Assembly (NCBI GenBank): GCA_021647205.1
Contig: JAKIVD010000001.1
Coordinates: forward strand, 62,001-126,000
Length of the DNA stretch: 64,000 nt
Source of the DNA: Bacteroidales bacterium
Lineage (GTDB): Bacteria > Bacteroidota > Bacteroidia > Bacteroidales > F082
Direction: 5' to 3'
Shown here: positions 1-64,000 of the stretch, in pieces
Layout: the number at the start of each line of letters is the position of its first letter
How positions within the stretch are numbered: position 1 is the stretch's first letter
Notes under the pieces: model-generated
Told to the model about the DNA's origin: nothing
The model's database searches: none
What the model saw: the letters and a program-made list of their open reading frames with translations, nothing else
Position numbers and translations under genes: made by a program

Positions 1-705
1 AAATTTGCCATTGCCTTCACCGTGGAAATGGACAGGGAAATGGTGGCGGCAGCCCCTTCGGCATCCATCGTCATGGAGTCGGGACGGCAATACCTTAATT
101 CGGGAGTCATTGCCCTGCAGGTGGCTGCTTTCATCCGGAACCTGGGCTACGAAGCCCGTGCCCACATCGACGGCAACTACCAGGTGGTTTGCCCGCTGGT
201 GGCCAGGGATGCGGGACTTGGAGAAATCGGCCGGATGGGACTGCTGATGACCCCCAAGCTGGGGCCACGGGTACGGATTTCGGTGGTGACCACCAATCTT
301 CCGTTGGTCATTAATAGGCCCTTGAATGATTATTCTGTGATTGACTTTTGTACGATTTGTAATAAATGTGCAGAAGCCTGCCCCGGCCAGGCCATTTCGT
401 TGGAACCTCAACAAGAAATCAATGGTGTAAAAAGGTGGCAGGTCAAGCAGGAAAAATGCTTCACGCTCTGGTGCAGTCTGGGTACCGATTGCGGACGGTG
501 CATCAGCGTTTGTCCCTATTCGCATCCCGACAATTTGCTGCACAACCTAGTCAGGGCGGGAAATAAAAATTCGTCCCTTTTCCGTAAAGTGGCGTTGAAA
601 CTGGATGATTATTTTTACGGACGGAAGCCGCCCCCGGCAAAAATGCCGGAATGGATGCTTACCAAATCAGTTCCCCGTACCTTCAGGTCCGGGACCAACA
701 CCTAA
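1..705 (+). CDS. 4Fe-4S double-cluster protein, reductive dehalogenase/QueG-like (5' end missing)
   Basis: The reading frame is open from base 1, so the N-terminus lies outside the window. The visible 234 residues carry two iron-sulfur motifs: CTICNKCAEACP, then a second, wider cysteine set ending CGRCISVCPYSHP. Upstream of these is the stretch ending GEIGRMGLLMTPKLGPRVR, typical of the region before the clusters in reductive-dehalogenase-like and epoxyqueuosine-reductase-like proteins. It therefore probably transfers electrons to a corrinoid- or flavin-type site in the missing part. No Tat signal or corrinoid motif can be judged because the start is absent. The family call is good; the substrate is unknown, and true organohalide respiration should not be assumed. 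Confidence 0.75.
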   Translation, partial: KFAIAFTVEMDREMVAAAPSASIVMESGRQYLNSGVIALQVAAFIRNLGYEARAHIDGNYQVVCPLVARDAGLGEIGRMGLLMTPKLGPRVRISVVTTNLPLVINRPLNDYSVIDFCTICNKCAEACPGQAISLEPQQEINGVKRWQVKQEKCFTLWCSLGTDCGRCISVCPYSHPDNLLHNLVRAGNKNSSLFRKVALKLDDYFYGRKPPPAKMPEWMLTKSVPRTFRSGTNT

Positions 706-838
706 ACTTTGACAGATAAAAATAAGATGAAACCAACATGACAAAGGCTATTGACACACCTGCCTGCCGGCAGCCAGACAGGGAAATGACAACTCTTTTC
801 TCTGCGTCTTTGCGCCTTTGCAAGAAAAGTATAAACAG

Positions 839-1654
839 ATGAAGATAGCCTTAATACAACAACACGCCACACAGGATAAGCAAGAAAACATTGCGCGCGG
901 TATTGCCGCTTTCAAACAAGCCGCAGCCTCAGGAGCAAAACTTATCTGCTTTGCCGAACTGGCTTTTGAGCCTTTCTTTCCACAAAAAAAAGCCACCGGC
1001 AGCCAGACGCATTTAGCGGAATCCGTCCCCGGCCCCATGACGGAATCTTTCCAAAAATTAGCTGAAAATTATGGAATTGTCACCATTTTAAACTTGTTTG
1101 AAAAAGAAGGCGAGTTCACCTACGACACTTCCCCGGTAATCGATGCTGACGGTCGTTTGCTGGGCAAAACGCAAATGGTGCATATTCCCGATTACGAAAA
1201 CTTCCACGAGCAGTGTTACTACACACCCGGTAAGCAGGGTGCTTCTGTTTATGAAACAGCTGTGGGAAAAATCGGTGTGGCCATTTGTTACGACCGGCAT
1301 TTTCCCGAGTATATGCGGGCCCTTGGTGTGGCCGGTGCCGAACTGGTGGTGGTGCCCCAGGCCGGCGCCGAAGGCGAATGGACAGACGGTTTGTACGAAG
1401 CCGAAATACAGGTGGCAGCCTTCCAGAACGGTTATTTTACCGCCCTTTGCAACCGGGTGGGTAAAGAAGAAAAACTGAACTTTTCGGGGGAGTCGTTTGT
1501 CTGCAATCCGGATGGGAAAGTCATTGCCCGTGCGGGGCTGCAAAAAGATGAGATTTTAATTTGTGACATCGATCTGGAACAGGTCAAAACTTCCCATGCA
1601 AAACGCTTATTTCTGGAAGACAGAAGGCCTGAATTGTATAGGGATTGGATTTGA
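839..1654 (+). CDS. Carbon-nitrogen hydrolase (nitrilase superfamily, N-carbamoylputrescine amidase/beta-ureidopropionase-like)
   Basis: A 271-residue cytoplasmic amidohydrolase. The nitrilase catalytic triad is visible as Glu40 (CFAELAFEP), Lys110 (LLGKTQMVHIPDYENFHEQ) and Cys150 (GVAICYDRHFPE). The text around Lys110 and Cys150 fits the N-carbamoylputrescine amidase/beta-ureidopropionase branch, enzymes that remove a carbamoyl group from an amine or beta-amino acid. The start at 839 (MKIALIQQHA) is chosen because the beta-strand opening is typical; an in-frame codon at 818 would add seven residues with no family match. It stands alone between a partial Fe-S gene and a small lipoprotein gene, so the substrate cannot be inferred from context. 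Confidence 0.85.
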   Translation: MKIALIQQHATQDKQENIARGIAAFKQAAASGAKLICFAELAFEPFFPQKKATGSQTHLAESVPGPMTESFQKLAENYGIVTILNLFEKEGEFTYDTSPVIDADGRLLGKTQMVHIPDYENFHEQCYYTPGKQGASVYETAVGKIGVAICYDRHFPEYMRALGVAGAELVVVPQAGAEGEWTDGLYEAEIQVAAFQNGYFTALCNRVGKEEKLNFSGESFVCNPDGKVIARAGLQKDEILICDIDLEQVKTSHAKRLFLEDRRPELYRDWI

Positions 1655-1678
1655 AACTAAGTTTAAAATCAGGAGCAT

Positions 1679-1715
1679 CCCCATCCCCTCCCCATGCTTG
1701 AGGGCCGGGGTGGGG
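1679..1715. repeat. Imperfect G/C-run inverted repeat
   Basis: A C-rich run (CCCCATCCCC) is followed after about 17 bases by a G-rich run (CGGGGTGGGG), able to fold into a hairpin with two mismatches. It lies just after the amidase stop and before the next gene. It may act as a transcription end or be a copy of a dispersed repeat; no T-tract is evident. Confidence 0.4.
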
Positions 1716-1731
1716 TCAAAAACCAAAGCAC

Positions 1732-2172
1732 ATGAAATACATATTCATTGTTCTGATAGCCGGATTCCTTTCCTGCCAACAGCAGCAGGCAGAAAATGAA
1801 ACTGCTGAGCAACAAATATCAGCAGTGCTACTGGCACAACAAAAAGCCTGGAACGAAGGAAATATCGAAGCCTATATGCAGGGCTACTGCCAAAGCGACT
1901 CCCTGCGTTTTGCTTCCGGCGGGACGGTCAGCTACGGCTGGCAGACAACCCTGGGCCGCTACCTGAAAGGCTATCCCGACAAAGCCGCGATGGGAAAACT
2001 TACTTTTTCGGAAATTGACATTACCATGCTTTCCGAAACATCTGCCCTTGTTTTCGGAAAATGGGAATTGGAGAGGGAAGCCGACCGCCCCTGGGGACTG
2101 TTTACATTGCTGTTTCAAAAAACACCCAAAGGCTGGCGGATTGTGCACGATCATACTTCGTTGGGGAAGTGA
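1732..2172 (+). CDS. SnoaL/DUF4440-like lipoprotein (NTF2 fold)
   Basis: A 146-residue protein beginning with a lipoprotein signal (MKYIFIVLIAGFLSC, Cys15 as the lipidated residue). The mature part follows the DUF4440/SnoaL pattern: an early helix with AWNEGNIEAYMQGYCQSDSLRF, a strand-rich middle, and an ending of the type LLFQKTPKGWRIVHDHTS. These are small cone-shaped NTF2-like domains, often ligand-binding and without assigned chemistry. It probably sits on the periplasmic face of the inner or outer membrane. The function is unknown. The family call rests on the pattern of the AWN and GWRIVHDH segments. Confidence 0.75.
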   Translation: MKYIFIVLIAGFLSCQQQQAENETAEQQISAVLLAQQKAWNEGNIEAYMQGYCQSDSLRFASGGTVSYGWQTTLGRYLKGYPDKAAMGKLTFSEIDITMLSETSALVFGKWELEREADRPWGLFTLLFQKTPKGWRIVHDHTSLGK

Positions 2173-2272
2173 AAAGAGCTGAGTGGTCAGGAACTTCAAC
2201 AGTAGTTGATGAGTCATCAAATATTTGACAAAAGGCCATTTTATAAGGTGGGAAAATAAAAAAAAGAATACC

Positions 2273-2740
2273 TCACTGTTTTTTGTACAGCTCGAACGTC
2301 AGGCTGTGGTCGGGCACAATCACATAAACGGAATCTACCCACTCCAGATGCCCCTTTTTGGCTACACCGGTTATTTTGAATTCGCTCCCCTTTTTGTACA
2401 GGTTCATGTTAATGGAGTTGGTTTGATTGGCAATACTGAAATAGTAAAGGCTGTCCGATTTCGTTGAAAAAAAAGACTGTGAATAATAATCGGGAGCCAA
2501 CACTTTAATAAGAAACTGGTTAGCTGAAGGGTTTTCAATTTCCAGTTGTACTTCCACACCATCAACAATTTCGTTGGTTTCATCTTTATAGTACGACCCG
2601 GTTCCATTGTACTTGCCGGCCCACGATTCAAGTCCGCAACCTTCACAAAAAGCCCATTCCTCAACCGTTTTTTTACATTGCTGACAGAACCCGGCCGTGA
2701 GAAAAACAGAAACAAAAATGATGAAAGTTTTTTTTTTCAT
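2273..2740 (-). CDS. Hypothetical exported protein with Cys-rich N-terminal segment
   Basis: A 155-residue protein. The start at 2740 (MKKKTFIIFVSVFLTAGF) gives a normal signal peptide; the longer frame reaching 2836 adds a non-hydrophobic leader and is rejected. After the signal come cysteines in QQCKK and FCEGCG, then a beta-rich domain (GKYNGTGSYYKDETNE, VQLEIENPSANQFLIKVL, FKITGVAKKGHLEWVDSVYVIVPDHSLTFELYKK) resembling small lipocalin-like or META-type exported proteins in general shape only. The CxxC could bind a metal or form a disulfide. I do not recognise the family. It is convergent with the lipoprotein gene to its left. Confidence 0.65.
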   Translation of the reverse strand: MKKKTFIIFVSVFLTAGFCQQCKKTVEEWAFCEGCGLESWAGKYNGTGSYYKDETNEIVDGVEVQLEIENPSANQFLIKVLAPDYYSQSFFSTKSDSLYYFSIANQTNSINMNLYKKGSEFKITGVAKKGHLEWVDSVYVIVPDHSLTFELYKKQ

Positions 2741-2849
2741 ACCACGGGGCAAAATTAAGAAAAGTCTTTGATGAACCCGGGCTAAATATAAGCCGGGGGT
2801 TTGTTCTGTTCTCCATTTATCTTGAAGCGGGGGCATTGTAAAAATCTAT

Positions 2850-2857
2850 TAATTTTG
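2850..2857 (+). promoter_or_regulatory. -7 box TAATTTTG upstream of the cytochrome c peroxidase gene
   Basis: The octamer matches the Bacteroidota -7 consensus TAnnTTTG and lies 39 bases before the ATG at 2896. No clear -33 TTG at the usual distance is seen. Confidence 0.5.
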
Positions 2858-2895
2858 CAGTTGTAAAGCAAATGTTAAACCTAATACCCAAACAA

Positions 2896-3960
2896 ATGAA
2901 AAAGTTCCTTATTGTTCTGATTGCCCCTGCTCTTGTCCTGTTTAGTTGTGCAGGAAACCAACAAAAAAATGATGAAAAACCGGCGGGGTCAAAAGTGATT
3001 CCACAAGCCGAAAAAGACCTGCTGACCAAGGCAGCAGCCTTGTTTAAAGTCTTGCCGACCGAAGCTGTCAATGCCGAAAACCCTGTAACCGATGCCAAAG
3101 TAAAACTGGGTAAAATACTGTATTACGACAACCGCCTGTCGAAAGACCAGACCCAAAGTTGCAATACCTGTCACAACCTGTCCACTTACGGAGTTGACAA
3201 CCTGCCCACTTCCCCCGGCGACAACGGCATCCCCGGTACGCGCAACTCACCAACCGTATTGAATGCAGCTTTTAAAACTGCCCAGTTCTGGGACGGGCGC
3301 AACAAAGATGTGGAAGAACAAGCCGGCGGTCCCATCCTCAATCCTGCTGAAATGGCCATTCCAAATGAACAGTTTTTAATTGACCGGCTCAAAAAAGTGG
3401 AAATGTACCAAAACTTGTTTGCCACTGCTTATCCCAGTGAGACAGACCCTTTTACCTACAAAAATATTCGCCATGCCATAGCCGCATTTGAACGGACACT
3501 CATTACGCCTTCGCGTTTTGACAATTACCTCGCCGGTAACTATGACGCGCTGAGCACCCGGGAAAAAACAGGACTGAAGGCCTTTATGGATGTTGGATGT
3601 ATTGCTTGTCACAGTGGCAGTTTACTGGGTGGAACCATGCTGCAAAAGTTTCCGCTTTTCGGTAAATACGAAGATTATATTCCCGGTGGAAATCCCGATT
3701 ACGGCAAGTTTGTGGAAACCAAAGTGGAAACCGACAAATTCATGTTTTTTGTCCCGCTGTTGCGTAATGTGGAAAAAACCGCCCCTTACCTCAGCGACGG
3801 CAGCATCGCCGATTTGGCCGCAACCATCCGCATCATGGGTAAAGCCGAATTGAACAAAGACCTGACCGACCAACAAGTAAACGACATGTTGGCCTTCTTC
3901 AAAACCCTGACGGGTGAAGTAGCTGATGATTGGCAAACGGTACCGGAAGAATTGAAGTAA
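2896..3960 (+). CDS. Di-haem cytochrome c peroxidase (CcpA/MauG family) lipoprotein
   Basis: A 354-residue exported protein with a lipoprotein signal (lipobox LFSC, Cys18). Two haem c sites are visible: CNTCH at residues 89-93 and CIACH at 235-239, the spacing expected of bacterial di-haem peroxidases. Other family marks are GTRNSPTVLNAAF and FWDGRNKDVEEQA between the haems. The enzyme reduces hydrogen peroxide with electrons from a periplasmic cytochrome or quinol-linked donor; MauG-like side roles are possible. Start 2896 is preferred over 2872 because the latter adds eight non-signal residues. Its 3' end is partly duplicated in the downstream spacer (see repeat 3919-4070). Confidence 0.92.
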   Translation: MKKFLIVLIAPALVLFSCAGNQQKNDEKPAGSKVIPQAEKDLLTKAAALFKVLPTEAVNAENPVTDAKVKLGKILYYDNRLSKDQTQSCNTCHNLSTYGVDNLPTSPGDNGIPGTRNSPTVLNAAFKTAQFWDGRNKDVEEQAGGPILNPAEMAIPNEQFLIDRLKKVEMYQNLFATAYPSETDPFTYKNIRHAIAAFERTLITPSRFDNYLAGNYDALSTREKTGLKAFMDVGCIACHSGSLLGGTMLQKFPLFGKYEDYIPGGNPDYGKFVETKVETDKFMFFVPLLRNVEKTAPYLSDGSIADLAATIRIMGKAELNKDLTDQQVNDMLAFFKTLTGEVADDWQTVPEELK

Positions 3961-4070
3961 AGTTGTTGGATGGTTAGATTGTTGGATGGTTAGATGGTTG
4001 GATGGTTAGATGGTTGGATGGTTAGTAGCTGCTGATTGGCAAACGGTACCGGAGGAATTGAAGTAAAGTT
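3919..4070. repeat. Duplicated 3' end of the peroxidase gene (two 46-bp copies 106 bp apart)
   Basis: Bases 3919-3964, the last codons, the stop and four following bases of the peroxidase gene, recur at 4025-4070 with only two differences. A TGGATGGTTAGA-type minisatellite fills the gap between the copies. The copy has no coding role. The two mismatches suggest a fairly recent duplication by slippage or unequal exchange. Confidence 0.9.
3965..4024. repeat. Minisatellite, unit about TGGATGGTTAGA
   Basis: About five imperfect 8-12 base units alternating GGATGGTT and AGATGGTT. A second block of the same units lies at 4170-4214. The whole 3961-4319 spacer (359 bases) contains no gene: only these repeats, the copy of the gene end, and a short hairpin-type repeat. 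Confidence 0.85.
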
Positions 4071-4102
4071 CTTGGATTATTTGACGGAATACTGTCAGAC
4101 CT

Positions 4103-4163
4103 AAGACCTTCCAGAGTCCGCAAGGACCTGGAAGAGTCTTTTAAGGACCTGGAAGAGTCTTTT
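4103..4163. repeat. Hairpin and perfect 21-bp tandem duplication
   Basis: AAGACCTTCCAG (4103-4114) can pair imperfectly with CTGGAAGAGTCTT (4128-4140). The 21-base unit at 4122-4142 is repeated exactly at 4143-4163 and runs into T7. The hairpin with T-run could serve as a terminator for the peroxidase gene, duplicated once. Confidence 0.6.
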
Positions 4164-4169
4164 TTTTCG

Positions 4170-4214
4170 ATGGTTGGATGACTGGATGGTTAGATGGTTG
4201 GATGGTTAAATTGT
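4170..4214. repeat. Second block of the GGATGGTT minisatellite
   Basis: Units GATGGTTGGATG, ACTGGATGGTTAGATGG and TTGGATGGTT repeat the composition of the 3965-4024 block. It lies about 105 bases before the MBL hydrolase start. Confidence 0.75.
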
Positions 4215-4319
4215 TTGAAGGCTGAATGGTAGGTTTCCGTCTCCTGGTTTCCAACTCCAAACTCCCAACCCACAAACCCATCTTTTCCCTATTTTTGCCT
4301 CTCTTAAAACTTAGAAGAA

Positions 4320-5162
4320 ATGAAACTCATCCCCATAGAAACCGGAAATTTAAAATTGGATGGTGGCGCCATGTTTGGCGTGGTACCCAAAGTGTTGTGG
4401 AATAAAGTGTACCCAGCCGATGAAAACAACCTGTGCAACTGGTCGATGCGCTGTTTATTGGTAGTTGATGGCGAAAGAAAAATCCTTATCGACAACGGCA
4501 TTGGCGACAAGCAGGAAGAAAACTGGCTGAAACACTATTACCTGAACGGTGACGACACGCTGGAAAAATCGCTGGTGGCAGCCGGCTACAAGCCCGGGGA
4601 TATTACCGATGTTATCCTCACCCACATGCATTTTGACCATTGCGGGGGAAGTGTAAAATGGAAGGCCGACAAAAGCGGTTACGAACTGGCTTTCCCCAAT
4701 GCCACCTACTGGACCAGCCAGCAGCAATTCGACTGGGCCACCAAGCCCAACCGCCGCGAAAAAGCCTCTTTTTTAAAGGAAAATATTTTGCCCATCCGGG
4801 AAAGCGGACAGCTTAAATTAATCAGCGAAGAAGGGGAGTTTATCCCGAACATCACTTTCAAATTATACGACGGGCACACGGGCGGACAATTAATTCCTCA
4901 CATTAAAGTCAACGGAAAAACCGTTGTTTTTATGGCCGACCTGATGCCTTCGGCGGCACACATCCCCATGCCCTGGATTATGGCTTACGACACCCGTCCG
5001 CTGCAAACCCTGAAAGACCGGGTACGTTTTTACAAAGAAGCCGTTGAGAAAAATTACATCCTGTTTTTTGAGCACGATATTTACAACGAAGCCTGTACCT
5101 TACATGAAACTGAGAAGGGCGTGAGGGTAAAGGAAAAGGGTGACCTGAAGAGGTTTGTTTAG
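4320..5162 (+). CDS. MBL-fold metallo-hydrolase (lactonase-like)
   Basis: A 280-residue cytoplasmic protein of the metallo-beta-lactamase fold. Metal ligands are visible in order: HMHFDH (HxHxDH, near residues 102-107), the His of DGHTGGQ, the Asp of VVFMADLMPSAAH and the His of ILFFEHD. The long N-terminal part before the HxHxDH motif and the GHTGGQ motif are as in AHL-lactonase-like and related hydrolases. No signal peptide. The substrate could be a lactone, ester or phosphoester; sequence alone does not decide. The upstream spacer carries only repeats. Confidence 0.85.
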   Translation: MKLIPIETGNLKLDGGAMFGVVPKVLWNKVYPADENNLCNWSMRCLLVVDGERKILIDNGIGDKQEENWLKHYYLNGDDTLEKSLVAAGYKPGDITDVILTHMHFDHCGGSVKWKADKSGYELAFPNATYWTSQQQFDWATKPNRREKASFLKENILPIRESGQLKLISEEGEFIPNITFKLYDGHTGGQLIPHIKVNGKTVVFMADLMPSAAHIPMPWIMAYDTRPLQTLKDRVRFYKEAVEKNYILFFEHDIYNEACTLHETEKGVRVKEKGDLKRFV

Positions 5163-5200
5163 CAACCGTCCGGACAGGCAGAAGGGAACAACCCTCAGGT

Positions 5201-6052
5201 TTAAAAAGAGAATTTCCCGGCTTCTGCAATCAGTTTGGTATCCAGACCGTGTCGGATATTATGCTGCGCACAGTATTCCAGCAAAGTGGTCAAATCCAGA
5301 TTCCCCACCAGTTCCTTTCCCGCCATCGGGCAACCACCCATCCCCCCAAAAACCGTATCGAAACGCCGGATACCGGCCCGGTAAGCAGCGTCCACTTTTT
5401 CAAGGGCATCTTGCTTTTGGGCGTGGAGGTGAAGGCCAAACTCCAGCTCGGGAAAATGCGTCAGCAATTGTTTGCAAACTACGTGAATCGTCTCAGCACG
5501 TGCATCGCCCGTGATGTCTGACAGGGGAAAAATCCGCAGTCCTTTTGCTTTTAATTTTGACACCCACCCAAAGAGCAGGTCGATACTCCATTCATCCCCG
5601 TAAGGGTTGCCAAAACCCAGCGAAAAGAAAACCACCAACTCTTTGCCATGCCCCACACAAAGGTTTTGCAATTGGTCAATGGTACGTTCGGCTGTCACTA
5701 AATCCTGGCGGATATTCTTTTGCAGAAAGGTAGGTGAAATGGAAAAAGGGTAAAACAACTGGTCAACCTGCTTGTAAGCTACGGCCATCTTCCCGCTCTT
5801 TTCGGTAACCACCAAAACGGCAACCTTCGAACGGCTGTTTTCATGATGAATGTTTTCCAGCACCACTGCCGTATCCGCCATTTGCGGGATGGCCCGGGGC
5901 GAAACAAAACTCCCCACCTCCACGGTATCGAACCCGGCCTGCAACAACAGGTTGATGTACCTGACCTTTTTTTCAGTCGGGATAAAATCTGTCAAGCCCT
6001 GCCAGCCGTCGCGCGGGGTTTCGATAATTTTTATGGGAAGGGGAGTGCTCAT
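5201..6052 (-). CDS. Hydroxymethylglutaryl-CoA lyase-type aldolase
   Basis: A 283-residue TIM-barrel enzyme of the HMGL-like family. The opening IKIIETPRDGWQ holds the conserved Arg-Asp pair, the HxH metal site is seen in FGLHLHAQK, and the C-terminal loop GGMGGCPMAGKELVGNL supplies the catalytic Cys near residue 241 as in HMG-CoA lyases. Such enzymes split HMG-CoA to acetyl-CoA and acetoacetate in leucine and ketone metabolism. The start at 6052 (MSTPLPIKII) fits the family; in-frame Met codons further out (6103, 6118) would add a tail with no family match. It is convergent with the MBL gene. No other leucine-degradation gene is adjacent. Confidence 0.87.
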   Translation of the reverse strand: MSTPLPIKIIETPRDGWQGLTDFIPTEKKVRYINLLLQAGFDTVEVGSFVSPRAIPQMADTAVVLENIHHENSRSKVAVLVVTEKSGKMAVAYKQVDQLFYPFSISPTFLQKNIRQDLVTAERTIDQLQNLCVGHGKELVVFFSLGFGNPYGDEWSIDLLFGWVSKLKAKGLRIFPLSDITGDARAETIHVVCKQLLTHFPELEFGLHLHAQKQDALEKVDAAYRAGIRRFDTVFGGMGGCPMAGKELVGNLDLTTLLEYCAQHNIRHGLDTKLIAEAGKFSF

Positions 6053-6115
6053 TTTAAACATGTTGAAGAAAAGACAGCCTAATTGAACGCTTTTCCAATT
6101 CATGGTTAGCGCACG

Positions 6116-6123
6116 CAAAAATA
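6116..6123 (-). promoter_or_regulatory. -7 box TATTTTTG for the HMG-CoA lyase-type gene
   Basis: On the minus strand the octamer matches TAnnTTTG and lies about 64 bases upstream of the chosen start at 6052. This position argues against the longest reading frame, whose first codon would overlap the box. Confidence 0.45.
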
Positions 6124-6220
6124 GCGTTTTCTTTCACAACCTTAATGCACCCTAAACGGGCCAACTGTTTTCTTTCAAAAATGTTGGCAAAGGTTAACTG
6201 CCACCGAGAAACATTCTTAC

Positions 6221-6228
6221 TACCTTTG
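6221..6228 (+). promoter_or_regulatory. -7 box TACCTTTG upstream of the metallophosphoesterase gene
   Basis: Matches the Bacteroidota -7 consensus and lies 33 bases before the ATG at 6262. Confidence 0.55.
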
Positions 6229-6261
6229 CCCCTTTAAGTCATCATTCAGGCAGCAATAAAT

Positions 6262-7182
6262 ATGAGCCGGACCAAAAACATCGCAGGCAAAACAGGGATA
6301 ATTTTCCTGGCGTTTGTTATATTTTTAGCTCTGTTGTCTGCTTTTCAGCAGAAAAAACCTGGTTCCCGCGAAACGGCTCCTGACGCCTATTCCTTTTTTG
6401 TTGCCGGGCACAGCTATGGCGATGTTATGGCAACAAACACTCACCTGCATCCCCCCTTTAAAAAACAGTGGCCTTTCATCCAGAGCTACCCTGATATTTC
6501 TTTTGGCGTTTTGGTCGGGGATATTGTCCGCGAAAGCACAACCGAAAACTGGGATGTTGTAGATGAAGACCTTGCCGAACTGAATCTGCCGGTTTATTTT
6601 GCGCCCGGAAACCACGATGTTTTTACCGGCGACCTTTTTGCCATGCGCTACGGCGATTCCCTTCATGACAACCGGACCTACCGCTATTTTAGAAAACAAC
6701 AGGACTTGCTTGTTTTTTTGGACAGCGAACTGGACGAGTGGAATATTTCCGGTCATCAACTGGATTTTTTACGAAGGACAATCAAAGAAAATGCAAAGTC
6801 CTCACGAAATGTTTTTGTGTTTGTGCATTCACTCATCTGGTGGGATGACAAAAACGTTTTTAAGCAGGTCCACACCAATTGGTGGCCACCCAATATTCCC
6901 GACACAACCAATTACTGGACAGATGTAGAGCCGCTGTTACAGCAACTTTCAAATCCGGTTTACCTGTTTGCCGGCGACCTGGGTGCCAACAAACAGGCCA
7001 CACCCTATCTGTATTATAAAGATGGAAACATCACATATATAGCAAGCGGAATGGGAAACGGGAAAAACGACAATTTTCTTTTCGTTCGGGTTGACAGTGA
7101 GGGGGATGTCAGTTTTGACCTGATTGCCCTGCAGGGCGACCGCCACCGGCTTGGCAAACTGGAGGATTACATTTTACCCTAA
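6262..7182 (+). CDS. Membrane-anchored metallophosphoesterase
   Basis: A 306-residue protein with an N-terminal hydrophobic segment (IIFLAFVIFLALLSAF) serving as signal or anchor. The calcineurin-like motifs follow: GVLVGDIV, APGNHDV (the GNHD metal motif), VFVFVHSLIWW and a late YLFAGDLGA. The usual first DxH is seen here only as VAGHSYGD, so the first metal site looks atypical. Enzymes of this type cleave phosphomono- or diesters, here on the periplasmic side. Substrate unknown. A small lipoprotein gene follows 63 bases downstream but has its own -7 box. Confidence 0.8.
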   Translation: MSRTKNIAGKTGIIFLAFVIFLALLSAFQQKKPGSRETAPDAYSFFVAGHSYGDVMATNTHLHPPFKKQWPFIQSYPDISFGVLVGDIVRESTTENWDVVDEDLAELNLPVYFAPGNHDVFTGDLFAMRYGDSLHDNRTYRYFRKQQDLLVFLDSELDEWNISGHQLDFLRRTIKENAKSSRNVFVFVHSLIWWDDKNVFKQVHTNWWPPNIPDTTNYWTDVEPLLQQLSNPVYLFAGDLGANKQATPYLYYKDGNITYIASGMGNGKNDNFLFVRVDSEGDVSFDLIALQGDRHRLGKLEDYILP

Positions 7183-7208
7183 TATTTCTTTGCTACAGCT
7201 TTTTTGCT

Positions 7209-7216
7209 TAACTTTG
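7209..7216 (+). promoter_or_regulatory. -7 box TAACTTTG upstream of the lipoprotein gene at 7246
   Basis: Consensus TAnnTTTG octamer 29 bases before the ATG. Its presence suggests the lipoprotein gene is transcribed independently of the phosphoesterase gene. Confidence 0.55.
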
Positions 7217-7245
7217 TGCAATGAAAACAAACAAAAAGCAAAAAA

Positions 7246-7788
7246 ATGAATCCCAGAACCCTGCTGTTCGCATTACTTGCGGTGGCTTTTGTAATTGGCG
7301 GTTGTAACAAAATAAAAAGCCTCGCCGATGTAAGCTTCGATGCTGATTTTGATGTGGAACTTGATGTTGTTGTGCCCCCCGGTTCACACAGCCCGGAAAT
7401 GAGCGCTACATTTGCCAGCACTACCACTATCGACCCTTTGTCTGACTCGACAGTCGAGAAATACATTGCCAAAATTAAAAGATGGGAAATTACGGGAATG
7501 AGTGGAAAGATAGTTCGTGTAAGCAAGGCAGGCACAAGCATTCAAAATGCCGAAATGCAAGTTTATACTGACAATTTCAATGCCGCCTGGAACCTTCCTG
7601 ACATACCACTGGTACAGGGCCGGACTTTCCCACTTGACAATGGTGGCGGGCAATGGTTTGCCGTTGAAAACATTTTGGGTGAGAAGAAAGTATTCACCGT
7701 TGCCGCTGAAGGCGCCACCGACGATGATGATTTCAGCTTCACCATCCGCATTTATGTGAAATGTAAAGTAACGGCCAACCCGTTGTAA
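7246..7788 (+). CDS. Hypothetical lipoprotein
   Basis: A 180-residue protein with a lipoprotein signal (FVIGGC). The mature part is acidic and strand-rich: an early alternating hydrophobic/acidic stretch (VSFDADFDVELDVVVP), then ITGMSGKIVRVSKAGTS and a C-terminal FSFTIRIYVKCKVTAN. This layout resembles small beta-sandwich surface lipoproteins, but I do not recognise a family. It lies between a phosphoesterase and the DUF4956/VTC pair, each of which has its own -7 box. Confidence 0.7.
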   Translation: MNPRTLLFALLAVAFVIGGCNKIKSLADVSFDADFDVELDVVVPPGSHSPEMSATFASTTTIDPLSDSTVEKYIAKIKRWEITGMSGKIVRVSKAGTSIQNAEMQVYTDNFNAAWNLPDIPLVQGRTFPLDNGGGQWFAVENILGEKKVFTVAAEGATDDDDFSFTIRIYVKCKVTANPL

Positions 7789-7900
7789 ACAAAAAGAAAC
7801 CCGTTTCAGCGCGAAAAAGTTCCGTTTCCCCCCGGTGGCCCTCTGTTTTCCGTGCGTATAATATCTACTTCTTTTCCCGAAACAGCAACGGATTATTTCT

Positions 7901-7908
7901 TACCTTTG
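7901..7908 (+). promoter_or_regulatory. -7 box TACCTTTG upstream of the DUF4956/VTC operon
   Basis: Consensus octamer 32 bases before the ATG at 7940. The same sequence as the box at 6221. Confidence 0.6.
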
Positions 7909-7939
7909 CCCGCGCAATTTTTCTTTAAATTAAAGAAGC

Positions 7940-8620
7940 ATGAATGATAAGTGGAATTTGTTTCAGAAGTTCTTAATCACACAGGAGCAACAGGTGTCGA
8001 TGACCGATTTCCTGATTAACTCGGCAGTGATTGTTGTATTATTGATCATCCTTGAGTTCACTTACGTCAGGTGTGCGCGGACCATCTCAAACCGTCGGCA
8101 GTTTGCCGGCAATCTTTTACTGATTGCCTTTACCACGATGTTGATTATCTCCATTGTAAAAACTTCCCTCGCTTTGTCATTGGGCCTTGTGGGGGCTTTG
8201 TCCATCGTCAGGTTCAGGGCAGCCATCAAAGAACCTGAGGAACTGGCTTACATTTTCTTTGCCATCTCGGTTGGGCTGGGCCTCGGAGCCAATCAAACCA
8301 TGGTCGTTGTTGAGGCATTCGCCATTGCCATGCTTATTATTTGGGGAAGGTTTCTTATCAAAGGGAAAAGTAAAAACCAAAACCTCTACCTGAACTTCTC
8401 TGCCCAATCCGGTGCCGTTGAACTGGGCGATATAGTGGGGGTTGTTGAACAGGTTTTTGGTAAATATTTTCTGAAACGTTACGACGAAAACGACAAGCTC
8501 ATCGAAGCCTCTTTTCTGATTGATTCACCAAATCCACAGAAACTGTCTGAATTTAAAAGCCGGGTGAAGAAATATGGAAACGAAGTCCGGATTTCATTTG
8601 TTGAAAGCAAATCATTTTAA
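7940..8620 (+). CDS. DUF4956 membrane protein
   Basis: A 226-residue protein with three to four membrane segments near residues 27-45, 58-78, 80-100 and 113-133, followed by a soluble C-terminal domain of about 80 residues. The conserved core reads GLVGALSIVRFRAAIKEPEELAYIFFAISVGLGLGA, typical of DUF4956. Members of this family are regularly found next to VTC-domain genes, as here, where the next gene starts 14 bases after the stop. The biochemical role is not established; a link to polyphosphate synthesis or export across the membrane is an inference from that pairing. Confidence 0.88.
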   Translation: MNDKWNLFQKFLITQEQQVSMTDFLINSAVIVVLLIILEFTYVRCARTISNRRQFAGNLLLIAFTTMLIISIVKTSLALSLGLVGALSIVRFRAAIKEPEELAYIFFAISVGLGLGANQTMVVVEAFAIAMLIIWGRFLIKGKSKNQNLYLNFSAQSGAVELGDIVGVVEQVFGKYFLKRYDENDKLIEASFLIDSPNPQKLSEFKSRVKKYGNEVRISFVESKSF

Positions 8621-8634
8621 GCCCCGGCCTTCCC

Positions 8635-9336
8635 ATGTTTTTTCCTCCCTTTAGCGAAGAGAAGAGCCGTTTCGAGCGAAAGTTCCTGGTTGCCGACATG
8701 CATTATGCTGACATTGAACAACAGGTGCGTGTGCATCCGGCAGCGTTCTCTCCCATTTTTCATCCCCGCACTATTAACAATATCTATTTCGACAGCAACG
8801 AATTCGACTTCTTTCATGACAATGTTTCGGGCAAGGGAAGCCGGAAAAAAGCCCGCATCCGCTGGTACAACAATTTGTTGGGGAACATCGAAAAACCGGT
8901 GCTTGAATTTAAAATCCGCGAAGGCATGTTGGGGAATAAACGCTCGTTTCCTTTAAAACCCTTTGCCCTTGATACCCATTTGACCACTAAAAAGCTACAG
9001 GCTGTTTTTTATGCTTCCGGTCTGCCTGACTGGGCACTTGAAGTACTTTTGCAGCTGAAACCGGCACTGCTGAATTGCTACCGGAGAAAATACTTCCTGA
9101 GCTTTGACAATAAATTCCGGCTGACACTCGACGACCAACTGACTTACTATTCAATCGCGGGCAACAACAACACTTTTGTTGAAAACTACAAAAGCGAAGA
9201 TGTGATTGTTGAGTTAAAATACGACAAACAAAATGATGATGTAGCACCAGCCATCACCAACAACCTGCCTTTCAGGCTGACCAAAAGTTCCAAATACGTG
9301 AATGGGGTGGAACTGCTGCACCCGATGTTCGCCTGA
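8635..9336 (+). CDS. VTC-domain protein (polyphosphate polymerase-like)
   Basis: A 233-residue soluble protein of the triphosphate-tunnel fold. The strand motifs lining such tunnels are visible in order: SRFERKFLV, NNIYFDS, KARIRWY, PVLEFKIR, CYRRKYF and VIVELKYD, giving the alternating basic and acidic residues expected. In yeast the VTC4 version polymerises ATP gamma-phosphate into polyphosphate; bacterial copies paired with DUF4956 are presumed to act similarly at the membrane. Cotranscription with the upstream DUF4956 gene is likely (14-base gap). Polymerase activity is inferred from the fold, not proven by the sequence. Confidence 0.85.
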   Translation: MFFPPFSEEKSRFERKFLVADMHYADIEQQVRVHPAAFSPIFHPRTINNIYFDSNEFDFFHDNVSGKGSRKKARIRWYNNLLGNIEKPVLEFKIREGMLGNKRSFPLKPFALDTHLTTKKLQAVFYASGLPDWALEVLLQLKPALLNCYRRKYFLSFDNKFRLTLDDQLTYYSIAGNNNTFVENYKSEDVIVELKYDKQNDDVAPAITNNLPFRLTKSSKYVNGVELLHPMFA

Positions 9337-9355
9337 ACACCCTGCCGGGAAAAAA

Positions 9356-10630
9356 TTACTTTCTTTTGTAAACATATTCCGCATCCAGCCTGAGCATCGA
9401 ATCCGGTTCAATGTTTCTGCGTTCTGCTTTTGCTTTTACCGATGCAAACCATTTGGGGTCATTTTTAATCGAACGGATGATTTTTTCGACGGCGATTTCC
9501 TTTTCGATGTCTTTCGTTAATAAATCATAAGCCCGGTCGATAAACCCCCAGCCCAGTTTTTTGAGGTTGGATGTGGAACACAGCAGCAGGACAACATCCG
9601 ATGCCAACAACTCATTCAGTAAACTGATGTCCCCGATGGTGGTTGGCTCTTTAAAGTTATCGGGGAAAATGGTTTTAAAATAATACCAGTATTTTACGTC
9701 TGTAAAAGATGACTTAAGACCTGACTCAAAAATTATCCAGAAAAAACTGTCACCGTTCGCAATCAGCTTGCCTTTCGTTGGGTGCGTTTTTTCATAATGG
9801 AAATCAGGGTAGTAATATTCTGTATGCAGGTTTTCGAACAGCAGGTTCGAGACTTTCAAAATATCAACATCCGGGTCCCTGGGTGTCTGGGTTTGGGTAA
9901 TCCCGTCAATTTGTAATTTGTTCCGGGGCTCACCGGTTTCGTGTTCAATTAATTTTAGCAACGAATCCAAAGCCATCAGGGCGCCATCGCGCGACCAATG
10001 CGTTCCCCCTTTGGCAAAAAGGTTTCGGTCAAATTCCGGCTTGAGCTTCTTAAACCAACTGTTGATGTCGAATACGGTAACAGGACTTTCACGGAGTTTC
10101 TGACTGTAAACTTTGTAATTCGATTCGCTGTTGACATCCCCGATCATGAAACCGGGGATTTTTTCGGGATAGATATCCGCTTTCCCCGGCGCCAGCGCAA
10201 TAATCAGCTGAACACCCCTCGATTTCAGGACAGAATCAATGACCGTAAGTTTGCTGACCTGCTGCCCGATTTTTTCGGTACCGATAAAATCTTTCCCGTA
10301 ATAGGTGTTGATAAACCATTTTTCAAATAAAAAATCATCTTTTCCTTTGACAATATTCTTGTTGGTTACTTTGTCGTAAAAGGAAAAGGCAATCTGGTTG
10401 TTGAGCCTGACCAGAAAAGGGCGAAATCCGATATGCTGTTCCATATAGCTGTCGAATTTGGTCTGGAAAGTCCCATCCATCCAGCCCGCTGCCGAAAGGG
10501 CAGGTTGTTCAGCAAAAACAAAATCGCCGTTCAGCGGCTTTACTTTAAACAACAGGAAAGCCTTTTGAAGCCCTGGCAATGCCATTCCGGCAATGAGTAA
10601 AACGAACAATATTTGCTTCATTTTTTTCAT
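9356..10630 (-). CDS. AlgX/AlgJ-like O-acetyltransferase component (SGNH-type)
   Basis: A 424-residue exported or membrane-tethered protein with an N-terminal hydrophobic segment (ILFVLLIAGMALPGL). It follows the ALGX/ALGJ SGNH hydrolase-like pattern: IIALAPGKADIYPEKIP, then KGGTHWSRDGALMALDSLL, where the Thr-His-Trp motif carries catalytic residues. Such proteins move acetyl groups delivered by an MBOAT partner onto an exopolysaccharide. The start codon shares one base with the stop of the upstream MBOAT gene (TGATG), so the two are translationally coupled. The polymer acetylated here is unknown; no alginate synthesis genes are in the window. Confidence 0.85.
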   Translation of the reverse strand: MKKMKQILFVLLIAGMALPGLQKAFLLFKVKPLNGDFVFAEQPALSAAGWMDGTFQTKFDSYMEQHIGFRPFLVRLNNQIAFSFYDKVTNKNIVKGKDDFLFEKWFINTYYGKDFIGTEKIGQQVSKLTVIDSVLKSRGVQLIIALAPGKADIYPEKIPGFMIGDVNSESNYKVYSQKLRESPVTVFDINSWFKKLKPEFDRNLFAKGGTHWSRDGALMALDSLLKLIEHETGEPRNKLQIDGITQTQTPRDPDVDILKVSNLLFENLHTEYYYPDFHYEKTHPTKGKLIANGDSFFWIIFESGLKSSFTDVKYWYYFKTIFPDNFKEPTTIGDISLLNELLASDVVLLLCSTSNLKKLGWGFIDRAYDLLTKDIEKEIAVEKIIRSIKNDPKWFASVKAKAERRNIEPDSMLRLDAEYVYKRK

Positions 10631-12051
10631 CAGAACCTGAAATAAATAAAAGGGTTAAAACCGGAAGAAGTGATGGATGCCAGGCAAATGACAAAGAAAA
10701 TTACGGATGCGAAAACCATGAGCAGGATGGCCGGACTACTTTGTTTTTCGGACAATATCCTTTGTTGCCAGGTTTCGACATGAGCAACTAAACCAAAAAA
10801 TGAAAAAACGAGGGCCAGCACGAGGATGCTGTAAAACTGAAGGTCCAAATAAACAGCAGTTTCCCGGAAATCACCCGAGAACATTTTTCGGATAAAGAAA
10901 ACGGCATCCGGTAATGTTTCGGAACGAAAGAATACCCATCCGATTAAAGTGATGATGAAGGTGATTAAAACGGAAGGCAGCCTGCCGATTCTTTTGTAAA
11001 ACTTCAACAGGAACAGCCTGTCGAGAATCAGGAACAAGCCGTGGTAAATACCCCAGATCACAAAGGTCCAGGCGGCGCCGTGCCACAGCCCCGACAAGGC
11101 AAACACAACCCACAGGTTAAAGTACAGCCGTCCGGTGGATACCCTGTTCCCGCCCAGCGGGATGTAAAGGTAATCTTTCATAAAACGCCCCAAAGTCATG
11201 TGCCATCGCCGCCAAAATTCGGTGATGCTTTGCGAAATGTAGGGGTTGTTGAAGTTTTCGGGAAAGGTAAAACCAATCATCCGGCCGATGCCGATGGCCA
11301 TGTCGGAATAACCGGAAAAGTCGAAGTAGATCTGAAATGCGTAAGCAATTACACCAATCCAGGCCAGGGATGTTGTCAAATCATTCTGTGCCAGTCCGAA
11401 TATCAGGTCAGCCTGTTCGCCCAACACATTGGCGATGAGCACTTTTTTTGAAAGACCGATGACAAAACGGAAAAAACCGGTCAGGCGGTTGTCGATGGTT
11501 TCCTGGTGACGGCGGTCTTCAATCTGGTCGGCAATTTCGTTGTACCTGACAATGGGGCCGGCAATCAGTTGCGGAAACATGAGGATGTACATGGCGTAGT
11601 CGGTCACCCGCTTCAGGGGCTTGTGCACCTTGCGGTAAACATCCACCGAGTAAGTAACTTTCTGAAAAGAAAAGAAAGAAATGCCGATGGGCAGTGCAAT
11701 GGATGTCCATTTTATTGAAGTGAAGCCCAATTCTGTTAACAGGTAATTCAGGTTTTCCACCCCGAAGTTGGCGTACTTAAACCAGGCCAGCATGCCGATG
11801 TTCAGTAGCACCGAAAGACTGACCAGCAGTTTACGGTTCCTGCCTTTGCTGTCGTACATCCACTTGACAAGATAAAAATCGGCAACAAGTGAAGCCAGAA
11901 CAATAAACACAAAACGGGGTGCCCCCCAGGCGTAAAAGGCAATACTGGCGAACAACAAAAATCCGTTTCGCCACTTGTGAGGCAGTAAAAAGTAGATAAT
12001 GAGAAAAGCCGGGAAGAAGTAAAGAAGGAAAAGGCTGCTGCTGAAAACCAC
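10630..12051 (-). CDS. MBOAT-family O-acyltransferase (AlgI-like)
   Basis: A 473-residue multi-pass membrane protein. Family signatures are QLIAGPIVRYNEI, ITEFWRRWHMTLGRFMKDYLYIPLGGNR and the catalytic-His region GLWHGAAWTFVIWGIYHG. It is expected to carry acetyl groups across the inner membrane for polysaccharide O-acetylation together with the AlgX/J-like protein encoded next. The start at 12051 is a GTG codon; it is supported by the opening MVFSSSLFLLYFFP, which matches the usual N-terminus of AlgI-like proteins. The gene pair converges with the DUF4956/VTC operon. Confidence 0.92.
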   Translation of the reverse strand: MVFSSSLFLLYFFPAFLIIYFLLPHKWRNGFLLFASIAFYAWGAPRFVFIVLASLVADFYLVKWMYDSKGRNRKLLVSLSVLLNIGMLAWFKYANFGVENLNYLLTELGFTSIKWTSIALPIGISFFSFQKVTYSVDVYRKVHKPLKRVTDYAMYILMFPQLIAGPIVRYNEIADQIEDRRHQETIDNRLTGFFRFVIGLSKKVLIANVLGEQADLIFGLAQNDLTTSLAWIGVIAYAFQIYFDFSGYSDMAIGIGRMIGFTFPENFNNPYISQSITEFWRRWHMTLGRFMKDYLYIPLGGNRVSTGRLYFNLWVVFALSGLWHGAAWTFVIWGIYHGLFLILDRLFLLKFYKRIGRLPSVLITFIITLIGWVFFRSETLPDAVFFIRKMFSGDFRETAVYLDLQFYSILVLALVFSFFGLVAHVETWQQRILSEKQSSPAILLMVFASVIFFVICLASITSSGFNPFIYFRF

Positions 12052-12113
12052 TGCTACTGCTTTAAAAAGTCAGGCCGCAAAAGTAACAAATAGATTTTTT
12101 AATGCAATCTGCA

Positions 12114-12138
12114 CAAGTTCCAACTTGCAAAACAAGTT
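12114..12138. repeat. Overlapping CAAGTT/AACTTG inverted repeats
   Basis: CAAGTT, AACTTG and CAAGTT follow one another (12114-12119, 12122-12127, 12133-12138), so two alternative hairpins can form. They lie in the 303-base spacer 12052-12354, which has no convincing gene: its only long open frame has neither a signal nor a recognisable domain. The rest holds a G/C hairpin around 12140-12170 and the palindrome at 12306. Confidence 0.55.
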
Positions 12139-12305
12139 CCCGGCGTTCCGGTATGTGCGGGAACTCCCGCTGTGTGTGGCTTGTAGCTACCCTTACCCCT
12201 GTCTTTACGCAACATCGCCAGCGTTTAGCGTAGCCTAAGGAAGATGTTTTATTGCCGGCAATCAGGCGGAAAATGATTAGCTGTGTTGCAACAACGATTG
12301 TAAAT

Positions 12306-12330
12306 TCATCCGCGATGCAATCGCGGATGA
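12306..12330. repeat. Perfect 11-bp palindromic hairpin (TCATCCGCGAT-GCA-ATCGCGGATGA)
   Basis: Arms 12306-12316 and 12320-12330 are perfectly complementary with a three-base loop. It lies 25 bases beyond the stop codon of the murF-alr gene, which reads toward it, but no T-run follows. It may be a REP-type element of a family different from the one at 57-62 kb. Confidence 0.75.
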
Positions 12331-12354
12331 GAGATAGGGCCGTCAAAAGCCTTC

Positions 12355-14847
12355 TCACTCGTGGAAATAAATCCGCTTCACCCTTCGTGAGATACGGCTG
12401 AGGATTTCGTAAGGAATAGTGCCTGCTGCCTCTGCCAGTTCCGAAACAGGATGGTTCTCGTCAAAAACGATTACTTCGTCACCTTCTTTCACATCCAGGC
12501 CTTCCAGGTCAACCAGGCACATGTCCATGCAGATGTCGCCAACGATCGGGACGGCTTTGTTTTTGATCCACAAATTAGTTTTACTGTTGCCGAGGCTGCG
12601 CAACAAGCCATCGGCATAGCCAATGGAAACAATGCCGATGGTCATGTCGCCGGGTGCAATAAAGCTCCGGTTGTAACTCGCCGAATCCCCTTTTCTCAAC
12701 TGCTTAATCTGCGCCAGGGCCGATTTAAGGACGGTAACGCTTTGCAGTTTTCCCTCATCAGCCGCCACAGTGGGGATGCCATACAAACCGATGCCGAGGC
12801 GCACCATGTCGAAACAAGCTTCGGGGAACCGGCTGATACCCGCCGAGTTCAGGATGTGCAGCAGCACTTTCTGCCCAAAACTGCCGGCAATTTTTTCGCC
12901 CATCTTTTTAAACCTTGCAATTTGTTCGCGGGTGAAACCATCAAGTTCCGGTTTATTGCTGCCGGCAAGGTGCGAAAAGACAGACTGAACAAAAATCAAG
13001 GGGTTCTTTTGAATTTTGGAAATCAACTCATCAATTTCTTCTTCAACAAATCCCAGGCGGTGCATGCCCGTATCCACTTTGATATGTACTTTCACCGGTT
13101 TGTTCTGCGGGAGTGCATTTCGCCGGATGGCCTTTTGCAATAATTTCAGCGCCCTGAAACTGAAGATTTCGGGTTCGAGCTGGTGTTTGATCATGGTGTC
13201 GAAAGCATATTCTTCGGGGTTCATCACCATGATGGGCAGTTTAATACCGGCTTTCCTGAGTTCGACACCCTCATCGGCATAAGCCACAGCAAGGTAAGCA
13301 GCATGGTGAAACTGCAGCACATTCGCTATTTCGAATCCGCCGCTTCCATACGAAAAGGCTTTGACCATGGCCATCACCTTGGTATTTGCGGGCAGTTTCG
13401 ACCTGAAATAATTCAGGTTGTGGGTAAGCGCATCGAGGTTGATTTCCAGTACTGTTTCGTGCACCTTTTGCTGCAGGATGCGGCTGATCTGCTCGAACTC
13501 AAAAACACGTGCCCCCTTCAACAGAATGGTTTGGTTGGAGAAATTTGAAAAAGGGTAAGCAGCCAGGAATTTGGAAGTGCTCTCAAAAAAATATCCCGGG
13601 ATGGCAAATTTGTCGGCCTGCCGGCTGATGGCCGGGCCGATACCGATTAGAAGATCCACCCCCTTTTTTTCAAGGAGGGATGCCACTTCCCCGTACAAAT
13701 CAACTTCGTTCCGCCCACTCTGGAGGATATCGGAAAGCACCACTACTTTTTCGCGGTGCCGGCTTTGCTGGTTCATAAAATCGAGGGCAATGCTCAGCGA
13801 ATTAAAATCAGAATTGTACGCATCGTTAATGATGGTGCAATTGTTCACCCCGGCTTTCAACTCAAGGCGCATGGCGATGGGCGAAAGTTTCAGCATCCTT
13901 TCACTGATGGTTTGGTTGGCATAACCCAGTTCCAGCAGGGCCGCCCAGCAATGTGCCGCATTTTCCACAGAAGCTTTGTCGGCAAAAGGAATGACAATCT
14001 GTATTTCTTCTCCTTTGTATTTCGCGGTGATTCTCGTCGTTTTTTTTTCAGGTTCGGTATGGATAATCTGCAGATCGCAATTGTTGTTTTTCCCCCAGGT
14101 GAAACTCCTGATATTGCCCAGGATGCCGGTGGAGATGATGGCCTCCTGTAAATCTTTCTGATCCGAATTGTAAATAAGCACTTTTACTTTGGTAAACAGG
14201 GCGAGTTTCTCGCCAATTTTTTGGCGGGTGTTCATAAAGTTCTCGGCATGGGCCTGGCCGATATTTGTAAAAATACCGATGTCGGGATGAAGGATGGCCT
14301 GGAGCTTTTGCATTTCATCCGGTTTGGATATGCCCGCTTCAAAAACAGCAAGTTCATGCTCTGCGTTCATTTGCCAGACCGAAAGCGGAACCCCGATTTG
14401 CGAATTGTAGCTTTTCGGGCTTCGAACAATATTTTTATCCGCGTTCAGCAATTGGTAAAGCCACTCTTTAACAATGGTTTTTCCATTGCTTCCGGTAATG
14501 CCGATGACCGGGGCCCGAAAGTTGGCACGGTGTGCGGCGGCCAGTTTTTGCAGGGCTTCCAGCGTGTTGTCAACAATAAAAAAATGGGCACCTTGTAAAC
14601 TGCCATGGTCTTTCGGGAGCCGCGAAACCACGAAAGACTTTATACCTTTTTTGTACAATTCACCAATGTATTTCTCCCCATTGTTCCGGTCTGTTTCGAG
14701 TGCAAAAAACAAACTGTTTTCGGCGGAGATTAACCTTCTGCTGTCAATAAGGATGTCCCGCACCCCGATTTGTCCGGGATTATCTGACACCAGTTCGGCC
14801 TGTAATATCCGGATAATTTCATCTCCTGTGTACAAATGGTGGATCAT
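12355..14847 (-). CDS. Bifunctional MurF ligase / alanine racemase
   Basis: An 830-residue fusion. The N-terminal half is UDP-MurNAc-tripeptide:D-Ala-D-Ala ligase, with the ATP loop GITGSNGKTIVKEWL and the Mur-ligase IINDAYNSDFNS region. From about residue 463 it is a fold type III PLP racemase: Lys496 in VKAFSYG binds PLP and Tyr725 in ASYNRSF is the second catalytic base; GIGLYG and GDICMDMC are further marks. The enzyme makes D-alanine and adds D-Ala-D-Ala to the peptidoglycan precursor. This fusion is standard in Bacteroidota. Length is normal. The gene follows pdxA by 17 bases and is probably cotranscribed; both use or make pyridoxal phosphate. Confidence 0.96.
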   Translation of the reverse strand: MIHHLYTGDEIIRILQAELVSDNPGQIGVRDILIDSRRLISAENSLFFALETDRNNGEKYIGELYKKGIKSFVVSRLPKDHGSLQGAHFFIVDNTLEALQKLAAAHRANFRAPVIGITGSNGKTIVKEWLYQLLNADKNIVRSPKSYNSQIGVPLSVWQMNAEHELAVFEAGISKPDEMQKLQAILHPDIGIFTNIGQAHAENFMNTRQKIGEKLALFTKVKVLIYNSDQKDLQEAIISTGILGNIRSFTWGKNNNCDLQIIHTEPEKKTTRITAKYKGEEIQIVIPFADKASVENAAHCWAALLELGYANQTISERMLKLSPIAMRLELKAGVNNCTIINDAYNSDFNSLSIALDFMNQQSRHREKVVVLSDILQSGRNEVDLYGEVASLLEKKGVDLLIGIGPAISRQADKFAIPGYFFESTSKFLAAYPFSNFSNQTILLKGARVFEFEQISRILQQKVHETVLEINLDALTHNLNYFRSKLPANTKVMAMVKAFSYGSGGFEIANVLQFHHAAYLAVAYADEGVELRKAGIKLPIMVMNPEEYAFDTMIKHQLEPEIFSFRALKLLQKAIRRNALPQNKPVKVHIKVDTGMHRLGFVEEEIDELISKIQKNPLIFVQSVFSHLAGSNKPELDGFTREQIARFKKMGEKIAGSFGQKVLLHILNSAGISRFPEACFDMVRLGIGLYGIPTVAADEGKLQSVTVLKSALAQIKQLRKGDSASYNRSFIAPGDMTIGIVSIGYADGLLRSLGNSKTNLWIKNKAVPIVGDICMDMCLVDLEGLDVKEGDEVIVFDENHPVSELAEAAGTIPYEILSRISRRVKRIYFHE

Positions 14848-14864
14848 GGGGCAATCGCTTTAGT

Positions 14865-15968
14865 TTAACCATCCCTCCCCTGCCTGTTGTTATTTGGGGA
14901 GGGGATTGCCTGTCCTGTGGGCAGGGGGTTACGGTTCAGTTCTTCAAACATCAAACGGTTGCGGTAAATGTCAACGGCCAGGTACATGGCCTGGCGGATG
15001 GAAACCCGGGAAGAAGTGTTTTTCCCTGCACGGTCGTAAGCCGTGCCATGAACAGGTGATGTCCTTACGATGGGCAGTCCGGCGGTAAAATTTACACCGC
15101 CCTCAAAAGCCAGTACTTTAAACGGAATGAGTCCCTGGTCATGGTACATGGCAAGGATGGCATCATATTTCGTATATTCCGAAGAACCAAAAAAACCATC
15201 AGCCGGGAAGGGTCCGTAGGCAAGCAATCCTTGTTTCCTGGCCTGCGTAATGGCAGGGAGGAGAATACTTTCGTCTTCCTTACCCATCACCCCGTGGTCT
15301 CCGGCATGGGGATTTAGCCCCAAAACAGCAAGCTTCGGTTTCTGAATGGCAAAATCTTTTCGCAAAGAGGCTTCAAGGATTTCTATTTTCGAGAGGACCA
15401 GCTCCCTGCTCAAGCGGCTAACGACATCGTTCAGTGGAATATGCCCCGTTACCGTACCCACCCGCAGTTTATCGTGGACCATCAGCATCAGGGGCATCTC
15501 ACAATTGAAACAATCTGCCAAATATTCTGTATGGCCTGAGAAATGAAAATGTTCCGACTGGATATTCTCTTTGTTGATGGGGCCGGTTACCAACACATCT
15601 ATTTTATTATCTTTTAAATCGGCAACAGCCTGTTCAAGGGCATCAAGCGAGAGCTTGCCTGCGACAGTGGTCGAACGGCCGAACTCAATTTTAATCTCTT
15701 CATTGCTCAGGTTCACCACATTTATTCTTTTGTGGAACACCTGCGAGGCATCACCAATAACCTTATAGTTGAAGTCGGTAAAATTCAGGTTCTTCCGGTT
15801 GTACGACAGTACTTTTGACAAGCCATAAAAAACCGGCGTAAAAAAGTCAAGTATCCTGTTGTCGTTCAGTGCCTTGATAATGACTTCATAGCTGATCCCG
15901 TTCAAGTCGCCATGAGTAATTCCCAGCCTGATTCTCTTTTCTTTTTCTTTTGCCTGATACCTTTGCAT
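14865..15968 (-). CDS. pdxA: 4-hydroxythreonine-4-phosphate dehydrogenase
   Basis: A 367-residue enzyme of vitamin B6 synthesis that oxidises 4-phosphohydroxy-L-threonine. Metal-binding histidines are in FSGHTEYLAD, MYHDQGLIPFK and SPVHGTAYDRAGK; the N-terminal ITHGDLNGISYEV is typical except that the usual GDPxGIGPE is altered to GDLNGISYE, as is common in Bacteroidota copies. The last 20 or so residues (PLPTGQAIPSPNNNRQGRDG) are a low-complexity tail encoded by G/C-run repeats and probably not functional. It is first in an operon with murF-alr, supplying the cofactor of the racemase half. Confidence 0.93.
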   Translation of the reverse strand: MQRYQAKEKEKRIRLGITHGDLNGISYEVIIKALNDNRILDFFTPVFYGLSKVLSYNRKNLNFTDFNYKVIGDASQVFHKRINVVNLSNEEIKIEFGRSTTVAGKLSLDALEQAVADLKDNKIDVLVTGPINKENIQSEHFHFSGHTEYLADCFNCEMPLMLMVHDKLRVGTVTGHIPLNDVVSRLSRELVLSKIEILEASLRKDFAIQKPKLAVLGLNPHAGDHGVMGKEDESILLPAITQARKQGLLAYGPFPADGFFGSSEYTKYDAILAMYHDQGLIPFKVLAFEGGVNFTAGLPIVRTSPVHGTAYDRAGKNTSSRVSIRQAMYLAVDIYRNRLMFEELNRNPLPTGQAIPSPNNNRQGRDG

Positions 15969-15988
15969 AGCTATTTGTTGTTGATGTG

Positions 15989-15996
15989 CAAATGTA
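15989..15996 (-). promoter_or_regulatory. -7 box TACATTTG for the pdxA-murF/alr operon
   Basis: Minus-strand consensus octamer, 20 bases upstream of the pdxA start codon. Confidence 0.5.
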
Positions 15997-16103
15997 AGTT
16001 TTTTCCATTCCCACTTTGCGCTTTATGCCATACCACCCTTAAAAAAACAGGTATTTTCAAATTAATTTAGACCTTTGCAGCATATTTTCAGAAACAACTG
16101 TCC

Positions 16104-17096
16104 ATGGCCTCCTCCAACTTTGTCGATTATGTAAAAATTTACTGCCGTTCCGGGAATGGTGGTGCCGGCTCGTCGCATTTCAGGCGGGAAAAGTACCTGC
16201 CCAAAGGCGGCCCCGACGGCGGCGATGGCGGGAAAGGCGGCAACATTGTGATGGTGGCCAACCCCCAGATGTGGACACTCCTGCATTTGCGTTATACCCG
16301 CCACCTGAGGGCCGGGCACGGCGAATCGGGTGGGCGGCAGCGCAGTACGGGCGCCGATGGAAAGACAATCACCATTGATGTCCCTTTAGGCACCATTGCC
16401 CGCGATGCCGAAACCGGACAAGTTATCGGTGAAATTACGGAAGTCGGCCAAAAAGTGATTTTGCTGAAAGGCGGGCGCGGCGGCCTGGGGAACGACCATT
16501 TTAAAACTGCCACCAACCAGGCGCCTACTTATGCCCAGCCCGGTGAAACAGGTATAGAATCTTTCATTGTTTTCGAACTGAAGATACTGGCCGATGTGGG
16601 GCTCGTGGGTTTTCCAAATGCCGGTAAATCAACGCTGTTGTCAGTAGTTTCGGCAGCCAGGCCCGAAATTGCCGATTATCCGTTTACCACCCTTGTGCCC
16701 AATCTCGGCATCGTTGCGTACCGCGACCACCAGAGTTTTGTGATGGCCGATATCCCCGGAATTATTGAAGGGGCACACGAAGGCAAAGGATTGGGGTTGC
16801 GGTTCCTGCGGCACATTGAGCGCAACTCTGTTTTGCTTTTCCTTGTTCCCGCCGATGCGGATGACATAAAGAAGGAGTTCCATGTTTTGCTCAACGAACT
16901 GAAACAATACAATCCCGAATTACTCGACAAACAACGTTTGCTCGCCATTTCCAAATCGGATATGCTGGACGAAGAACTGATTGAAGAAATTAAAACCGAC
17001 CTGCCCGATGTGCCCTGGGTATTTATTTCGTCGGTGGCGCAAATAGGTTTGGTGCAATTGAAGGATATGATCTGGAAGGCGTTGACTGCAGAGTAA
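16104..17096 (+). CDS. obg: Obg/CgtA ribosome-associated GTPase
   Basis: A 330-residue protein. The glycine-rich Obg fold opens it ([25 protein letters not shown] and repeats of GG), followed by the G domain: G1 in [12 protein letters not shown]3 in [17 protein letters not shown]4 in AISKSDML and the final SSVAQIG. Obg binds the 50S subunit and couples ribosome assembly to nucleotide state; it is normally essential. There is no C-terminal OCT extension, as in other Bacteroidota. It is transcribed divergently from pdxA. Confidence 0.97.
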
Positions 17097-17105
17097 AATA
17101 TTATT

Positions 17106-17754
17106 CTACCGGCCCCCAAACTGGAGCTGGCGATCAAGTTTTTTAATTATCTCAAATCTTTTGGCAATTTCGGTTTGGTCATCTTTGTATTCCGACGACA
17201 ACAATTGTTTGAACTCGGCCATCAGTCCCGGATAATCCTTAATTAACCACTCCATTCCGATATCGTTTAAAATAAAGTATTTATCCTTATCAAAACTATA
17301 AGCAACGCCCCTTTTGCAGCAATATAAAGTCAATCTTTTCCCTGACATTTAACCATTCTGTCTTTCTTAACTCATCTTCTACGACAACGTTCGACATAAA
17401 CAGAACAAAATGGTCGCCGAGATAATCTATCTGGTTATATCCCGGATTAAAGGAAAACTTGCTGTTGCTGATGTAAAGCGTATCCTTCCAAACCACTCCC
17501 CAAAGCCCCCATTTAATAAACTCTCTTTTTAAGCTTTTATCTGTTGGAACTACTTTAAACATCGAACCTCCAAAATCGCTAATTTTCCCCTCATTGCGTT
17601 TAACAATTGCAAACTGGTTGATGAACAAAGGCGTATTGTTTAAAAAGCCGTTGGTGGTTTTGTATGCGCCATCCGGCATTTCTACTTCCCGGGAAAAGGA
17701 GCTGATCACTAAAATCAGCATAAATAAGGATGTTATTTGGCAGGCCAGCCTCAT
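17106..17754 (-). pseudogene. Hypothetical exported protein split by a +1 frameshift
   Basis: Two overlapping frames together make one protein of about 215 residues. The first part (17296-17754) has a signal peptide (MRLACQITSLFMLILVISSFS) and a DGAYKTTNGFLNNTPLF opening seen in a family of small exported Bacteroidota proteins; it ends LLQKGRCL at a stop. The second frame (17106-17348) continues with VAYSFDKDKYFILNDIGMEWLIKDYP. Removing one base in the run AAAAGGGG (plus-strand 17308-17315) joins them as LLQKGVAYSFDKDKY. It is either a real inactivating indel or a sequencing error. It begins 6 bases after the regulator gene's stop, so the two are probably one operon. Confidence 0.75.
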
Positions 17755-17759
17755 AACAA

Positions 17760-18416
17760 TCAATCCAGTTCAATGATATTGTTTTTAATCGCAAACTTCA
17801 CCAAATCAACCGTGGTTTTCAGGTTGATTTTTTTCATGATGTTGTTTTTATGCGTTTCAACCGTACGCACACTGATGAACAATTTATCGGCAATGGTGCG
17901 GTTCGACAGGCCTTCGGCAAAAAGCCGCAGTATTTCCATCTCCCTTGCCGAAAGGGCTTTCTGCCTGGTTTCTTTTTCGCTTTTGTCCATGTTTTTGTCA
18001 CTCAGGTAACTGTTCAGCAAAAGGTTGGTGATGGTTTTGGCATAAAACTCATAACCGTTGCGCAGGGTGTAAATGGCTTCAATAATTTCCAAACGGTCGG
18101 TGTCGCTGCTTAAATGGCCTTTCACCCCGGCCCTGATCAGTTTGAGGATAAAGTGTTCTTCGTGAAAGAGCGAGAGAATAAGGATTTTCGTTCTGGGAGA
18201 ACGTTCCGATAAAAGTTTGATATCATTCACGTCCATCTGGTTCGGACGGTAGAGGACAGCCAAAACTATATTGGCCTGCACCTCTGGCAGCAACCTTGCC
18301 ATCTCCCTGATACTTACACTAAAAGGGCCGACTTCAATATCTTCAACTCCCTGCAAAAGTGCAGACAACGCATCGCAAATTACCGCATGTTCATCAACCA
18401 ATGCAACTTTAATCAT
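17760..18416 (-). CDS. NarL/FixJ-type regulator with degenerate receiver
   Basis: A 218-residue protein with an N-terminal receiver-like domain (about 1-120) and a C-terminal LuxR helix-turn-helix (LSAREMEILRLFAEGL, SVRTVETHKNNIMKKI). The acidic pair is present (Asp8, Glu9), but the residue at the phosphorylated Asp position is Val54 (NIVLAVLYRP) and the conserved Lys position is Ser104 (KGHLSSD). Normal phosphorylation is therefore unlikely; control may be by ligand or partner binding. It is divergent from the receiver/ATP-grasp gene at 18510 and is followed by the frameshifted exported-protein gene. The target genes are unknown; autoregulation and control of the neighbour are natural guesses. 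Confidence 0.88.
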   Translation of the reverse strand: MIKVALVDEHAVICDALSALLQGVEDIEVGPFSVSIREMARLLPEVQANIVLAVLYRPNQMDVNDIKLLSERSPRTKILILSLFHEEHFILKLIRAGVKGHLSSDTDRLEIIEAIYTLRNGYEFYAKTITNLLLNSYLSDKNMDKSEKETRQKALSAREMEILRLFAEGLSNRTIADKLFISVRTVETHKNNIMKKINLKTTVDLVKFAIKNNIIELD

Positions 18417-18481
18417 ACCTCAACCACGTTTAGATTGGATGAAAAAGCGAAAATACGAAATGTTAATTCAATTATTCAAAT

Positions 18482-18489
18482 TAACTTTG
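18482..18489 (+). promoter_or_regulatory. -7 box TAACTTTG upstream of the receiver/ATP-grasp gene
   Basis: Consensus octamer 20 bases before the ATG at 18510, in the 93-base spacer shared with the divergent regulator gene. It decides against the longer reading frame beginning at 18387, which would start upstream of this promoter. Confidence 0.6.
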
Positions 18490-18509
18490 CCACAGGAAAT
18501 CTGAACCCC

Positions 18510-21500
18510 ATGCCAGAAAACGAAACTTCATTCCACCTGAGCCTGCTCGAAACCATCAACAAAGCAAATCGTGTTGTTGCCCAACTGAAGGATGTTGACG
18601 AAACCATGACCCAGTTGGTGGAAACCCTTCCCGAAAGGAAAGGACGCTCCCGGACTGCTTTCTTCCGGATTATTTTTGAAGGCCGCGAATACAAAACCTC
18701 TGGCCTTGTGGAAACAAATATTTGCAGCGAAAGAAGTTTCAAAACAAGCACGGGCAAAAAAGTTCACCTGCAGTTTTGTGTTACACGTGACGAACCGGAA
18801 ATGACTTATTGGCTGAAAGAACAATCCAATTTCCTGAACAGCATGCTGGCCATCCTGACCAAATACCTGAACAGCATCGAACGAAAAGAAAAAGCCGGAA
18901 AAATTATTGCCACACCCCGCAGCGACGACTTCCGTGCTCCCATCGGAACCCGGTTTCTCCAAAAATTTCTTAACAAAAATACTTACAACCGTGATGTTTA
19001 CCACGATTTGATGCCGTTCAAAGTCAGTGAAATTTTACTTATCTCCAGCCTTTACGATGCCTACGCCATCGAAAAAGAAGGCCGTTTTTCGGAGCACATG
19101 CTCGGCCAGTATGGCCAACTGAACTTAACTTCCTTTCCCCGTATAACAGGTGCCTCCTCTGCAATACAAGCACTGGAATTATTGAAAGCCAAGCATTTCG
19201 ACCTCATCATTTACATGGTTGGTGTGGACAAACAGATGCCGATACTCGTAAGCGAACAAATTAAAAAAGACTATCCATACATCCCCATTTTTCTGCTGTT
19301 GAACAACAATGTTGATGTCAGCTATTTTACTCAGCAACAAAAAAAGTATTCTTTTATTGACAACCTCTTCGTCTGGAATGGTGATGCCAACATCTTCTTT
19401 TCGATGATAAAGCTACTGGAAGACCAGGTGAATGTGTGGAACGACACCAGCCTGGGACAAGTACGTGTGATTTTGTTTGTGGAAGATTCTCCGATATATT
19501 ATTCGCGTTACCTCTCGTTCATGTACCGCGTTTTGATGGCTCAGACCAAACGGATAATCGACGATGTTAGTTCCGATGAATTGTACAAAGTGTTGCGCAT
19601 GCGCGCCAGGCCCAAGTTGTTGCTGGCCACCAGCTACGAAGAAGCCCTGGAAATAATTGACAACTACAAAAAATACATGCTTTGCCTGATTACCGATGTG
19701 AAATTTGAGAAAGATGGTGCTTTTAATGAAAATGCCGGTGTCGAGTTGTTGAATTATGTGCACAAAGAATTTAAAAACCTGCCCACCATTCTTCAGTCTT
19801 CCGATTTGTCCTATAAAGAAACCGCTGAGGAGTACGGTTCATTTTTCATCCACAAACATTCCGAAACACTTTATCAGGATTTCGAGCATTTTATTACCAA
19901 CTACCTCGGTTTCGGCGATTTTGAGTTTAAAGACAAAGCCGGGCATGTTGTGGCCGTGGCCAACAGCATGAAAAGTTTTGAGAAATACCTCAAGGTTATC
20001 CCCGACGAATCCCTTGTTTTTCATGCGAGCCACAATCATTTTTCCATGTGGTTGATGGCCAGGGGCGAAATCAAGGCCGCCAGTTTTATCAATCCCAAAA
20101 AAGTAACTGATTTTGCCTCTACCAGGGAATTGCGCAACGCCCTGCTGGGCTTGATGAAGGAATACCGCAACGAGCAGGACAGCGGCAACATACTGCCCTT
20201 CAGCGAAGAACTGGAAATAACAGAGAAAAACATTTATTTGCTGGGTGATGGTTCCATGGGCGGAAAAGGCCGTGGCTTGTCCTTTGTCAATGCACTTATC
20301 AACAATTTCAATATGCAGAGCAGGCTCCCCGGCATTTCTATCAGGACACCCAAAACATTTGTCATCGGCACCAGCGAATTTGAATCATTTATCAAATACA
20401 ACGACCTGTCCGGTACTATTGTAAACGAACAGGACTTTTCAAAATTAAAAAAGACTTTCATTTCCGGGAGTCTTTCCCACTCGCTCGAAACCAAACTGGG
20501 TCAATTGCTCGAGGTTATTCAGCAACCATTGGCCGTCCGCTCCTCCGGTTTGTTTGAAGACTCACTGGCCCAGCCTTTTGCCGGGATTTTCGACACCTAT
20601 TTATTGCCCAATAACCATCCCGATAAAACCGTCAGGCTCCGCCAATTGGGCAACGCCATTAAACTGGTGTTTGCCTCTGTTTATTCCGATACCGTCAAAG
20701 CTTATGCAAAAGCTATTGACTATAAGCTCGAAGAGGAAAAAATGGCAGTCGTCATCCAGGAAGTAGTGGGCGAAAGGCACGAAGACTTGTTTTATCCGAG
20801 CATCAGCGGGGTGGCCCAGTCTTACAATTATTATTCGTTCGCCCACATGAAGCCCGAGGAAGGCTTTGCCGTGGCAGCGGTTGGTTTGGGAAGGTACGTT
20901 GTTGAGGGCAACAAGGCTTACCGTTTTTCACCAAAGTACCCCGGCACCGAAATTTATTCCCCCAAAGACCAGTTCAGGAATTCACAGGTCAGGTTTTATG
21001 CGGTTGATTTGACCAAAAAAAACCTGGATTTATTGGAAGGTGAAGCGGCAGGTCTCGCCATGGAAGATGTTTCTGTCGCCGAAAGGCATGGCAGTTTAAA
21101 ACATTGTGCGTCTGTTTACAACCCTGACAGCGACACCATTTACCCGGGGCTCACTAAAGCCGGGCCGCGTATCCTTAATTTCGCCAATGTGCTGAAATAC
21201 AATTATACCCCGCTGGCCAAAACCCTCGAGGTGGTGCTCGAACTGGGAAAGGACGCCATGGGCACAGCCATTGAAATTGAATATGCGGTCGATCTGAGAA
21301 AAGATAAAGACGGACGGGCTTCTTTTTATATTTTGCAGATTAAACCGCTCATCAGCAATTCCCGCGAATGCAATATTGACCTGGAAAAGATTGTAAAGGA
21401 AAACATCATTTTGTATTCGGAGCAAGGGATGGGCAATGGATATTTCAACCACATTTCCGATGTTATTTACGTTGACCCTGAGCGTTTCGACAAAACGAAA

Positions 21501-21941
21501 ACACTGGAAATGGCGGGAGAAATCGAGGCGTTTAACGACATTCTGGTAAATGACAACCGGCAGTACGTCTTGATTGGCCCCGGAAGGTGGGGGACCCGGG
21601 ACAGGTGGATTGGCATTCCGGTGAAGTGGTACCAGATTTCAAATGCCAAAGTAATTGTGGAAACCAGCGTGGACGATTACCCGCTTGATGCCTCCTCGGG
21701 CTCACATTTTTTCCACAATGTAACCAGCATGAATGTAGGTTATTTCACCGTCCAGCACCAACACACAAAGAGCAGGATCGAGTACCAAAGCCTCGGCATG
21801 CAAAAGGTCATCAAAAAAGGAAAGTTTTTTACACACGTACGGTTTGAACATCCCCTGCACATTGAAATGGATGGAAAAAAACGTATTTTCTTAATCCATC
21901 AGCACAGCCGGGAAAATACTGCCAAAGGGGAAAAACACTGA
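18510..21941 (+). CDS. Receiver-domain / PEP synthase-type ATP-grasp fusion protein
   Basis: A 1143-residue soluble protein. About 1-130 is an N-terminal helical region. About 173-305 looks like a receiver fold without a phosphorylatable Asp. About 318-468 is a fuller receiver: Glu325-Asp326 in LFVEDSP, Asp396 in LCLITDVKF and Lys449 in FIHKHS. From about 575 it matches the PEP/pyruvate-binding ATP-grasp domain of PEP synthase and PPDK: GSMGGKGRGLSFV, AVRSSGLFEDSLAQPFAGIFDTYL and FYILQIKPL. The last 190 residues hold GPGRWGTRDRWIGIP and GSHFFHNVTSMNVGYF, a module I cannot assign; the swivelling His domain (TSHAA) and PEP barrel of true PEP synthase are absent. It probably phosphorylates or binds something under signal control; the reaction is unknown. 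Confidence 0.85.
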   Translation: MPENETSFHLSLLETINKANRVVAQLKDVDETMTQLVETLPERKGRSRTAFFRIIFEGREYKTSGLVETNICSERSFKTSTGKKVHLQFCVTRDEPEMTYWLKEQSNFLNSMLAILTKYLNSIERKEKAGKIIATPRSDDFRAPIGTRFLQKFLNKNTYNRDVYHDLMPFKVSEILLISSLYDAYAIEKEGRFSEHMLGQYGQLNLTSFPRITGASSAIQALELLKAKHFDLIIYMVGVDKQMPILVSEQIKKDYPYIPIFLLLNNNVDVSYFTQQQKKYSFIDNLFVWNGDANIFFSMIKLLEDQVNVWNDTSLGQVRVILFVEDSPIYYSRYLSFMYRVLMAQTKRIIDDVSSDELYKVLRMRARPKLLLATSYEEALEIIDNYKKYMLCLITDVKFEKDGAFNENAGVELLNYVHKEFKNLPTILQSSDLSYKETAEEYGSFFIHKHSETLYQDFEHFITNYLGFGDFEFKDKAGHVVAVANSMKSFEKYLKVIPDESLVFHASHNHFSMWLMARGEIKAASFINPKKVTDFASTRELRNALLGLMKEYRNEQDSGNILPFSEELEITEKNIYLLGDGSMGGKGRGLSFVNALINNFNMQSRLPGISIRTPKTFVIGTSEFESFIKYNDLSGTIVNEQDFSKLKKTFISGSLSHSLETKLGQLLEVIQQPLAVRSSGLFEDSLAQPFAGIFDTYLLPNNHPDKTVRLRQLGNAIKLVFASVYSDTVKAYAKAIDYKLEEEKMAVVIQEVVGERHEDLFYPSISGVAQSYNYYSFAHMKPEEGFAVAAVGLGRYVVEGNKAYRFSPKYPGTEIYSPKDQFRNSQVRFYAVDLTKKNLDLLEGEAAGLAMEDVSVAERHGSLKHCASVYNPDSDTIYPGLTKAGPRILNFANVLKYNYTPLAKTLEVVLELGKDAMGTAIEIEYAVDLRKDKDGRASFYILQIKPLISNSRECNIDLEKIVKENIILYSEQGMGNGYFNHISDVIYVDPERFDKTKTLEMAGEIEAFNDILVNDNRQYVLIGPGRWGTRDRWIGIPVKWYQISNAKVIVETSVDDYPLDASSGSHFFHNVTSMNVGYFTVQHQHTKSRIEYQSLGMQKVIKKGKFFTHVRFEHPLHIEMDGKKRIFLIHQHSRENTAKGEKH

Positions 21942-22049
21942 GTAAGAAGCATGCGGAAGCGGCCCTTTGGTATAAGCTTAATCAAATTGGCCAATTTGTG
22001 TTTCCTTCAGAAAACTGCGAAGAAATTTTGCAGGCAACCTCTATTCAAT

Positions 22050-22057
22050 TAATTTTG
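22050..22057 (+). promoter_or_regulatory. -7 box TAATTTTG upstream of the BNR-repeat T9SS gene
   Basis: Consensus octamer 59 bases before the ATG at 22116. Confidence 0.5.
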
Positions 22058-22115
22058 TCTGCATATTTTACCAGTTCTTTTTCAGGCTTTGCATGATAAA
22101 ATAATTCTCCATCCG

Positions 22116-24845
22116 ATGAAAAAAAACCTTCTTTTTCTTTTCGTTGTTTCCTCCGCCGCAATTGGCGCATGGTGGTTGTTTAACAGTACAAAATCAGGCC
22201 GGGACAACTACGAACAATTTATCCTTCGGCAGGCAGCCGGGTGGACTGCAAATGTCCGGGGGGAACAAGCTGAGGAGGTGTCTGCCGACCAACCCGACAG
22301 GGCTGCCTTTCAGGAATACATCAAAACGCTCGACCCGGCCCTTGGGCATGTGCCCGAAAAACGGCTTTGGAAAGCCTATGAATACACTACTGAAATGGAA
22401 CGGGAACAAAAAGCATTGCGCGATTACGAGCCTGTTCTGGTATGGGAAGGAACCGGCGCCAACATGGGCGGGCGTACCCGGATGATCATGTTCGACCCCA
22501 ACGATACAAACCACAACAAAGTGTGGGCCGGCGGGGTGACAGGCGGATTGTGGTACACCAATGACATCACAAACACCGATTCGCTGTGGATGCCCATTGG
22601 TGATTTCTGGAGCAACATCGCCATCAGCTGTATGGCTTACGACCCAAACAACACAGAAACCTTTTATGTGGGAACCGGCGAAGCGCAAACAGCACGGGTT
22701 ATTTATCGCAAATCATCAGGACTGGGTGCAGGTATTTTTAAAACTGCTGATGGTGGACAAAACTGGGATTTGCTGGCTTCTACCGATGCGTTTGAATACA
22801 TTACCGACATTGCCGTCAGGGACGAGGACGGTGTGAGTGCCATTTATGCCTGCGTGGCATCGGGCACTTATCAAGGGGCAGACCACGAAAGTCAGCCCAG
22901 TGATGGGGTTTACCGTTCGACCGACGGTGGCCAAAACTGGGAACAGGTGTTACCGCCAATTCCCGGTACCGAAAACCCTTACACACCATCTGATGTTGAA
23001 ATTGCTGCCAACGGGCGGATCTTTGTCGGAACAATGGAAAATATGGCCGGCCTGGGTGGTGCAACGATTTTGTATTCCGACAGCGGACTGGAAGGAAGCT
23101 GGACCGTTTACAGCCACTACAACGATCTAATCAGTAGTGAGGGTTATTTTAATATTCCGGCGCGGACAATTGTGGCCGTTGCCCCCTCTGACCCCAACAG
23201 GGTTTATGCCCAGTTTGCCGCCGGATACGTCAACGGGTTTACTTATTACCGTGGAAGGTACATCGCGCAATCGCAGGATGGCGGACAGAGTTGGGCCCCT
23301 GTCCCCAAACCCGACGATGCCTGGTCAACACTCGCCTGGCACGCTTTCATCCTACAGGTTGACCCATCCGATCCCGATGTTATTTTTACCGGCGGCCTCG
23401 ACCTTTGGAAATCGGAAAATGCCGGTAACAGCTGGCGGCATGTGTCCGACTGGAGCCTGATGTATTGGGGTGGCGGGGATGCATACGTTCACGCCGACCA
23501 GCATAATATCCAGTACAAACCCGGAAACCCGGAAACTGCTGTTTTTTCCAGTGACGGTGGCATATTTTTAACAAATACCGGCAATTTGAATAACCCAATC
23601 TTCATCGAACGCAACCAGGGCTACAACACCCTGCAGTTTTACACCTGTGCCATTCATCCGCTGGCCGGGGCAGATTATTTTATTGGTGGCCTGCAAGACA
23701 ACGGAACACTTAAATTCCATGGCCCCCCGCTGAACATTAATGATATGATACAGGGCGGCGACGGGGCTTTTTGCTTTTGGGACAAAGACAACCCCTTTGT
23801 TTATATTACATCCTATTATAATAACCGCTACAGGGTTTGGTTTAATGGGGAAGTTGTCTATGATGAGGATGATCCTTCCGGAAATTTCATCAGCCCCGGG
23901 GATTACGATTACGACAACAATATTTTATACTCCAATGCCGTACAAAGTTTTGGCGGTGCCAAAAACCGGCTGTACCGTTTACAGGGAATCCCATCAAATG
24001 TAAGCAGGCAGTTTATCACCATTGGCACTGATTCAGAGGTGCCGTTTTCACATATTAAATACTCCCCCTACTCGCCGGAAGGGACTTCGACCCTTTTTGT
24101 GGGAACTGAGTCAGGAAAATTATATAAGGTCACCAATGCGGAATCTATGCCACAGACTGTTGAAATTGGCAGCCCTGATTTTCCAACCGCATTTCTGTCA
24201 TGTGTGGCGGTTGGTAGTTCTGAAGACAATCTGCTGGTAACCTTTTCCAACTACGGCGTGCCATCAGTATGGCTGACAAATGATGGCGGGGAAAACTGGG
24301 TGGAAAAAGAAAGCAACCTGCCCGACATGCCCATCCGCTGGGCGATTTTTCATCCCGGCAACAACGGACAGGCATTATTGGCTACCGAAATCGGTATCTG
24401 GGCTACCAACTCTCTAAACGAAGAAGAAACAGAATGGTCACCGGCCGTTGATGGTATGGCCAATGTCAGGGTTGATCAAATGGACTTTCGAAAAGCCGAC
24501 AACACTGTTCTGGCAGCAACACATGGCCGAGGATTGTTTTCGGCAGAGTACGTTTTGGATATTTATGTCGGCAAAGATGAACTTGAAACCCCTGAATCAG
24601 ACTGGCATGTTTATCCCAATCCTGCCAGCGACAAGCTTGTTATTTCCTTCGGTTTAAAACAGGCACAGACTGTGCGCATTTCCCTTACCGACATGAATGG
24701 AAGACTTGTTTACAGGAAAGCTACTAATTCCCCGCAGGGAATGTTTAGCGGGGAAATCAATTTGCAGCGATACACCAAAGGCGTGTACCTGCTGACTGCA
24801 GAGTATGGAAACAGCACACAAAGCAGGAAAATATTGATAGAGTAG
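22116..24845 (+). CDS. Large exported BNR/sortilin-type propeller protein with T9SS sorting domain
   Basis: A 909-residue protein with a signal peptide (LLFLFVVSSAAIGAWW). Asp-box/BNR-like motifs recur: GIFKTADGGQNWD, GVYRSTDGGQNWE, YIAQSQDGGQSWA, WKSENAGNSWR, WLTNDGGENWV, which build a sortilin-like (VPS10) beta-propeller of ten or so blades. The C-terminal 80 residues are a type A T9SS domain (WHVYPNPASDKLVISF, YTKGVYLLTAEYG, SRKILIE), so it is secreted through the outer membrane and probably attached to the cell surface. Catalytic residues for a glycosidase are not evident; binding or a xyloglucanase-like role are both possible. Start at 22116 gives the signal peptide; the upstream TTG at 22089 is less likely. 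Confidence 0.88.
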   Translation: MKKNLLFLFVVSSAAIGAWWLFNSTKSGRDNYEQFILRQAAGWTANVRGEQAEEVSADQPDRAAFQEYIKTLDPALGHVPEKRLWKAYEYTTEMEREQKALRDYEPVLVWEGTGANMGGRTRMIMFDPNDTNHNKVWAGGVTGGLWYTNDITNTDSLWMPIGDFWSNIAISCMAYDPNNTETFYVGTGEAQTARVIYRKSSGLGAGIFKTADGGQNWDLLASTDAFEYITDIAVRDEDGVSAIYACVASGTYQGADHESQPSDGVYRSTDGGQNWEQVLPPIPGTENPYTPSDVEIAANGRIFVGTMENMAGLGGATILYSDSGLEGSWTVYSHYNDLISSEGYFNIPARTIVAVAPSDPNRVYAQFAAGYVNGFTYYRGRYIAQSQDGGQSWAPVPKPDDAWSTLAWHAFILQVDPSDPDVIFTGGLDLWKSENAGNSWRHVSDWSLMYWGGGDAYVHADQHNIQYKPGNPETAVFSSDGGIFLTNTGNLNNPIFIERNQGYNTLQFYTCAIHPLAGADYFIGGLQDNGTLKFHGPPLNINDMIQGGDGAFCFWDKDNPFVYITSYYNNRYRVWFNGEVVYDEDDPSGNFISPGDYDYDNNILYSNAVQSFGGAKNRLYRLQGIPSNVSRQFITIGTDSEVPFSHIKYSPYSPEGTSTLFVGTESGKLYKVTNAESMPQTVEIGSPDFPTAFLSCVAVGSSEDNLLVTFSNYGVPSVWLTNDGGENWVEKESNLPDMPIRWAIFHPGNNGQALLATEIGIWATNSLNEEETEWSPAVDGMANVRVDQMDFRKADNTVLAATHGRGLFSAEYVLDIYVGKDELETPESDWHVYPNPASDKLVISFGLKQAQTVRISLTDMNGRLVYRKATNSPQGMFSGEINLQRYTKGVYLLTAEYGNSTQSRKILIE

Positions 24846-24916
24846 TCCGCCTGTTCGGAAAATCCGAAAAAACCCAGACCTCAAATACCTGAAAGCCGAA
24901 ACAATTTCTTAAACGC

Positions 24917-27900
24917 TTATTTCATTTCTTCCAGGCTTCCGTTGACTGTAATTGTTGCCCCGGCTTCAAGCGTGATACTGTAACATCGCGCATTAATACC
25001 GTTCTGGATGACCGGAAATTTGCCATTTGCAGGAGTTGTCGGGATAATAACCCGGTATGATGAATTTGGAATAACACCAAAGGGCCAGTTTGACGGATCG
25101 TGCCAGTCAACGGTACTCCCGTTCCAGGTAGTACTGCCCGGTCTTACAATAATGGTGTAGTCTTCCACCTCGCCATCGAAGCCGGTTTCACAAGCAGTCG
25201 GGTCAGCATTATATTTTGTGGAAACCCGCATGGTGGTGGCGCCCAGCAACGCATCAGACGGGACAGAAATACCAAGGGGGGATAAACTGGTCAGGCCGTC
25301 CGCCACATTGGTGGCAGTACCCAGATCATATTGTTCGCCGGCATCCGTGAAATCACAATTCTGGTTCCAGTCAATCCAAACCAGGGTATGCACTGTATAG
25401 CTTCCATCGGTATTTACCCGGATGCTTAGATTACGGGTGTTGCCCACTTCCATATCTGCCGACATCGAAGTGTAATCGCTGTATGCGGCAGGCTTACCAG
25501 ATGCATTATTCAAGGTGTTGACAGCAACATTGGTTGTTCCGGTTTGAAGTGAAGTACTCCCATTGGAAACGCAAGGTGTACACGGCGCAGGGCCTGCTGT
25601 TGTGGCATTGCCCGTTAATGCAGGTGAAGTGTAGCAATTATCAGTATTGTAAAATTCGTGGATGGCAAAATGGTAGTTTGTTCCGGTATCGAGGGAGGTT
25701 ACGATTACTGAAGTTCCTGCCCCATTATAAATCACAAAGTTCCCCGAACCAATGGCATCACCACCACTAAAGTCAGCATCGGCATTGTACGAAACACCGG
25801 ATACCGGTTCCTCATTGACCGGGCTTCCTTCACGGGCAAGTACCAAAACATTTGAACCGTCGCCCCTGACCCAGTTTACGGTGAGGTCGGTATTGTTGAT
25901 GTTTGTAGCCGAAAAAGAAGTGGCCTGTTGCGAAGGTTGCGCGCAGGATGCCACCACGGTTACTTCATCAATGGCCATATCGGAAGTATAGCTGGCACCT
26001 GTTACTGCCTTAAACCGGATAACTACATTATTTGAAGACACATAAGCATTCAGGGAAACAACAGCCAGGTTCCATTGGTTACCCTGGTCGCCGGATTTAC
26101 TCCAAATGTCTCCCGACCATGTTGTACCGCCGTCAGTGGAAACCTGAACCGACAGCGTGCCCATGCTGGAGCCGTACATGTGGTAATAGAATTGCAGTTC
26201 GGGATTGGTCAGGGAAGTTAAATCAAGCGACGGACTGTTGACATAGCCTGTGCTTCCGTAACATGAAGAAGACTCGGTGTAGAGGTAAGTTCCCGATCCG
26301 CCGTAACCAGAGGACGGGCCGGTTGAACCGGAGCCGGTCGCACCTGAAAAAATATCCCAGTCGATGTCATCGCCGGTGGCGTTTGTCCAGCAGTCCTCCA
26401 GGCTGACGGTTCCGTCGGCAGTACAGGTATAGCCGGGTGAACTGTTCGTCCATGTGTCGAAGTTTTGTGAAAACGGGAAAGCAGTGACGGTACCGCAGGC
26501 AGTAGTAAATGTTTCCTCGTTCCCGTAGGATGTTCCGTAGGAGTTGGTCGCATACGCCCGCACGTAATAAGTCGTTACCGGACTAAGTCCCGTCATATTA
26601 CTGATAAATGTGCCTGTGCCGCTACCATCCGAGGTTTTGGGATCGGTCACTGTGGGTGTTCCCACAGTATTCCAGCAAACGCCCCTGGCGGTGACGGCGG
26701 CTCCGTTGTCGCTGGTAATATTTCCACCGCTCGTGGCTGTTGTACCGGCAATATTGCTCACCGTTGCAGTCGTTAACGAGGGTGGCCCCAAAGTTGTCGA
26801 GGAGCCTTCATAATCAGGGGTCAGGTAACAATGATCGAGAGTCAAAAACTCATAGAATGAAAAATAATAGGTTTTCCCGGAAGTAAGACCGGTAATTGTT
26901 TCACTGGTCCCGGTTCCGTTATAAACCACAAAATTCCCGGTTCCGATTTCGTTTCCGGCTCCAAAGGCCGCGCTGGCCGTATAAGTAATCCCGGAAACGG
27001 GATCGGAGTTTACTGATCCCCCTTCCCTTGCCACAACGAGAACGGAATCGCCATTGCCACGGGTCCATGAAATATCCAGGGAGTTATTCGTCGCTGATAC
27101 CAGAGCATAATTGCTTGCCTGTGTAGTGGGAGGCGTACAGCCGGCCGGCAGCGTGATTTTGGCAATCCTGGTGCCGTGGGTCGAACTGCCCTGGTATTCG
27201 TTGGTGTACCAAAAGGCATTTCCGTCGGAAGGGTCCACACTGATGTTGCAGTAATCGCCCCAGCGGTTGGCGCCGGTTTGGGAATAAGCGCCCGTCCAGA
27301 TAGATACTTCGGCAACATCCATCGTTCCCGAAGGCGCACCCACAGTCTGACCGCAATACCTGATGCCGGGATAAGTTGAAGAGCCGTCGGAAACGGAATA
27401 CCCCATGGCGATTTGCCCGGCATCGTTCATGGCGATGCTGGCATTCCACCGGCTGACATTGTCAGGGTTGTAAGTACCCTGCTGAAGAATGGACCAGTTG
27501 CCCGTTGTTTTCTCCAGCTGATACCATCTGATAGCCGATTCGGAAGAAGTCTCGGCGATGGTGTGGGTACAGACGAGTTTCTGTGTTCCGCCAAAATTGC
27601 GGTATTGTGCCCGAAACATTAAAACCGTTGAGATGCCATCCAGTTTTTGGGTCGTACCCGGTTGGGGGATGTTGTTCCAGTCGCCGGTAAAATTTCCACT
27701 AAAGACATTGACGCCCAGCTGCTGCACCATGGAAAAAGTAGAATTCGAAGGGGTTGCCCAGTCCACGCTCAGTTCATAAATTCGCAATTCGTCGGCGGCA
27801 TTTCCCTGTCCGTCATCGGCAATGGTGATAAATTGTCCCGGAGAACCTACGGGCGCCCATGAGCTGTCGTTATCCAAAGGCAACAGACAATGGAATCCGT

Positions 27901-28732
27901 CAAAAGTTGAGGGCCTGCTCGGGTTGTCGAATCCGACCATGGTGGGGCTTGCATTACCCGCAATCATCGCGTCCCGCTCGAACACGTAAACGTCGTTACC
28001 GTTAGCGGTGTTGGTAGCCATGTAATAGCCGTCCTGCCAGATGCCGAACTTCATGTAGTCGGGCTTGTCGTCCACATCAAAGGACCATGAATACCAGGTT
28101 CCGGTGGGATCGTTGGAAGTGGATACGGCAATGAGCATGTAGTCGTTGGCACCGCACAAGGAAAACTCGGCATAAAACCAGCGGTCGGCATGCTCATCCC
28201 AGAGTACGATGGGGTCGCCGTCGTTGCAACCCACACCGGGCAAGCCGGGATCGAAAATGGTGTTGAGGTCAGACGGACCTGCCGCTGAACTACCGTCCGA
28301 TTTGTTGAAGATCTGGTAAGTCAGGTTCACAACCTGAAAATAATGGCTGGGGCCCACTGTCCCGTTGCAGTCGGGAGGATAATACGGGGAGTTCTGGCCT
28401 GCATAATTATTATCCAGTCCCCTGCCGTTCGGCATCACCCAACCCATTTGTGTTTGTTCGCCCGGATCAGGCGGCATGTTGTTAAAATCGGGTGGAAAAA
28501 TATCGGGGTTAAGCACCCTGTCTCTGTGCCTGTTCATGTAAAACTCCTCATCTTTCAGATCACCGGTTGTTACAATCGGTGCGTCCCGCAAGGGTGCCGA
28601 GATGGAGAATCCAACGGGTTTTTTAATCACCGTCGGGTGAACAACCTGCCCGATTTTACCAGGAAGGGGTTTCTGTCCTAAAGCCGCGAAAGCAAACAAA
28701 AGCGATAAGATTAAAGTAGCAACTCGTTTCAT
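24917..28732 (-). CDS. Very large exported multidomain protein (propeller-like, FN3-like, MAM-like, GEVED)
   Basis: A 1271-residue protein with signal peptide (VATLILSLLFAFAALGQ). The first 530 residues form a strand-rich, Trp-rich domain (YYPPDCNGTVGPSHYFQVVN, FYAEFSLCG). Two related FN3-like segments follow, each with GSGNFVVYNGTGTS or GSGNFVIYNGAGTS. A MAM-like module (FSQNFDTWTN, NPELQFYYHMYGSSMGTL, MAIDEVTVV) and a GEVED domain (WIDWNQNCDFTDAGE, GFDGEVEDYTI) come next. It ends in a Trp-rich module (DWHDPSNWPFGVIP) rather than a T9SS type A domain. It is likely surface-exposed and adhesive or substrate-binding; no catalytic motif seen. It lies 160 bases downstream of a subtilase gene sharing the MAM-like module. 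Confidence 0.82.
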   Translation of the reverse strand: MKRVATLILSLLFAFAALGQKPLPGKIGQVVHPTVIKKPVGFSISAPLRDAPIVTTGDLKDEEFYMNRHRDRVLNPDIFPPDFNNMPPDPGEQTQMGWVMPNGRGLDNNYAGQNSPYYPPDCNGTVGPSHYFQVVNLTYQIFNKSDGSSAAGPSDLNTIFDPGLPGVGCNDGDPIVLWDEHADRWFYAEFSLCGANDYMLIAVSTSNDPTGTWYSWSFDVDDKPDYMKFGIWQDGYYMATNTANGNDVYVFERDAMIAGNASPTMVGFDNPSRPSTFDGFHCLLPLDNDSSWAPVGSPGQFITIADDGQGNAADELRIYELSVDWATPSNSTFSMVQQLGVNVFSGNFTGDWNNIPQPGTTQKLDGISTVLMFRAQYRNFGGTQKLVCTHTIAETSSESAIRWYQLEKTTGNWSILQQGTYNPDNVSRWNASIAMNDAGQIAMGYSVSDGSSTYPGIRYCGQTVGAPSGTMDVAEVSIWTGAYSQTGANRWGDYCNISVDPSDGNAFWYTNEYQGSSTHGTRIAKITLPAGCTPPTTQASNYALVSATNNSLDISWTRGNGDSVLVVAREGGSVNSDPVSGITYTASAAFGAGNEIGTGNFVVYNGTGTSETITGLTSGKTYYFSFYEFLTLDHCYLTPDYEGSSTTLGPPSLTTATVSNIAGTTATSGGNITSDNGAAVTARGVCWNTVGTPTVTDPKTSDGSGTGTFISNMTGLSPVTTYYVRAYATNSYGTSYGNEETFTTACGTVTAFPFSQNFDTWTNSSPGYTCTADGTVSLEDCWTNATGDDIDWDIFSGATGSGSTGPSSGYGGSGTYLYTESSSCYGSTGYVNSPSLDLTSLTNPELQFYYHMYGSSMGTLSVQVSTDGGTTWSGDIWSKSGDQGNQWNLAVVSLNAYVSSNNVVIRFKAVTGASYTSDMAIDEVTVVASCAQPSQQATSFSATNINNTDLTVNWVRGDGSNVLVLAREGSPVNEEPVSGVSYNADADFSGGDAIGSGNFVIYNGAGTSVIVTSLDTGTNYHFAIHEFYNTDNCYTSPALTGNATTAGPAPCTPCVSNGSTSLQTGTTNVAVNTLNNASGKPAAYSDYTSMSADMEVGNTRNLSIRVNTDGSYTVHTLVWIDWNQNCDFTDAGEQYDLGTATNVADGLTSLSPLGISVPSDALLGATTMRVSTKYNADPTACETGFDGEVEDYTIIVRPGSTTWNGSTVDWHDPSNWPFGVIPNSSYRVIIPTTPANGKFPVIQNGINARCYSITLEAGATITVNGSLEEMK

Positions 28733-28892
28733 ATCAGATGGTTTTAATTGTTTTTCAAGATTTTACAATTCAGGTTTGGTTCGTCAGGCAGGCAGGCCAC
28801 ACCCGGGAAAACCGGCCTTATTTTACAAAAGCCGTTTGCCGCGGATGTCAGCATGCCTGACCTGAGTTATGCTTTGTCACGAAAGTAGCGGC

Positions 28893-31800
28893 TTACTCTG
28901 CGCTGTCTTCCGGTGTTTTTCCTTTGTTGTTTTTGTTTACCGGTCTTGTTGCATTTGCACCGGGAGGCACTTGTCCGACGGTACAATTTCCTGCCGCATC
29001 AATGCTGAATGTACCTCCTGTACCCGTACCGATGTTCAATGTTCCCCCAACGGTAGAATTAAATGCACCGTGGTTAAACGTACCGGCATTGCCGATGGTT
29101 ACATTACCGACAACATTAAAATAACTGTTGGTCACCGTGTTGGTGGTTTGCAGGGTGCCGTTGGTCAGGTCCAGGTTGTTTTTGATGTCCCATCCGTGGC
29201 TGGCATCGCTTCGCTGGAAGTAGTAAATTCCTCCGCCCGAAAGCACCACATTGTATCCAAGCGCGTTGTAAGCAGTATTGGAAGGCAGGAAATAGTGCGT
29301 GCCCGGGCCGGTCATGGTGATGGTTCCGCCCGTTACCGTCGGCCAGGCCACATCGTTGATGTAGAAACTACCCGCCACATTGAAACTGAAGGGCCCGTCC
29401 ATGATGCCGTTCAAATCCGAAAGTGAAAAATAAACGGTTCCTGCTGCATTGATCGTTCCTCCGGAAAGGTGGATATTTCCCTTGGCAAACTGGCTTGCCG
29501 GGCTCCTGCTCCAGTTTGTGAAGCTGAAAGTTCCGCCGGTAATATTCACATCGCTGCCAATTTCGGAATAGAAGTTCCCGCCCACGTTGCAGCTACCCGC
29601 GCTCATGTCAAAGCTTCCGGAGTTGCCCTGTCCGATTTGCAGATCGCCGTTAACGGTCATGGAACCTCCTGCCCCGCAGCTGAGCGCCCCGCCGTCGTAA
29701 ACACTGAGGTTGTTGCAAACGGTAGATTGATTGACAACAGGCAGGAAAGCCATGTTGGGCACTACTACGTCAACGGTTCCGGTGGGTACATTGTTGTCGT
29801 CCCAGTTTCCGGTCGTACTCCAGTCAACACTGCCCGCTTTGGCGGTCCACAAACCGGGGATGCCTGTGCAGGATGCATCTGCATACACCGTCAGGTCATC
29901 AATGTTCCAGCCGCTGTACTGCCACCCACCATCGGTTGCACCGATGGCAAAACGCACCTTGAAACCGGCATTGCCATCGGCCTCGGCCGAAACATCAATA
30001 TCAATCAATTGCCATGCATTGTCCGTAATGGTTGTGGCACCATTGCTGTACTTCTGCACCCAGGCGCTTCCGTCCCACACATCAATGTAGGCATGGTCGT
30101 AGGCCGACCATTCCACGTTGAGCCAGCGCTGAAACTTCAAACGCACATTGGTTTTGCCCGTGCAATTGATCACCGGAGATTCGGCCTGGTAGGCCCTGTC
30201 GGCAAGGTTGGTTTCATAATCTCCGGAGTAAGTGCCGAGCCCGGTAAGGTCGGTCCCCAGCACATTGGTGCCCGAAAAAGCAGCGGCAGGATCGGCGTTG
30301 CCGTAATTGCCACCCAGTCCCTGCGGGGCGGCACGTTGAAATTCACCTGTCAGTGTCCAGCCTTTGTCGGTTTCAAAATCATCGAAGAAAACGCTTGCTG
30401 TTGCAAGTATTCTTCGCTCACCCGCCGGATCCGTAACCGTCGGAACATGAGTCGTTCCGCCGATGGTTACGGAGTCGCAAACGGCATCAACATAATAGCA
30501 AGCGGTTGCCGTATCGGAAATATCGTAGGTAAGCCAGAAATAATTTGTTCCCGCGCTGAGCGTACCTGCGGTCTGTGTGGGATTGATGGAAAACGCGTCG
30601 TTTGGGGCAACGACCATACTACCTACCTGCTTATTCGTTGAGAACACATTGCTTGTTCCCGTGTAATAAAGTTTCGCATTCAGCACATCGTTGGGGTCAA
30701 CAGTTCCCTGGGTGTCAAAGAAGAATGCAGTGGCGGAAAGCGGTGAACCACTGTTGACGGTCACGATCTCAACCCTGATGATCTGGCTGTTGACATCTCC
30801 GGCTGACACATCCGTGGTGGGCCCCTGAACGGTTGTAAGCGAACTTAAGGTCATGGATGCCACATTGTTGATGGCGAAGTTGTCAATGGCCATGTCGCTG
30901 GCCCAGTTATCGGTCGTTCCGAAAAACCGCAAGCGTGTGTAACCGCATCCTTTGTAAGGTGCAAGGTCGATGTTTGCCTGGGTCCAGGCAGCAGCACCCG
31001 AACTGTGCTGTTGCGCGGTTTTCGCGAAAAGCGTTACCCATTTCCCATTGTAAAAAATTTCTGCCCGCAGGGTACCCATGTATTGGCCATACATGTGGTA
31101 ATAAAAGCTGAGTTCCGGGTTGGATATCGTATTCAGGTCAAAATACGGCGTGTAAAGTATCGCCTTTTTAGCGGGTGAATTGGGGCTGGAAGCTTCCGTG
31201 TACATATAATTTCCGCCGCCGGTAACATCGTCATCGGGGCCGGTATTGCCTGAGAGTGTTCCGCCGGCATCCAGCGTCCAGTCAAAATCATCAGCGGTTG
31301 ACTGTGTCCATCCTGCCGGTAATCCAGCATCGAAATTCGTCGAGTAGGGCAAGCCTGCCGTGGCAGGGCTGGCCGTGGTAAAACTCCAGGTTGAACAGCC
31401 CGTTTTTACACCCTGGTTGTTGCGGGGATAAACTTTCAGGTAATAAGTTGTTCCGGGGCTGAGGCATTCCTTCAGTACCCTTTCGCCCTGGTTCACACCA
31501 TTCAGGATGTTGGTGGCGGAAGGATCGGTACCAAAATACACATCGTAGGAAGAAGCATCCGTTACATCCGACCATTTGACCTCTTCAGCCAGCGGTACAT
31601 TGGTGGCGCCGTCAGTAGGTTTTTCAAGGCTTGCGCAGGTGGCGGGTGCGGATGAAAACTCGTTCAGACCCTGGATGACAATGGAAAAGTCCTGCGAAGC
31701 TGCCAGGGTACCGTCGTGGTCAACGGTGATGGTGTAAGTACCCGGTGTAGGATTCTCGATGAACACCGTTTCCACGTTGTCCACATCGTTTTCACCGGTA

Positions 31801-33314
31801 TTGGTGGGCGGGTCCGCCGGGTTGTTCCTGTCGAGTTTCCAGGCATAGTAAGTAGTCGTGCCGTCTGAAATTCTCAGGTCAAGATCGTTCACCAGCATGG
31901 GTGTGGGCGGGTTAAGTTGCGGTGTCGGGGGCGTTCCCGAGGGGTCGGTCCACACCACGGTAACCTTGAGGGGCTTGCGTCCCACGCTGATGTTGCGGGT
32001 GTAAGTCCCGCCGTTTGTCAAAGTTTTTTCGTCAATTACATTTGAGCCTGCGGCATCATCGCTGATGAGGGTGGCCGCCCTTTCGGCATTGAGCAGTCCC
32101 CAGCCGTACATATAATCGGGCCCGGTGTAAGGGCCGGTTTCATCGGCAGTGTTCAGCACCAGGGCTTTGATGGTAGCCGCTTTCATGGGGGTATTGCTGT
32201 GGGTGTTCTGGTAATGTTGCTGCAGCAACACCAGGGTACCGGTGGTATTCGGGGATGACATGGAGGTGCCGCTCATGGTTCCGTAAGTAGTGTTCGATCC
32301 TGAAAAGGAGGAATACAAATCATAACCGTTGGCAACAATGTCGGGTTTGATACGTCCGTCGTCGGCAGGGCCCCACGAGCTGAAGTAAACCATGCTCACA
32401 TCGCCGGGTTCTTTGTAATCGGGCACATCGTGGACAGCGCCTACGGTCAGCAGGTTTTTCGCGATGCCTCTTGTTCCGATGCAGTCGAAGCCGTCGTCGC
32501 CGCCATCGATTTCCGCGTTTGGCGGAGAGGTTCCCGGCCCGTCACCCCGGTCGTTTCCGGCGGATTTAATGATCAGGTAGTTGGGTGCGTTGTAGGCGAT
32601 GTCGTCCCAGTCTTTGGCAGCCTGGTCGTAAAAACCGAAACGGTAGTCCTCCAGGTCACTGATGTTGGTATCTCCGTACCAGATCCAGTTTGCACCATCC
32701 CAGTACCATCCCCGGATGTAACCGTAGGAGTGGTTGGACAACTCCAGTCCGCCTGAAGCTGCCGAGGACATTTCCGCATCGTCATTGGTCCACTCGTAAG
32801 TTGTCAGGTTTGCCTCGTAGGCCATTCCTTTGGCATTGGCGTCAACGCCGGCAGCGATGATGGTTCCGGCCACATGGGTGGAGTGATCGCTCAGGGACGA
32901 AGCGCCGTCTCCGAGTGTAATCCTGCCGCCAAATTCCTGATGCGTGTCCAGGACTTTTCCGCCGTCCCACTCGGCAACTTGTGTGTAGCCGTTCCCGGTA
33001 ACGTTCAGTCCGAGCCCGCCACCCGGGTACAAAGTATTGGCACGTGAAGTTTGTGCAGCGTTCACATTACCGGTAGTAAAATACTGGGGTAAGCCGTTTT
33101 CGATTTTCTGAATCTCGAAGATCGTCCCGTCGGGTAATACCTGCCTGACCGGCAAGTTATGCTTTCGGGCAAACTCAATCGCTTCGGCTTTGTTTTTCTG
33201 GTTTTCTTTGGTTTTCGCTTTGGCAAATTCATTCAGCCAATTCGGGTTAAGCTGTTGCGAAAATACTACTGATGAGAACAAAATTCCCACAAGTAAGCAT
33301 AAAACTTTTTTCAT
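28893..33314 (-). CDS. Large exported S8 (subtilisin-like) serine protease with MAM-like and Trp-rich modules
   Basis: A 1473-residue protein with signal peptide ending FSSVVFSQ. The subtilase triad is visible: Asp in VAEWDGGKVLDTHQ, His in DHSTHVAGTI and Ser in GTMSGTSMSSPNTTG. It is followed by a P-domain-like stretch (LTNGGTYTRNISVGRKPLKVTVVW), an FN3-like segment, a MAM-like module (NPELSFYYHMYGQYMGTL), a second jelly-roll segment, a Trp-rich module (VDWSTTGNWDDNNVP) and a C-terminal run of short beta-helix-like repeats ending in KNNKGKTPEDSAE. No T9SS type A domain is seen. It is predicted to be an extracellular peptidase working at or beyond the outer membrane. Codon use matches its neighbours. 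Confidence 0.9.
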   Translation of the reverse strand: MKKVLCLLVGILFSSVVFSQQLNPNWLNEFAKAKTKENQKNKAEAIEFARKHNLPVRQVLPDGTIFEIQKIENGLPQYFTTGNVNAAQTSRANTLYPGGGLGLNVTGNGYTQVAEWDGGKVLDTHQEFGGRITLGDGASSLSDHSTHVAGTIIAAGVDANAKGMAYEANLTTYEWTNDDAEMSSAASGGLELSNHSYGYIRGWYWDGANWIWYGDTNISDLEDYRFGFYDQAAKDWDDIAYNAPNYLIIKSAGNDRGDGPGTSPPNAEIDGGDDGFDCIGTRGIAKNLLTVGAVHDVPDYKEPGDVSMVYFSSWGPADDGRIKPDIVANGYDLYSSFSGSNTTYGTMSGTSMSSPNTTGTLVLLQQHYQNTHSNTPMKAATIKALVLNTADETGPYTGPDYMYGWGLLNAERAATLISDDAAGSNVIDEKTLTNGGTYTRNISVGRKPLKVTVVWTDPSGTPPTPQLNPPTPMLVNDLDLRISDGTTTYYAWKLDRNNPADPPTNTGENDVDNVETVFIENPTPGTYTITVDHDGTLAASQDFSIVIQGLNEFSSAPATCASLEKPTDGATNVPLAEEVKWSDVTDASSYDVYFGTDPSATNILNGVNQGERVLKECLSPGTTYYLKVYPRNNQGVKTGCSTWSFTTASPATAGLPYSTNFDAGLPAGWTQSTADDFDWTLDAGGTLSGNTGPDDDVTGGGNYMYTEASSPNSPAKKAILYTPYFDLNTISNPELSFYYHMYGQYMGTLRAEIFYNGKWVTLFAKTAQQHSSGAAAWTQANIDLAPYKGCGYTRLRFFGTTDNWASDMAIDNFAINNVASMTLSSLTTVQGPTTDVSAGDVNSQIIRVEIVTVNSGSPLSATAFFFDTQGTVDPNDVLNAKLYYTGTSNVFSTNKQVGSMVVAPNDAFSINPTQTAGTLSAGTNYFWLTYDISDTATACYYVDAVCDSVTIGGTTHVPTVTDPAGERRILATASVFFDDFETDKGWTLTGEFQRAAPQGLGGNYGNADPAAAFSGTNVLGTDLTGLGTYSGDYETNLADRAYQAESPVINCTGKTNVRLKFQRWLNVEWSAYDHAYIDVWDGSAWVQKYSNGATTITDNAWQLIDIDVSAEADGNAGFKVRFAIGATDGGWQYSGWNIDDLTVYADASCTGIPGLWTAKAGSVDWSTTGNWDDNNVPTGTVDVVVPNMAFLPVVNQSTVCNNLSVYDGGALSCGAGGSMTVNGDLQIGQGNSGSFDMSAGSCNVGGNFYSEIGSDVNITGGTFSFTNWSRSPASQFAKGNIHLSGGTINAAGTVYFSLSDLNGIMDGPFSFNVAGSFYINDVAWPTVTGGTITMTGPGTHYFLPSNTAYNALGYNVVLSGGGIYYFQRSDASHGWDIKNNLDLTNGTLQTTNTVTNSYFNVVGNVTIGNAGTFNHGAFNSTVGGTLNIGTGTGGTFSIDAAGNCTVGQVPPGANATRPVNKNNKGKTPEDSAE

Positions 33315-33579
33315 AGACCAAATATTAAATAGTTGTTTTTGAATATTTTACACTTTTATGTATGACTTACAACAGAGGAAGTGAATTGCAGTATCTACAC
33401 GATGAAAGCATCCCGACTGAAGTGTAGTTCCTGCTGGTTGTTTTTCATGAGAAAGCTGCTCTATTTCAGTACGATTGCTGTAAGTCTGCGACAAAAATAA
33501 AAAAATATTGAAATCACGGTATTTTTCTCACACGGCCAGCAGGTTGATATTGAGACAGCTTAACATGATTTCAATTGTT

Positions 33580-33587
33580 TATTTTTG
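33580..33587 (+). promoter_or_regulatory. -7 box TATTTTTG upstream of the amylase gene
   Basis: Consensus octamer 22 bases before the ATG at 33609, in the 294-base spacer between the divergent subtilase and amylase genes. That spacer otherwise shows no gene. Confidence 0.55.
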
Positions 33588-33608
33588 CGTTCTCAAAAAT
33601 TTTACATT

Positions 33609-36122
33609 ATGAAAAAACGAAACTCTTCCTTGTTATTTATTTTTACCTGGACACTCTTATTTTTCTCGGTAAACATTACTGCCAGCGCACAGGATTTCCT
33701 CATGCAGGGCTGGTACTGGGATTACCCCAAAACTTCCGATGGTGCCAACTGGGCCGACAGCCTCATGCTGAAGTCCGGGGAGCTGGGCAACGCAGGCTTT
33801 ACTTACGTTTGGGCACCACCGATGACGCGGGCAAACTCGGGAAACAGCAGCAACGGCTACGACCCCAAAGACCTGTTCGACTACGGCGAATTCAGCGGCG
33901 GAGCCACAGGCTTCGGCACACGCACCGACGTGGACACGCTGGTCTCCAAACTGTCGAAACAAAATGTCAAGCTGATTGCCGATGTGGTGTACAACCACCG
34001 CGACGGTGGCAAAGCCGAGAACAATGCCGGCCTTTCGGATTACGTGCGCAATTTTTACGATTGGTCGAAGGCCGATGCCGGTGCCAACCCCTACCCTTAC
34101 GACCGCATGCGCTGCGTGCTGCCCATCGGCGGCTCGACGGGAAACAATGCCGGCGATTATTACATCAAACTCAGGTCGGCTTCGCAACACAGTAAATTTT
34201 ACAGTTGGGAATACAAAGTCTACGTACAAACCAATACGGTGGGATGGCAAAACCTGGCTGATACCACGGAGAATGAGCCCAACGGCGGTGGCGGTTGCGG
34301 CGAGCCCAACAACAGTATCGAACTGGGCAGGAACATGAACGCCTGGGTGGATGCCGGCGGTTGCGACATTGATGAATTTCATCTATCCCTCTCGGCTTCC
34401 GATTTCGACGCCGCGGGCGACACCCTCTTCTTTTACTTCGGCAAACGCGGCAGTGGGTATTCCGATATGCGCATCCTGGAGATATGGTACAACGGCAACA
34501 ACATCGAAAGCAGTGTGGACTACCAGACCTACACCGACTTTTCGGGCCTGCCCAGCGGGCGCGGTGATATGGACTGGTCGTTTTTCAAACCCAACCTTGA
34601 CCGCACCACCTACCTTTCGGGCGACTGGGATGCCATGTATTTTTTCTACGATTACGACCAGTTTCAACCGGCCACCAAAGACAGCCTCATCGACTGGACC
34701 GAGTGGAACTGGACCGATGTGGGCATCCGGGGCTTCAGGATGGATGCCGTCAAGCACTTCACCCCTGAATTCGTGGGTGATCTGCTCGATTCGTTGCATG
34801 ACCGCTCCATCGATCCCGGCATTGTGGTGGGTGAGTGGTACAGCAGCAACACCGCCGAGCTTTCGGGCTGGGTGAACGACGTGCTCAGCTATATGGAACC
34901 CGCCACCAGAGCCGCCATCAACCCACGGATCTTTGATTTCTCACTTCGTGAAAACCTCCGCAAAGCCTGTGACGACGGAACCTTCGACACCAGGAACGTC
35001 TTTGCGGGAAGCATCGTCGATGCCACCACAACCACCGGTTTCAACGTGCTTACATTTTTGAACAACCACGATTTCAGGGACAACTCGGGTTTTTCGTCCC
35101 TCATCCAGAGCGATGCCATCCTGGGTTACGCTTACCTGCTGACCAACAACTTGCTGGGCGTTCCCATGGTTTTTTATCCCGACTATTTCGGCTACCCCGA
35201 TAATCCCTCCAAGTACCCCTACTTTCCCACGGGTACCAGTCCGCTGAAAACGGAGATCGACAAGCTCATCCAAATCCATAAAAAATACATTTACGGGGCC
35301 ACGGCCGTGGAATACCTCAACCGTTTTTCGACGCCCCGCAGCAGCAGTTATTTTTCAGGCTCCGCCGACAAAAGCCTGATTTTTCAGCTTAGCGGCGGAA
35401 CAGGCGGCAAAGAAGTGATTGTTGCCATCAATTTTTCTTCGTCCACACTGAAGGTTGACCACGAAATCAACCTGGTGAACGGACTGGTTGTTGGCAGCGA
35501 ACTGTACGATCTCGCAGGCAACTCGGCCTTTCCCTACGCGGTGGTCAGCAGCAGCAACCAGATTTACATCGAACTCCCGCCGCGCTCCTGGTCGGTTTGG
35601 GTGCAGGGCAATCCGGTAGCGCCACTGGCGCCATCGTCACTGAAAATCGAAAGCGCTTCGGACGCCCGTTTCGCGCTGAGCTGGACGGACAATTCGCCCA
35701 ACGAAAGCAATTTTGTCCTCGAACGGAAAACAGGTACCGCCGGCAGTTGGGCGGCAGTGACGAACCCGGTGGCCGACACCACTTTTTACATCGACAGCCT
35801 GGTTTTCAATGCGGGAACAACTTATTTCTATAGGATCAAAACCACCAACACTGCCGGCGATTCGGACTACAGCAACACGGTCAGCAGCAGACCCTACATC
35901 ACCTGGCAGGGCTTTTCAACCGACTGGAACGATCCCGACAACTGGATGCATTTCGTCGTCCCCGATTCCACCTGCGATGTGGTTATTCCCGCTGCCACCG
36001 AAGGCGGTAATTTCCCAACGGGCAATTCGGGGGTTTACGGCAAAGTCAGGAAACTGAAACTGGAAAGCGGCAGTGAATTGGATATTCCGGCAGGCAAAAT
36101 TTTGGAGGTGATTAAGGAGTAA
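33609..36122 (+). CDS. Secreted GH13 alpha-amylase with FN3 and C-terminal Trp-rich module
   Basis: An 837-residue protein with a signal peptide (cleavage near ASA-QDF, residue 27). GH13 conserved regions are in place: DVVYNH (125-130), GFRMDAVKH with nucleophile Asp379, VVGEWYS with acid/base Glu409, and NNHD with Asp488. It should hydrolyse alpha-1,4-glucans outside the cytoplasm. About residues 215-320 is an inserted beta-rich segment. After the catalytic domain come an FN3 domain (about 675-765) and a 70-residue end module (DWNDPDNWMHFVVP, DVVIP, KLESGSELDIPAGKILEVIKE) shared with the two exported proteins on its left. No SusC/SusD pair or other starch gene is adjacent, so this is not a standard polysaccharide utilisation locus. 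Confidence 0.92.
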   Translation: MKKRNSSLLFIFTWTLLFFSVNITASAQDFLMQGWYWDYPKTSDGANWADSLMLKSGELGNAGFTYVWAPPMTRANSGNSSNGYDPKDLFDYGEFSGGATGFGTRTDVDTLVSKLSKQNVKLIADVVYNHRDGGKAENNAGLSDYVRNFYDWSKADAGANPYPYDRMRCVLPIGGSTGNNAGDYYIKLRSASQHSKFYSWEYKVYVQTNTVGWQNLADTTENEPNGGGGCGEPNNSIELGRNMNAWVDAGGCDIDEFHLSLSASDFDAAGDTLFFYFGKRGSGYSDMRILEIWYNGNNIESSVDYQTYTDFSGLPSGRGDMDWSFFKPNLDRTTYLSGDWDAMYFFYDYDQFQPATKDSLIDWTEWNWTDVGIRGFRMDAVKHFTPEFVGDLLDSLHDRSIDPGIVVGEWYSSNTAELSGWVNDVLSYMEPATRAAINPRIFDFSLRENLRKACDDGTFDTRNVFAGSIVDATTTTGFNVLTFLNNHDFRDNSGFSSLIQSDAILGYAYLLTNNLLGVPMVFYPDYFGYPDNPSKYPYFPTGTSPLKTEIDKLIQIHKKYIYGATAVEYLNRFSTPRSSSYFSGSADKSLIFQLSGGTGGKEVIVAINFSSSTLKVDHEINLVNGLVVGSELYDLAGNSAFPYAVVSSSNQIYIELPPRSWSVWVQGNPVAPLAPSSLKIESASDARFALSWTDNSPNESNFVLERKTGTAGSWAAVTNPVADTTFYIDSLVFNAGTTYFYRIKTTNTAGDSDYSNTVSSRPYITWQGFSTDWNDPDNWMHFVVPDSTCDVVIPAATEGGNFPTGNSGVYGKVRKLKLESGSELDIPAGKILEVIKE

Positions 36123-36367
36123 AGTTTCAGGTCTGCATCTCGTCAGCTTTGCCATGCGGATGGATGAGCAACAGCTACAAACTTTGCATCCTCGTTAAAA
36201 ATGAGGATCGGGAGGGAGGGTTTGACCTTTCATTCCGGGCCGGGGCTGCCGCGAGGAGACCTGAAAGGCCGGGAAGAAAAATTGGCTAAAACAAATTTGG
36301 TTTGAATAGATAAAGATACATTTTTTGAGTTGGCTGTTTTTCAGGCATCCGGATTGTGTGAATTGTA

Positions 36368-36375
36368 TATCTTTG
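36368..36375 (+). promoter_or_regulatory. -7 box TATCTTTG upstream of the FG-GAP protein gene
   Basis: Consensus octamer 60 bases before the ATG. The surrounding 312-base spacer (36123-36434) also holds a six-base-pair hairpin near 36188-36212 and otherwise no gene. Confidence 0.55.
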
Positions 36376-36434
36376 GGGAGATGCAAGGGCGTTTATTTGT
36401 TGAGCAATAAAAAAACCACTAAAGCAATAAAGCC

Positions 36435-39400
36435 ATGAAAAAGCAATCTGCATTAATCTTACTCATTTTAAGCTTTGTTTACAATGCTTTCGGACAGAGT
36501 TTCGGAGCACACCACATTGTTACATCAGGGAGTTTGCCAGTATCTGTCAAGAGTATTGAAGTTCTTGATTTAAACCAGGATGGCGAACTGGATATTCTGG
36601 CCAATGGGAATGGGAATAAAATTTACTATTTGGAAAACAAAGGGGGTCAGGAATTTAAGGTGCTGCAGGAATTGACGGAAGTTTACAATTTTGAACTTAA
36701 TGAAACAAAATTCAGCGATATAAATAATGATGGCTTAATTGACATCGTTTATTCTCGCTATGACTATTGGGACCAATTAGCCTGGTTAATAAATACCGGT
36801 GATAACAGGTTCATATTTGCCGAATCTATTTTTAATCTTACCCAGGCCGGCTGGGAAACTGTTTCATTTTCACTGGCCGATCTGAATGGAGACAATATTG
36901 ATGATGTTGTTATTGGTTGTAATGAAAACGATTATAACCTCCAGTTCAGGATAAACAATGGTGAGGGTACTTTTGGCCCCTTAGTGTCACTAATAAATGA
37001 TGGAAAACTCGCTGCGTACCAATGCATCGATTTTGACAATGATGAAGATATCGATATCATTTATAGTTCAAAAAACCCTTATCGTCTGGTTGCCTCCATT
37101 AACAATGGAAATGGCGGGTTCACGGAAGAAGTTATTATTGATACGAACGCCTTAAACCCTGCCCATGGCTTTCAATCCTTCGACTCAGACGGGGATAATG
37201 ATGTTGATATTATGGCCTTTTCAAACGACACGATTTCTTTGTTTAGAAATGATGGGGGAAATGCCTTTACACGGATCATTTTAACCAACGACTCCACTTT
37301 TCACGCTTACAATGGTATTATTATTCGAACGCTGGATATTGATAATGATGGCGACCTGGACCTGATAAATAATTTTTTTGAGATATTGGAGAATGCCGGA
37401 AACAATGACTTTCAGTACAAGAAAGATGAAAATTTCCCATTTTATACCTCTTGTTTGGAGGTAACTGATTTAAATAAAAATGCTGATGAAGATATTATTT
37501 ACGAATACGGAGACGGTGGAATAAGATATATTGAAGATGCAACTTTTGAAAATTTACCGTACGGAAAAACAATTACCTCCCAGGTAAACAGGCCAAAATA
37601 TCCTGCTTACCAAAAGATTAACGACGATGAATTTCCTGACATCTGTATTTTCGATTACTATTCAAATTTTGTCTTCTACCTGAACAATGGTCATGGTGAG
37701 TTTCCCGATACAATTACTACCGAAATGCTCCATGTGTATGCCGGCCACGTGGCTTTTTTTGATATTGACAAAGATGGCTTTTGCGATATTGCTTCTTATG
37801 GTGATCATGAATATGATGGTTTTAGCGACAGCAGTAATTTTAAGCTGGCCCGAAATAATGGAGACAATACATTTACAACATTTTATGTTGATGATTTTAA
37901 TGATTTAAAGAATCGTTTAACCCTTTTTCTTGATTATAATAATGACGGTCTGTTAAATGCGATAGCGCTGGACCAATCTTATATTGGCACCGATACTATT
38001 CTGCTGTTTAATGTAAATCAGGATTACACAATCAGTTGCTATGATACAATTTCGTTTACTTCACCAATTGAAATTGAGAATCTAAAGTTCTATGATGTCG
38101 ATCAAAACGGGCAAAATGATATCATGTTTAATGATGATGGCAAGCTGTATATCGTTTATTCATTTGACGGCCGGTTTGAAAATCAATTAGATATTGTATT
38201 ATTTTCGGCTGAGCGAATCTTAGATTTTGAAACAGCCAATTTAGATAATGATTCAATAAAGGAACTTCTGATAACTACAGGGAATAATCTTACTGTAATG
38301 GAAGATTTTAATGGTAGTCCTCCTGCTAATTCTTATGTTTTGCAAATTGACGATTACCCCAGGAGACTTATTGCCGCAGATATGAATAATGATGGTATTG
38401 ATGAGGTGATTTGCATTTCTTATGATAAAATTAACCTGCTTAAAAACATTCAAAACGATAGTTTTGAAAAGGAAGATTACGACTACTTTCAATACCCCCC
38501 GTCCGGATTAACTTTACCCTTCGTTTTTTCAGATATTGATTCGGATGGTGATGATGACCTCTTGTGTACCTATCATTTGGAATCAGACATATCCTGGTTT
38601 GAAAACGCCTATTTGGATGCGCATTACACACCGTTTCCTGAAGATGCCGCGGTTTGGACAGAACAAAATGCAATAGTTGAAGGCGACACCCCACAAACAT
38701 GGACCAGTTTATATGCAACAGAATCAGACACATTCCTGTTTGATCATTCATATACAAACATCTACGAATACTACCTTAATCCGGCTACTTTCGACACCAT
38801 CAGACAGTTGTACGCATCCATCAGGCAGGATATCCCGGAGAAAAAAGTCTTTGTCATCCGCCATTATCTTTCCGAAAACAATGAAAGGCTGCTGTTGGAT
38901 TTTAAAGCAAATGTTGGAGACACCGTCGTGCTTGATGCCTATTATTGGGATTCGGATCCCCTGAGTACCGACAGTATTTTTGTGGTGGACAGTATTTCGA
39001 CAACCACTTTAAACAATGGTAAAGAAACAAACGTTTTCTATCTTTCCAACCACAAAACACCGTTCCCCGTCACGCAAACACTCATCGAGGGTGTGGGCAG
39101 TATTGCTAACCCCTTCGGGCCTGCTCCGGACCTGGTCAATAAAAAGCCATCGGCTTTCGGGGAGTTTTGCTGCCCTGATTATCTTTTGTGCCTGAGCATT
39201 AACGACGAAGCTGTTTATGTTTTAAATAATGAAACCTCTTGTAAGCAATTGGAAGTATGGACGTCTGTTCAGAGTTACGATCAGGATGCAGAATTTGAAG
39301 TTTATCCCAATCCGGCAAAAGACAAACTCAATATTAAATTATCAGAAAAACCATCAACAAACTACGAAGTCATTCTTTACAACAACCTTGGCATGAAAGT

Positions 39401-39533
39401 AAGCCACATTATTTCAGATAAAAACTCAGACCGGCAGACCCTTAACATCGGGGGGCTTGAACCGGGCGTTTACCACATCACCCTTAAAACCGGCAAGGGG
39501 TTTTATTCTTCAAAATTTATCAAAATGAAATAA
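36435..39533 (+). CDS. Large FG-GAP/VCBS-repeat exported protein with T9SS sorting domain
   Basis: A 1032-residue protein with signal peptide (LILLILSFVYNAFGQ). Residues from about 30 to 720 contain many calcium-binding FG-GAP/VCBS units such as DLNQDGELDILANG, DINNDGLIDIVYS, DIDNDGDLDLINN and DIDSDGDDDLLCT, expected to form a seven-bladed propeller or more. A different segment follows (about 735-950) with LIEGVGSIANPFGPAP and LLCLSINDEAVY, common before sorting domains in this phylum. The end is a type A T9SS domain (FEVYPNPAKDKLNIKL, LEPGVYHITLKTG). The repeat part is clearly more A/T-rich than the last 770 bases, suggesting a mosaic origin. Function is likely surface binding. Confidence 0.88.
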   Translation: MKKQSALILLILSFVYNAFGQSFGAHHIVTSGSLPVSVKSIEVLDLNQDGELDILANGNGNKIYYLENKGGQEFKVLQELTEVYNFELNETKFSDINNDGLIDIVYSRYDYWDQLAWLINTGDNRFIFAESIFNLTQAGWETVSFSLADLNGDNIDDVVIGCNENDYNLQFRINNGEGTFGPLVSLINDGKLAAYQCIDFDNDEDIDIIYSSKNPYRLVASINNGNGGFTEEVIIDTNALNPAHGFQSFDSDGDNDVDIMAFSNDTISLFRNDGGNAFTRIILTNDSTFHAYNGIIIRTLDIDNDGDLDLINNFFEILENAGNNDFQYKKDENFPFYTSCLEVTDLNKNADEDIIYEYGDGGIRYIEDATFENLPYGKTITSQVNRPKYPAYQKINDDEFPDICIFDYYSNFVFYLNNGHGEFPDTITTEMLHVYAGHVAFFDIDKDGFCDIASYGDHEYDGFSDSSNFKLARNNGDNTFTTFYVDDFNDLKNRLTLFLDYNNDGLLNAIALDQSYIGTDTILLFNVNQDYTISCYDTISFTSPIEIENLKFYDVDQNGQNDIMFNDDGKLYIVYSFDGRFENQLDIVLFSAERILDFETANLDNDSIKELLITTGNNLTVMEDFNGSPPANSYVLQIDDYPRRLIAADMNNDGIDEVICISYDKINLLKNIQNDSFEKEDYDYFQYPPSGLTLPFVFSDIDSDGDDDLLCTYHLESDISWFENAYLDAHYTPFPEDAAVWTEQNAIVEGDTPQTWTSLYATESDTFLFDHSYTNIYEYYLNPATFDTIRQLYASIRQDIPEKKVFVIRHYLSENNERLLLDFKANVGDTVVLDAYYWDSDPLSTDSIFVVDSISTTTLNNGKETNVFYLSNHKTPFPVTQTLIEGVGSIANPFGPAPDLVNKKPSAFGEFCCPDYLLCLSINDEAVYVLNNETSCKQLEVWTSVQSYDQDAEFEVYPNPAKDKLNIKLSEKPSTNYEVILYNNLGMKVSHIISDKNSDRQTLNIGGLEPGVYHITLKTGKGFYSSKFIKMK

Positions 39534-39607
39534 GAAGCCATTGCGACACCTTTCTAAGCAATCGTCATTTCAATACGTTCAATGTAAAAAAACCACAAAA
39601 AACTAAA

Positions 39608-40273
39608 ATGGGGAAAAATCAAACAGTTAAAGAATTTGCCCGGCAGTTCGACGGGCTTGAATTACTGAAACGGAGCAACGAAGGTATTTTGCTTGGCGAC
39701 TTGTACAAGAAGAAAGCCACCGGAAAAACACGCCTGGAGTTTTCCGGTTATAATATTGCGTTTAAAATCGGGCTTCCCGGTGCCGGGGCCAAAGCCCTGA
39801 AAAAAAGCTTGCAGGAGGTGAAAGTCCTTGACGGTGCCTTTGCCGACCTGGCCATAAAGGACAGTTTTTCTGCCGATGCTGCCCTGTCAATACCCTCGGT
39901 GAATGTGCAACTTGATGGCAAGGTCGAACGCTCCAAAGTACTGGGCTTTGAAATCGGAAAGATAAAAACAAAGGTTTTGAGGGATGCACTGCGCCTGAAG
40001 ATTGAAACGGCCATCGGGCAGTTAAAAGCTGAAAACCCGAAAAAGTACCGCAAAAAACTGAAGCACCTTTACCTTGTTGAGCAATTGTTTTACAGTGAAA
40101 GCGTGCAAATTACCATCGCAAAGGATACCGAAGTGGATGTGAATGCCATCATAGCTGAATCGGTGGGAAAAGTGTCGGTGGGAGTTGACATCAACAAGAA
40201 CCAGGTTTTTACCATTACCGGCTCCGGTTTCCCTTTTGCGGTGGACCTGAAAAAGGTGAAGGACTTTATCTGA
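39608..40273 (+). CDS. Hypothetical 221-residue cytoplasmic protein, possible gasdermin-like pattern
   Basis: No signal peptide, membrane segment or cysteine. Alternating strands and amphipathic stretches dominate: an N-terminal helix with FARQFDGLELLKRS, a central strand pair (SADAALSIPSVNVQLDG), a helix-rich part (LRDALRLKIETAIGQLKAE), then LYLVEQLFYSESVQITIAKD, VDVNAIIAESVGKVSVGVD and the final FTITGSGFPFAVDLKKVKDF. The order and flavour of the last three segments recall the end of bacterial gasdermin pore-forming domains, but this is a visual resemblance only. The protein stops where the autoinhibitory tail would begin, and no protease gene is adjacent. It lies 74 bases after the FG-GAP gene and 154 bases before an IS982 element. 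Other possibilities are an unknown lipid-binding or structural protein. Confidence 0.6.
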   Translation: MGKNQTVKEFARQFDGLELLKRSNEGILLGDLYKKKATGKTRLEFSGYNIAFKIGLPGAGAKALKKSLQEVKVLDGAFADLAIKDSFSADAALSIPSVNVQLDGKVERSKVLGFEIGKIKTKVLRDALRLKIETAIGQLKAENPKKYRKKLKHLYLVEQLFYSESVQITIAKDTEVDVNAIIAESVGKVSVGVDINKNQVFTITGSGFPFAVDLKKVKDFI

Positions 40274-40427
40274 ACCATTCACTGGCAAACATTTGTGTTT
40301 GAATAGGGATTGGCAGGAATTTTCCTTTTTTCGGTTAAATACTTAAGCACTTCGGATAAAATGAATCCCCGGATTACCGACGGGTGCACCCATTTGTTTG
40401 TACAGGGGGCCTATTTATTCCTAAAAA

Positions 40428-41466
40428 ACCTGAGCTCGATGTAAGAAAGATGTAATTTTCGTAAAACATAAGGAAAGTTTTTGTATATTTAAAGTGTTAA
40501 CATTCAAATTAATACAAAAACACTTCCTTATGAACAAGAACGCAAATTTAGTTGAAATTTACTACTTGGCAGACGACTTCTGCAAAGAATTTTACAAAGT
40601 AATGGAGGGGAATACCCTTGAACAAAACAACGATATAAAGCGAAGAAACAGAAAATTCAAACTCAGTGATGCCGAAGTTATGACGATTATGATAGCCTTT
40701 CACCTTGGAGCTTATCGCAATCTTAAATTCTTTTATATCAATTATGTACAAAAGCATCTGACAGAGGATTTCCCGGAAACAGTATCTTATAACCGCTTTG
40801 TCGAACTACAACAAAAGGCACTGCTTCCAATGACTATATTTTTGAAAACAATTCAACTTGGGAACAGTACGGGAATATCATTTGTAGATTCTACCCCAAT
40901 AAGGGTTTGTAAGAACAAGAGAATATTTAACCACAAGGTATTTAAAGGAATAGCAGAACGGGGGAAATCAACCATGGGCTACTTCTTTGGTTTTAAACTG
41001 CACATTATTGTCAATGATCGTGGTGAGATTATCAACTTTGTAATAACACCTGGAAACGTTGACGATAGGCAACCGCTAAAAGACGCCAACTTCCTAAAGA
41101 AAGTGGCCGGAAAATTATTCGCCGACAAAGGTTATGTTTCACAAAAACTATTTGAAACGTTATTTATTGATGGTATTCAGCTAGTTGCCGGTATTCGAAA
41201 TAACATGAAAAACCAATTAATGAGTATGTTTGACAAAATAATGCTCAGGAAAAGATCGATAATTGAAACAATAAATGATGAACTCAAGAACATTTGTCAA
41301 ATAGAGCATTCCAGACATAGGAGCTTCACAAACTTCTTGTCAAACCTTATTTCGGGACTATTGGCATATTCATTCTTACCTAAAAAACCAAGCATTAAAT
41401 ACGAAACTGTAGAAACTCATGGGCAACTTGTTCTCTTTTAGATAATTGCTTATGTCGAACTCAGGT
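40428..41466 (+). mobile_element. IS982-family insertion sequence
   Basis: An 18-base terminal inverted repeat is visible: ACCTGAGCTCGATGTAAG at 40428-40445 and, inverted, at 41449-41466, matching at 15 of 18 positions. The element is 1039 bases and holds one intact transposase gene. No target duplication is obvious in the flanks (CTAAAAA on the left, TAGTACTAA on the right), so it may have lost it or the ends may lie a few bases further out. Confidence 0.85.
40530..41441 (+). CDS. IS982-family DDE transposase
   Basis: A 303-residue transposase. The DDE residues are placed in SFVDSTPIRV (first Asp), LFADKGYVS (second Asp) and RSIIETINDELKN (Glu); HKVFKGIAERGKSTMGYFFGFKLH is the strongly conserved central block of the IS982 family. 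The ATG at 40530 is preferred to the GTG at 40494, which lies closer to the left inverted repeat. The frame is complete, so the copy may be active. It is more A/T-rich than its neighbours, as expected for an acquired element. Confidence 0.93.
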   Translation: MNKNANLVEIYYLADDFCKEFYKVMEGNTLEQNNDIKRRNRKFKLSDAEVMTIMIAFHLGAYRNLKFFYINYVQKHLTEDFPETVSYNRFVELQQKALLPMTIFLKTIQLGNSTGISFVDSTPIRVCKNKRIFNHKVFKGIAERGKSTMGYFFGFKLHIIVNDRGEIINFVITPGNVDDRQPLKDANFLKKVAGKLFADKGYVSQKLFETLFIDGIQLVAGIRNNMKNQLMSMFDKIMLRKRSIIETINDELKNICQIEHSRHRSFTNFLSNLISGLLAYSFLPKKPSIKYETVETHGQLVLF

Positions 41467-41632
41467 TAGTACTAATTTAGAATCATTATTATTCAACGCA
41501 GGATACCTGCATGTCTCTACCATGAAGAACTCCAGGAGGTTATAGACCTGTGGCAAACTAAAAAAAAAGAGTGTTAATTTCTCAGAAGTTTAAGGTTGAT
41601 TAGTTATCCGCTCAGGTTACGGCCGGCTCAAG

Positions 41633-41673
41633 AAAAATCCCTGCCCGCCAGACTTAGTCTGACGAAGGCAGGG
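41633..41673 (-). terminator. Rho-independent terminator for the Spy-like exported protein gene
   Basis: Read on the minus strand, CCCTGCC pairs with GGCAGGG and, past a two-base bulge, CGTCAGAC pairs with GTCTGGCG around a three-base loop; ATTTTTC follows. It lies 30-70 bases after the stop of the 41703 gene. The rest of the 41467-41702 spacer has no gene. Confidence 0.75.
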
Positions 41674-41702
41674 AGCACTAATGAAACAAAAACTAATTTG
41701 GT

Positions 41703-43103
41703 TTATTTTCTGACAACAATTTTTCTGGAAATAATGCTTGTCCCATTTTTTACTTTAATGATGTAGATGCCGTTTTCTAAATCAGCCACACTAAAGCCAA
41801 AGCTAAGTTCACTTCCGATTACCGGCTCGTTATAAAGCGATTGGAGGAGCCCCCCTTCTTTGCTGTACAGCAGGACTTCCGTATTTTGCTTACTCAGCCC
41901 GCTAATCCGTATAGTGGCATAACTTGCTGCCGGATTGGGAAAGACAGTCACCTCTGTCATGGTGTTCGGGCCGGAGCCTGAAAAGGTTGTTTTTCCGGCG
42001 GTTTCTGGGTTGAACATCAAAAACTGAACGGGGCCCGTTATGTGGCGCCAGTAAGCAAAACCAGCCGGCTTGTTGTTTTGGCCACTTTCGTATCCATCCG
42101 CAATTTTCCTGATTTCACGCTCCCACTCCCCCCTATGGGTTTGAATGTTGGAAACCGCATCCTGAATTTCCGCGGCATGGGCCGTTGCGATCGCACTCAC
42201 CCGGGCCATGCTTTTTTGCATGTCTTCACGCATCATGTCAAAACCAGGATCATTCCGCCGGGCACCGGGCACGAAATCCTCGCTATTGTGCCACTCCCTG
42301 AACATGATTCTGCGGGCTTCCCTTTTTCCCTGCGCCAGGGCGATTTGGTCTTTTTCTTCGGCGGTCAGCAAATTGTCAAAATCTGCACGTTCTTTTGCAA
42401 TTACAGGGATGATGTTTTCGCGGGCATAATCGCCGATGGCAGCCCGCAACTCAGGATTGGCATTCCGGAAAGGACGGGGGCCATTGCCCATACCACCGTG
42501 CCTGCCCATTTCATTTCCTTTTCCGGAGCCGTAACACATGTCATTAGTGTTCATCGCGGCACCTTTGCCCATTCCTTTCCTGTGCTTACCCATGTGTGCC
42601 GGTTGCTTCAGGTTTCTCCGCTCTTTGTCCCACAACAACAACCAGGCTGGATTTGAAAAGTTATCAAACATGGGGCTTCCCTGCGCAAATCCACCCCTTC
42701 CCGAACCATTCGCCGTTTCTGAACGGATGGACTGAATGTCATTTACCCATTTATCTTTGTTGGCATTCATCGTTTTCAGGTAGTGTTTCTTTTCTTTCGG
42801 ATGTGCTTCGGCTATTGTTGTTGCTTCATCCAGAAAAGTTTGAAGCAACTCCCTGCCCTGCCCGCGCATTCCTTTTTTCCTCCCGGAAATTTGGACATTG
42901 AGCTGACTTTTAAGCTCGTCAATTTTTTTCATTTCATCAGCACTGAGTGCCGCATAGAAGCTTTGTTGTTCGGTTTCCAGCACCGGAAGGATGTGCTCAT
43001 CAAAATACTTTCTGATTTCCGGGTTTCTTTGACCATGCTGTGCAGTGGCCAGGCTCAACCCGCCAAAGAGCATTACTAAAATTGCGATTCCTGCTTTTTT
43101 CAT
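41703..43103 (-). CDS. Exported Spy/CpxP-like repeat protein with T9SS sorting domain
   Basis: A 466-residue protein with signal peptide (AGIAILVMLFGGLSLATAQ). Two related helical units follow: EIRKYFDEHILPVLETEQQSF with LSADEMKKIDELKSQL, and ELRAAIGDYARENIIPVIAKERADF with LTAEEKDQIALAQGKREA; their layout resembles Spy/CpxP (LTxxQ) helical stress proteins duplicated in tandem. Between them is a Gly/Met/His-rich stretch (GKHRKGMGKGAAMNTND). The end is a type A T9SS domain (VFPNPAASYATIRISG, ENGIYIIKVKNGTS). The start at 43103 gives the signal peptide; the frame extending to 43235 is rejected. It is divergent from a TauE/SafE gene. A chaperone or metal-binding role outside the cell is an inference. 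Confidence 0.78.
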   Translation of the reverse strand: MKKAGIAILVMLFGGLSLATAQHGQRNPEIRKYFDEHILPVLETEQQSFYAALSADEMKKIDELKSQLNVQISGRKKGMRGQGRELLQTFLDEATTIAEAHPKEKKHYLKTMNANKDKWVNDIQSIRSETANGSGRGGFAQGSPMFDNFSNPAWLLLWDKERRNLKQPAHMGKHRKGMGKGAAMNTNDMCYGSGKGNEMGRHGGMGNGPRPFRNANPELRAAIGDYARENIIPVIAKERADFDNLLTAEEKDQIALAQGKREARRIMFREWHNSEDFVPGARRNDPGFDMMREDMQKSMARVSAIATAHAAEIQDAVSNIQTHRGEWEREIRKIADGYESGQNNKPAGFAYWRHITGPVQFLMFNPETAGKTTFSGSGPNTMTEVTVFPNPAASYATIRISGLSKQNTEVLLYSKEGGLLQSLYNEPVIGSELSFGFSVADLENGIYIIKVKNGTSIISRKIVVRK

Positions 43104-43303
43104 TTTATCTTTTTTAAGGTTTATTTTGCCATTAGACAATGTACCGGATGGGTTTATTCCACGGCACAGGTTTTTATTTATTTTTTTCCTGCCGACGGCA
43201 AAGCGGTTTTCAACTTCCGTGAATGCCGGCTTCAATAATTTTTCCCATATTTACAGCTTGATATCACCATCTGCCACAGTGCAGGTTCAGCCGATAACTG
43301 AAA

Positions 43304-44119
43304 ATGGAATATGCAATTTTAGTAGGTACGGGCATTATCGGTGGCATCATTGCCGGTATGCTGGGTTTGGGGGGTGGAATTTTTTACATCCTGATATTAC
43401 CTTCGGCTTTGGTGTGGTTTGGCATTCCTGCCGAACAGGCAACCCCTTTTGTGGTCGCCAACTCACTCATTGGTATTGCTTTCGCGTCGGGTGTTTCCAT
43501 CTTCACACAGTTTGCCAAACTGAAAAAGTACCTCAGTGAAAGTTTGTTGGTGGGCATTCCGGCGGTTGTTATTTCTGTTTTGGCCACTGAGTTTATTGTC
43601 CATCGCCCCTGGTTTTCCAAAGAAGTTTTTGGCGTGCTGGTTGTGCTGTTGATGCTCTTTCTTCTTTTTCAAATGCTATTTGACCGAAAAAATGCAAGAC
43701 CGAAACTAGGTCCTGATTTAAAAATTCACGCAAAAACAGGTATTGCCATTGGAAGTTTTTCCGGATTTATTTCGGCCCTGACTGGTTTGGGGGGAGGCAT
43801 TATCATCAATCCGGTTTTGCATATTCACCTGCACCAGAGTTTGCAAAAAGCCAGGCTTATTGCTTTGGCCGCTATTTTTATCAGTGCTGTTTTTATCAGC
43901 CTGCAAAATAGTTTCACCATGCCATTGTTTCATCCGGAAGGAATAGTAAATGTGGGTTACATTGTTCCAGCCATTGCCGGTCCTCTAATTATCGGGGTAA
44001 TTGTGGGCAGCCCCCTTGGCGTTCGTTTGAGCAACCGGCTCAGCGAAAAAACCTTGAAACTGCTGTTTGGTATCGTTGTATTGATGGTGCTGATTGAAAA
44101 AACAGGGAGTTTGTTTTAA
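43304..44119 (+). CDS. TauE/SafE-family membrane transporter
   Basis: A 271-residue multi-pass protein with about eight membrane segments. The family's two related halves each begin with a glycine motif: IIAGMLGLGGGIFYI and ISALTGLGGGIIINPVLH. Such proteins export sulfite or sulfonate-derived anions; the real substrate varies widely. In this window a cysteate synthase is present about 19 kb away, so a sulfonate link is conceivable but not supported by operon structure. It is divergent from the Spy-like gene. Confidence 0.9.
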   Translation: MEYAILVGTGIIGGIIAGMLGLGGGIFYILILPSALVWFGIPAEQATPFVVANSLIGIAFASGVSIFTQFAKLKKYLSESLLVGIPAVVISVLATEFIVHRPWFSKEVFGVLVVLLMLFLLFQMLFDRKNARPKLGPDLKIHAKTGIAIGSFSGFISALTGLGGGIIINPVLHIHLHQSLQKARLIALAAIFISAVFISLQNSFTMPLFHPEGIVNVGYIVPAIAGPLIIGVIVGSPLGVRLSNRLSEKTLKLLFGIVVLMVLIEKTGSLF

Positions 44120-44337
44120 TTGTTTCTGTGTCTTGTCGCTTGTTTAAATGCAGCATAAAAATGACAGAAGTGTTAAAAACAAAAAAAAGCGGGGCAACAC
44201 AAAAAGCTGTGGGAAAAGAATGCGTTCAACTCACTAAGCCGGCCTGGACTTAGCCAGTCGAAATGAATTCGGAAAGAAACAAATACAAATCCCCAGTGTT
44301 CTTTCATGGTTTAAGAAAGCAATATGAACGGTCCATT

Positions 44338-44361
44338 AACCGATGGGTCAACCCGTCGGTT
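44338..44361. repeat. Palindrome AACCGATGGGT-CA-ACCCGTCGGTT
   Basis: Eleven-base arms with one G-T type mismatch and a two-base centre. It lies in the 349-base spacer 44120-44468 before mfd. The spacer shows no gene. It could be an operator, a cruciform or part of a decayed repeat. Confidence 0.6.
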
Positions 44362-44468
44362 CACACACAAGAATGCTTATTGCAAGATGATAAACACCCG
44401 ATAATTATTTGGGTTTCATCCTGTAATCATTTTGTATTTTCGCAGTCCGACAGAAGAATCAAATTGCA

Positions 44469-47400
44469 TTGAAAGCCACCCAACTCTTAACCAACTTCCG
44501 GAACCATCCACGCATGGCCGAACTTTCCGTTTTGCTGGATTCGGAACAAAACAATATCCAATTAAAGGGCCTGACCGGCTCGGCCCGTGCTCTGGCAATT
44601 GCCGGAATTTTTGAGCATTCGGGCAAGCAGCAACATCTGGTGGTTTTGCCCGGCAAGGAACAGGCGGCATACTTTTACAACGACCTCGAAAATTTGTTTG
44701 ATGAACCTGATGCCGACCACAACAACAAACGGGTATTGTTTTACCCCACTGCTTACAAACGGCCTTACGAACCGGAAAACCTGGACAAGGCGTATCAGTT
44801 GTCGCGCACCGAAGTGCTGAAACGCTTTGTAAGCAGCGACCGGAAAACCATTGTGGTTACCTATCCCGAAGCACTGGCCGAGAAAGTAATCACCAAACAA
44901 TACCTTACCAAAAACCTGATGAAACTTAAGCAGGGGGAAGAAGTTTCTCTGGATTTTATGGTGGAATTGTTACATGAATTCAACTTTGAAGTGGCTGATT
45001 TTGTGGCCGAACCCGGTCAGTATGCCATCCGTGGCGGCATAGTCGATGTTTTTTCGTTTTCGAATGATCATCCCTACCGCATTGAATTTTTGGGCGATGA
45101 AGTGGAGTCCATTCGCACCTTCGATCCGGTGAGCCAGCTTTCGTTGCAAAACCTTAACCGCATTACCCTGTTGCCCAATGTGCAGGACAGGCAGATTGTC
45201 GAGAAACGCATTGCTTTTCTGGATTATGTACCTCCCAAAACTATTGTTTGGTTAGATGATCTCACATTTACGCGTGACCGGATTGCCCTTGAGTTTGAAA
45301 AAGCAAAAGATACTTTTCAACGTTTTACGAATGAAACCGAACAACTTCCCCCGGAAGACCTGTTTGTGAAAGGGGACTTTTTTGTGGACAGACTGGCTGC
45401 CTTTAAAACGGTGGAATTCGGGCATGCCATATTTTTTAAAGATGCCCAAACCATCACCTTCAACCAATCACCTCAACGGGCTTTCAACAAGAATTTTGAA
45501 CTGCTGATTCGCGATTTGCTGGAGAAATCGGAAACCGGATTTACAAACTTTATCTTATCAGATAATCCCCGGCAAAGCAAACGCCTTTTCGATATTTTTG
45601 AAGACATCCAGGCCGAAAACCCGGAAGCGGCTAAGGCGTATTTTAAGCCCCTGAAGCTGAACTTAAGTGCCGGCTTTGTGGATAACGAAATCCGGTTGCT
45701 GTGTTATACCGATCACCAGATTTTTGATCGTTACCACCGTTTCCGTTTGCGGGAAGGCTTTGGCCGGAAAGAAGCCTTGTCAATCAAAGAATTGTACGAC
45801 TTGCAACCCGGCGATTATGTGACCCATATCGACCACGGTGTCGGTAAATTCGACGGACTTCAAATTATCGACAACAACGGTAAAAAACAGGAAACCATCC
45901 GGTTGGTGTATAAAAACGACGATTTACTGTACATCAGTATTCATTCGCTGCACCGCATTTCAAAATATGTAGGCAAAGAAGGCACCCCGCCCGTGCTCAA
46001 CAAACTGGGCTCGAATACCTGGAGCAAACTGAAAAACAAAACCAAAAGCAAGGTCAAGGATATTGCACGCGACCTGATTAAACTGTACGCCAAACGCAAA
46101 GCAGCCAGTGGTTTTGAATTTATGCCCGATACCTATTTGCAGAACGAACTGGAAGCCTCGTTTATTTACGAAGACACGCCCGACCAGTTAAAGGCCACAC
46201 AGGATTTTAAAAAGGACATGGAGGCGCCCCATCCCATGGACCGGCTGGTGTGTGGCGATGTGGGCTTTGGTAAAACCGAAGTAGCCATTCGTGCAGCATT
46301 TAAAGCGGTTAACGATAGCAAACAGGTGGCTGTTTTGGTACCCACCACCATCCTGGCCTTGCAGCATTTTAAAACCTTCAGCGAGCGTTTGCAGGATTTC
46401 CCGGTAAGTATCGACTACATTAACCGGTTTAAAAGTACAAAGCAGCAAAAAGAGACTTTGCAAAAGCTGAAAGAGGGCAAACTGGACATCCTGATTGGCA
46501 CCCACCGGATTCTGAGCAAAGACATTGCCTTTCACGACCTCGGTTTGTTTATCGTTGACGAAGAGCAGAAATTTGGTGTTTCGGCCAAAGAGCGGCTGCG
46601 GCAATTCAAGGCCAATGTCGATACGCTTACCCTTACTGCCACCCCCATTCCGCGTACCTTGCAATTTTCGTTGATGGGCGCCCGCGATCTCTCCATCATC
46701 AATACACCGCCGCCAAACCGCTACCCCGTTCAAACTGAGCTCCGGTCGTTTGGCGAAGAATTGATTAAACAAGCCATTAACTACGAAGTGTCGCGGAGCG
46801 GACAGGTATTTTTTGTGCACAACCGCATCAAGAATATTTTTGAAGTGAAAGACATGATCCGGAAATTTGTGCCGGGTGTACGTATCGGGGTGGCGCACGG
46901 GCAGATGGAAGGGGCGAAACTGGAAAAAGTCATGCTCGATTTTATCGAGGGCATGTACGATGTTTTACTTTCCACTTCCATTATCGAATCGGGGCTCGAT
47001 ATTCCCAATGCCAACACCATTATCATCAACGATGCCCAGAATTATGGCCTGAGTGATTTACACCAGTTGCGGGGCAGGGTGGGCAGGACAAACAAAAAAG
47101 CCTTTTGTTATTTGCTGGCACCGCCGCTGGTTGCCCTGAGTGGCGAAGCCCGGAAACGGCTGAAGGCCATCGCGGAATATGCCGACCTTGGAAGCGGGTT
47201 TAATATCGCCATGCGCGATCTGGACATCCGCGGTGCGGGAAATATCCTGGGGGCAGAACAAAGCGGATTTATCTCGGAAATCGGTATCGAAATGTACCAG
47301 AAAATTCTGGATGAAGCCCTGCTCGAACTCAAAGAAAAAGAGTTTTCGGCCCTTTTTGAAAAAGAACTGGAAGAAAAAGATTTTGTGAAAGAGTGCCAGT

Positions 47401-47834
47401 TTGAAACCGATTTGGAAATTTTAATTCCCAACGACTACGTCAGCAATATTACCGAGCGCCTTAGTTTGTACAAAGAACTGGACGATGTTGATAATGAAGA
47501 GCAGCTTCAACAATTTAAAACGCAGCTTGCCGACCGCTTCGGCCCATTACCAGCCGCCACCCAAGCCCTGATTAACACCATCCGCTTGCGCTGGCTGGCC
47601 AAAAAAATCGGATTCGAAAAACTTGCCATCAAATTCAACCGCATGACCGGCTTTTTTGCCGGCGACCAGGAATCGCCCTATTTTCAATCGGAAGCCTTTG
47701 GGAAAGTGCTGGAGTTCGTCCAAAACAATCCCGGCCTGGCGGTAATGAAAGAAAGCAAAGGAAAGCTGACCCTGCGTTTTGAAGGGGTAAATACAGTGGA
47801 CAAAGGGATAAGCCTGCTGCAAAGAATTTTGTGA
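44469..47834 (+). CDS. mfd: Transcription-repair coupling factor Mfd
   Basis: A 1121-residue helicase that removes stalled RNA polymerase and recruits UvrA. The UvrB-like N-terminal part is followed by the RNA-polymerase interaction domain (LQPGDYVTHIDHGVGKFDGL), then the translocase: Walker A GDVGFGKTEVA (Lys602), DEEQ box, TATPIPRTLQ, IIESGLDIPNANT and LRGRVGRTNKKA, and the C-terminal TRCF domain. The start appears to be TTG at 44469: the encoded MKATQLLTNFRNHPRMAELSV fits the usual N-terminus, while the first ATG (44514) would cut the opening helix. Length is normal. No adjacent repair gene. Confidence 0.95.
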   Translation: MKATQLLTNFRNHPRMAELSVLLDSEQNNIQLKGLTGSARALAIAGIFEHSGKQQHLVVLPGKEQAAYFYNDLENLFDEPDADHNNKRVLFYPTAYKRPYEPENLDKAYQLSRTEVLKRFVSSDRKTIVVTYPEALAEKVITKQYLTKNLMKLKQGEEVSLDFMVELLHEFNFEVADFVAEPGQYAIRGGIVDVFSFSNDHPYRIEFLGDEVESIRTFDPVSQLSLQNLNRITLLPNVQDRQIVEKRIAFLDYVPPKTIVWLDDLTFTRDRIALEFEKAKDTFQRFTNETEQLPPEDLFVKGDFFVDRLAAFKTVEFGHAIFFKDAQTITFNQSPQRAFNKNFELLIRDLLEKSETGFTNFILSDNPRQSKRLFDIFEDIQAENPEAAKAYFKPLKLNLSAGFVDNEIRLLCYTDHQIFDRYHRFRLREGFGRKEALSIKELYDLQPGDYVTHIDHGVGKFDGLQIIDNNGKKQETIRLVYKNDDLLYISIHSLHRISKYVGKEGTPPVLNKLGSNTWSKLKNKTKSKVKDIARDLIKLYAKRKAASGFEFMPDTYLQNELEASFIYEDTPDQLKATQDFKKDMEAPHPMDRLVCGDVGFGKTEVAIRAAFKAVNDSKQVAVLVPTTILALQHFKTFSERLQDFPVSIDYINRFKSTKQQKETLQKLKEGKLDILIGTHRILSKDIAFHDLGLFIVDEEQKFGVSAKERLRQFKANVDTLTLTATPIPRTLQFSLMGARDLSIINTPPPNRYPVQTELRSFGEELIKQAINYEVSRSGQVFFVHNRIKNIFEVKDMIRKFVPGVRIGVAHGQMEGAKLEKVMLDFIEGMYDVLLSTSIIESGLDIPNANTIIINDAQNYGLSDLHQLRGRVGRTNKKAFCYLLAPPLVALSGEARKRLKAIAEYADLGSGFNIAMRDLDIRGAGNILGAEQSGFISEIGIEMYQKILDEALLELKEKEFSALFEKELEEKDFVKECQFETDLEILIPNDYVSNITERLSLYKELDDVDNEEQLQQFKTQLADRFGPLPAATQALINTIRLRWLAKKIGFEKLAIKFNRMTGFFAGDQESPYFQSEAFGKVLEFVQNNPGLAVMKESKGKLTLRFEGVNTVDKGISLLQRIL

Positions 47835-47961
47835 GGGAGTAATTGGGTAATTTGAAAATGTGGTTGTTAGGCCAATTTAACAATTTAAACCCGATCAGGG
47901 GTCGAAGGCTGTGAATATGTTTTTAATTTTGTGGGAGATTAATCATTAAACGAATTGAGAG

Positions 47962-48951
47962 ATGAAAAAACTTTTACTTGCCATTTTTACCCTTTTTATC
48001 GGAAGCGCCTTGCTGGCACAAGAATGCTCCGACCTCTTTATTTCTGAGTATGTAGAGGGCTCGGGAAACAACAAGGCCATCGAGTTGTACAACCCTACTG
48101 ATGCAACCATAGACCTAAGTGCCTACAAACTGGTGAGGTACAGCAATGGCGGATTTCAGGGCTACGATGTCGGCCTGGAAGGAACCATCGAACCCAAAGA
48201 TGTTTTTGTGGTTGTACTTGACAAAAGAGACCCCAACGGAATTGATTTTGAACAACCCGTTGACAGCGCACTTCAGGAAAAAGCAGATATTTTCCTCTGC
48301 CCGGTTTATAGCGTAAACAGGATGATGTATTTTAATGGAAATGATGCCGTTACACTTGAAAAAGTAACCGGGGAGATTATTGATATTTTTGGTATTATTG
48401 GTGGTGGCATGTTGAGTGACGACAACGGGTGGGGCAACCTTAACGACACCACGATTACCTACAATAGCGGCGGAAACCCTACATCTTACACCATCCAGAA
48501 TTACATTGTCGGCCCCCTGTTCTGGCTGTCCTGGTCAAAAGACAACACACTCATTCGTAAGTACGACATTAAACAGGGAGTAACAAGCAACCCCGACCCT
48601 TATTTTGAGGTTTTTATGGAATGGGATTCTGTACCGAAAGACACTTTCGATTCGTTGGGATTTCACAAATGCGATTGCGGTACACTTGATATTAAAGAAA
48701 ATATCAACCCTTCTTTTGTATCGGTTTACCCCAATCCGGCCACAGGAAATGAATTTACTATTGAAACCACAGAACCTGTAACATCCGTTGAAGTGATTGA
48801 CCTGAGGGGCATTATTGTTTCGCGCAGGGCATTTGCCGGTCATTCGGAAAGCTACCGGTTTACATCCGACAGAAAATTGCAGGGCATCTATTTTGTCCGG
48901 ATCAGTCTTGCCTCGGGGCAACAGGTGAGCAAAAAACTTGTCTTTAAGTAA
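47962..48951 (+). CDS. Lamin-tail-domain exported protein with T9SS sorting domain
   Basis: A 329-residue protein with signal peptide ending GSALLAQ. The lamin-tail Ig-like domain (about 20-145) is visible as LFISEYVEGSGNNKAIELYNPTDATIDLSAYKLVRYSNGG and FNGNDAVTLEKVTGEIIDIFG. The end is a type A T9SS domain (SVYPNPATGNEFTIET, LQGIYFVRISLASG, SKKLVFK). Lamin-tail domains in bacteria are often joined to, or neighbours of, secreted nucleases and phosphatases, which fits the endonuclease I gene 3 kb downstream. A hairpin at 49007 probably ends its transcript. Probable surface location. Confidence 0.85.
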   Translation: MKKLLLAIFTLFIGSALLAQECSDLFISEYVEGSGNNKAIELYNPTDATIDLSAYKLVRYSNGGFQGYDVGLEGTIEPKDVFVVVLDKRDPNGIDFEQPVDSALQEKADIFLCPVYSVNRMMYFNGNDAVTLEKVTGEIIDIFGIIGGGMLSDDNGWGNLNDTTITYNSGGNPTSYTIQNYIVGPLFWLSWSKDNTLIRKYDIKQGVTSNPDPYFEVFMEWDSVPKDTFDSLGFHKCDCGTLDIKENINPSFVSVYPNPATGNEFTIETTEPVTSVEVIDLRGIIVSRRAFAGHSESYRFTSDRKLQGIYFVRISLASGQQVSKKLVFK

Positions 48952-49006
48952 GTTTTCTGAAAGTGGGGTTTTATTTACATAGCGGACTTGAAATATGATA
49001 TTTATT

Positions 49007-49042
49007 AAAATGGGGAGATTCTAAACCGGGTTTCTCCATTTT
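49007..49042 (+). terminator. Hairpin terminator between lamin-tail and TonB receptor genes
   Basis: AAAATGGGGAGA (49007-49018) pairs with TTTCTCCATTTT (49031-49042) along all twelve positions if two G-U pairs are allowed; the 3' arm itself ends in T4. It separates the lamin-tail gene from the receptor gene and could also act as a leader structure of the latter. Confidence 0.65.
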
Positions 49043-49063
49043 ACATTTTAACCAACCGGATTG

Positions 49064-51742
49064 ATGAAAGCTAAATTTATTTTATTTATTTCGCTGTTCC
49101 TCTTTGCTTTGGGAGTTTCTGCACAAACAAAAAACATAAGCGGAGTGGTTACAGATAACCTCGGCGAAGTGCTGATCGGTGTCAATGTAACTTATGAACA
49201 GGGAAAAGGAGCGGTTACCGGCATGAATGGGGAATACCATTTGCAGTTGAAGCCGGGAGAATACGACCTGCATGTTTCGTACGTCGGCTTCGAGAGCCAG
49301 CAAAAGCATATTACAGTTGAAGACAAGAACCTGTTCGTTAATTTCAGTTTAAAACCGGTTACACTCTCCGAGGTGGAAGTCGTTGGCGATGTTGCCAGGA
49401 CCCGCGAAACACCCATTGCTTTTTCCAATGTTTCACCCCTGCAGATCGAAGAACAACTCGCCTCACAGGATATCCCCCTGATCCTGAATGCCACACCGGG
49501 CGTTTACGCAACTCAATCCGGTGGTGGTGATGGTGATGCGCGGATTAGTATCCGCGGGTTTAACCAGCGAAATGTCGCGGTAATGCTGGACGGCATCCCT
49601 GTAAACGACATGGAAAACGGATGGGTGTATTGGTCGAACTGGTTCGGGCTCGACATGGTGATGCGCTACACACAGGTACAAAGGGGTTTGGGGGCTTCAA
49701 AACTTGCCATCCCTTCTGTTGGGGGAACCATCAACATTGCTACCAAAGGTATCGACAATGAACGCGGACTCAGCCTGAAGCAGGAAGTGGGCAACAATGG
49801 TTTTTTAAGAACTTCCGTTGGCCTGACAACAGGGCGAATGGCCAATGGCTGGGGTGTTACTTTTGCCGGTTCTTACAAAAGGGGCAACGGCTGGGTTGAC
49901 CAAACCTGGACAGAAGGCTGGTTTTATTTCCTTCGGGTTGACAAAGAATTCAAAAAGCACACCCTCAGCTTTACAGCAATGGGGGCACCGCAGAAACACG
50001 GGCAGCGCAGCCACATGAAACACATTTCTACTTACGACACCAAATATGCCCTGGATGCAGGAATGTCGCAACAAACCATTGACAGTCTGCAGCAAAACGG
50101 CATCCCTACGAATATGGGGTTGCGGTACAACCCCAACTGGGGATACCTCAGCAGGATTTCCATTACTGAGACGGATACCATTTATCCCGGGCCTAAAGCA
50201 AGCAGTACGGCCAACAACTTTTATCATAAACCCCTCTTCAGTCTGCGCGACTTCTGGACAGTGAACGACCGGTTATACATCTCGAATATCTTGTACCTCT
50301 CATTGGGAACAGGCGGGGGACGTGGTTTCTCAACTACACCTGAATACGATACAACAAACTGGCAGCAAGACCTCCAAACATCTTACAATACGAACATAAA
50401 CGTTGTGCCCCCCTATTTCAACAAAACAAAACAGTCAACAAATATTATGCGCAATGCCATGAACAATCATTTCTGGCTTGGCCTGTTGTCCACCTTTGAT
50501 TACACCGTAAACCAATCTGTCAGTATTTCGGGAGGTCTTGATTTAAGGACCTACAAAGGGGAGCATTTTCGTGAAGTATATGATTTATTTGGGGGAAACT
50601 ACTACCTGGATAACGGGAACCAAAACGAAGACAACGACACCACAAAAAAATATGTGGGCGACATCATTGGTTACCATAACGATGCCATGGTGAGATGGGG
50701 CGGGCTATTTGCACAAGTTAAATACCAAAAGGGCAGCCTGACAACTTTTGTCAATTTAACAAGCTCACTTTCTGCTTACAAACGTATCGACTATTTTTTG
50801 CCCTACGCCACAGACGGGTCGGTGAACGAAACAGACTGGAAGTATTTGCCCGGTTTTACTGTTAAGGGTGGCGCAAATTATAACCTGAACGAAAGCATGA
50901 ACGTTTTTATGAACATCGGCTACATTTCAAAAGCGCAAAGGTTTAACAATGTCTTCGACCGGAATAATGAGCAATTCAGAGACATAAAAAATGAACGGGT
51001 CCGGGCGGTTGAACTGGGCTACAGCTTTGTAAAACCACGCCTTACTCTCAACATAAATACTTATTTTACTTCCTGGCTCAACAAACCTGCCGACAGGGCA
51101 ATGCGCATAGATATTGACGGCGTGTTTTACAGTGTAAACATCAACAACATGAATGCCAGGCATATGGGCATCGAGTTCGAGTTTGCTTACAGGATTACCA
51201 AAAACCTGACATTGGAAAGCCTGCTTTCGCTTGGCGACTGGAAGTGGACTTCTGCAGATACGGCTTTTGTTTATGACGACAACGGGCAATTGATACAAAA
51301 AAGACCTTTCGATGCCAAAGGGCTTTATGTGGGTGATGCAGCTCAATTTCAGAACAGGGAAAGTTTACGCTGGGAAATCATTCGCGGCTTATATGTAAAC
51401 GGGGTGTTCACATGGTTTGGGAAGCATTATGCCGAATTCAACCCATTGGATTACAACCACGATTTAAACCCCTGGGCCTTCGATGAAAATGGCAAACCCA
51501 GGCAATCATGGAAAATCCCGAATTACTATGTCGTTGATTTTCACACAGGCTATTCGTGGTATGTCAAAAAAGTCGGGTTCCATATAAGGGCAAGTGTTAT
51601 CAATTTGCTCGACGGAAGGTTCATAACCGATGCCCAAAACAACGACCAATACCTCGGGGGAAAGAGTTTCGATGCTGCTTCTGCCGGTGTGTATATGGGC
51701 CTGGGCCGAAGGTTCAACCTGTCATTACGAATTAATTTTTAG
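49064..51742 (+). CDS. TonB-dependent outer-membrane receptor
   Basis: An 892-residue protein with signal peptide ending LGVSAQ. It begins with a carboxypeptidase-like regulatory domain (ISGVVTDNLGEVLIGVNVTYEQGKGAVTGMNGEYHL), then the plug (DIPLILNATPGVYATQSGGGDGDARISIRGFNQRNVAVMLDGIPVNDM) and a 22-strand barrel ending in aromatic FNLSLRINF, the usual last strand. It moves a ligand across the outer membrane with TonB energy. There is no SusD gene beside it, so it is not a glycan SusCD pair. Next door are a lamin-tail protein and a secreted endonuclease, so nucleic-acid breakdown products are the natural candidate ligand. Start is the ATG at 49064; a TTG directly upstream is unlikely. Confidence 0.9.
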   Translation: MKAKFILFISLFLFALGVSAQTKNISGVVTDNLGEVLIGVNVTYEQGKGAVTGMNGEYHLQLKPGEYDLHVSYVGFESQQKHITVEDKNLFVNFSLKPVTLSEVEVVGDVARTRETPIAFSNVSPLQIEEQLASQDIPLILNATPGVYATQSGGGDGDARISIRGFNQRNVAVMLDGIPVNDMENGWVYWSNWFGLDMVMRYTQVQRGLGASKLAIPSVGGTINIATKGIDNERGLSLKQEVGNNGFLRTSVGLTTGRMANGWGVTFAGSYKRGNGWVDQTWTEGWFYFLRVDKEFKKHTLSFTAMGAPQKHGQRSHMKHISTYDTKYALDAGMSQQTIDSLQQNGIPTNMGLRYNPNWGYLSRISITETDTIYPGPKASSTANNFYHKPLFSLRDFWTVNDRLYISNILYLSLGTGGGRGFSTTPEYDTTNWQQDLQTSYNTNINVVPPYFNKTKQSTNIMRNAMNNHFWLGLLSTFDYTVNQSVSISGGLDLRTYKGEHFREVYDLFGGNYYLDNGNQNEDNDTTKKYVGDIIGYHNDAMVRWGGLFAQVKYQKGSLTTFVNLTSSLSAYKRIDYFLPYATDGSVNETDWKYLPGFTVKGGANYNLNESMNVFMNIGYISKAQRFNNVFDRNNEQFRDIKNERVRAVELGYSFVKPRLTLNINTYFTSWLNKPADRAMRIDIDGVFYSVNINNMNARHMGIEFEFAYRITKNLTLESLLSLGDWKWTSADTAFVYDDNGQLIQKRPFDAKGLYVGDAAQFQNRESLRWEIIRGLYVNGVFTWFGKHYAEFNPLDYNHDLNPWAFDENGKPRQSWKIPNYYVVDFHTGYSWYVKKVGFHIRASVINLLDGRFITDAQNNDQYLGGKSFDAASAGVYMGLGRRFNLSLRINF

Positions 51743-51801
51743 TTAAAGTATAATAATCAGTTTCCCTGGCCTTCAGCTCAGGGTGCATAGACTTAGAAAG
51801 A

Positions 51802-53973
51802 ATGAAAAAACAATTAACCATTTTTATCGCCTTGTTGATTTCAACAATGGCATTCAGCCAGCAAACAGGCTATTACAACGGGACCGAAGGAAAAAGCGGG
51901 GACGAACTGAAAGCTGCCCTCAATGGAATCATCAGCGGCCACACACCCTACTCCTATTTTTTTTCAAAGCAAATTTTTAAACTCTCGGACGCCGACCCAG
52001 ACAACCCCAATAACGTCATTCAGGTTTACACCGGTTTTTCTCACGACAACAGCGACTACGGCAACAGCGGCCTGCAGCTCAACCGCGAACACGTCTGGGC
52101 CAAATCGCATGGAATGTTTGGTGATATTCCACCCATGTACGGCGATGTGCACAACCTGAAACCTTCGGCATCCAGCGTTAACCAGGACAAAAGCAACCTG
52201 GATTTTGACAACGGTGGTGTACAACACGATGTGGCCACCGGTTGCTATTTTACAGATTCCACCTGGGAAGCCCGCGATGAAGTAAAAGGTGATATTGCCC
52301 GGATTATTTTTTATATGTCAACACGTTATGAAGGAAATGATGGCGAGATGGATCTCGAAGTGGTGGACCGGAACAATACTTACCCCTATGCCCAGCACGG
52401 CAAACTGTCAACTTTGCTGCAATGGAACCTGCAGGATCCGCCCGATGAATTTGAAAGAAACCGCAATGATGTGATTTTTTCTTTTCAGAAAAACCGCAAC
52501 CCTTTTATCGACGATCCTGAATTTGCAGAACTGATCTGGGGCGGAGCAACACCCAATGCCATCCTTATCGGGAATGTGAAGGTAATGCCCGAATTGGCCG
52601 TTGCCGGCGAACCTGTGGAAGTGAATGCAACAATTACAAGTAATACAGAACCTGTTTCGTCTGCCAGTTTATTTTGGGGATTAAGTTATGAAACCCTGAC
52701 AAATGAAATAGCAATGGCTGTAGCCGGTAATGTATTTTCAGCTCAAATTCCCGGGCAAGCAGAAGGAGCAACTGTTTATTATAAAATTGTTGCCACAAAT
52801 ACCGAAACTGAGAATATGTCGGTGGTTTACAATTATTACGTTCCAAAGATATTTACAGGCGAACTGGTTTCCATTTACGACATCCAGGGGCAGCAGGCAA
52901 GTTCCCCTTACGAAGACCAGATAGTGAGCACAACAGGGATTGTAACTGCTAATTTTGGCAGTTCTTACTTTATCCAGGACGGAACCGGCGGCTGGAACGG
53001 ATTGTTCATTTACGAATCGGGAAGGAACCCGTCAGTTGGCGACAGCATTGTCCTCACGGGAAAAATCACCGAATATTACGAGAAAACAGAAATGGTAGAG
53101 ATCTCCGATTATTATTTTATTTCGGGAAACCATGCACTTCCCGAACCGGTAATCATTGCAACGGGCGGTGTGGAAGAGCAACACGAAAGCATTTTGGTTA
53201 CAGTTAAAGATGCCCTCTGCACCGATGCCAACTATCAGGGCAATTATTTTATGTGGGGTGTTGACGATGGTTCGGGCGAACTGAAAATCCACAACACTTC
53301 CGTTTTTGAATTCGAACCCGTAGAAGGGAACTACTACGACATTACCGGCCCAATGAACTGGGATTTCGGTAAATGGAAAATTGAATTGCGTTTTGAAAGC
53401 GATGTTACAGGTGGTACGGACGAAGACGGCCCAACGGTTGTTGAGGTTGTGCCAATAATCAGCACCAATGTGCAGGTTATCTTCAACGAAGAAGTGGAAA
53501 CTACTTCCGCGGAGGACGCAGCAAATTACAGCATCAACAATGGTGTAACTGTTGAATCTGCCACCCAGCACGCATTCAATAAAGCGCAGGTCAACCTGGC
53601 GGTAACAGAATTGTCGGGCGATTACCAGCTCACAATCCAAAACGTAAAAGACCTGTTAAACAATGTGATGGAAGACACAACATTAAGTTTTAGCTTTGTG
53701 GGTATCGAGGAACTGTTCCTGAACGGGGAAGTGAAAGTTTACCCCAACCCGGCTGACAGACAGGTGAACATTTCATTTAACGCCTTGAAAAATGTTGACC
53801 TTGAGGTTCAACTGGCCGATGTCAGCGGTCGAACCATCAGAGCGCTGAGTTACACTGCCGGTCAGGGCGTAAACAATTTCAGCTTCGGCCTCGACAATCT
53901 TTCCAAAGGTGTTTATTTCCTGAAAATCCGGGGCAACCACAGCAGTTTACGATACAAACTTGTGGTGAGGTAA
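51802..53973 (+). CDS. Secreted endonuclease I-family nuclease with OB-like, Ig-like and T9SS domains
   Basis: A 723-residue protein with signal peptide (IFIALLISTMAFSQ). The endonuclease I domain occupies roughly 25-250, with the His-Me finger motif LNREHVWAKSHG and GDVHNLKPSASSVNQDKSN. A segment at about 345-540 (GELVSIYDIQGQQA, VSTTGIVTANFGSSYFIQDGTGGWNGLFIYE, GDSIVLTGKITEYY) resembles the OB-fold extensions of extracellular nucleases. An Ig-like domain and a type A T9SS domain (VKVYPNPADRQVNISF, LSKGVYFLKIRG) close the protein. It should cut DNA or RNA outside the cell. It follows the TonB receptor gene by 59 bases and may be cotranscribed. Confidence 0.92.
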   Translation: MKKQLTIFIALLISTMAFSQQTGYYNGTEGKSGDELKAALNGIISGHTPYSYFFSKQIFKLSDADPDNPNNVIQVYTGFSHDNSDYGNSGLQLNREHVWAKSHGMFGDIPPMYGDVHNLKPSASSVNQDKSNLDFDNGGVQHDVATGCYFTDSTWEARDEVKGDIARIIFYMSTRYEGNDGEMDLEVVDRNNTYPYAQHGKLSTLLQWNLQDPPDEFERNRNDVIFSFQKNRNPFIDDPEFAELIWGGATPNAILIGNVKVMPELAVAGEPVEVNATITSNTEPVSSASLFWGLSYETLTNEIAMAVAGNVFSAQIPGQAEGATVYYKIVATNTETENMSVVYNYYVPKIFTGELVSIYDIQGQQASSPYEDQIVSTTGIVTANFGSSYFIQDGTGGWNGLFIYESGRNPSVGDSIVLTGKITEYYEKTEMVEISDYYFISGNHALPEPVIIATGGVEEQHESILVTVKDALCTDANYQGNYFMWGVDDGSGELKIHNTSVFEFEPVEGNYYDITGPMNWDFGKWKIELRFESDVTGGTDEDGPTVVEVVPIISTNVQVIFNEEVETTSAEDAANYSINNGVTVESATQHAFNKAQVNLAVTELSGDYQLTIQNVKDLLNNVMEDTTLSFSFVGIEELFLNGEVKVYPNPADRQVNISFNALKNVDLEVQLADVSGRTIRALSYTAGQGVNNFSFGLDNLSKGVYFLKIRGNHSSLRYKLVVR

Positions 53974-54002
53974 ACTGTGTTGCTGTTTGGGATTACTAAT
54001 CC

Positions 54003-54060
54003 TTGGGGGCACCTTTTATCTTCCGGAAACAGCCCCCCGTTTCAAGCCTTAACGCTTGAA
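54003..54060. repeat. Two hairpins after the nuclease gene
   Basis: A G5/C5 stem (54005-54010 with 54032-54037) is followed by TTCAAGC-CTTAAC-GCTTGAA (54041-54060). They may end the nuclease transcript, though no strong T-run follows. The 238-base spacer has no gene. Confidence 0.45.
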
Positions 54061-54160
54061 GCTGACTTAGATTTAAAATAAATAATCTGTTTAATTGGCT
54101 GATTTTCTGTATGTAGGATAATCACCTTAAAATTAAACGTTTAAAGGCTGCAATATTTTC

Positions 54161-54168
54161 TAAATTTG
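54161..54168 (+). promoter_or_regulatory. -7 box TAAATTTG upstream of the NfnAB-type operon
   Basis: Consensus octamer 44 bases before the ATG at 54212; the likely promoter of the three-gene flavoprotein operon. Confidence 0.55.
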
Positions 54169-54211
54169 CTGTTTCTTTTTTTGAAAATATTGAAAAACCT
54201 TAGAAACTGTT

Positions 54212-55048
54212 ATGAGCAAAATACTGGAAAAGGAGTTTTTTTCTGAAAACGTAGTCAAACTTGTTTTGGATGCTCCTGAAATTGCCCGCAGCCGTAAGCC
54301 GGGGCATTTTGTTATTATTAAAATCGACAAAAGGGGTGAGCGGATTCCGCTGACCATTGCCTCCTCCGATCCCGAAAAAGGAACCCTCACACTCGTGGTA
54401 CAAAAAGTAGGGGTTACTTCGGCAAAGCTGGCCGCCATGCAGGTAGGCGACGAAATTATGGATGTGGTGGGCCCGCTGGGAAAAGCAACCCACATCGAAA
54501 AGGTCGGGACTGTGCTGTGCGCCGGCGGAGGCGTTGGCGTGGCGCCGCTGCTTCCCATTGTGGAAGGGTTTAAAAAAGCAGGCAACCGCGTGATTACGGT
54601 ACTGGCTGCGAGGAATAAAGACCTGGTCATCCTCGAAGAACAAATGCGCGAGTTTTCTGACGAAGTCATTGTCATGACAGACGATGGTTCTTCCGGGAAA
54701 AAAGGCCTCGTTACTGCCGGGATGGAAGAAGTGATCCAACGCGAAAAAGTTGACCTTTCCGTTGTGATTGGCCCGGCCATCATGATGAAATTTGCCGCCC
54801 TGACGACCAAAAAATACAACATCGAAACTTATGCCAGCCTCAACACCATTATGGTTGATGGAACAGGCATGTGTGGTGCCTGCAGGGTCAGCGTTGGCGG
54901 AAAAACAAAATTTGTTTGTGTTGACGGTCCAGAATTCAATGCACACCAGGTTGACTTTGACCAGATGATGTCGCGCCTGGGTGCTTACAAAGACCAGGAG
55001 ATTGAAGCCTACGAAAAATATTTACAAACTGTTGAGATTGACGGATAA
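54212..55048 (+). CDS. NfnA/SudB-type FAD/NAD-binding subunit (2Fe-2S)
   Basis: A 278-residue protein of the ferredoxin-NADP reductase-like family: FAD site in GERIPLTIASSD, nucleotide site in LCAGGGVGVAPLLPI, and a C-terminal 2Fe-2S site with cysteines in GMCGACRV and FVCVDGPEFNAH. This is the small subunit of NADH-dependent ferredoxin:NADP oxidoreductase (Nfn) or sulfide dehydrogenase, close in build to PyrK. It pairs with the next gene, whose start codon overlaps its stop (TAATG). Cytoplasmic. The Nfn reading is favoured over PyrK because of that partner. Confidence 0.88.
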   Translation: MSKILEKEFFSENVVKLVLDAPEIARSRKPGHFVIIKIDKRGERIPLTIASSDPEKGTLTLVVQKVGVTSAKLAAMQVGDEIMDVVGPLGKATHIEKVGTVLCAGGGVGVAPLLPIVEGFKKAGNRVITVLAARNKDLVILEEQMREFSDEVIVMTDDGSSGKKGLVTAGMEEVIQREKVDLSVVIGPAIMMKFAALTTKKYNIETYASLNTIMVDGTGMCGACRVSVGGKTKFVCVDGPEFNAHQVDFDQMMSRLGAYKDQEIEAYEKYLQTVEIDG

Positions 55049-56535
55049 TGGAAAATATACTCGAATATTTGAAAGCCGAGAGAAGTCAGGAGTGGCGCAC
55101 TGAAATCAGAAAGAGCATGAAGGCGAAGGACCGCATGGCGAAAGTTCGTACCGAAATGCCCGAAGAAGACCCGAACATCAGGAACACCAGTAATATCGAG
55201 GTCAACTCAGGCCTGACTGCAGAACAGGCTGTCCTCGAAGCACAGCGCTGTATCGACTGCCCGAGCCCGACCTGTATCACGGGATGCCCTGTTGGGATCA
55301 ACATTCCAAAGTTCATCAAGAAAATTGAAACGGAAGACTTTTTGGGTGCCGCCGAAGTGCTGAAAGACACCAATGGCCTGCCGGCAGTTTGCGGCCGCGT
55401 TTGCCCACAGGAAAAACAGTGTGAAGCCCAGTGTTTCTACACCATCAAAATGGACAAGCCACCGGTCGCCATCGGCTACCTTGAGCGCTTTGCAGCCGAC
55501 TTTGAAAGGGACAGCGGTCAAATGGCCATCCCCGACACGGACGAGTTCAACAACATTAAACTGGCCGTTATCGGCTCCGGGCCCGCCGGATTGGCTGCTG
55601 CAGGCGACCTCGCCAAATTTGGTTACGATGTTACAGTTTTTGAAGCCCTCCACGAAATTGGCGGCGTCCTGAAATACGGTATCCCCGAATTCAGGCTGCC
55701 CAACGAGGTAGTTGATGTAGAAATTGAAAGCCTCCGCAAAATGGGTGTTAAATTCAGGACCAACTTTATTGTTGGAAAGACCGCTTCTTTCGAGGATTTG
55801 AAAGAAGAGGGTTACCAGGCCTTTTTCGTGGGAAGTGGTGCCGGATTGCCCCGTTTCATGAACATTCCGGGAGAAAACTTCAACGGTATTTTCTCCTCTA
55901 ACGAATACCTCACCCGCGTCAACCTGATGAATGCCGCCAATCCCGATTTTGACACACCCGTCATCAGCGGAAACCTCGTAGCAGTTATTGGCGGCGGGAA
56001 CACAGCCATGGACTCGGTGCGTACCGCCAAACGGCTTGGCGCCGAAAGGTCGATGATCATTTACCGCCGTTCGGAAGAAGAAATGCCCGCACGGGTTGAG
56101 GAAGTCAAACATGCCAAAGAAGAAGGTATCGAGTTTATGAACCTCCACAATCCGCTGGAATATTTTGCGGACGAAAAAGGACGCGTGAACAAAATGAAAG
56201 TCCAGAAAATGGAATTGGGCGCGCCTGATGCTTCGGGCCGACGCAGACCAATCCCAATCGAAGGCTCCGAGTTTATGATTGATGTGGACACGGTCGTTGT
56301 GAGTGTCGGCGTTTCACCAAACCCGCTCATCCCTGCCAGTTTGCCCAATTTAAAAGTAACCGACTGGGGCACCATCGTGGTGGACAAAGAAACCATGCAG
56401 TCGTCCATTCCCGAACTGTTTGCCGGTGGCGACATCGTCAGGGGCGGTGCCACGGTAATCCTTGCCATGGGCGATGGCCGAAAAGCAGCTGCCGGGATGC
56501 ACCAGTACATCATGGAAAAAATAAAAGCAAATTAG
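55048..56535 (+). CDS. gltA: NfnB/GltD-like NADPH-binding flavoprotein subunit
   Basis: A 495-residue protein with an N-terminal domain holding two cysteine sets for 4Fe-4S clusters (CIDCPSPTCITGCPVGINIP and CGRVCPQEKQCEAQC), an FAD site (AVIGSGPAGLAAAGDLAK) and an NADPH site (VAVIGGGNTAMDSVRTAKRLGA), ending GGATVILAMGDGRKAAAGMHQY. It belongs to the glutamate synthase small subunit family often annotated gltA/NADPH-dependent. With the preceding gene it should form an Nfn-type complex exchanging electrons between NADH, NADPH and ferredoxin. No glutamate synthase large subunit is adjacent, which argues against a role in ammonia assimilation. Confidence 0.9.
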   Translation: MENILEYLKAERSQEWRTEIRKSMKAKDRMAKVRTEMPEEDPNIRNTSNIEVNSGLTAEQAVLEAQRCIDCPSPTCITGCPVGINIPKFIKKIETEDFLGAAEVLKDTNGLPAVCGRVCPQEKQCEAQCFYTIKMDKPPVAIGYLERFAADFERDSGQMAIPDTDEFNNIKLAVIGSGPAGLAAAGDLAKFGYDVTVFEALHEIGGVLKYGIPEFRLPNEVVDVEIESLRKMGVKFRTNFIVGKTASFEDLKEEGYQAFFVGSGAGLPRFMNIPGENFNGIFSSNEYLTRVNLMNAANPDFDTPVISGNLVAVIGGGNTAMDSVRTAKRLGAERSMIIYRRSEEEMPARVEEVKHAKEEGIEFMNLHNPLEYFADEKGRVNKMKVQKMELGAPDASGRRRPIPIEGSEFMIDVDTVVVSVGVSPNPLIPASLPNLKVTDWGTIVVDKETMQSSIPELFAGGDIVRGGATVILAMGDGRKAAAGMHQYIMEKIKAN

Positions 56536-56589
56536 TGTCATTCCTTCAGGTTCAACCAGAAAAACATATTCATAAAAACAATTATTAAG

Positions 56590-57588
56590 ATGGCAGATTT
56601 AACCACAAAATACCTCGGACTTACCTTAGCCAACCCCATTATCGTGGGCAGCTCAGGGCTGACCGATTCATTGAGCAAAATCGTGGAACTTGAAAAAAAC
56701 GGTGCCGGTGCGGTCGTGCTAAAGTCACTGTTCGAGGAACAGATTATGCTTGAGGCTGACCACCGCCTGAAAAAGGCTGAAGCCGATGGCATGCTTTATT
56801 CCGATTATTCTGAGACACTCGACTATATTGATGTTTTTATCAAAGAAAAGGAGCTCAGCAGTTACCTCCAATTAATACATGATGCAAAAAGCAAGGTGCT
56901 CATGCCGGTGATTGCCAGTGTAAACTGTATCAGCACAATGGAGTGGACTTCGTTTGCAAAGCAAATTGAAGAAGCCGGTGCCGATGCGCTGGAACTCAAC
57001 ATCTTTGTCATGCCTTTTGACCCCGACAAGGCCTGCTCCGACAATGAGTTGCGGTATTACGAAATCTTGAGGAAAGTAAAGAAAACGGTCAACATTCCGG
57101 TGGCGGTAAAAATCAGCCCCTATTTTTCAAATCTCGGTAAAGTCATCATCAACCTGGAAGAAAACGGAGCAAATGCGGTCGTGCTGTTCAACCGTTTTGC
57201 CAGCCCCGACATTGACATCGACAACCTCAAGGTTACGGCTGCCGAGGTATTCAGTACGCCCCAGGAGATTTCCAATTCGCTACGCTGGATTGCCATGATG
57301 GCCAAACGGACGAAAACCCAACTGGTTGCTTCAACAGGTATTCACGACGGCCCTGCAGTCATCAAGCAATTGCTGGCAGGGGCAACGGCTACCCAGGTTG
57401 TTTCAGCCATTTACAAGCATGGCCCTGAATACATTGTCGAATTGCTCGACTTTGTGAATAAGTGGATGGAAGGCAAAGCTTACAACTATATCGACCAGTT
57501 TCGCGGCAAGCTCAGCCAGGCAAGTACTGAACACCCAGATGTTTACGAGCGCATGCAGTTTATGCGCCATTTCAGCGATATTAAGTAA
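56590..57588 (+). CDS. Dihydroorotate dehydrogenase-like flavoprotein (not a standard PyrD)
   Basis: A 332-residue TIM-barrel protein opening YLGLTLANPIIVGSSGLTDS and closing with a phosphate/FMN region (TQLVASTGIHDGPAVIKQLLAGATATQVVSAIY). It resembles DHODH class 1, but the catalytic segment that normally reads N-x-SCPN is LELNIFVMPFDP, lacking the Cys or Ser base. It probably is not a pyrimidine enzyme. It lies 54 bases after the NfnB-like gene on the same strand; the PyrK-like NfnA protein suggests a three-protein electron-transfer complex. The substrate is unknown. Confidence 0.83.
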   Translation: MADLTTKYLGLTLANPIIVGSSGLTDSLSKIVELEKNGAGAVVLKSLFEEQIMLEADHRLKKAEADGMLYSDYSETLDYIDVFIKEKELSSYLQLIHDAKSKVLMPVIASVNCISTMEWTSFAKQIEEAGADALELNIFVMPFDPDKACSDNELRYYEILRKVKKTVNIPVAVKISPYFSNLGKVIINLEENGANAVVLFNRFASPDIDIDNLKVTAAEVFSTPQEISNSLRWIAMMAKRTKTQLVASTGIHDGPAVIKQLLAGATATQVVSAIYKHGPEYIVELLDFVNKWMEGKAYNYIDQFRGKLSQASTEHPDVYERMQFMRHFSDIK

Positions 57589-57624
57589 CGAATTACCCCT
57601 CCCACCCCATCGGAAAGCTTTATT

Positions 57625-57715
57625 CCCGGCGGGTTGAAGAAATTGGGGTTTCTGCCTTTTCAACCTGCTAAGAGCAGGGCCACTTAGCGGGTCTTTTTCC
57701 TCCTAACCCGCCGGG
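57625..57715. repeat. REP-type palindrome cluster (nested)
   Basis: An outer inverted pair CCCGGCGGGTT/AACCCGCCGGG (57625-57635, 57705-57715) encloses CCTGCTAAG/CTTAGCGGG (57664-57672, 57683-57691). The inner core and the following TAGTTTTATTCTCA recur next to the tyrosine transposase gene at 61.5-62.5 kb. The cluster fills much of the 240-base spacer before the M3 peptidase. Confidence 0.8.
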
Positions 57716-57787
57716 TAGTTTTATTCTCAACAGCTTGAAAAGCCTTGCCATTTCAGTTTTTTCTCATCGGTAGTTTCCCCAATTGCT

Positions 57788-57795
57788 TAATTTTG
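57788..57795 (+). promoter_or_regulatory. -7 box TAATTTTG upstream of the M3 peptidase gene
   Basis: Consensus octamer 34 bases before the ATG at 57829; it lies inside the longer reading frame that begins at 57745, supporting the shorter start. Confidence 0.55.
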
Positions 57796-57828
57796 CACCC
57801 ATTGATTTTATCAAAACCAACAATACAA

Positions 57829-59943
57829 ATGAATAAAATAGCTGTCGGATTAGTAATCTTTATCATATTCAATATGGGTTGCCAAAACCAAAAGAAAACA
57901 GAAAGAAGAAACAATCCTTTGCTTAGCGAATGGAATACGCCTTATGGTATACCCCCTTTCAGCCTGGTTGAAACCAGTGACTATCTCCCGGCCTTTAAAA
58001 CGGCAATGGAAAATCACAAGCGGGAAATTGATGCCATCCTGAATAATCCGGAGCCGCCTTCGTTTGAAAATACGATTGTTGCCCTCGACCAAAGTGGTGA
58101 ATTGCTGACCCGTGTGGACAACCTGTTCTCGAACCTCAATTCGGCCAACACCAACCCCGAAATGCAGCAACTGGCCAAAGAAGTTTCCCCTTTACTTTCG
58201 GCACATTACGACGAAATCCAATTGAATGAAGATTTGTTTCAAAAGGTAAAAACGGTTTACGGTCAGCAGGAATCACTCGGCCTAAATACCGAGGATTCCA
58301 TGCTGCTGGCCAAAACCTATGAGCGTTTTGTGCGGGGAGGTGCCAATCTTCCGGAAGATAAAAAAGAGGAATTCAAAAAAATCAACAAAGAACTCGGACT
58401 GCTTTCACTTGCCTTTCGCGAAAACCAATTGGCCGAAACCAACGATTTCAAACTTATCATCGAAGATGAAGCTGATTTGTCGGGATTGCCGGAGGGTGTC
58501 ATTGCAGCCGCTGCCGAAACTGCCGATGCGGACGGCCTTACGGGAAAATGGGTGTTTACCCTGCAAAAACCAAGCCTCATTCCTTTTATCACTTATTCTG
58601 ACAGACGCAATTTGCGCGAGCAACTGTTCAAAGGTTACATCATGCGGGGGAATAACAACAATGAACACGACAACAAAGCCATCGTTAACCAAATGGTAAA
58701 CCTGCGACTCGACCGGGCCAGACTGCTGGGATACGAAAGTCATGCGGCCTACATCCTTGATGACAACATGGCCAAAACACCGGAGAAAGTGTACGATTTA
58801 ATCGGTAGCCTGATGGAAGCAGCCCTGCCGGTTGCCAAAGCAGAAGCCATCGAATTGCAAAAGATGATTGATGCAGAAGGCGGTAATTTTCAACTGCAAC
58901 CTTGGGACTGGTGGTTTTATGCCGAGAAACTGAAAAAACAAAAATATGCGTTTGACGATGAAGCCCTGCGTCCTTATTTTCAACTGGAAAATGTAAAACA
59001 GGGTGCCTTTGATGTGGCGGGCAAATTGTATGGTTTGAAATTTATTCCAAGAAACGATATCCCGGTTTATCACCCCGATGCCATGGCCTACGAAGTGCGA
59101 AATGCAGATGGCAGCACACAGGGCATTTTGCTTATGGATTTCTTCCCGCGGGAAAGCAAACGCAGTGGTGCCTGGATGACCAGTTTCAGGAAACAGTATA
59201 AAAAAGATGGCGAAAATGTAATTCCGCTTATCACAGTAGTTTGCAATTTTAGCAAGCCAACGGGTGGCAAACCCGCTTTGCTCAGCTTCGAAGAAGCTTC
59301 CACATTATTCCATGAATTCGGGCATGCCTTGCATGGCTTGTTGAGCGATTGTAATTACGTAACCCTTTCGGGAACTTCCGTGGCCCGCGATTTTGTGGAA
59401 CTGCCTTCGCAGGTGATGGAAAACTGGGCTGCCGAACCGGAAGTGCTGGCCATGTATGCCAAACATTACCAAAGCGGTGAAACCATTCCTGACGAACTCG
59501 TCCAAAAAATGAAAAATGCCGGACATTTTAACCAGGGATTTACTACTGTTGAGTTTATGTCGGCGGCTTTGCTCGATATGGACTGGCACACCATCACCGA
59601 AAATCAGGACTTTGATGTGATGGCATTTGAAAACAAATCGCTGGAAAATATGCACATGATTCCGCAGATTGTTGTCCGTTACCGCAGCCCCTATTTTGCA
59701 CACATTTTCGCCGGTGGTTATTCGGCCGGTTACTACAGTTACGCCTGGGCTGAGGTGCTGGACGCCGATGCTTTTGAGGCTTTCAAGGAGCACGGCATTT
59801 TTGACAAAGCCACTGCCGATGCTTTCCGTGAAAATGTACTTTCCAAAGGAGGGACTGACGACCCGATGAAGTTGTATGTACAGTTCCGTGGCAAGGAACC
59901 GACGATAGATGCCATGCTGGAACGTAAAGGATTAAAAGAATAG
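57829..59943 (+). CDS. M3-family zinc oligopeptidase (Dcp-like) lipoprotein
   Basis: A 704-residue thimet-type metallopeptidase with the zinc motif HEFGH (His495, Glu496, His499) in TLFHEFGHALHGLLSDCNY and the downstream Glu and GFTTVEFMSAALLDMDWH region. The layout, with PEPPSFENTIVALDQSGELL near the N-terminus and a YSAGYYSYAWAEVLDADAFEAF end, matches peptidyl-dipeptidase Dcp. It removes dipeptides from, or cuts, short peptides. A lipoprotein signal (IFNMGC, Cys17) puts it in the periplasm, as commonly found in Bacteroidota. Confidence 0.94.
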   Translation: MNKIAVGLVIFIIFNMGCQNQKKTERRNNPLLSEWNTPYGIPPFSLVETSDYLPAFKTAMENHKREIDAILNNPEPPSFENTIVALDQSGELLTRVDNLFSNLNSANTNPEMQQLAKEVSPLLSAHYDEIQLNEDLFQKVKTVYGQQESLGLNTEDSMLLAKTYERFVRGGANLPEDKKEEFKKINKELGLLSLAFRENQLAETNDFKLIIEDEADLSGLPEGVIAAAAETADADGLTGKWVFTLQKPSLIPFITYSDRRNLREQLFKGYIMRGNNNNEHDNKAIVNQMVNLRLDRARLLGYESHAAYILDDNMAKTPEKVYDLIGSLMEAALPVAKAEAIELQKMIDAEGGNFQLQPWDWWFYAEKLKKQKYAFDDEALRPYFQLENVKQGAFDVAGKLYGLKFIPRNDIPVYHPDAMAYEVRNADGSTQGILLMDFFPRESKRSGAWMTSFRKQYKKDGENVIPLITVVCNFSKPTGGKPALLSFEEASTLFHEFGHALHGLLSDCNYVTLSGTSVARDFVELPSQVMENWAAEPEVLAMYAKHYQSGETIPDELVQKMKNAGHFNQGFTTVEFMSAALLDMDWHTITENQDFDVMAFENKSLENMHMIPQIVVRYRSPYFAHIFAGGYSAGYYSYAWAEVLDADAFEAFKEHGIFDKATADAFRENVLSKGGTDDPMKLYVQFRGKEPTIDAMLERKGLKE

Positions 59944-59992
59944 TTTAGATAAATAGCAATAAATATTAACAGAAACTAAAACAAAAAGTGAT

Positions 59993-60754
59993 ATGAAAGT
60001 TAAAGCAAAAGTATTCCTGATAATGTGGGCGGCCTTGCTGCTTACAATGGTCGCATGCGATTCGGGAACGGAAAAAAACAGCAAAAATTACCTTCTCGAC
60101 AACCCGAAGTTGCGGGAAGTGGAAGTAACAGAAATTGTGCAGACAAGTTCCTACACTTACCTGAAACTGAAAGAAGAAAACGCAGTTTACTGGGGCGCCG
60201 TCCCACTTACAACTGACATAAAAGAAGGCGAGACCTATTATTTTGACAGTTTTCTGGAGATGAATGATTTCCCCAGCAAGGAGTTGAACAAGACTTTTGA
60301 GAGCATCTATTTCATCGATCTTATCAGTGATAAACCCTTTCCCAGTGCAAAAAAAGTACGGCAACAAAAGCAGGGAAGCCAAATGGGAAATCAGATGGGG
60401 ACAGCAAAGGTCGGACAGCAGGAAGTGCAAGCCGTGACACCTGCCCAAGGTGGAATTACTATTGGTGAATTGTATGCCAATAAAGAAAAATACAATGGGA
60501 AAACTGTGAAGATAAAAGGGAAGGTGGTCAAATACACCGAGGCGGTCATGAACAAAAACTGGGCACACATCCAGGATGGCAGCCACTCGGGCAACGACTT
60601 CGATTTAACGGTTACCACACTGGGCACAACCCATGTGGGTGATGTCGTAACCTTTGAAGGCAAAATCACCCTTAACAAAGATTTTGGTTACGGTTACAAT
60701 TATCCGGTCCTGATGGAAGATGCCACCATTCTCGCATCAGAACACGCGCATTAA
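59993..60754 (+). CDS. OB-fold-type lipoprotein, two domains
   Basis: A 253-residue protein with a lipoprotein signal (LLLTMVAC). Two beta-barrel-like halves are visible: the first with VEVTEIVQTSSYTYLKLKEENAVYWGAVP, the second after a Gln/Gly-rich linker (QGSQMGNQMGTAKVGQ) with LYANKEKYNGKTVKIKGKVVKYTEAVMNKNWAHIQDGS and HVGDVVTFEGKITLNKDFGYG. The second half fits the OB-fold pattern in which a conserved W-x-H-I-Q-D-G loop may bind nucleic acid or a small ligand. The partner is unknown. It follows the M3 peptidase by 49 bases and may share its transcript. Confidence 0.75.
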   Translation: MKVKAKVFLIMWAALLLTMVACDSGTEKNSKNYLLDNPKLREVEVTEIVQTSSYTYLKLKEENAVYWGAVPLTTDIKEGETYYFDSFLEMNDFPSKELNKTFESIYFIDLISDKPFPSAKKVRQQKQGSQMGNQMGTAKVGQQEVQAVTPAQGGITIGELYANKEKYNGKTVKIKGKVVKYTEAVMNKNWAHIQDGSHSGNDFDLTVTTLGTTHVGDVVTFEGKITLNKDFGYGYNYPVLMEDATILASEHAH

Positions 60755-60800
60755 AATAATTGTAATTTCAACTAAAGAGGACTTGAAAGCTTAAACCGTC

Positions 60801-60823
60801 TGACCGGATGACAAACCCGGTCA
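60801..60823. terminator. Hairpin TGACCGG/CCGGTCA
   Basis: Seven-base perfect arms (60801-60807 and 60817-60823) just before the stronger terminator. Without a T-run it is probably an auxiliary structure. Confidence 0.4.
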
Positions 60824-60836
60824 AACATAAATTTCT

Positions 60837-60871
60837 AAACCCATCGGGAATACGGCTGCCCGATGGGTTTT
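60837..60871. terminator. Bidirectional rho-independent terminator
   Basis: Twelve-base perfect arms AAACCCATCGGG/CCCGATGGGTTT with a ten-base loop, A-run on one side and T-run on the other. It sits between two convergent genes (OB-fold lipoprotein and thioesterase) and can end both transcripts. Confidence 0.9.
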
Positions 60872-60903
60872 GTCATTCCAGCTTTTATTTCCACCCCGTT
60901 CAG

Positions 60904-61431
60904 CTAACGATGGTTCATCTGTTCCTTGATTTTATGCAGGTAGTGCGAGGCATCGCCAAACTGCTCCACGGGAATGGTCACAAACAATCCTTCAGCGGAA
61001 GAATACACCGTTTCGCCGGTGTAGATTTTCCCTTGGGCACGAATCTTCCGTCCGTCAACAGCTTCTACCCAGGCTTCAACGGTAACCACGGAATTCACCG
61101 GCAGCATTTGAAAAAACTCAATCTCAATTTTTGCCGCAACCACGGTGTGACCCTGCACCCATGCCGAAAAGCCCATGGCTTCGTCTAAAACGGCAGCGAT
61201 ACTTCCACCGTGTGCATTGCCGGGAGGGCCTTGTGTGCCTTTTCCGAAAAATACTTTTCCGAAAAGCCGTTTGTCCTTTTCTCGTACAAAATACTTCACC
61301 GCAAAGCGGTCACTCGAGCGGTCACCAATTACAAAAGAAGGTTCTGCGCTGTACTCTTCAATTGAATCGAGGGCTGTCCAGCCGGGCTCACCAATTAATG
61401 TGGGTGGATTTGTTTTGGTTTGATGTGTCAT
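60904..61431 (-). CDS. PaaI-type hotdog-fold acyl-CoA thioesterase
   Basis: A 175-residue protein with the hotdog thioesterase signature PPGNAHGGSIAAVLDEAMGFSAW, whose Gly-His-Gly-Gly and Asp-Glu residues form the active site, followed by the central strand VAAKIEIEFFQMLPV and a C-terminal strand with AQGKIYTG and YSSAEGLFVTI. It hydrolyses some acyl-CoA. The HGG...E arrangement fits the PaaI/4HBT branch. No pathway genes adjoin it; the next gene to the right is a transposase. Confidence 0.85.
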   Translation of the reverse strand: MTHQTKTNPPTLIGEPGWTALDSIEEYSAEPSFVIGDRSSDRFAVKYFVREKDKRLFGKVFFGKGTQGPPGNAHGGSIAAVLDEAMGFSAWVQGHTVVAAKIEIEFFQMLPVNSVVTVEAWVEAVDGRKIRAQGKIYTGETVYSSAEGLFVTIPVEQFGDASHYLHKIKEQMNHR

Positions 61432-61463
61432 TTGTTTTATCTGTGTTGTTCAGCTTCTTGCTG

Positions 61464-61577
61464 AGTAGTTTTATTCTCAGCAGGTTGAAGGCACCTTATT
61501 CTTTTTTCAATCCGCTAAGTCCAGGGCGACTTAGCGGATTAATCAAACCTGCTAAGTGGCCTTGCACTTGGCAGGTT
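61464..61577. repeat. REP palindrome group downstream of the tyrosine transposase
   Basis: Three hairpins in a row: GCTGAG/CTCAGC (around 61464), AATCCGCTAAGT/ACTTAGCGGATT (61509-61520 with 61529-61540, perfect 12 bases, eight-base loop), and AACCTGCTAAGTG/CACTTGGCAGGTT (61546-61558 with 61565-61577, one mismatch). About 80 bases here are nearly repeated at 62333-62414 on the other side of the transposase gene. Confidence 0.9.
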
Positions 61578-61597
61578 GATTTACTTACAACTGTAAG

Positions 61598-62200
61598 TCA
61601 CTCAAGATAGTATTTTTCAGCCTCAGGCTTGATTCTATTCTCTTCATGAAATGTAACAAAATCTTCCAGTGAATCAAAGTAAGCAAGTACTTCTGTTTTA
61701 TCAATACTTGTTTTATTATCAGACAAAAAAGCATTGTATGAAGAATATTTCCAATCCACATAATTTGTTACCATCCCATGATGAATCGGATTACGATGTA
61801 TGTAATTGATTAAGGAAGTAAAATAATCACCGTCCTCAACAAGTATTCGTTTAAACGACTGAAGCAATAAGCGACCCTGCCTTTGATGTACTTTGTTAAA
61901 CGACTTGGAGTAACTGATAAAGAAATTTGTAAACTTTCTTAGTATCGATCTTTCATTTTCAATAGGTAACAGATTGCTGATTGTATTTCTTTCTTTGATA
62001 CCCAACAGCAAATGAAAATGGTTTGGCATTAAACAATAAGCATAAATATTTGAAATGGGAAGGATAAATCGTGTTAGTTTGTTAAGGAAATATTGATAAT
62101 CGTTTTCTGTTTTAAACATCAGTTCATTCCCAACAGTCTTGTTGTAAATATGATAAGTCTCACCGAATAACAACACCTCGGATTGATTTGCTTTTTCCAT
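61598..62200 (-). CDS. REP-associated tyrosine transposase (RAYT, Y1/IS200-like HUH)
   Basis: A 200-residue protein of the Y1 transposase fold. The HUH motif is in AYCLMPNHFHLLLGI, and the typical downstream LINYIHRNPIHHGMV is present; the N-terminal ETYHIYNKTVG is also usual. Such single-copy enzymes nick and rejoin single strands at palindromic REP elements. The start at 62200 (MEKANQSEV) is chosen; the longer frame to 62317 runs through a REP copy. The gene is distinctly A/T-rich compared with its neighbours. It is embedded between near-identical REP palindromes, which are its likely substrates. Confidence 0.9.
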   Translation of the reverse strand: MEKANQSEVLLFGETYHIYNKTVGNELMFKTENDYQYFLNKLTRFILPISNIYAYCLMPNHFHLLLGIKERNTISNLLPIENERSILRKFTNFFISYSKSFNKVHQRQGRLLLQSFKRILVEDGDYFTSLINYIHRNPIHHGMVTNYVDWKYSSYNAFLSDNKTSIDKTEVLAYFDSLEDFVTFHEENRIKPEAEKYYLE

Positions 62201-62241
62201 GTACAGTGGGAATTTAGACGTAAAGCTACGATTTTTTACCA

Positions 62242-62275
62242 AACCTGTTAAGTGGTCTTTTGCACTCAGCAGGTT
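62242..62275. repeat. REP palindrome upstream of the tyrosine transposase
   Basis: AACCTGTTAAGTG/CACTCAGCAGGTT, two mismatches that can pair as G-U. The same core as the copies at 61546 and 62379. The 314-base gap 62201-62514 contains only REP copies. Confidence 0.85.
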
Positions 62276-62341
62276 GAAAAATAGTAAATTGTTCATCACC
62301 AGTTTTGCACTCTGCATCTTGCAGGCTTCTTTTCTTTTTTC

Positions 62342-62412
62342 AATCCGCTAAGTCCAGGGCGACTTAGCGGATTTACCAAACCTGCTACGTGGTCTTTTGC
62401 ACTTAGCAGGTT
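62342..62412. repeat. REP palindrome pair, near-copy of 61509-61577
   Basis: AATCCGCTAAGT/ACTTAGCGGATT (62342-62353 with 62362-62373) has exactly the same 32 bases, including loop, as the copy at 61509. AACCTGCTACGTG/CACTTAGCAGGTT (62379-62391 with 62400-62412) follows. Confidence 0.9.
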
Positions 62413-62460
62413 GAGATTTTTACAGAAACTTTTATCTCAATAAGCTGAATACAATATTTC

Positions 62461-62492
62461 GACCCGCTAAGAGCAAGGCCACTTAGCGGGTC
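62461..62492. repeat. REP palindrome GACCCGCTAAG/CTTAGCGGGTC
   Basis: Perfect 11-base arms around a ten-base loop, 23 bases past the stop of the cysteate synthase gene (which reads toward it). Its loop and arms closely match the inner element at 57664. It could also protect or end the cysteate synthase transcript. Confidence 0.85.
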
Positions 62493-62514
62493 AGATTATG
62501 TTGTTTAAGAACTC

Positions 62515-63807
62515 TTAAAACAGCCCTGCCAACTTTTCAAAAACTTCTTTTTCGTCGGCATCAATATCAAAAACAAGTTTTGGCTGAAGGTAGAAAAGTT
62601 CATTCTCCCGCTTAAACCTTTGTTCACCGCCACCGGTGATGTTCAGCATGATAAGGGCATCCTTTTCAACTTTGTTTGCATCAACAGCATCAACCAAAGA
62701 AGCAGTAGCCACAGCTGCCGCCGGATGGATGTCGATGCCTTCCGATTCCAAAAACAGTTTTGCCGCCAACCTCCCTTCTTTGTTGTGCACAATCATCACT
62801 TCACCGCCGGTGTCCGTCAGGGCATCGTACAAACCACCAAAGAGGGCGTAAGGTGGTTTTCTGTTTGATAAAACCTTGGCATCAATTTCTTCCACCTGTT
62901 TGCGGGCGATACGGTTGTCGAAGGGGAGCATCTCCCTTGAGCCGGCTCCCCAGGCATCGTAAATGGGATGGAAGGGGAAGTTCTGCGAAACCATGAGTTT
63001 CATTTTTTGTTGACCAAAACGGCCGTCCTCCAGAAATCGCAGGTTGGCTTCCCAGGCAGCAATGGCACCCGTACCACTGCCCACCGACTGGAAATAAAAT
63101 TCGGGAATTTCGCCAATTGTGGTGACTGCCGACAGTACTGTTGTTCCCATCCCATCGCGACGGGCAACATTTTTGGCGCCCCCTTCGGCATAAAACTTAT
63201 CCATTTTACAGGCGATATTCGACAAATGGATGGCATCGAAATAATCGCCTCCCGAGCGGCTGGCAATCAGTTTCACACAATCGTCAATGGGTGTGTTGAA
63301 CCACAGCGCATCCAGATTGTCTTCGGGAACGCTGAGCAACAAAGGGATTTTATTGTCGGAACAAACCCGGGCAAAAGCACGGGCTGTATTGCCTGCCGAA
63401 GCCACCACCAACACTTTGTCCGACTGGCTGTTTTCGCGGGCACAGACCGAAAATGATTCTGTTTCTTTAAAGGAACAGGTGCTCATTTCGATACCTTTCT
63501 CGGGCCAGTAGCCGCTGAAGGTAATCCACAGGTTTGTTAATCCCAATAATTTTGAAAGCCCCTCACTTTTGTAAGTGACAGGTGCATAAGAACCTCGTAA
63601 GGATTTTTGAACGGGCAACCAGTCGGCGAATTGGTACAGACCGAATTCTTTGTTTCTCACCTCCAATTGCTTCTTCTCATAAACAGCCCTGATGAGGCCG
63701 GGTTTGTCTTCACCGGGGGCATCGAGCAACCAGCCGGTGTCATCAAATATTTTTCCTGAAGCAATAGATTGCAGTCTGTAATTGGTTTTGGGGATGGAAA
63801 GGGTCAT
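62515..63807 (-). CDS. Cysteate synthase (PLP-dependent, threonine-synthase-like)
   Basis: A 430-residue fold type II PLP enzyme. PLP lysine is Lys114 in STCSFKETES. Long stretches fit the cysteate synthase family rather than threonine synthase: YQFADWLPVQ, TYKSEGLSKLLGL, WITFSGYWPEKGIEM, VVASAGNTARAFA, GGAKNVARRDGMG, YFQSVGSGTGAIAAWEA and LNITGGGEQRFK. The enzyme makes L-cysteate from phosphoserine and sulfite. In archaea it feeds coenzyme M; in Bacteroidota it is expected to feed capnine-type sulfonolipids. No other sulfonolipid gene is beside it. Length is as in the family. Confidence 0.87.
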   Translation of the reverse strand: MTLSIPKTNYRLQSIASGKIFDDTGWLLDAPGEDKPGLIRAVYEKKQLEVRNKEFGLYQFADWLPVQKSLRGSYAPVTYKSEGLSKLLGLTNLWITFSGYWPEKGIEMSTCSFKETESFSVCARENSQSDKVLVVASAGNTARAFARVCSDNKIPLLLSVPEDNLDALWFNTPIDDCVKLIASRSGGDYFDAIHLSNIACKMDKFYAEGGAKNVARRDGMGTTVLSAVTTIGEIPEFYFQSVGSGTGAIAAWEANLRFLEDGRFGQQKMKLMVSQNFPFHPIYDAWGAGSREMLPFDNRIARKQVEEIDAKVLSNRKPPYALFGGLYDALTDTGGEVMIVHNKEGRLAAKLFLESEGIDIHPAAAVATASLVDAVDANKVEKDALIMLNITGGGEQRFKRENELFYLQPKLVFDIDADEKEVFEKLAGLF

Positions 63808-63949
63808 GGTTTAGCTTTCACTTTAATGGGGTACAAAAGTAGGAAAACAGGAATAACCTCGCCGGTTAATTTGTGGCAGCTTAATCAGGCTGCTCCACAG
63901 TTGGGGTACTGCCAATAGTATTGAACAATGCAATAATTGTCATGCAGAT

Positions 63950-63973
63950 TTTGTTGGTGGGGACACCAACAAA
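63950..63973. repeat. Perfect 10-bp hairpin with GGGA tetraloop
   Basis: TTTGTTGGTG pairs exactly with CACCAACAAA around GGGA, which fits the GNRA tetraloop class. The 193-base end of the window (63808-64000) has no gene; this structure lies close to its edge and could be an RNA element or a repeat of a second REP family. Confidence 0.7.
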
Positions 63974-64000
63974 GGAAAAGGATGAACGACTGAGAAAACC

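What the first reader, a model, noticed from the sequence alone, without database searches (positions are those of the whole stretch)
17760..21941. Divergent pair: unphosphorylatable NarL-type regulator and receiver-ATP-grasp fusion
The 1143-residue protein joins a degenerate receiver, an apparently complete receiver and a PEP synthase-type ATP-grasp domain, then a C-terminal module with GPGRWGTRDRWIGIP and SGSHFFHNVTS. It lacks the swivelling His and PEP barrel domains of PEP synthase. Next to it, read the opposite way, is a regulator that cannot be phosphorylated in the normal way. This looks like a signal-controlled phosphotransfer or nucleotide-binding device of unknown output.
Basis: partly seen in the sequence, partly recalled or inferred. 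Interest (0 to 1): 0.68.

Follow-up and report, generated by a model that had tools for sequence, protein, structure and literature searches.

The report
Sensor-controlled kinase linked to glutamate dehydrogenase
This Bacteroidales protein joins signal-receiving domains to an ATP-driven phosphohistidine engine like that of PEP synthase but with no pyruvate domain, and across its phylum relatives usually sit beside glutamate dehydrogenase genes, so it may switch that nitrogen enzyme on or off.

Summary
In detail: an NarL-type regulator (17760-18416, -) without the receiver Asp or Lys, divergent from a 1143-aa protein (18510-21941, +) with a pseudo-receiver, an intact receiver and a PPDK-type ATP-grasp domain.

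One reading must be corrected. The C-terminal 190 residues are a divergent swivelling phosphohistidine domain. An AlphaFold model of the last 573 residues aligns through ATP-grasp and His domain to PEP synthase (Z 26.5), PPDK (Z 19.1) and rifampin phosphotransferase (Z 26.2), and His1066 is invariant in 154/154 relatives. Sequence profiles do not detect this. The PEP/pyruvate barrel is absent, so this is not a PEP synthase.

New finding: across Bacteroidota 47/59 receiver-bearing relatives and 13/15 receiver-less relatives lie within 500 bp of a glutamate dehydrogenase (GDH) gene. In five related genomes the order is [this gene]<- ->[pseudo-receiver regulator]->[GDH]. Distant GDH-linked relatives add a nucleotidyltransferase domain. 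In the window's own genome GDH is not adjacent.

Best explanation: a sensor- and receiver-gated dikinase that phosphorylates its own His, lacks an acceptor domain in cis, and acts in control of GDH/glutamate metabolism; GDH as the direct target is inference. New variant of a known kind.

The parts
17760..18416 (-). NarL/FixJ-type regulator with pseudo-receiver (V54 for Asp, S104 for Lys) and intact LuxR-type HTH
18417..18509 (.). 93-bp divergent intergenic region between the regulator and the long gene
18510..21941 (+). 1143-aa receiver / ATP-grasp / phosphohistidine-fold fusion protein
18510..18899 (+). N-terminal sensor-like unit (residues ~1-130); the same unit occurs in a histidine kinase of the same genome and in 3-4 tandem copies in two relatives
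19023..19424 (+). REC1 pseudo-receiver (residues ~172-305; no Asp in 126/126, Trp at the Lys position)
19461..19904 (+). REC2 intact receiver (residues ~318-465; E325/D326, D396, S430, K449)
19905..20219 (+). conserved linker region (weak DUF5752 similarity in two relatives)
20220..21362 (+). PPDK_N ATP-grasp domain (K586, R677, T696, E922, E924, Q943 invariant)
21387..21905 (+). divergent swivelling phosphohistidine-fold domain (residues ~960-1132)
21705..21707 (+). codon of His1066, the proposed phosphoryl carrier, invariant in 154/154 relatives

Best explanation
The 1143-aa protein is a sensor- and receiver-gated dikinase. Its ATP-grasp domain binds ATP and, as in PPDK, PEP synthase and rifampin phosphotransferase, moves the beta-phosphate onto His1066 of a divergent swivelling domain, giving AMP and Pi. 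No acceptor domain follows, so the phosphoryl group is passed to a partner in trans (or to the protein's own second receiver). The N-terminal sensor-like unit and the Asp396 receiver set whether the engine runs. The system acts in the control of glutamate dehydrogenase and glutamate/ammonia metabolism; GDH, or something that controls it, is the most likely acceptor. The divergent regulator is a phosphorylation-independent transcription factor of the same module, read in the same direction just upstream of GDH in related genomes. Shown: domain anatomy, residue conservation, predicted fold, gene linkage. Inferred: catalysis, direction of transfer, GDH as target, role of the regulator.
For: ATP-grasp catalytic residues and H1066 126/126, His 154/154 in a wider set. 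The C-terminal model alone (pLDDT 89.9) has as its top four VIA matches two pyruvate-kinase C-terminal domains and two PPDK central domains (Z 6.0-6.5). The core model (pLDDT 91.6, pTM 0.89) aligns over 350-359 residues to PEPS 2ols 8-465 (Z 26.5) and PPDK 1dik 7-511 (Z 19.1), i.e. ATP-grasp plus His domain; Foldseek E 8e-14 to rifampin phosphotransferase. GDH within 500 bp of 47/59 receiver-bearing and 13/15 receiver-less relatives, against roughly 0.2-0.3% by chance (the chance value is my own estimate). GDH is the commonest neighbour in the phylum and Bacteroidaceae sets and second to the regulator in the window-lineage set. long<- ->RR->GDH in L277-L281. Distant GDH-linked relatives carry PF01909 nucleotidyltransferase domains. 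HK+RR pairs lie between family and GDH genes in other genomes.
Against: No biochemistry. The His domain is not detectable by sequence: Pfam none, hhalign P 0.03. In the window's own genome the two GDH genes are on other contigs; in the window's order only 15/67 long genes are seen within 3 kb of a GDH (lower bound), and in Bacteroidaceae-like genomes only 17/80 within 500 bp. Linkage does not show that GDH is modified.
Confidence: 0.55

Rival explanations
1. Intramolecular phosphorelay: the ATP-grasp/His core acts as a non-canonical histidine kinase whose phosphohistidine (H1066) charges Asp396 of the protein's own second receiver, which then signals to GDH or to the regulator by contact.
For: Intact receiver with all active-site residues in 126/126 (Asp326 in 122) in the same chain as an invariant His; receivers take phosphoryl groups from phosphohistidine (established knowledge).
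Against: Receiver-less 576-636-aa forms keep the His and the GDH linkage (13/15), so the core has a task without a receiver in cis. HK+RR pairs beside some copies could phosphorylate the receiver instead.
Confidence: 0.17
2. Metabolic dikinase: the core phosphorylates a small molecule of glutamate or ammonia metabolism, the acceptor being bound elsewhere in the protein or by a partner, and receivers tune the flux.
For: The characterised enzymes of this fold named here phosphorylate small molecules (pyruvate, rifampin, aromatic ketones; PMC4844700, PMC12167813). GDH, alanine-aminotransferase-like and GltA/Nfn-like genes are neighbours.
Against: No acceptor domain follows or is inserted in the 580-aa forms. 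Sensor units, a pseudo-receiver and an intact receiver suggest regulation rather than bulk flux.
Confidence: 0.18
3. Ordinary PEP synthase or PPDK variant.
For: PPDK_N domain and a His-domain fold in the same order as PEPS/PPDK.
Against: No PEP/pyruvate barrel; the chain ends ~10 residues after the His domain. The same genome has a separate standard PPDK (C37).
Confidence: 0.04

Closest known systems
PEP synthase / pyruvate phosphate dikinase (ATP-grasp plus phosphohistidine domains)
   Same: ATP-grasp domain with invariant Lys/Arg/Glu/Gln, followed by a swivelling domain; core model aligns over 350-359 residues
   Different: no PEP/pyruvate barrel; His motif S-x-G-x-H-F-F instead of the TSHA-type motif; receivers and sensor unit added
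Rifampin phosphotransferase (RPH)
   Same: best Foldseek match (E 8e-14), Z 26.8/26.2; ATP-grasp plus swivel His
   Different: no rifampin/acceptor-binding domain; His domain directly after the ATP-grasp
HpeHI two-component dikinase (PMC12167813)
   Same: HpeI ATP-grasp matches the core (Z 19.8); precedent for dikinases split over partners
   Different: there the His and acceptor domains share a separate chain; here ATP-grasp and His share a chain and the acceptor is missing
GlnE/GlnD nitrogen-control enzymes (from memory)
   Same: works like: covalent control of a nitrogen-assimilation enzyme is what the linkage suggests; distant relatives have a nucleotidyltransferase domain
   Different: no shared architecture; the window protein has no nucleotidyltransferase domain; modification of GDH is not shown
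Desulfovibrio nitrate cluster DVU0246/DVU0247 (PMC4001038)
   Same: a PPDK-like protein gene beside a receiver gene, with a stress-resistance phenotype when mutated
   Different: separate genes, classical PEP-utilising mobile domain annotated, no GDH reported

Membership tests
PEP synthase / PPDK | PPDK_N ATP-grasp domain with catalytic residues | tested here: met
   Pfam E 8e-38; K586, R677, E922, E924, Q943 126/126
PEP synthase / PPDK | swivelling phosphohistidine domain after the ATP-grasp | tested here: met
   met at fold level on predicted models; not met by sequence profile
PEP synthase / PPDK | C-terminal PEP/pyruvate-binding barrel | tested here: not met
   chain ends ~10 residues after the His domain
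Rifampin phosphotransferase | rifampin-binding domain between ATP-grasp and His domains | tested here: not met
   ATP-grasp and His-fold domains are contiguous
PEP-utilizers mobile domain PF00391 | match to the family profile | tested here: not met
   PF00391 not among the matches of any of 50 C-termini at E up to 10; HMMER's filters drop most matches above E 0.1
Phosphorylatable receiver (REC2) | acidic pair, Asp, Ser/Thr, Lys | tested here: met
   D326 122/126, D396 126/126, S/T430 126/126, K449 126/126
NarL/FixJ response regulator (divergent gene) | GerE/LuxR HTH | tested here: met
   PF00196 E 7e-21; conserved in relatives
NarL/FixJ response regulator (divergent gene) | phosphoacceptor Asp and Lys in the receiver | tested here: not met
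   V54, S104; Asp absent in 32/34 relatives
Dikinase chemistry | ATP to AMP + Pi with phospho-His intermediate | not testable with these tools
   needs biochemistry
GDH-modifying enzyme | covalent modification of GDH that changes its activity | not testable with these tools
   only gene linkage is shown

The most novel reading that the evidence does not exclude
A previously undescribed family of receiver-gated phosphohistidine enzymes is the post-translational switch of glutamate dehydrogenase in Bacteroidota, the counterpart for GDH of the GlnE/GlnD control of glutamine synthetase, built from a PEP-synthase-type engine without an acceptor domain.
Probability: 0.33. Interest if true: 0.85.

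Novelty: new variant of a known kind. Interest (0 to 1): 0.64.

Why it matters
GDH is a main entry point of ammonia into amino acids in many Bacteroidota, including gut species, and its fast control there is poorly understood; from memory (not found in the held library) reversible inactivation of GDH in Bacteroides fragilis was reported in the 1980s with no enzyme named. A conserved, GDH-linked phosphohistidine enzyme with its own sensors makes that question directly testable. It would also be a PEP-synthase-type engine used for signalling rather than for metabolism, with a His motif that present profiles miss.

Tried and rejected
Sequence-profile proof of the His domain: hhalign against PPDK-type His domains gave only P 0.03 on a 19-column stretch, and global mode gave nothing; rejected as evidence. 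Foldseek on the C-terminal domain alone gave no match below E 0.3; VIA-align and the larger core model were needed. My first GDH count in Bacteroidaceae-like genomes (3/58) was a parsing fault (the last query's score overwrote the best); corrected (17/80). Pfam on the N-terminal unit: GAF in 1 of 35 members at E 0.05 only, so it is called sensor-like from its presence in a histidine kinase, not GAF. A promoter-pattern scan gave a chance-level number of matches. Defence-system library: no match for the long protein. Literature searches for a described GDH link of this family found nothing, and for reversible GDH inactivation in B. fragilis nothing in the held library.
Full report
OBSERVATION. 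The window holds a 218-aa NarL-type regulator (17760-18416, -) and, 93 bp away and divergent, a 1143-aa protein starting at ATG 18510. Pfam finds PPDK_N at 582-961 (E 8e-38) and a weak receiver; the last ~190 residues match no Pfam family. The genome is a Bacteroidales (inferred: its order contains genome G329, whose contig length of 151,698 bp equals that of Bacteroides pyogenes record NZ_JACIDI010000008.1).

FAMILY. 92 of 100 relatives have a match. Two forms exist: long (~1140 aa, with an N-terminal extension) and short (~1000 aa, no extension); the window's genome has both (C22 and C17). A phylum-wide sample adds ~580-aa forms without receivers and distant 760-1080-aa forms without a receiver match.

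RECEIVERS. Over 126 receiver-bearing members the first receiver never has the Asp and always has Trp at the Lys position, so it is a fixed pseudo-receiver. The second has Asp396, Lys449 and Ser/Thr430 in every member, Glu325 in 125 and Asp326 in 122. The divergent regulator has lost Asp in 32 of 34 relatives and Lys in 32 of 34 while its HTH is conserved; two members from other families of the order keep the Asp, so the loss is probably derived.

N-TERMINAL UNIT. Residues ~1-130 belong to a unit (ERLKEL...DEGPFL.EER) present once in most long members, three to four times in tandem in two relatives, and in a histidine kinase with receiver, PAS-like and GAF-like parts in the same genome (the kinase's parts are my reading of the sequence). 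I call it sensor-like; its ligand is unknown.

C-TERMINAL DOMAIN. The His of SGSHFF (His1066) is invariant in 154/154 sequences, including the distant forms, where the motif reads SFGTHFFQDLVE. AlphaFold models it confidently (pLDDT 89.9), with the His at the first residue of a helix (117-124) after a beta strand. Among 999 chains the four best VIA matches are the C-terminal domains of two pyruvate kinases (3t05 474-580, 2e28 471-582; PEP-utiliser domains from memory) and the PPDK central domain (5lu4 377-509, 1kbl 376-508), Z 6.0-6.5; the other rows I recognise (chaperonin and transferrin-receptor apical domains, aconitase, LD-carboxypeptidase) also belong, from memory, to the swivelling beta/beta/alpha fold. 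The PPDK central domain is aa 380-515 (PMC5371819). Z 6 alone would be weak, so I modelled the core (571-1143; pLDDT 91.6, pTM 0.89). It aligns to PEP synthase 2ols 8-465 (Z 26.5, rmsd 4.2, 359 residues), PPDK 1dik 7-511 (Z 19.1, rmsd 5.1, 350 residues) and RPH 5hv3 7-849 (Z 26.2, rmsd 4.0, 343 residues). These ranges run through the His domains (RPH His domain 767-865 with His825; PMC4844700). A pure ATP-grasp match ends near model residue 380, as other rows show. I conclude that the domain is a phosphohistidine-type swivelling domain. The tools give no residue-level structural alignment, so the equivalence of His1066 to the catalytic His rests on its invariance, its place at the start of the helix, and the ranges. 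By sequence the relation is not significant. The pyruvate barrel is absent: ~10 residues follow the domain.

GDH LINKAGE. Neighbours of other members turned out to be glutamate dehydrogenases of two types: 445 aa, NCBIfam NADP-specific-type GDH, and ~428 aa, closest to archaeal-type GdhA models. In the phylum-wide sample 47 of 59 receiver-bearing genes and 13 of 15 receiver-less 580-aa genes are within 500 bp of a GDH, mostly on the same strand; the distant forms are either adjacent (11/31) or often ~1.8 kb away behind the 580-aa gene. With two to three GDH genes per 3.7-Mb genome the chance value is roughly 0.2-0.3% (my estimate). Clustering of neighbours gives GDH as the top cluster in the phylum sample (54 of 80 loci) and in the Bacteroidaceae-like set (25 of 80); in the window-lineage set the regulator is first (21/39) and GDH second (18/39); the small short-form set has no dominant neighbour. 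In the Bacteroidaceae-like set 17/80 are within 500 bp (one search was a faulty count). In five related genomes (L277-L281) the order is long<- ->regulator->GDH; in others long<- ->GDH. Thus the window's pair most likely descends from a GDH-linked arrangement; in its own genome the GDH genes lie elsewhere (C40, C12).

OTHER CLUES. Distant relatives next to GDH carry a C-terminal nucleotidyltransferase domain (PF01909, E 1e-4 to 3e-8, motif GS...SDIDL). Some clusters contain a PAS histidine kinase and an intact NarL-type regulator between GDH/family units. Alanine-aminotransferase-like genes are recurrent neighbours (12 loci), and GltA/Nfn-like genes in the window's family.

MECHANISM. Shown: ATP-grasp with full catalytic set; predicted fold and invariant His of the carrier domain; intact receiver; missing acceptor domain; GDH linkage. 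Inferred: ATP + His1066 gives His-P + AMP + Pi; transfer in trans; gating by sensor unit and Asp396; GDH or its controller as acceptor; the regulator as phosphorylation-independent transcription factor of the module. Rivals are an internal relay to Asp396 and a small-molecule dikinase of glutamate metabolism.

KNOWN KINDS. The engine is of the PPDK/PEPS/RPH kind; RPH and HpeHI show that the same engine serves different acceptors and can be split over chains (PMC4844700, PMC12167813). It is not a PEP synthase (barrel absent) and not RPH (acceptor domain absent). I found no description of a GDH-linked, receiver-fused member in the library searched. I therefore rate it a new variant of a known kind.

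Noticed in passing
window 54212-57588 versus L039 10387-13760 and L041 10669-14031: Sulfide/dihydroorotate-dehydrogenase-like (NfnA-like), NADPH-dependent glutamate synthase GltA-like and dihydroorotate-dehydrogenase-like genes directly follow the long gene in other genomes, but lie ~32 kb downstream in the window, with large secreted-protein genes in between: an insertion or rearrangement.
   Followed up: partly
L089 7024-10218 and ~25 similar loci (e.g. L257, L106, L107): Distant PPDK_N/His-fold relatives, many beside GDH, carry a C-terminal nucleotidyltransferase domain with the GS...SDIDL motif; a possible second modifying activity. A few (e.g. L259, L260, L104) have lost that motif.
   Followed up: partly
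L057 3711-8363 and L058 5897-10090: Relatives with four and three tandem copies of the N-terminal sensor-like unit, with the regulator gene downstream in the same direction; the L057 regulator keeps its Asp and Lys, L058's Asp is Asn.
   Followed up: partly
window 17296-17763: DUF6563 gene that starts 4 bp inside the end of the regulator gene and reads the same way; possible co-expressed gene of unknown role.
   Followed up: no
window 12355-14847: 830-aa ORF that reads as a MurF-type ligase fused to an alanine racemase (from the sequence and memory).
   Followed up: no
G000:C16 near 89500-93400 (L004): A second PPDK_N plus PEP-utiliser protein with a TSHAA motif, distinct from the standard PPDK on C37.
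   Followed up: no

Follow-up and report, generated by a model that had tools for sequence, protein, structure and literature searches.

A tail-less gasdermin-like protein of Bacteroidales predicted to consist of the pore-forming domain alone

The gene at 39608..40273 (+ strand) of the window (the whole stretch of 64,000 nucleotides that was analysed) encodes a protein of 221 amino acids that is assigned by its predicted fold to the gasdermin superfamily, and that is not a canonical bacterial gasdermin. Gasdermins are pore-forming proteins of inflammatory cell death, and the canonical traits of the bacterial members (bGSDM) are a short inhibitory peptide at the C-terminus, a palmitoylated N-terminal Cys, an adjoining protease gene and protection against phage by cell death. 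The canonical type was set aside for the window protein because the C-terminal inhibitory tail, the N-terminal Cys and a partner protease were each tested for and found to be absent. The gene is proposed, with confidence that is evenly balanced, to encode a bacterial gasdermin with nothing but a pore-forming domain, which represents a branch of its own in Bacteroidota and is controlled by other means than tail cleavage. According to the available text of PMC11249213, bacterial gasdermins are rare (0.5% of prokaryotic genomes) and are activated by cleavage of a short tail; in the available portions of the literature on bacterial and cleavage-independent gasdermins, no description of a tail-less bacterial branch was found.

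Gene, predicted fold and sequence signal

The open reading frame runs from ATG to TGA and contains all three segments that were quoted from it in the original prediction. It is a real, conserved gene, since full-length relatives exist and substitutions relative to the relative L001 are in excess at the third codon position (38, 38 and 105 substitutions at positions 1, 2 and 3, respectively; dN 0.18, dS 1.7, NG86). In a simple scan of the surroundings, one promoter-like site (1.4 expected) and no terminator (1.6 expected) were found, and no clear promoter was apparent. The protein is basic (pI 9.6), whereas most of its relatives are acidic, so a basic lipid-binding surface common to the family is not evident.

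A structural model of the window protein was built with AlphaFold2 from 16 family rows only, with no templates (pLDDT 75.4, pTM 0.74). A second model was prepared for L004, a relative of 242 amino acids from the genus g8 that is 25–28% identical to the window protein by alignment (pLDDT 89.6, pTM 0.87). Foldseek placed bacterial gasdermins at ranks 1–8 with either model (window model: E 2.6e-7 to 1.2e-2, next match 0.22). With VIA-align, rows 1–16 for the window model were occupied by gasdermins of bacteria and mammals (Z 11.6 to 5.2, with 4.5 for the best match of another kind), the top row being 7n51 (Z 11.6, 200 residues aligned, rmsd 4.3), and rows 1–19 for the L004 model were again gasdermins (Z 9.6 to 4.7). 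Behind the gasdermins, the L004 model matched cholesterol-dependent cytolysins and pore formers related to these, from Z 4.4 downwards; the MACPF/cholesterol-dependent cytolysins and the gasdermins are structurally akin superfamilies. In the predicted structures, the fold of the gasdermin pore-forming domain (a twisted central antiparallel sheet with peripheral helices) is clearly present. The protein had originally been called gasdermin-like by eye, and both models picked gasdermins; the structure prediction and Foldseek comparison proposed at that time as a check put gasdermins on top and returned no confident unrelated fold.

The likeness to the gasdermins of Runella (7n52), Vitiosangium (7n51) and Bradyrhizobium (7n50) extends over the predicted pore domain along the whole chain (Z 10.6–11.6) and is accompanied by weak profile similarity at 10–17% identity. 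The Trichoplax gasdermin (8jyv, 8jyw), which is activated by disulfide release, shares the gasdermin fold with the L004 model (Z 7.2 and 6.7), and RCD-1 (8jyx_B) matched that model weakly (Z 3.6) and was not listed for the window model. When the putative membrane hairpins were analysed for amphipathicity, no segment rose above the 95% level of shuffled sequences, in four family members and in two tailed controls alike.

The first helix predicted for the window protein (residues 7–13, 39626..39646, + strand) lies at the place of gasdermin alpha1, an equivalence derived from the structural alignment range 3..221, and no Cys precedes it. The family motif L[FY]Y... (residues 160–166, 40085..40105, + strand) opens a long strand; L160 and Y162 are invariant in 16/16 rows of the smaller alignment (A2) and, numbered as L177 and Y179, in 24/24 rows of the larger one (A5), both alignments consisting of chosen rows and not of all copies found. 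The last strand and the C-terminal end are formed by PFA-x(8)-F (residues 209–220, 40232..40267, + strand), in which P209 and F210 are invariant in 16/16 rows.

The sequence comparisons suggest gasdermin kinship by a signal that is weak but points in one direction. The PADLOC bGSDM model matched the window protein with E 3e-4 and the relative L007, as the best member, with 7.7e-6; eight of the 16 family members matched at E up to 1, and the tailed controls at 2e-22 to 2e-57. The NCBIfam model NF051890 (prok_gasdermin) matched the window protein with E 0.01 and 15.6 bits, its cut-off of 100 bits not being reached, and gave matches with E of at most 1 for seven of the 16 members, the best being 0.01; when it was run on the source genome, no match at E up to 1 was obtained. 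Alignment of the family with four tailed gasdermins by hhalign covered nearly the full length (columns 13–222, E 3.4e-4, probability 38). The likeness that had been noticed by eye is thus weakly borne out by these three profile comparisons. Pfam gave no gasdermin match for the window protein or for any of the 16 aligned members, and phmmer against PDB sequences gave one chance match only. When the family profile was searched against PDB sequences, gasdermin 7n50 was ranked fourth (E 1.2), below ABC-transporter chains (E 0.0061 and 0.036) and a designed protein (0.4). The latter matches were attributed to chance, since they are confined to the middle part of the profile and are absent from the fold search.

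Missing tail, cysteine and protease

The original prediction held that the protein stops where the inhibitory tail would start, and the structural alignment agrees: residue 221 of the window model is aligned with position 230 in the chain of Vitiosangium, which has 263 residues, with position 238 in that of Runella and with position 228 in that of Bradyrhizobium. The stop codon of the window gene comes one residue after PFA-x(8)-F, at a point where tailed gasdermins continue; L043 and L044, two tailed gasdermins of Bacteroidota, differ from the family in running 16 alignment columns beyond its C-terminal end. Counted by eye, the chain continues for 9–12 residues beyond the PFA-type motif in the final strand in 24/24 family rows, and the corresponding numbers for the tailed controls are 26 in L043, L044 and L047 and 17–19 in L046. 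The 24 aligned family proteins are 220–243 amino acids long, none of them has a tail, and they can be aligned end to end. In a tree, the four tailed rows fell on one side of a branch with support of 90/90, the long branches leaving this grouping unsure.

The predicted absence of an N-terminal Cys was found to be complete, the number of cysteines in the window protein being zero; among the 24 family members, the earliest Cys occurs at residue 28. A neighbouring protease, likewise predicted to be missing, was found by domain scan in none of the genes that adjoin the window gene. The nearest is a Peptidase_S8 protein at 28893-33314 (− strand), 6.3 kb from the gene, which is large (1473 amino acids), multidomain and, by eye, starts with a stretch that resembles a signal peptide. 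This subtilase was rejected as an activator, because a protein with an export-type start is probably located outside the cytosol.

The window gene is preceded on the same strand, at a distance of 74 bases, by the gene for a 1032-residue protein that has FG-GAP repeats and a type IX secretion tail. Downstream lies an insertion-sequence transposase (Pfam DDE_Tnp_1_3, 40494-41441, + strand), followed by a 510-residue protein with a type IX tail, a TauE-type permease and a long ORF the likeness of which to Mfd was judged by eye, PADLOC giving helicase-type matches. The transposase is present as a single copy in the source genome, and no convincing terminal inverted repeats were found around it. 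A convincing defence-system match was obtained with PADLOC for none of eight window neighbours, the matches being to general domains only (e.g., subtilase, amylase, helicase).

The tailed proteins L043, L044 and L047 (233 amino acids) come from the same phylum, in another family of the class, and score above the NCBIfam cut-off. They have no N-terminal Cys, and no protease was evident by eye in their flanks of 1.4–1.5 kb; the absence of Cys and protease is therefore not peculiar to the tail-less branch, and the missing tail is. These three proteins possibly represent another non-canonical group. L046 combines a short tail with a Cys at position 5 and stands beside a caspase/CHAT-like protein (recognised by eye; no Pfam domain was found in it), and its short tail makes the difference from tail-less proteins smaller than the crystal structures suggest. 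Upstream of L046 and on its strand, a protein was also observed (2182-3570, − strand) that matches a GDSL-like hydrolase (Pfam 1.5e-6, below the cut-off).

Distribution, genomic setting and selection

The tail-less family is rare and patchy overall. A search of the phylum with the single window protein found it in 3/395 genomes (the source genome and two of one genus). A profile built from 24 rows detected it in 3/335 genomes of the phylum (source genome included), and one built from four rows in 8/247 genomes of the order (the source genome and seven others); in the family of the second genus, 95/296 genomes and 3/33 genera had matches. In one genus, g8, which is of the same class and, judged from its size and the make-up of its family, may be Chryseobacterium, 77/118 genomes had a match, comprising 74 one-piece copies, two copies split in two and a single remnant of 28 residues. 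One match per genome was counted in the source genome and in each of the 74 one-piece g8 genomes. Decay of the gene in g8 is seen but is rare; the two-piece copies are located at L064 7554-8277 (G849) and at G1119:C1:3571467-3572188, and the remnant in G1122. Two close relatives of the window protein are from metagenome bins (L001, the closest, with 70% identity; L002, 66%), and L006 is a full-length relative with 51% identity. The L002 copy (390-1054) is frameshifted, which may be due to misassembly or to decay of the gene, and was omitted from all alignments. No match was obtained among plasmids by tblastn with the window protein, L044 or L009, and 53 candidate stretches of viral contigs, compared with the window protein, contained no relative.

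The g8 members carry about 20 extra N-terminal residues with a helix predicted at residues 2–15 in the L004 model. This extension falls outside the gasdermin alignment of L004 (24..242) and is absent from the window protein and from nearly all Bacteroidales relatives. Over 29 sequences, with region names assigned by the analyst, the mean entropy was 0.25 overall, 0.19 in the hairpin-1 segments and 0.09 in the strand before hairpin 2; finger 2 (0.32) and the N-terminal extension (0.38) were more variable. The least variable regions were the equivalents of alpha1/beta1-beta2 and the strand before finger 2.

In g8, hemB is located beside the family gene at 29/30 loci, which were selected as the best matches, are biased to conserved copies and include at least one short hemB ORF (L017, 162 amino acids). 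The same adjacency was found in 9/9 longer neighbourhoods of g8 and its sister g44, hemB being recognised there as Pfam ALAD. Protein identities of the family gene and of hemB covary (Mantel r 0.78, 0/2000 permutations as high), and the median dN/dS was approximately 0.033 for the family gene and 0.016 for hemB (125/406 pairs with dS <1.5 for both genes, from the 29/30 loci with both genes). The family gene in g8 is a vertically inherited chromosomal gene under strong purifying selection. In this respect the tail-less family, inherited on the chromosome within one genus and linked to hemB, differs from canonical bacterial gasdermins and their protease-linked defence modules. Inspection of related genomes, suggested together with the original prediction, yielded hemB as the neighbour in g8 and no partner protease, the domain scan covering part of the relatives' neighbours.

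Outside g8 and its sister, no common gene cluster was read in the neighbourhoods, save in three related genomes of one family (L053–L055); the other relatives have aspS-like, tyrS-like, respiratory and other genes as neighbours (by eye). This comparison covered 16/18 fetched neighbourhoods, the window and L001; the script found no family gene in L053 (probably owing to a longer overlapping ORF), L067 (a tailed control) and L002 (frameshift). Several single neighbours were recorded in addition. A ParE-type toxin gene (L001 723-1016; Pfam ParE_toxin 6e-9) lies approximately 150 bases upstream of the L001 copy and is absent from the window. In two Bacteroidales relatives, the gene is followed on the same strand by a small protein with a start that by eye resembles a membrane helix (L056 2452-3024, L051 8406-9119) and in which no Pfam domain was found. 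A protein of the TM2 cluster precedes the gene in 4/9 neighbourhoods of g8 and g44, and the one that was tested is Pfam TM2. Membrane partners for the family protein could be considered.

The dN/dS of about 0.03 and the fixed hemB neighbourhood are no less compatible with housekeeping than with killing. In the main rival explanation the gasdermin fold would have been tamed, the tail having been lost because lytic pores are no longer made, and lipid or membrane binding perhaps having been retained for a non-lethal housekeeping function. The one-piece, single-copy match in 74/118 g8 genomes, the covariation with hemB and the absence of any convincing defence gene near the window gene are in keeping with it. 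A tail would moreover be lost more easily once toxicity was gone, since tail-deleted gasdermin is toxic according to the available text of PMC10989679. The conservation pattern is divided, in that the putative hairpin-1 segments vary little, as does the strand before hairpin 2, which counts against a tamed fold, but finger 2 is not conserved; in addition, the 41/118 g8 genomes without a match and the three with split or remnant copies indicate that the gene is dispensable there, which fits housekeeping poorly. Considered together, this explanation has a substantial chance of being correct, and is still doubtful.

Mechanism, remaining alternatives and significance

According to the preferred reading, in which the isolated pore-forming domain has kept its activity, the protein would be a soluble cytosolic monomer with a resting fold that is stable without a tail. 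The trigger would not be the cutting of a tail but might be a ligand, altered lipids, a partner protein or increased expression, and it would cause the protein to bind to the inner membrane from the inside, to assemble into a ring and to permeabilise the membrane. The role would be regulated lysis or leakage as part of the cell's own programme, and not that of a classical abortive-infection cassette; this is to be expected because the gene in g8 behaves as a core physiological gene and not as a mobile defence module. In the available part of a review (PMC10989679), removal of the tail from three bacterial gasdermins is reported to have arrested growth, from which it follows that a naturally tail-less protein would either be held off in another way or be non-lytic.

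Activation without cleavage is described, in the available part of a further review (PMC13305819), for atypical ancient gasdermins, in which it proceeds by disulfide release or by heterodimerisation. Control by a disulfide is ruled out for the window protein, since it has no cysteine. Fungal RCD-1 is described in the accessible excerpts of PMC11760362 and PMC12881547 as a functional gasdermin without an inhibitory domain that is triggered on meeting a partner variant; RCD-1-1 and RCD-1-2 of Neurospora crassa resemble the present family in having a gasdermin domain and no inhibitory domain at the C-terminus (PMC11760362). According to the excerpt of PMC12881547, both variants must be present in the same cell for RCD-1 to act, whereas the tail-less family has one copy per genome by within-genome counts, so pairing of two variants is unlikely here.

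An ordinary bacterial gasdermin would be obtained if the protease were encoded elsewhere in the genome and the inhibitory element were part of the domain itself or, in g8, of the helical extension at the N-terminus. The extension, lying outside the gasdermin alignment, could be such an element, and the tailed L043, L044 and L047 are likewise devoid of an evident flanking protease and of an N-terminal Cys. The extension is however missing from the window protein and, with few exceptions, from the Bacteroidales relatives, it is among the more variable parts, and outside g8 and its sister no gene cluster other than the gene itself is common to the neighbourhoods; this explanation is regarded as improbable. 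That the protein is no gasdermin, but a mixed alpha/beta protein with a chance likeness, is very improbable, since the models of two proteins with 25–28% sequence identity both picked only gasdermins, matched in order along the entire domain, nothing else exceeding Z 4.5, in spite of the curated models staying under their cut-offs (NCBIfam, 15.6 of 100 bits) and of the ABC-transporter chains ranking above 7n50 in the PDB profile search.

For the preferred reading, that of a gasdermin controlled without tail cleavage, a wider formulation can be offered tentatively, and as one that is rather unlikely to hold in full: Bacteroidota would possess a second kind of gasdermin that is tail-less, vertically inherited and free of a protease cassette, and that permeabilises the cell's own membrane without proteolysis as part of a physiological programme. 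Clustering of structures has yielded two unannotated gasdermin-like clusters, as stated in the available text of PMC10584675, and these could contain the tail-less branch. Gasdermin counts may be too low, because the curated model misses this whole branch. If the proposal is true, a gasdermin fold without a restraining tail need not harm the living bacterium that carries it, which raises the questions of how a gasdermin is held off without an inhibitory domain and which roles bacterial gasdermins may have beyond defence.
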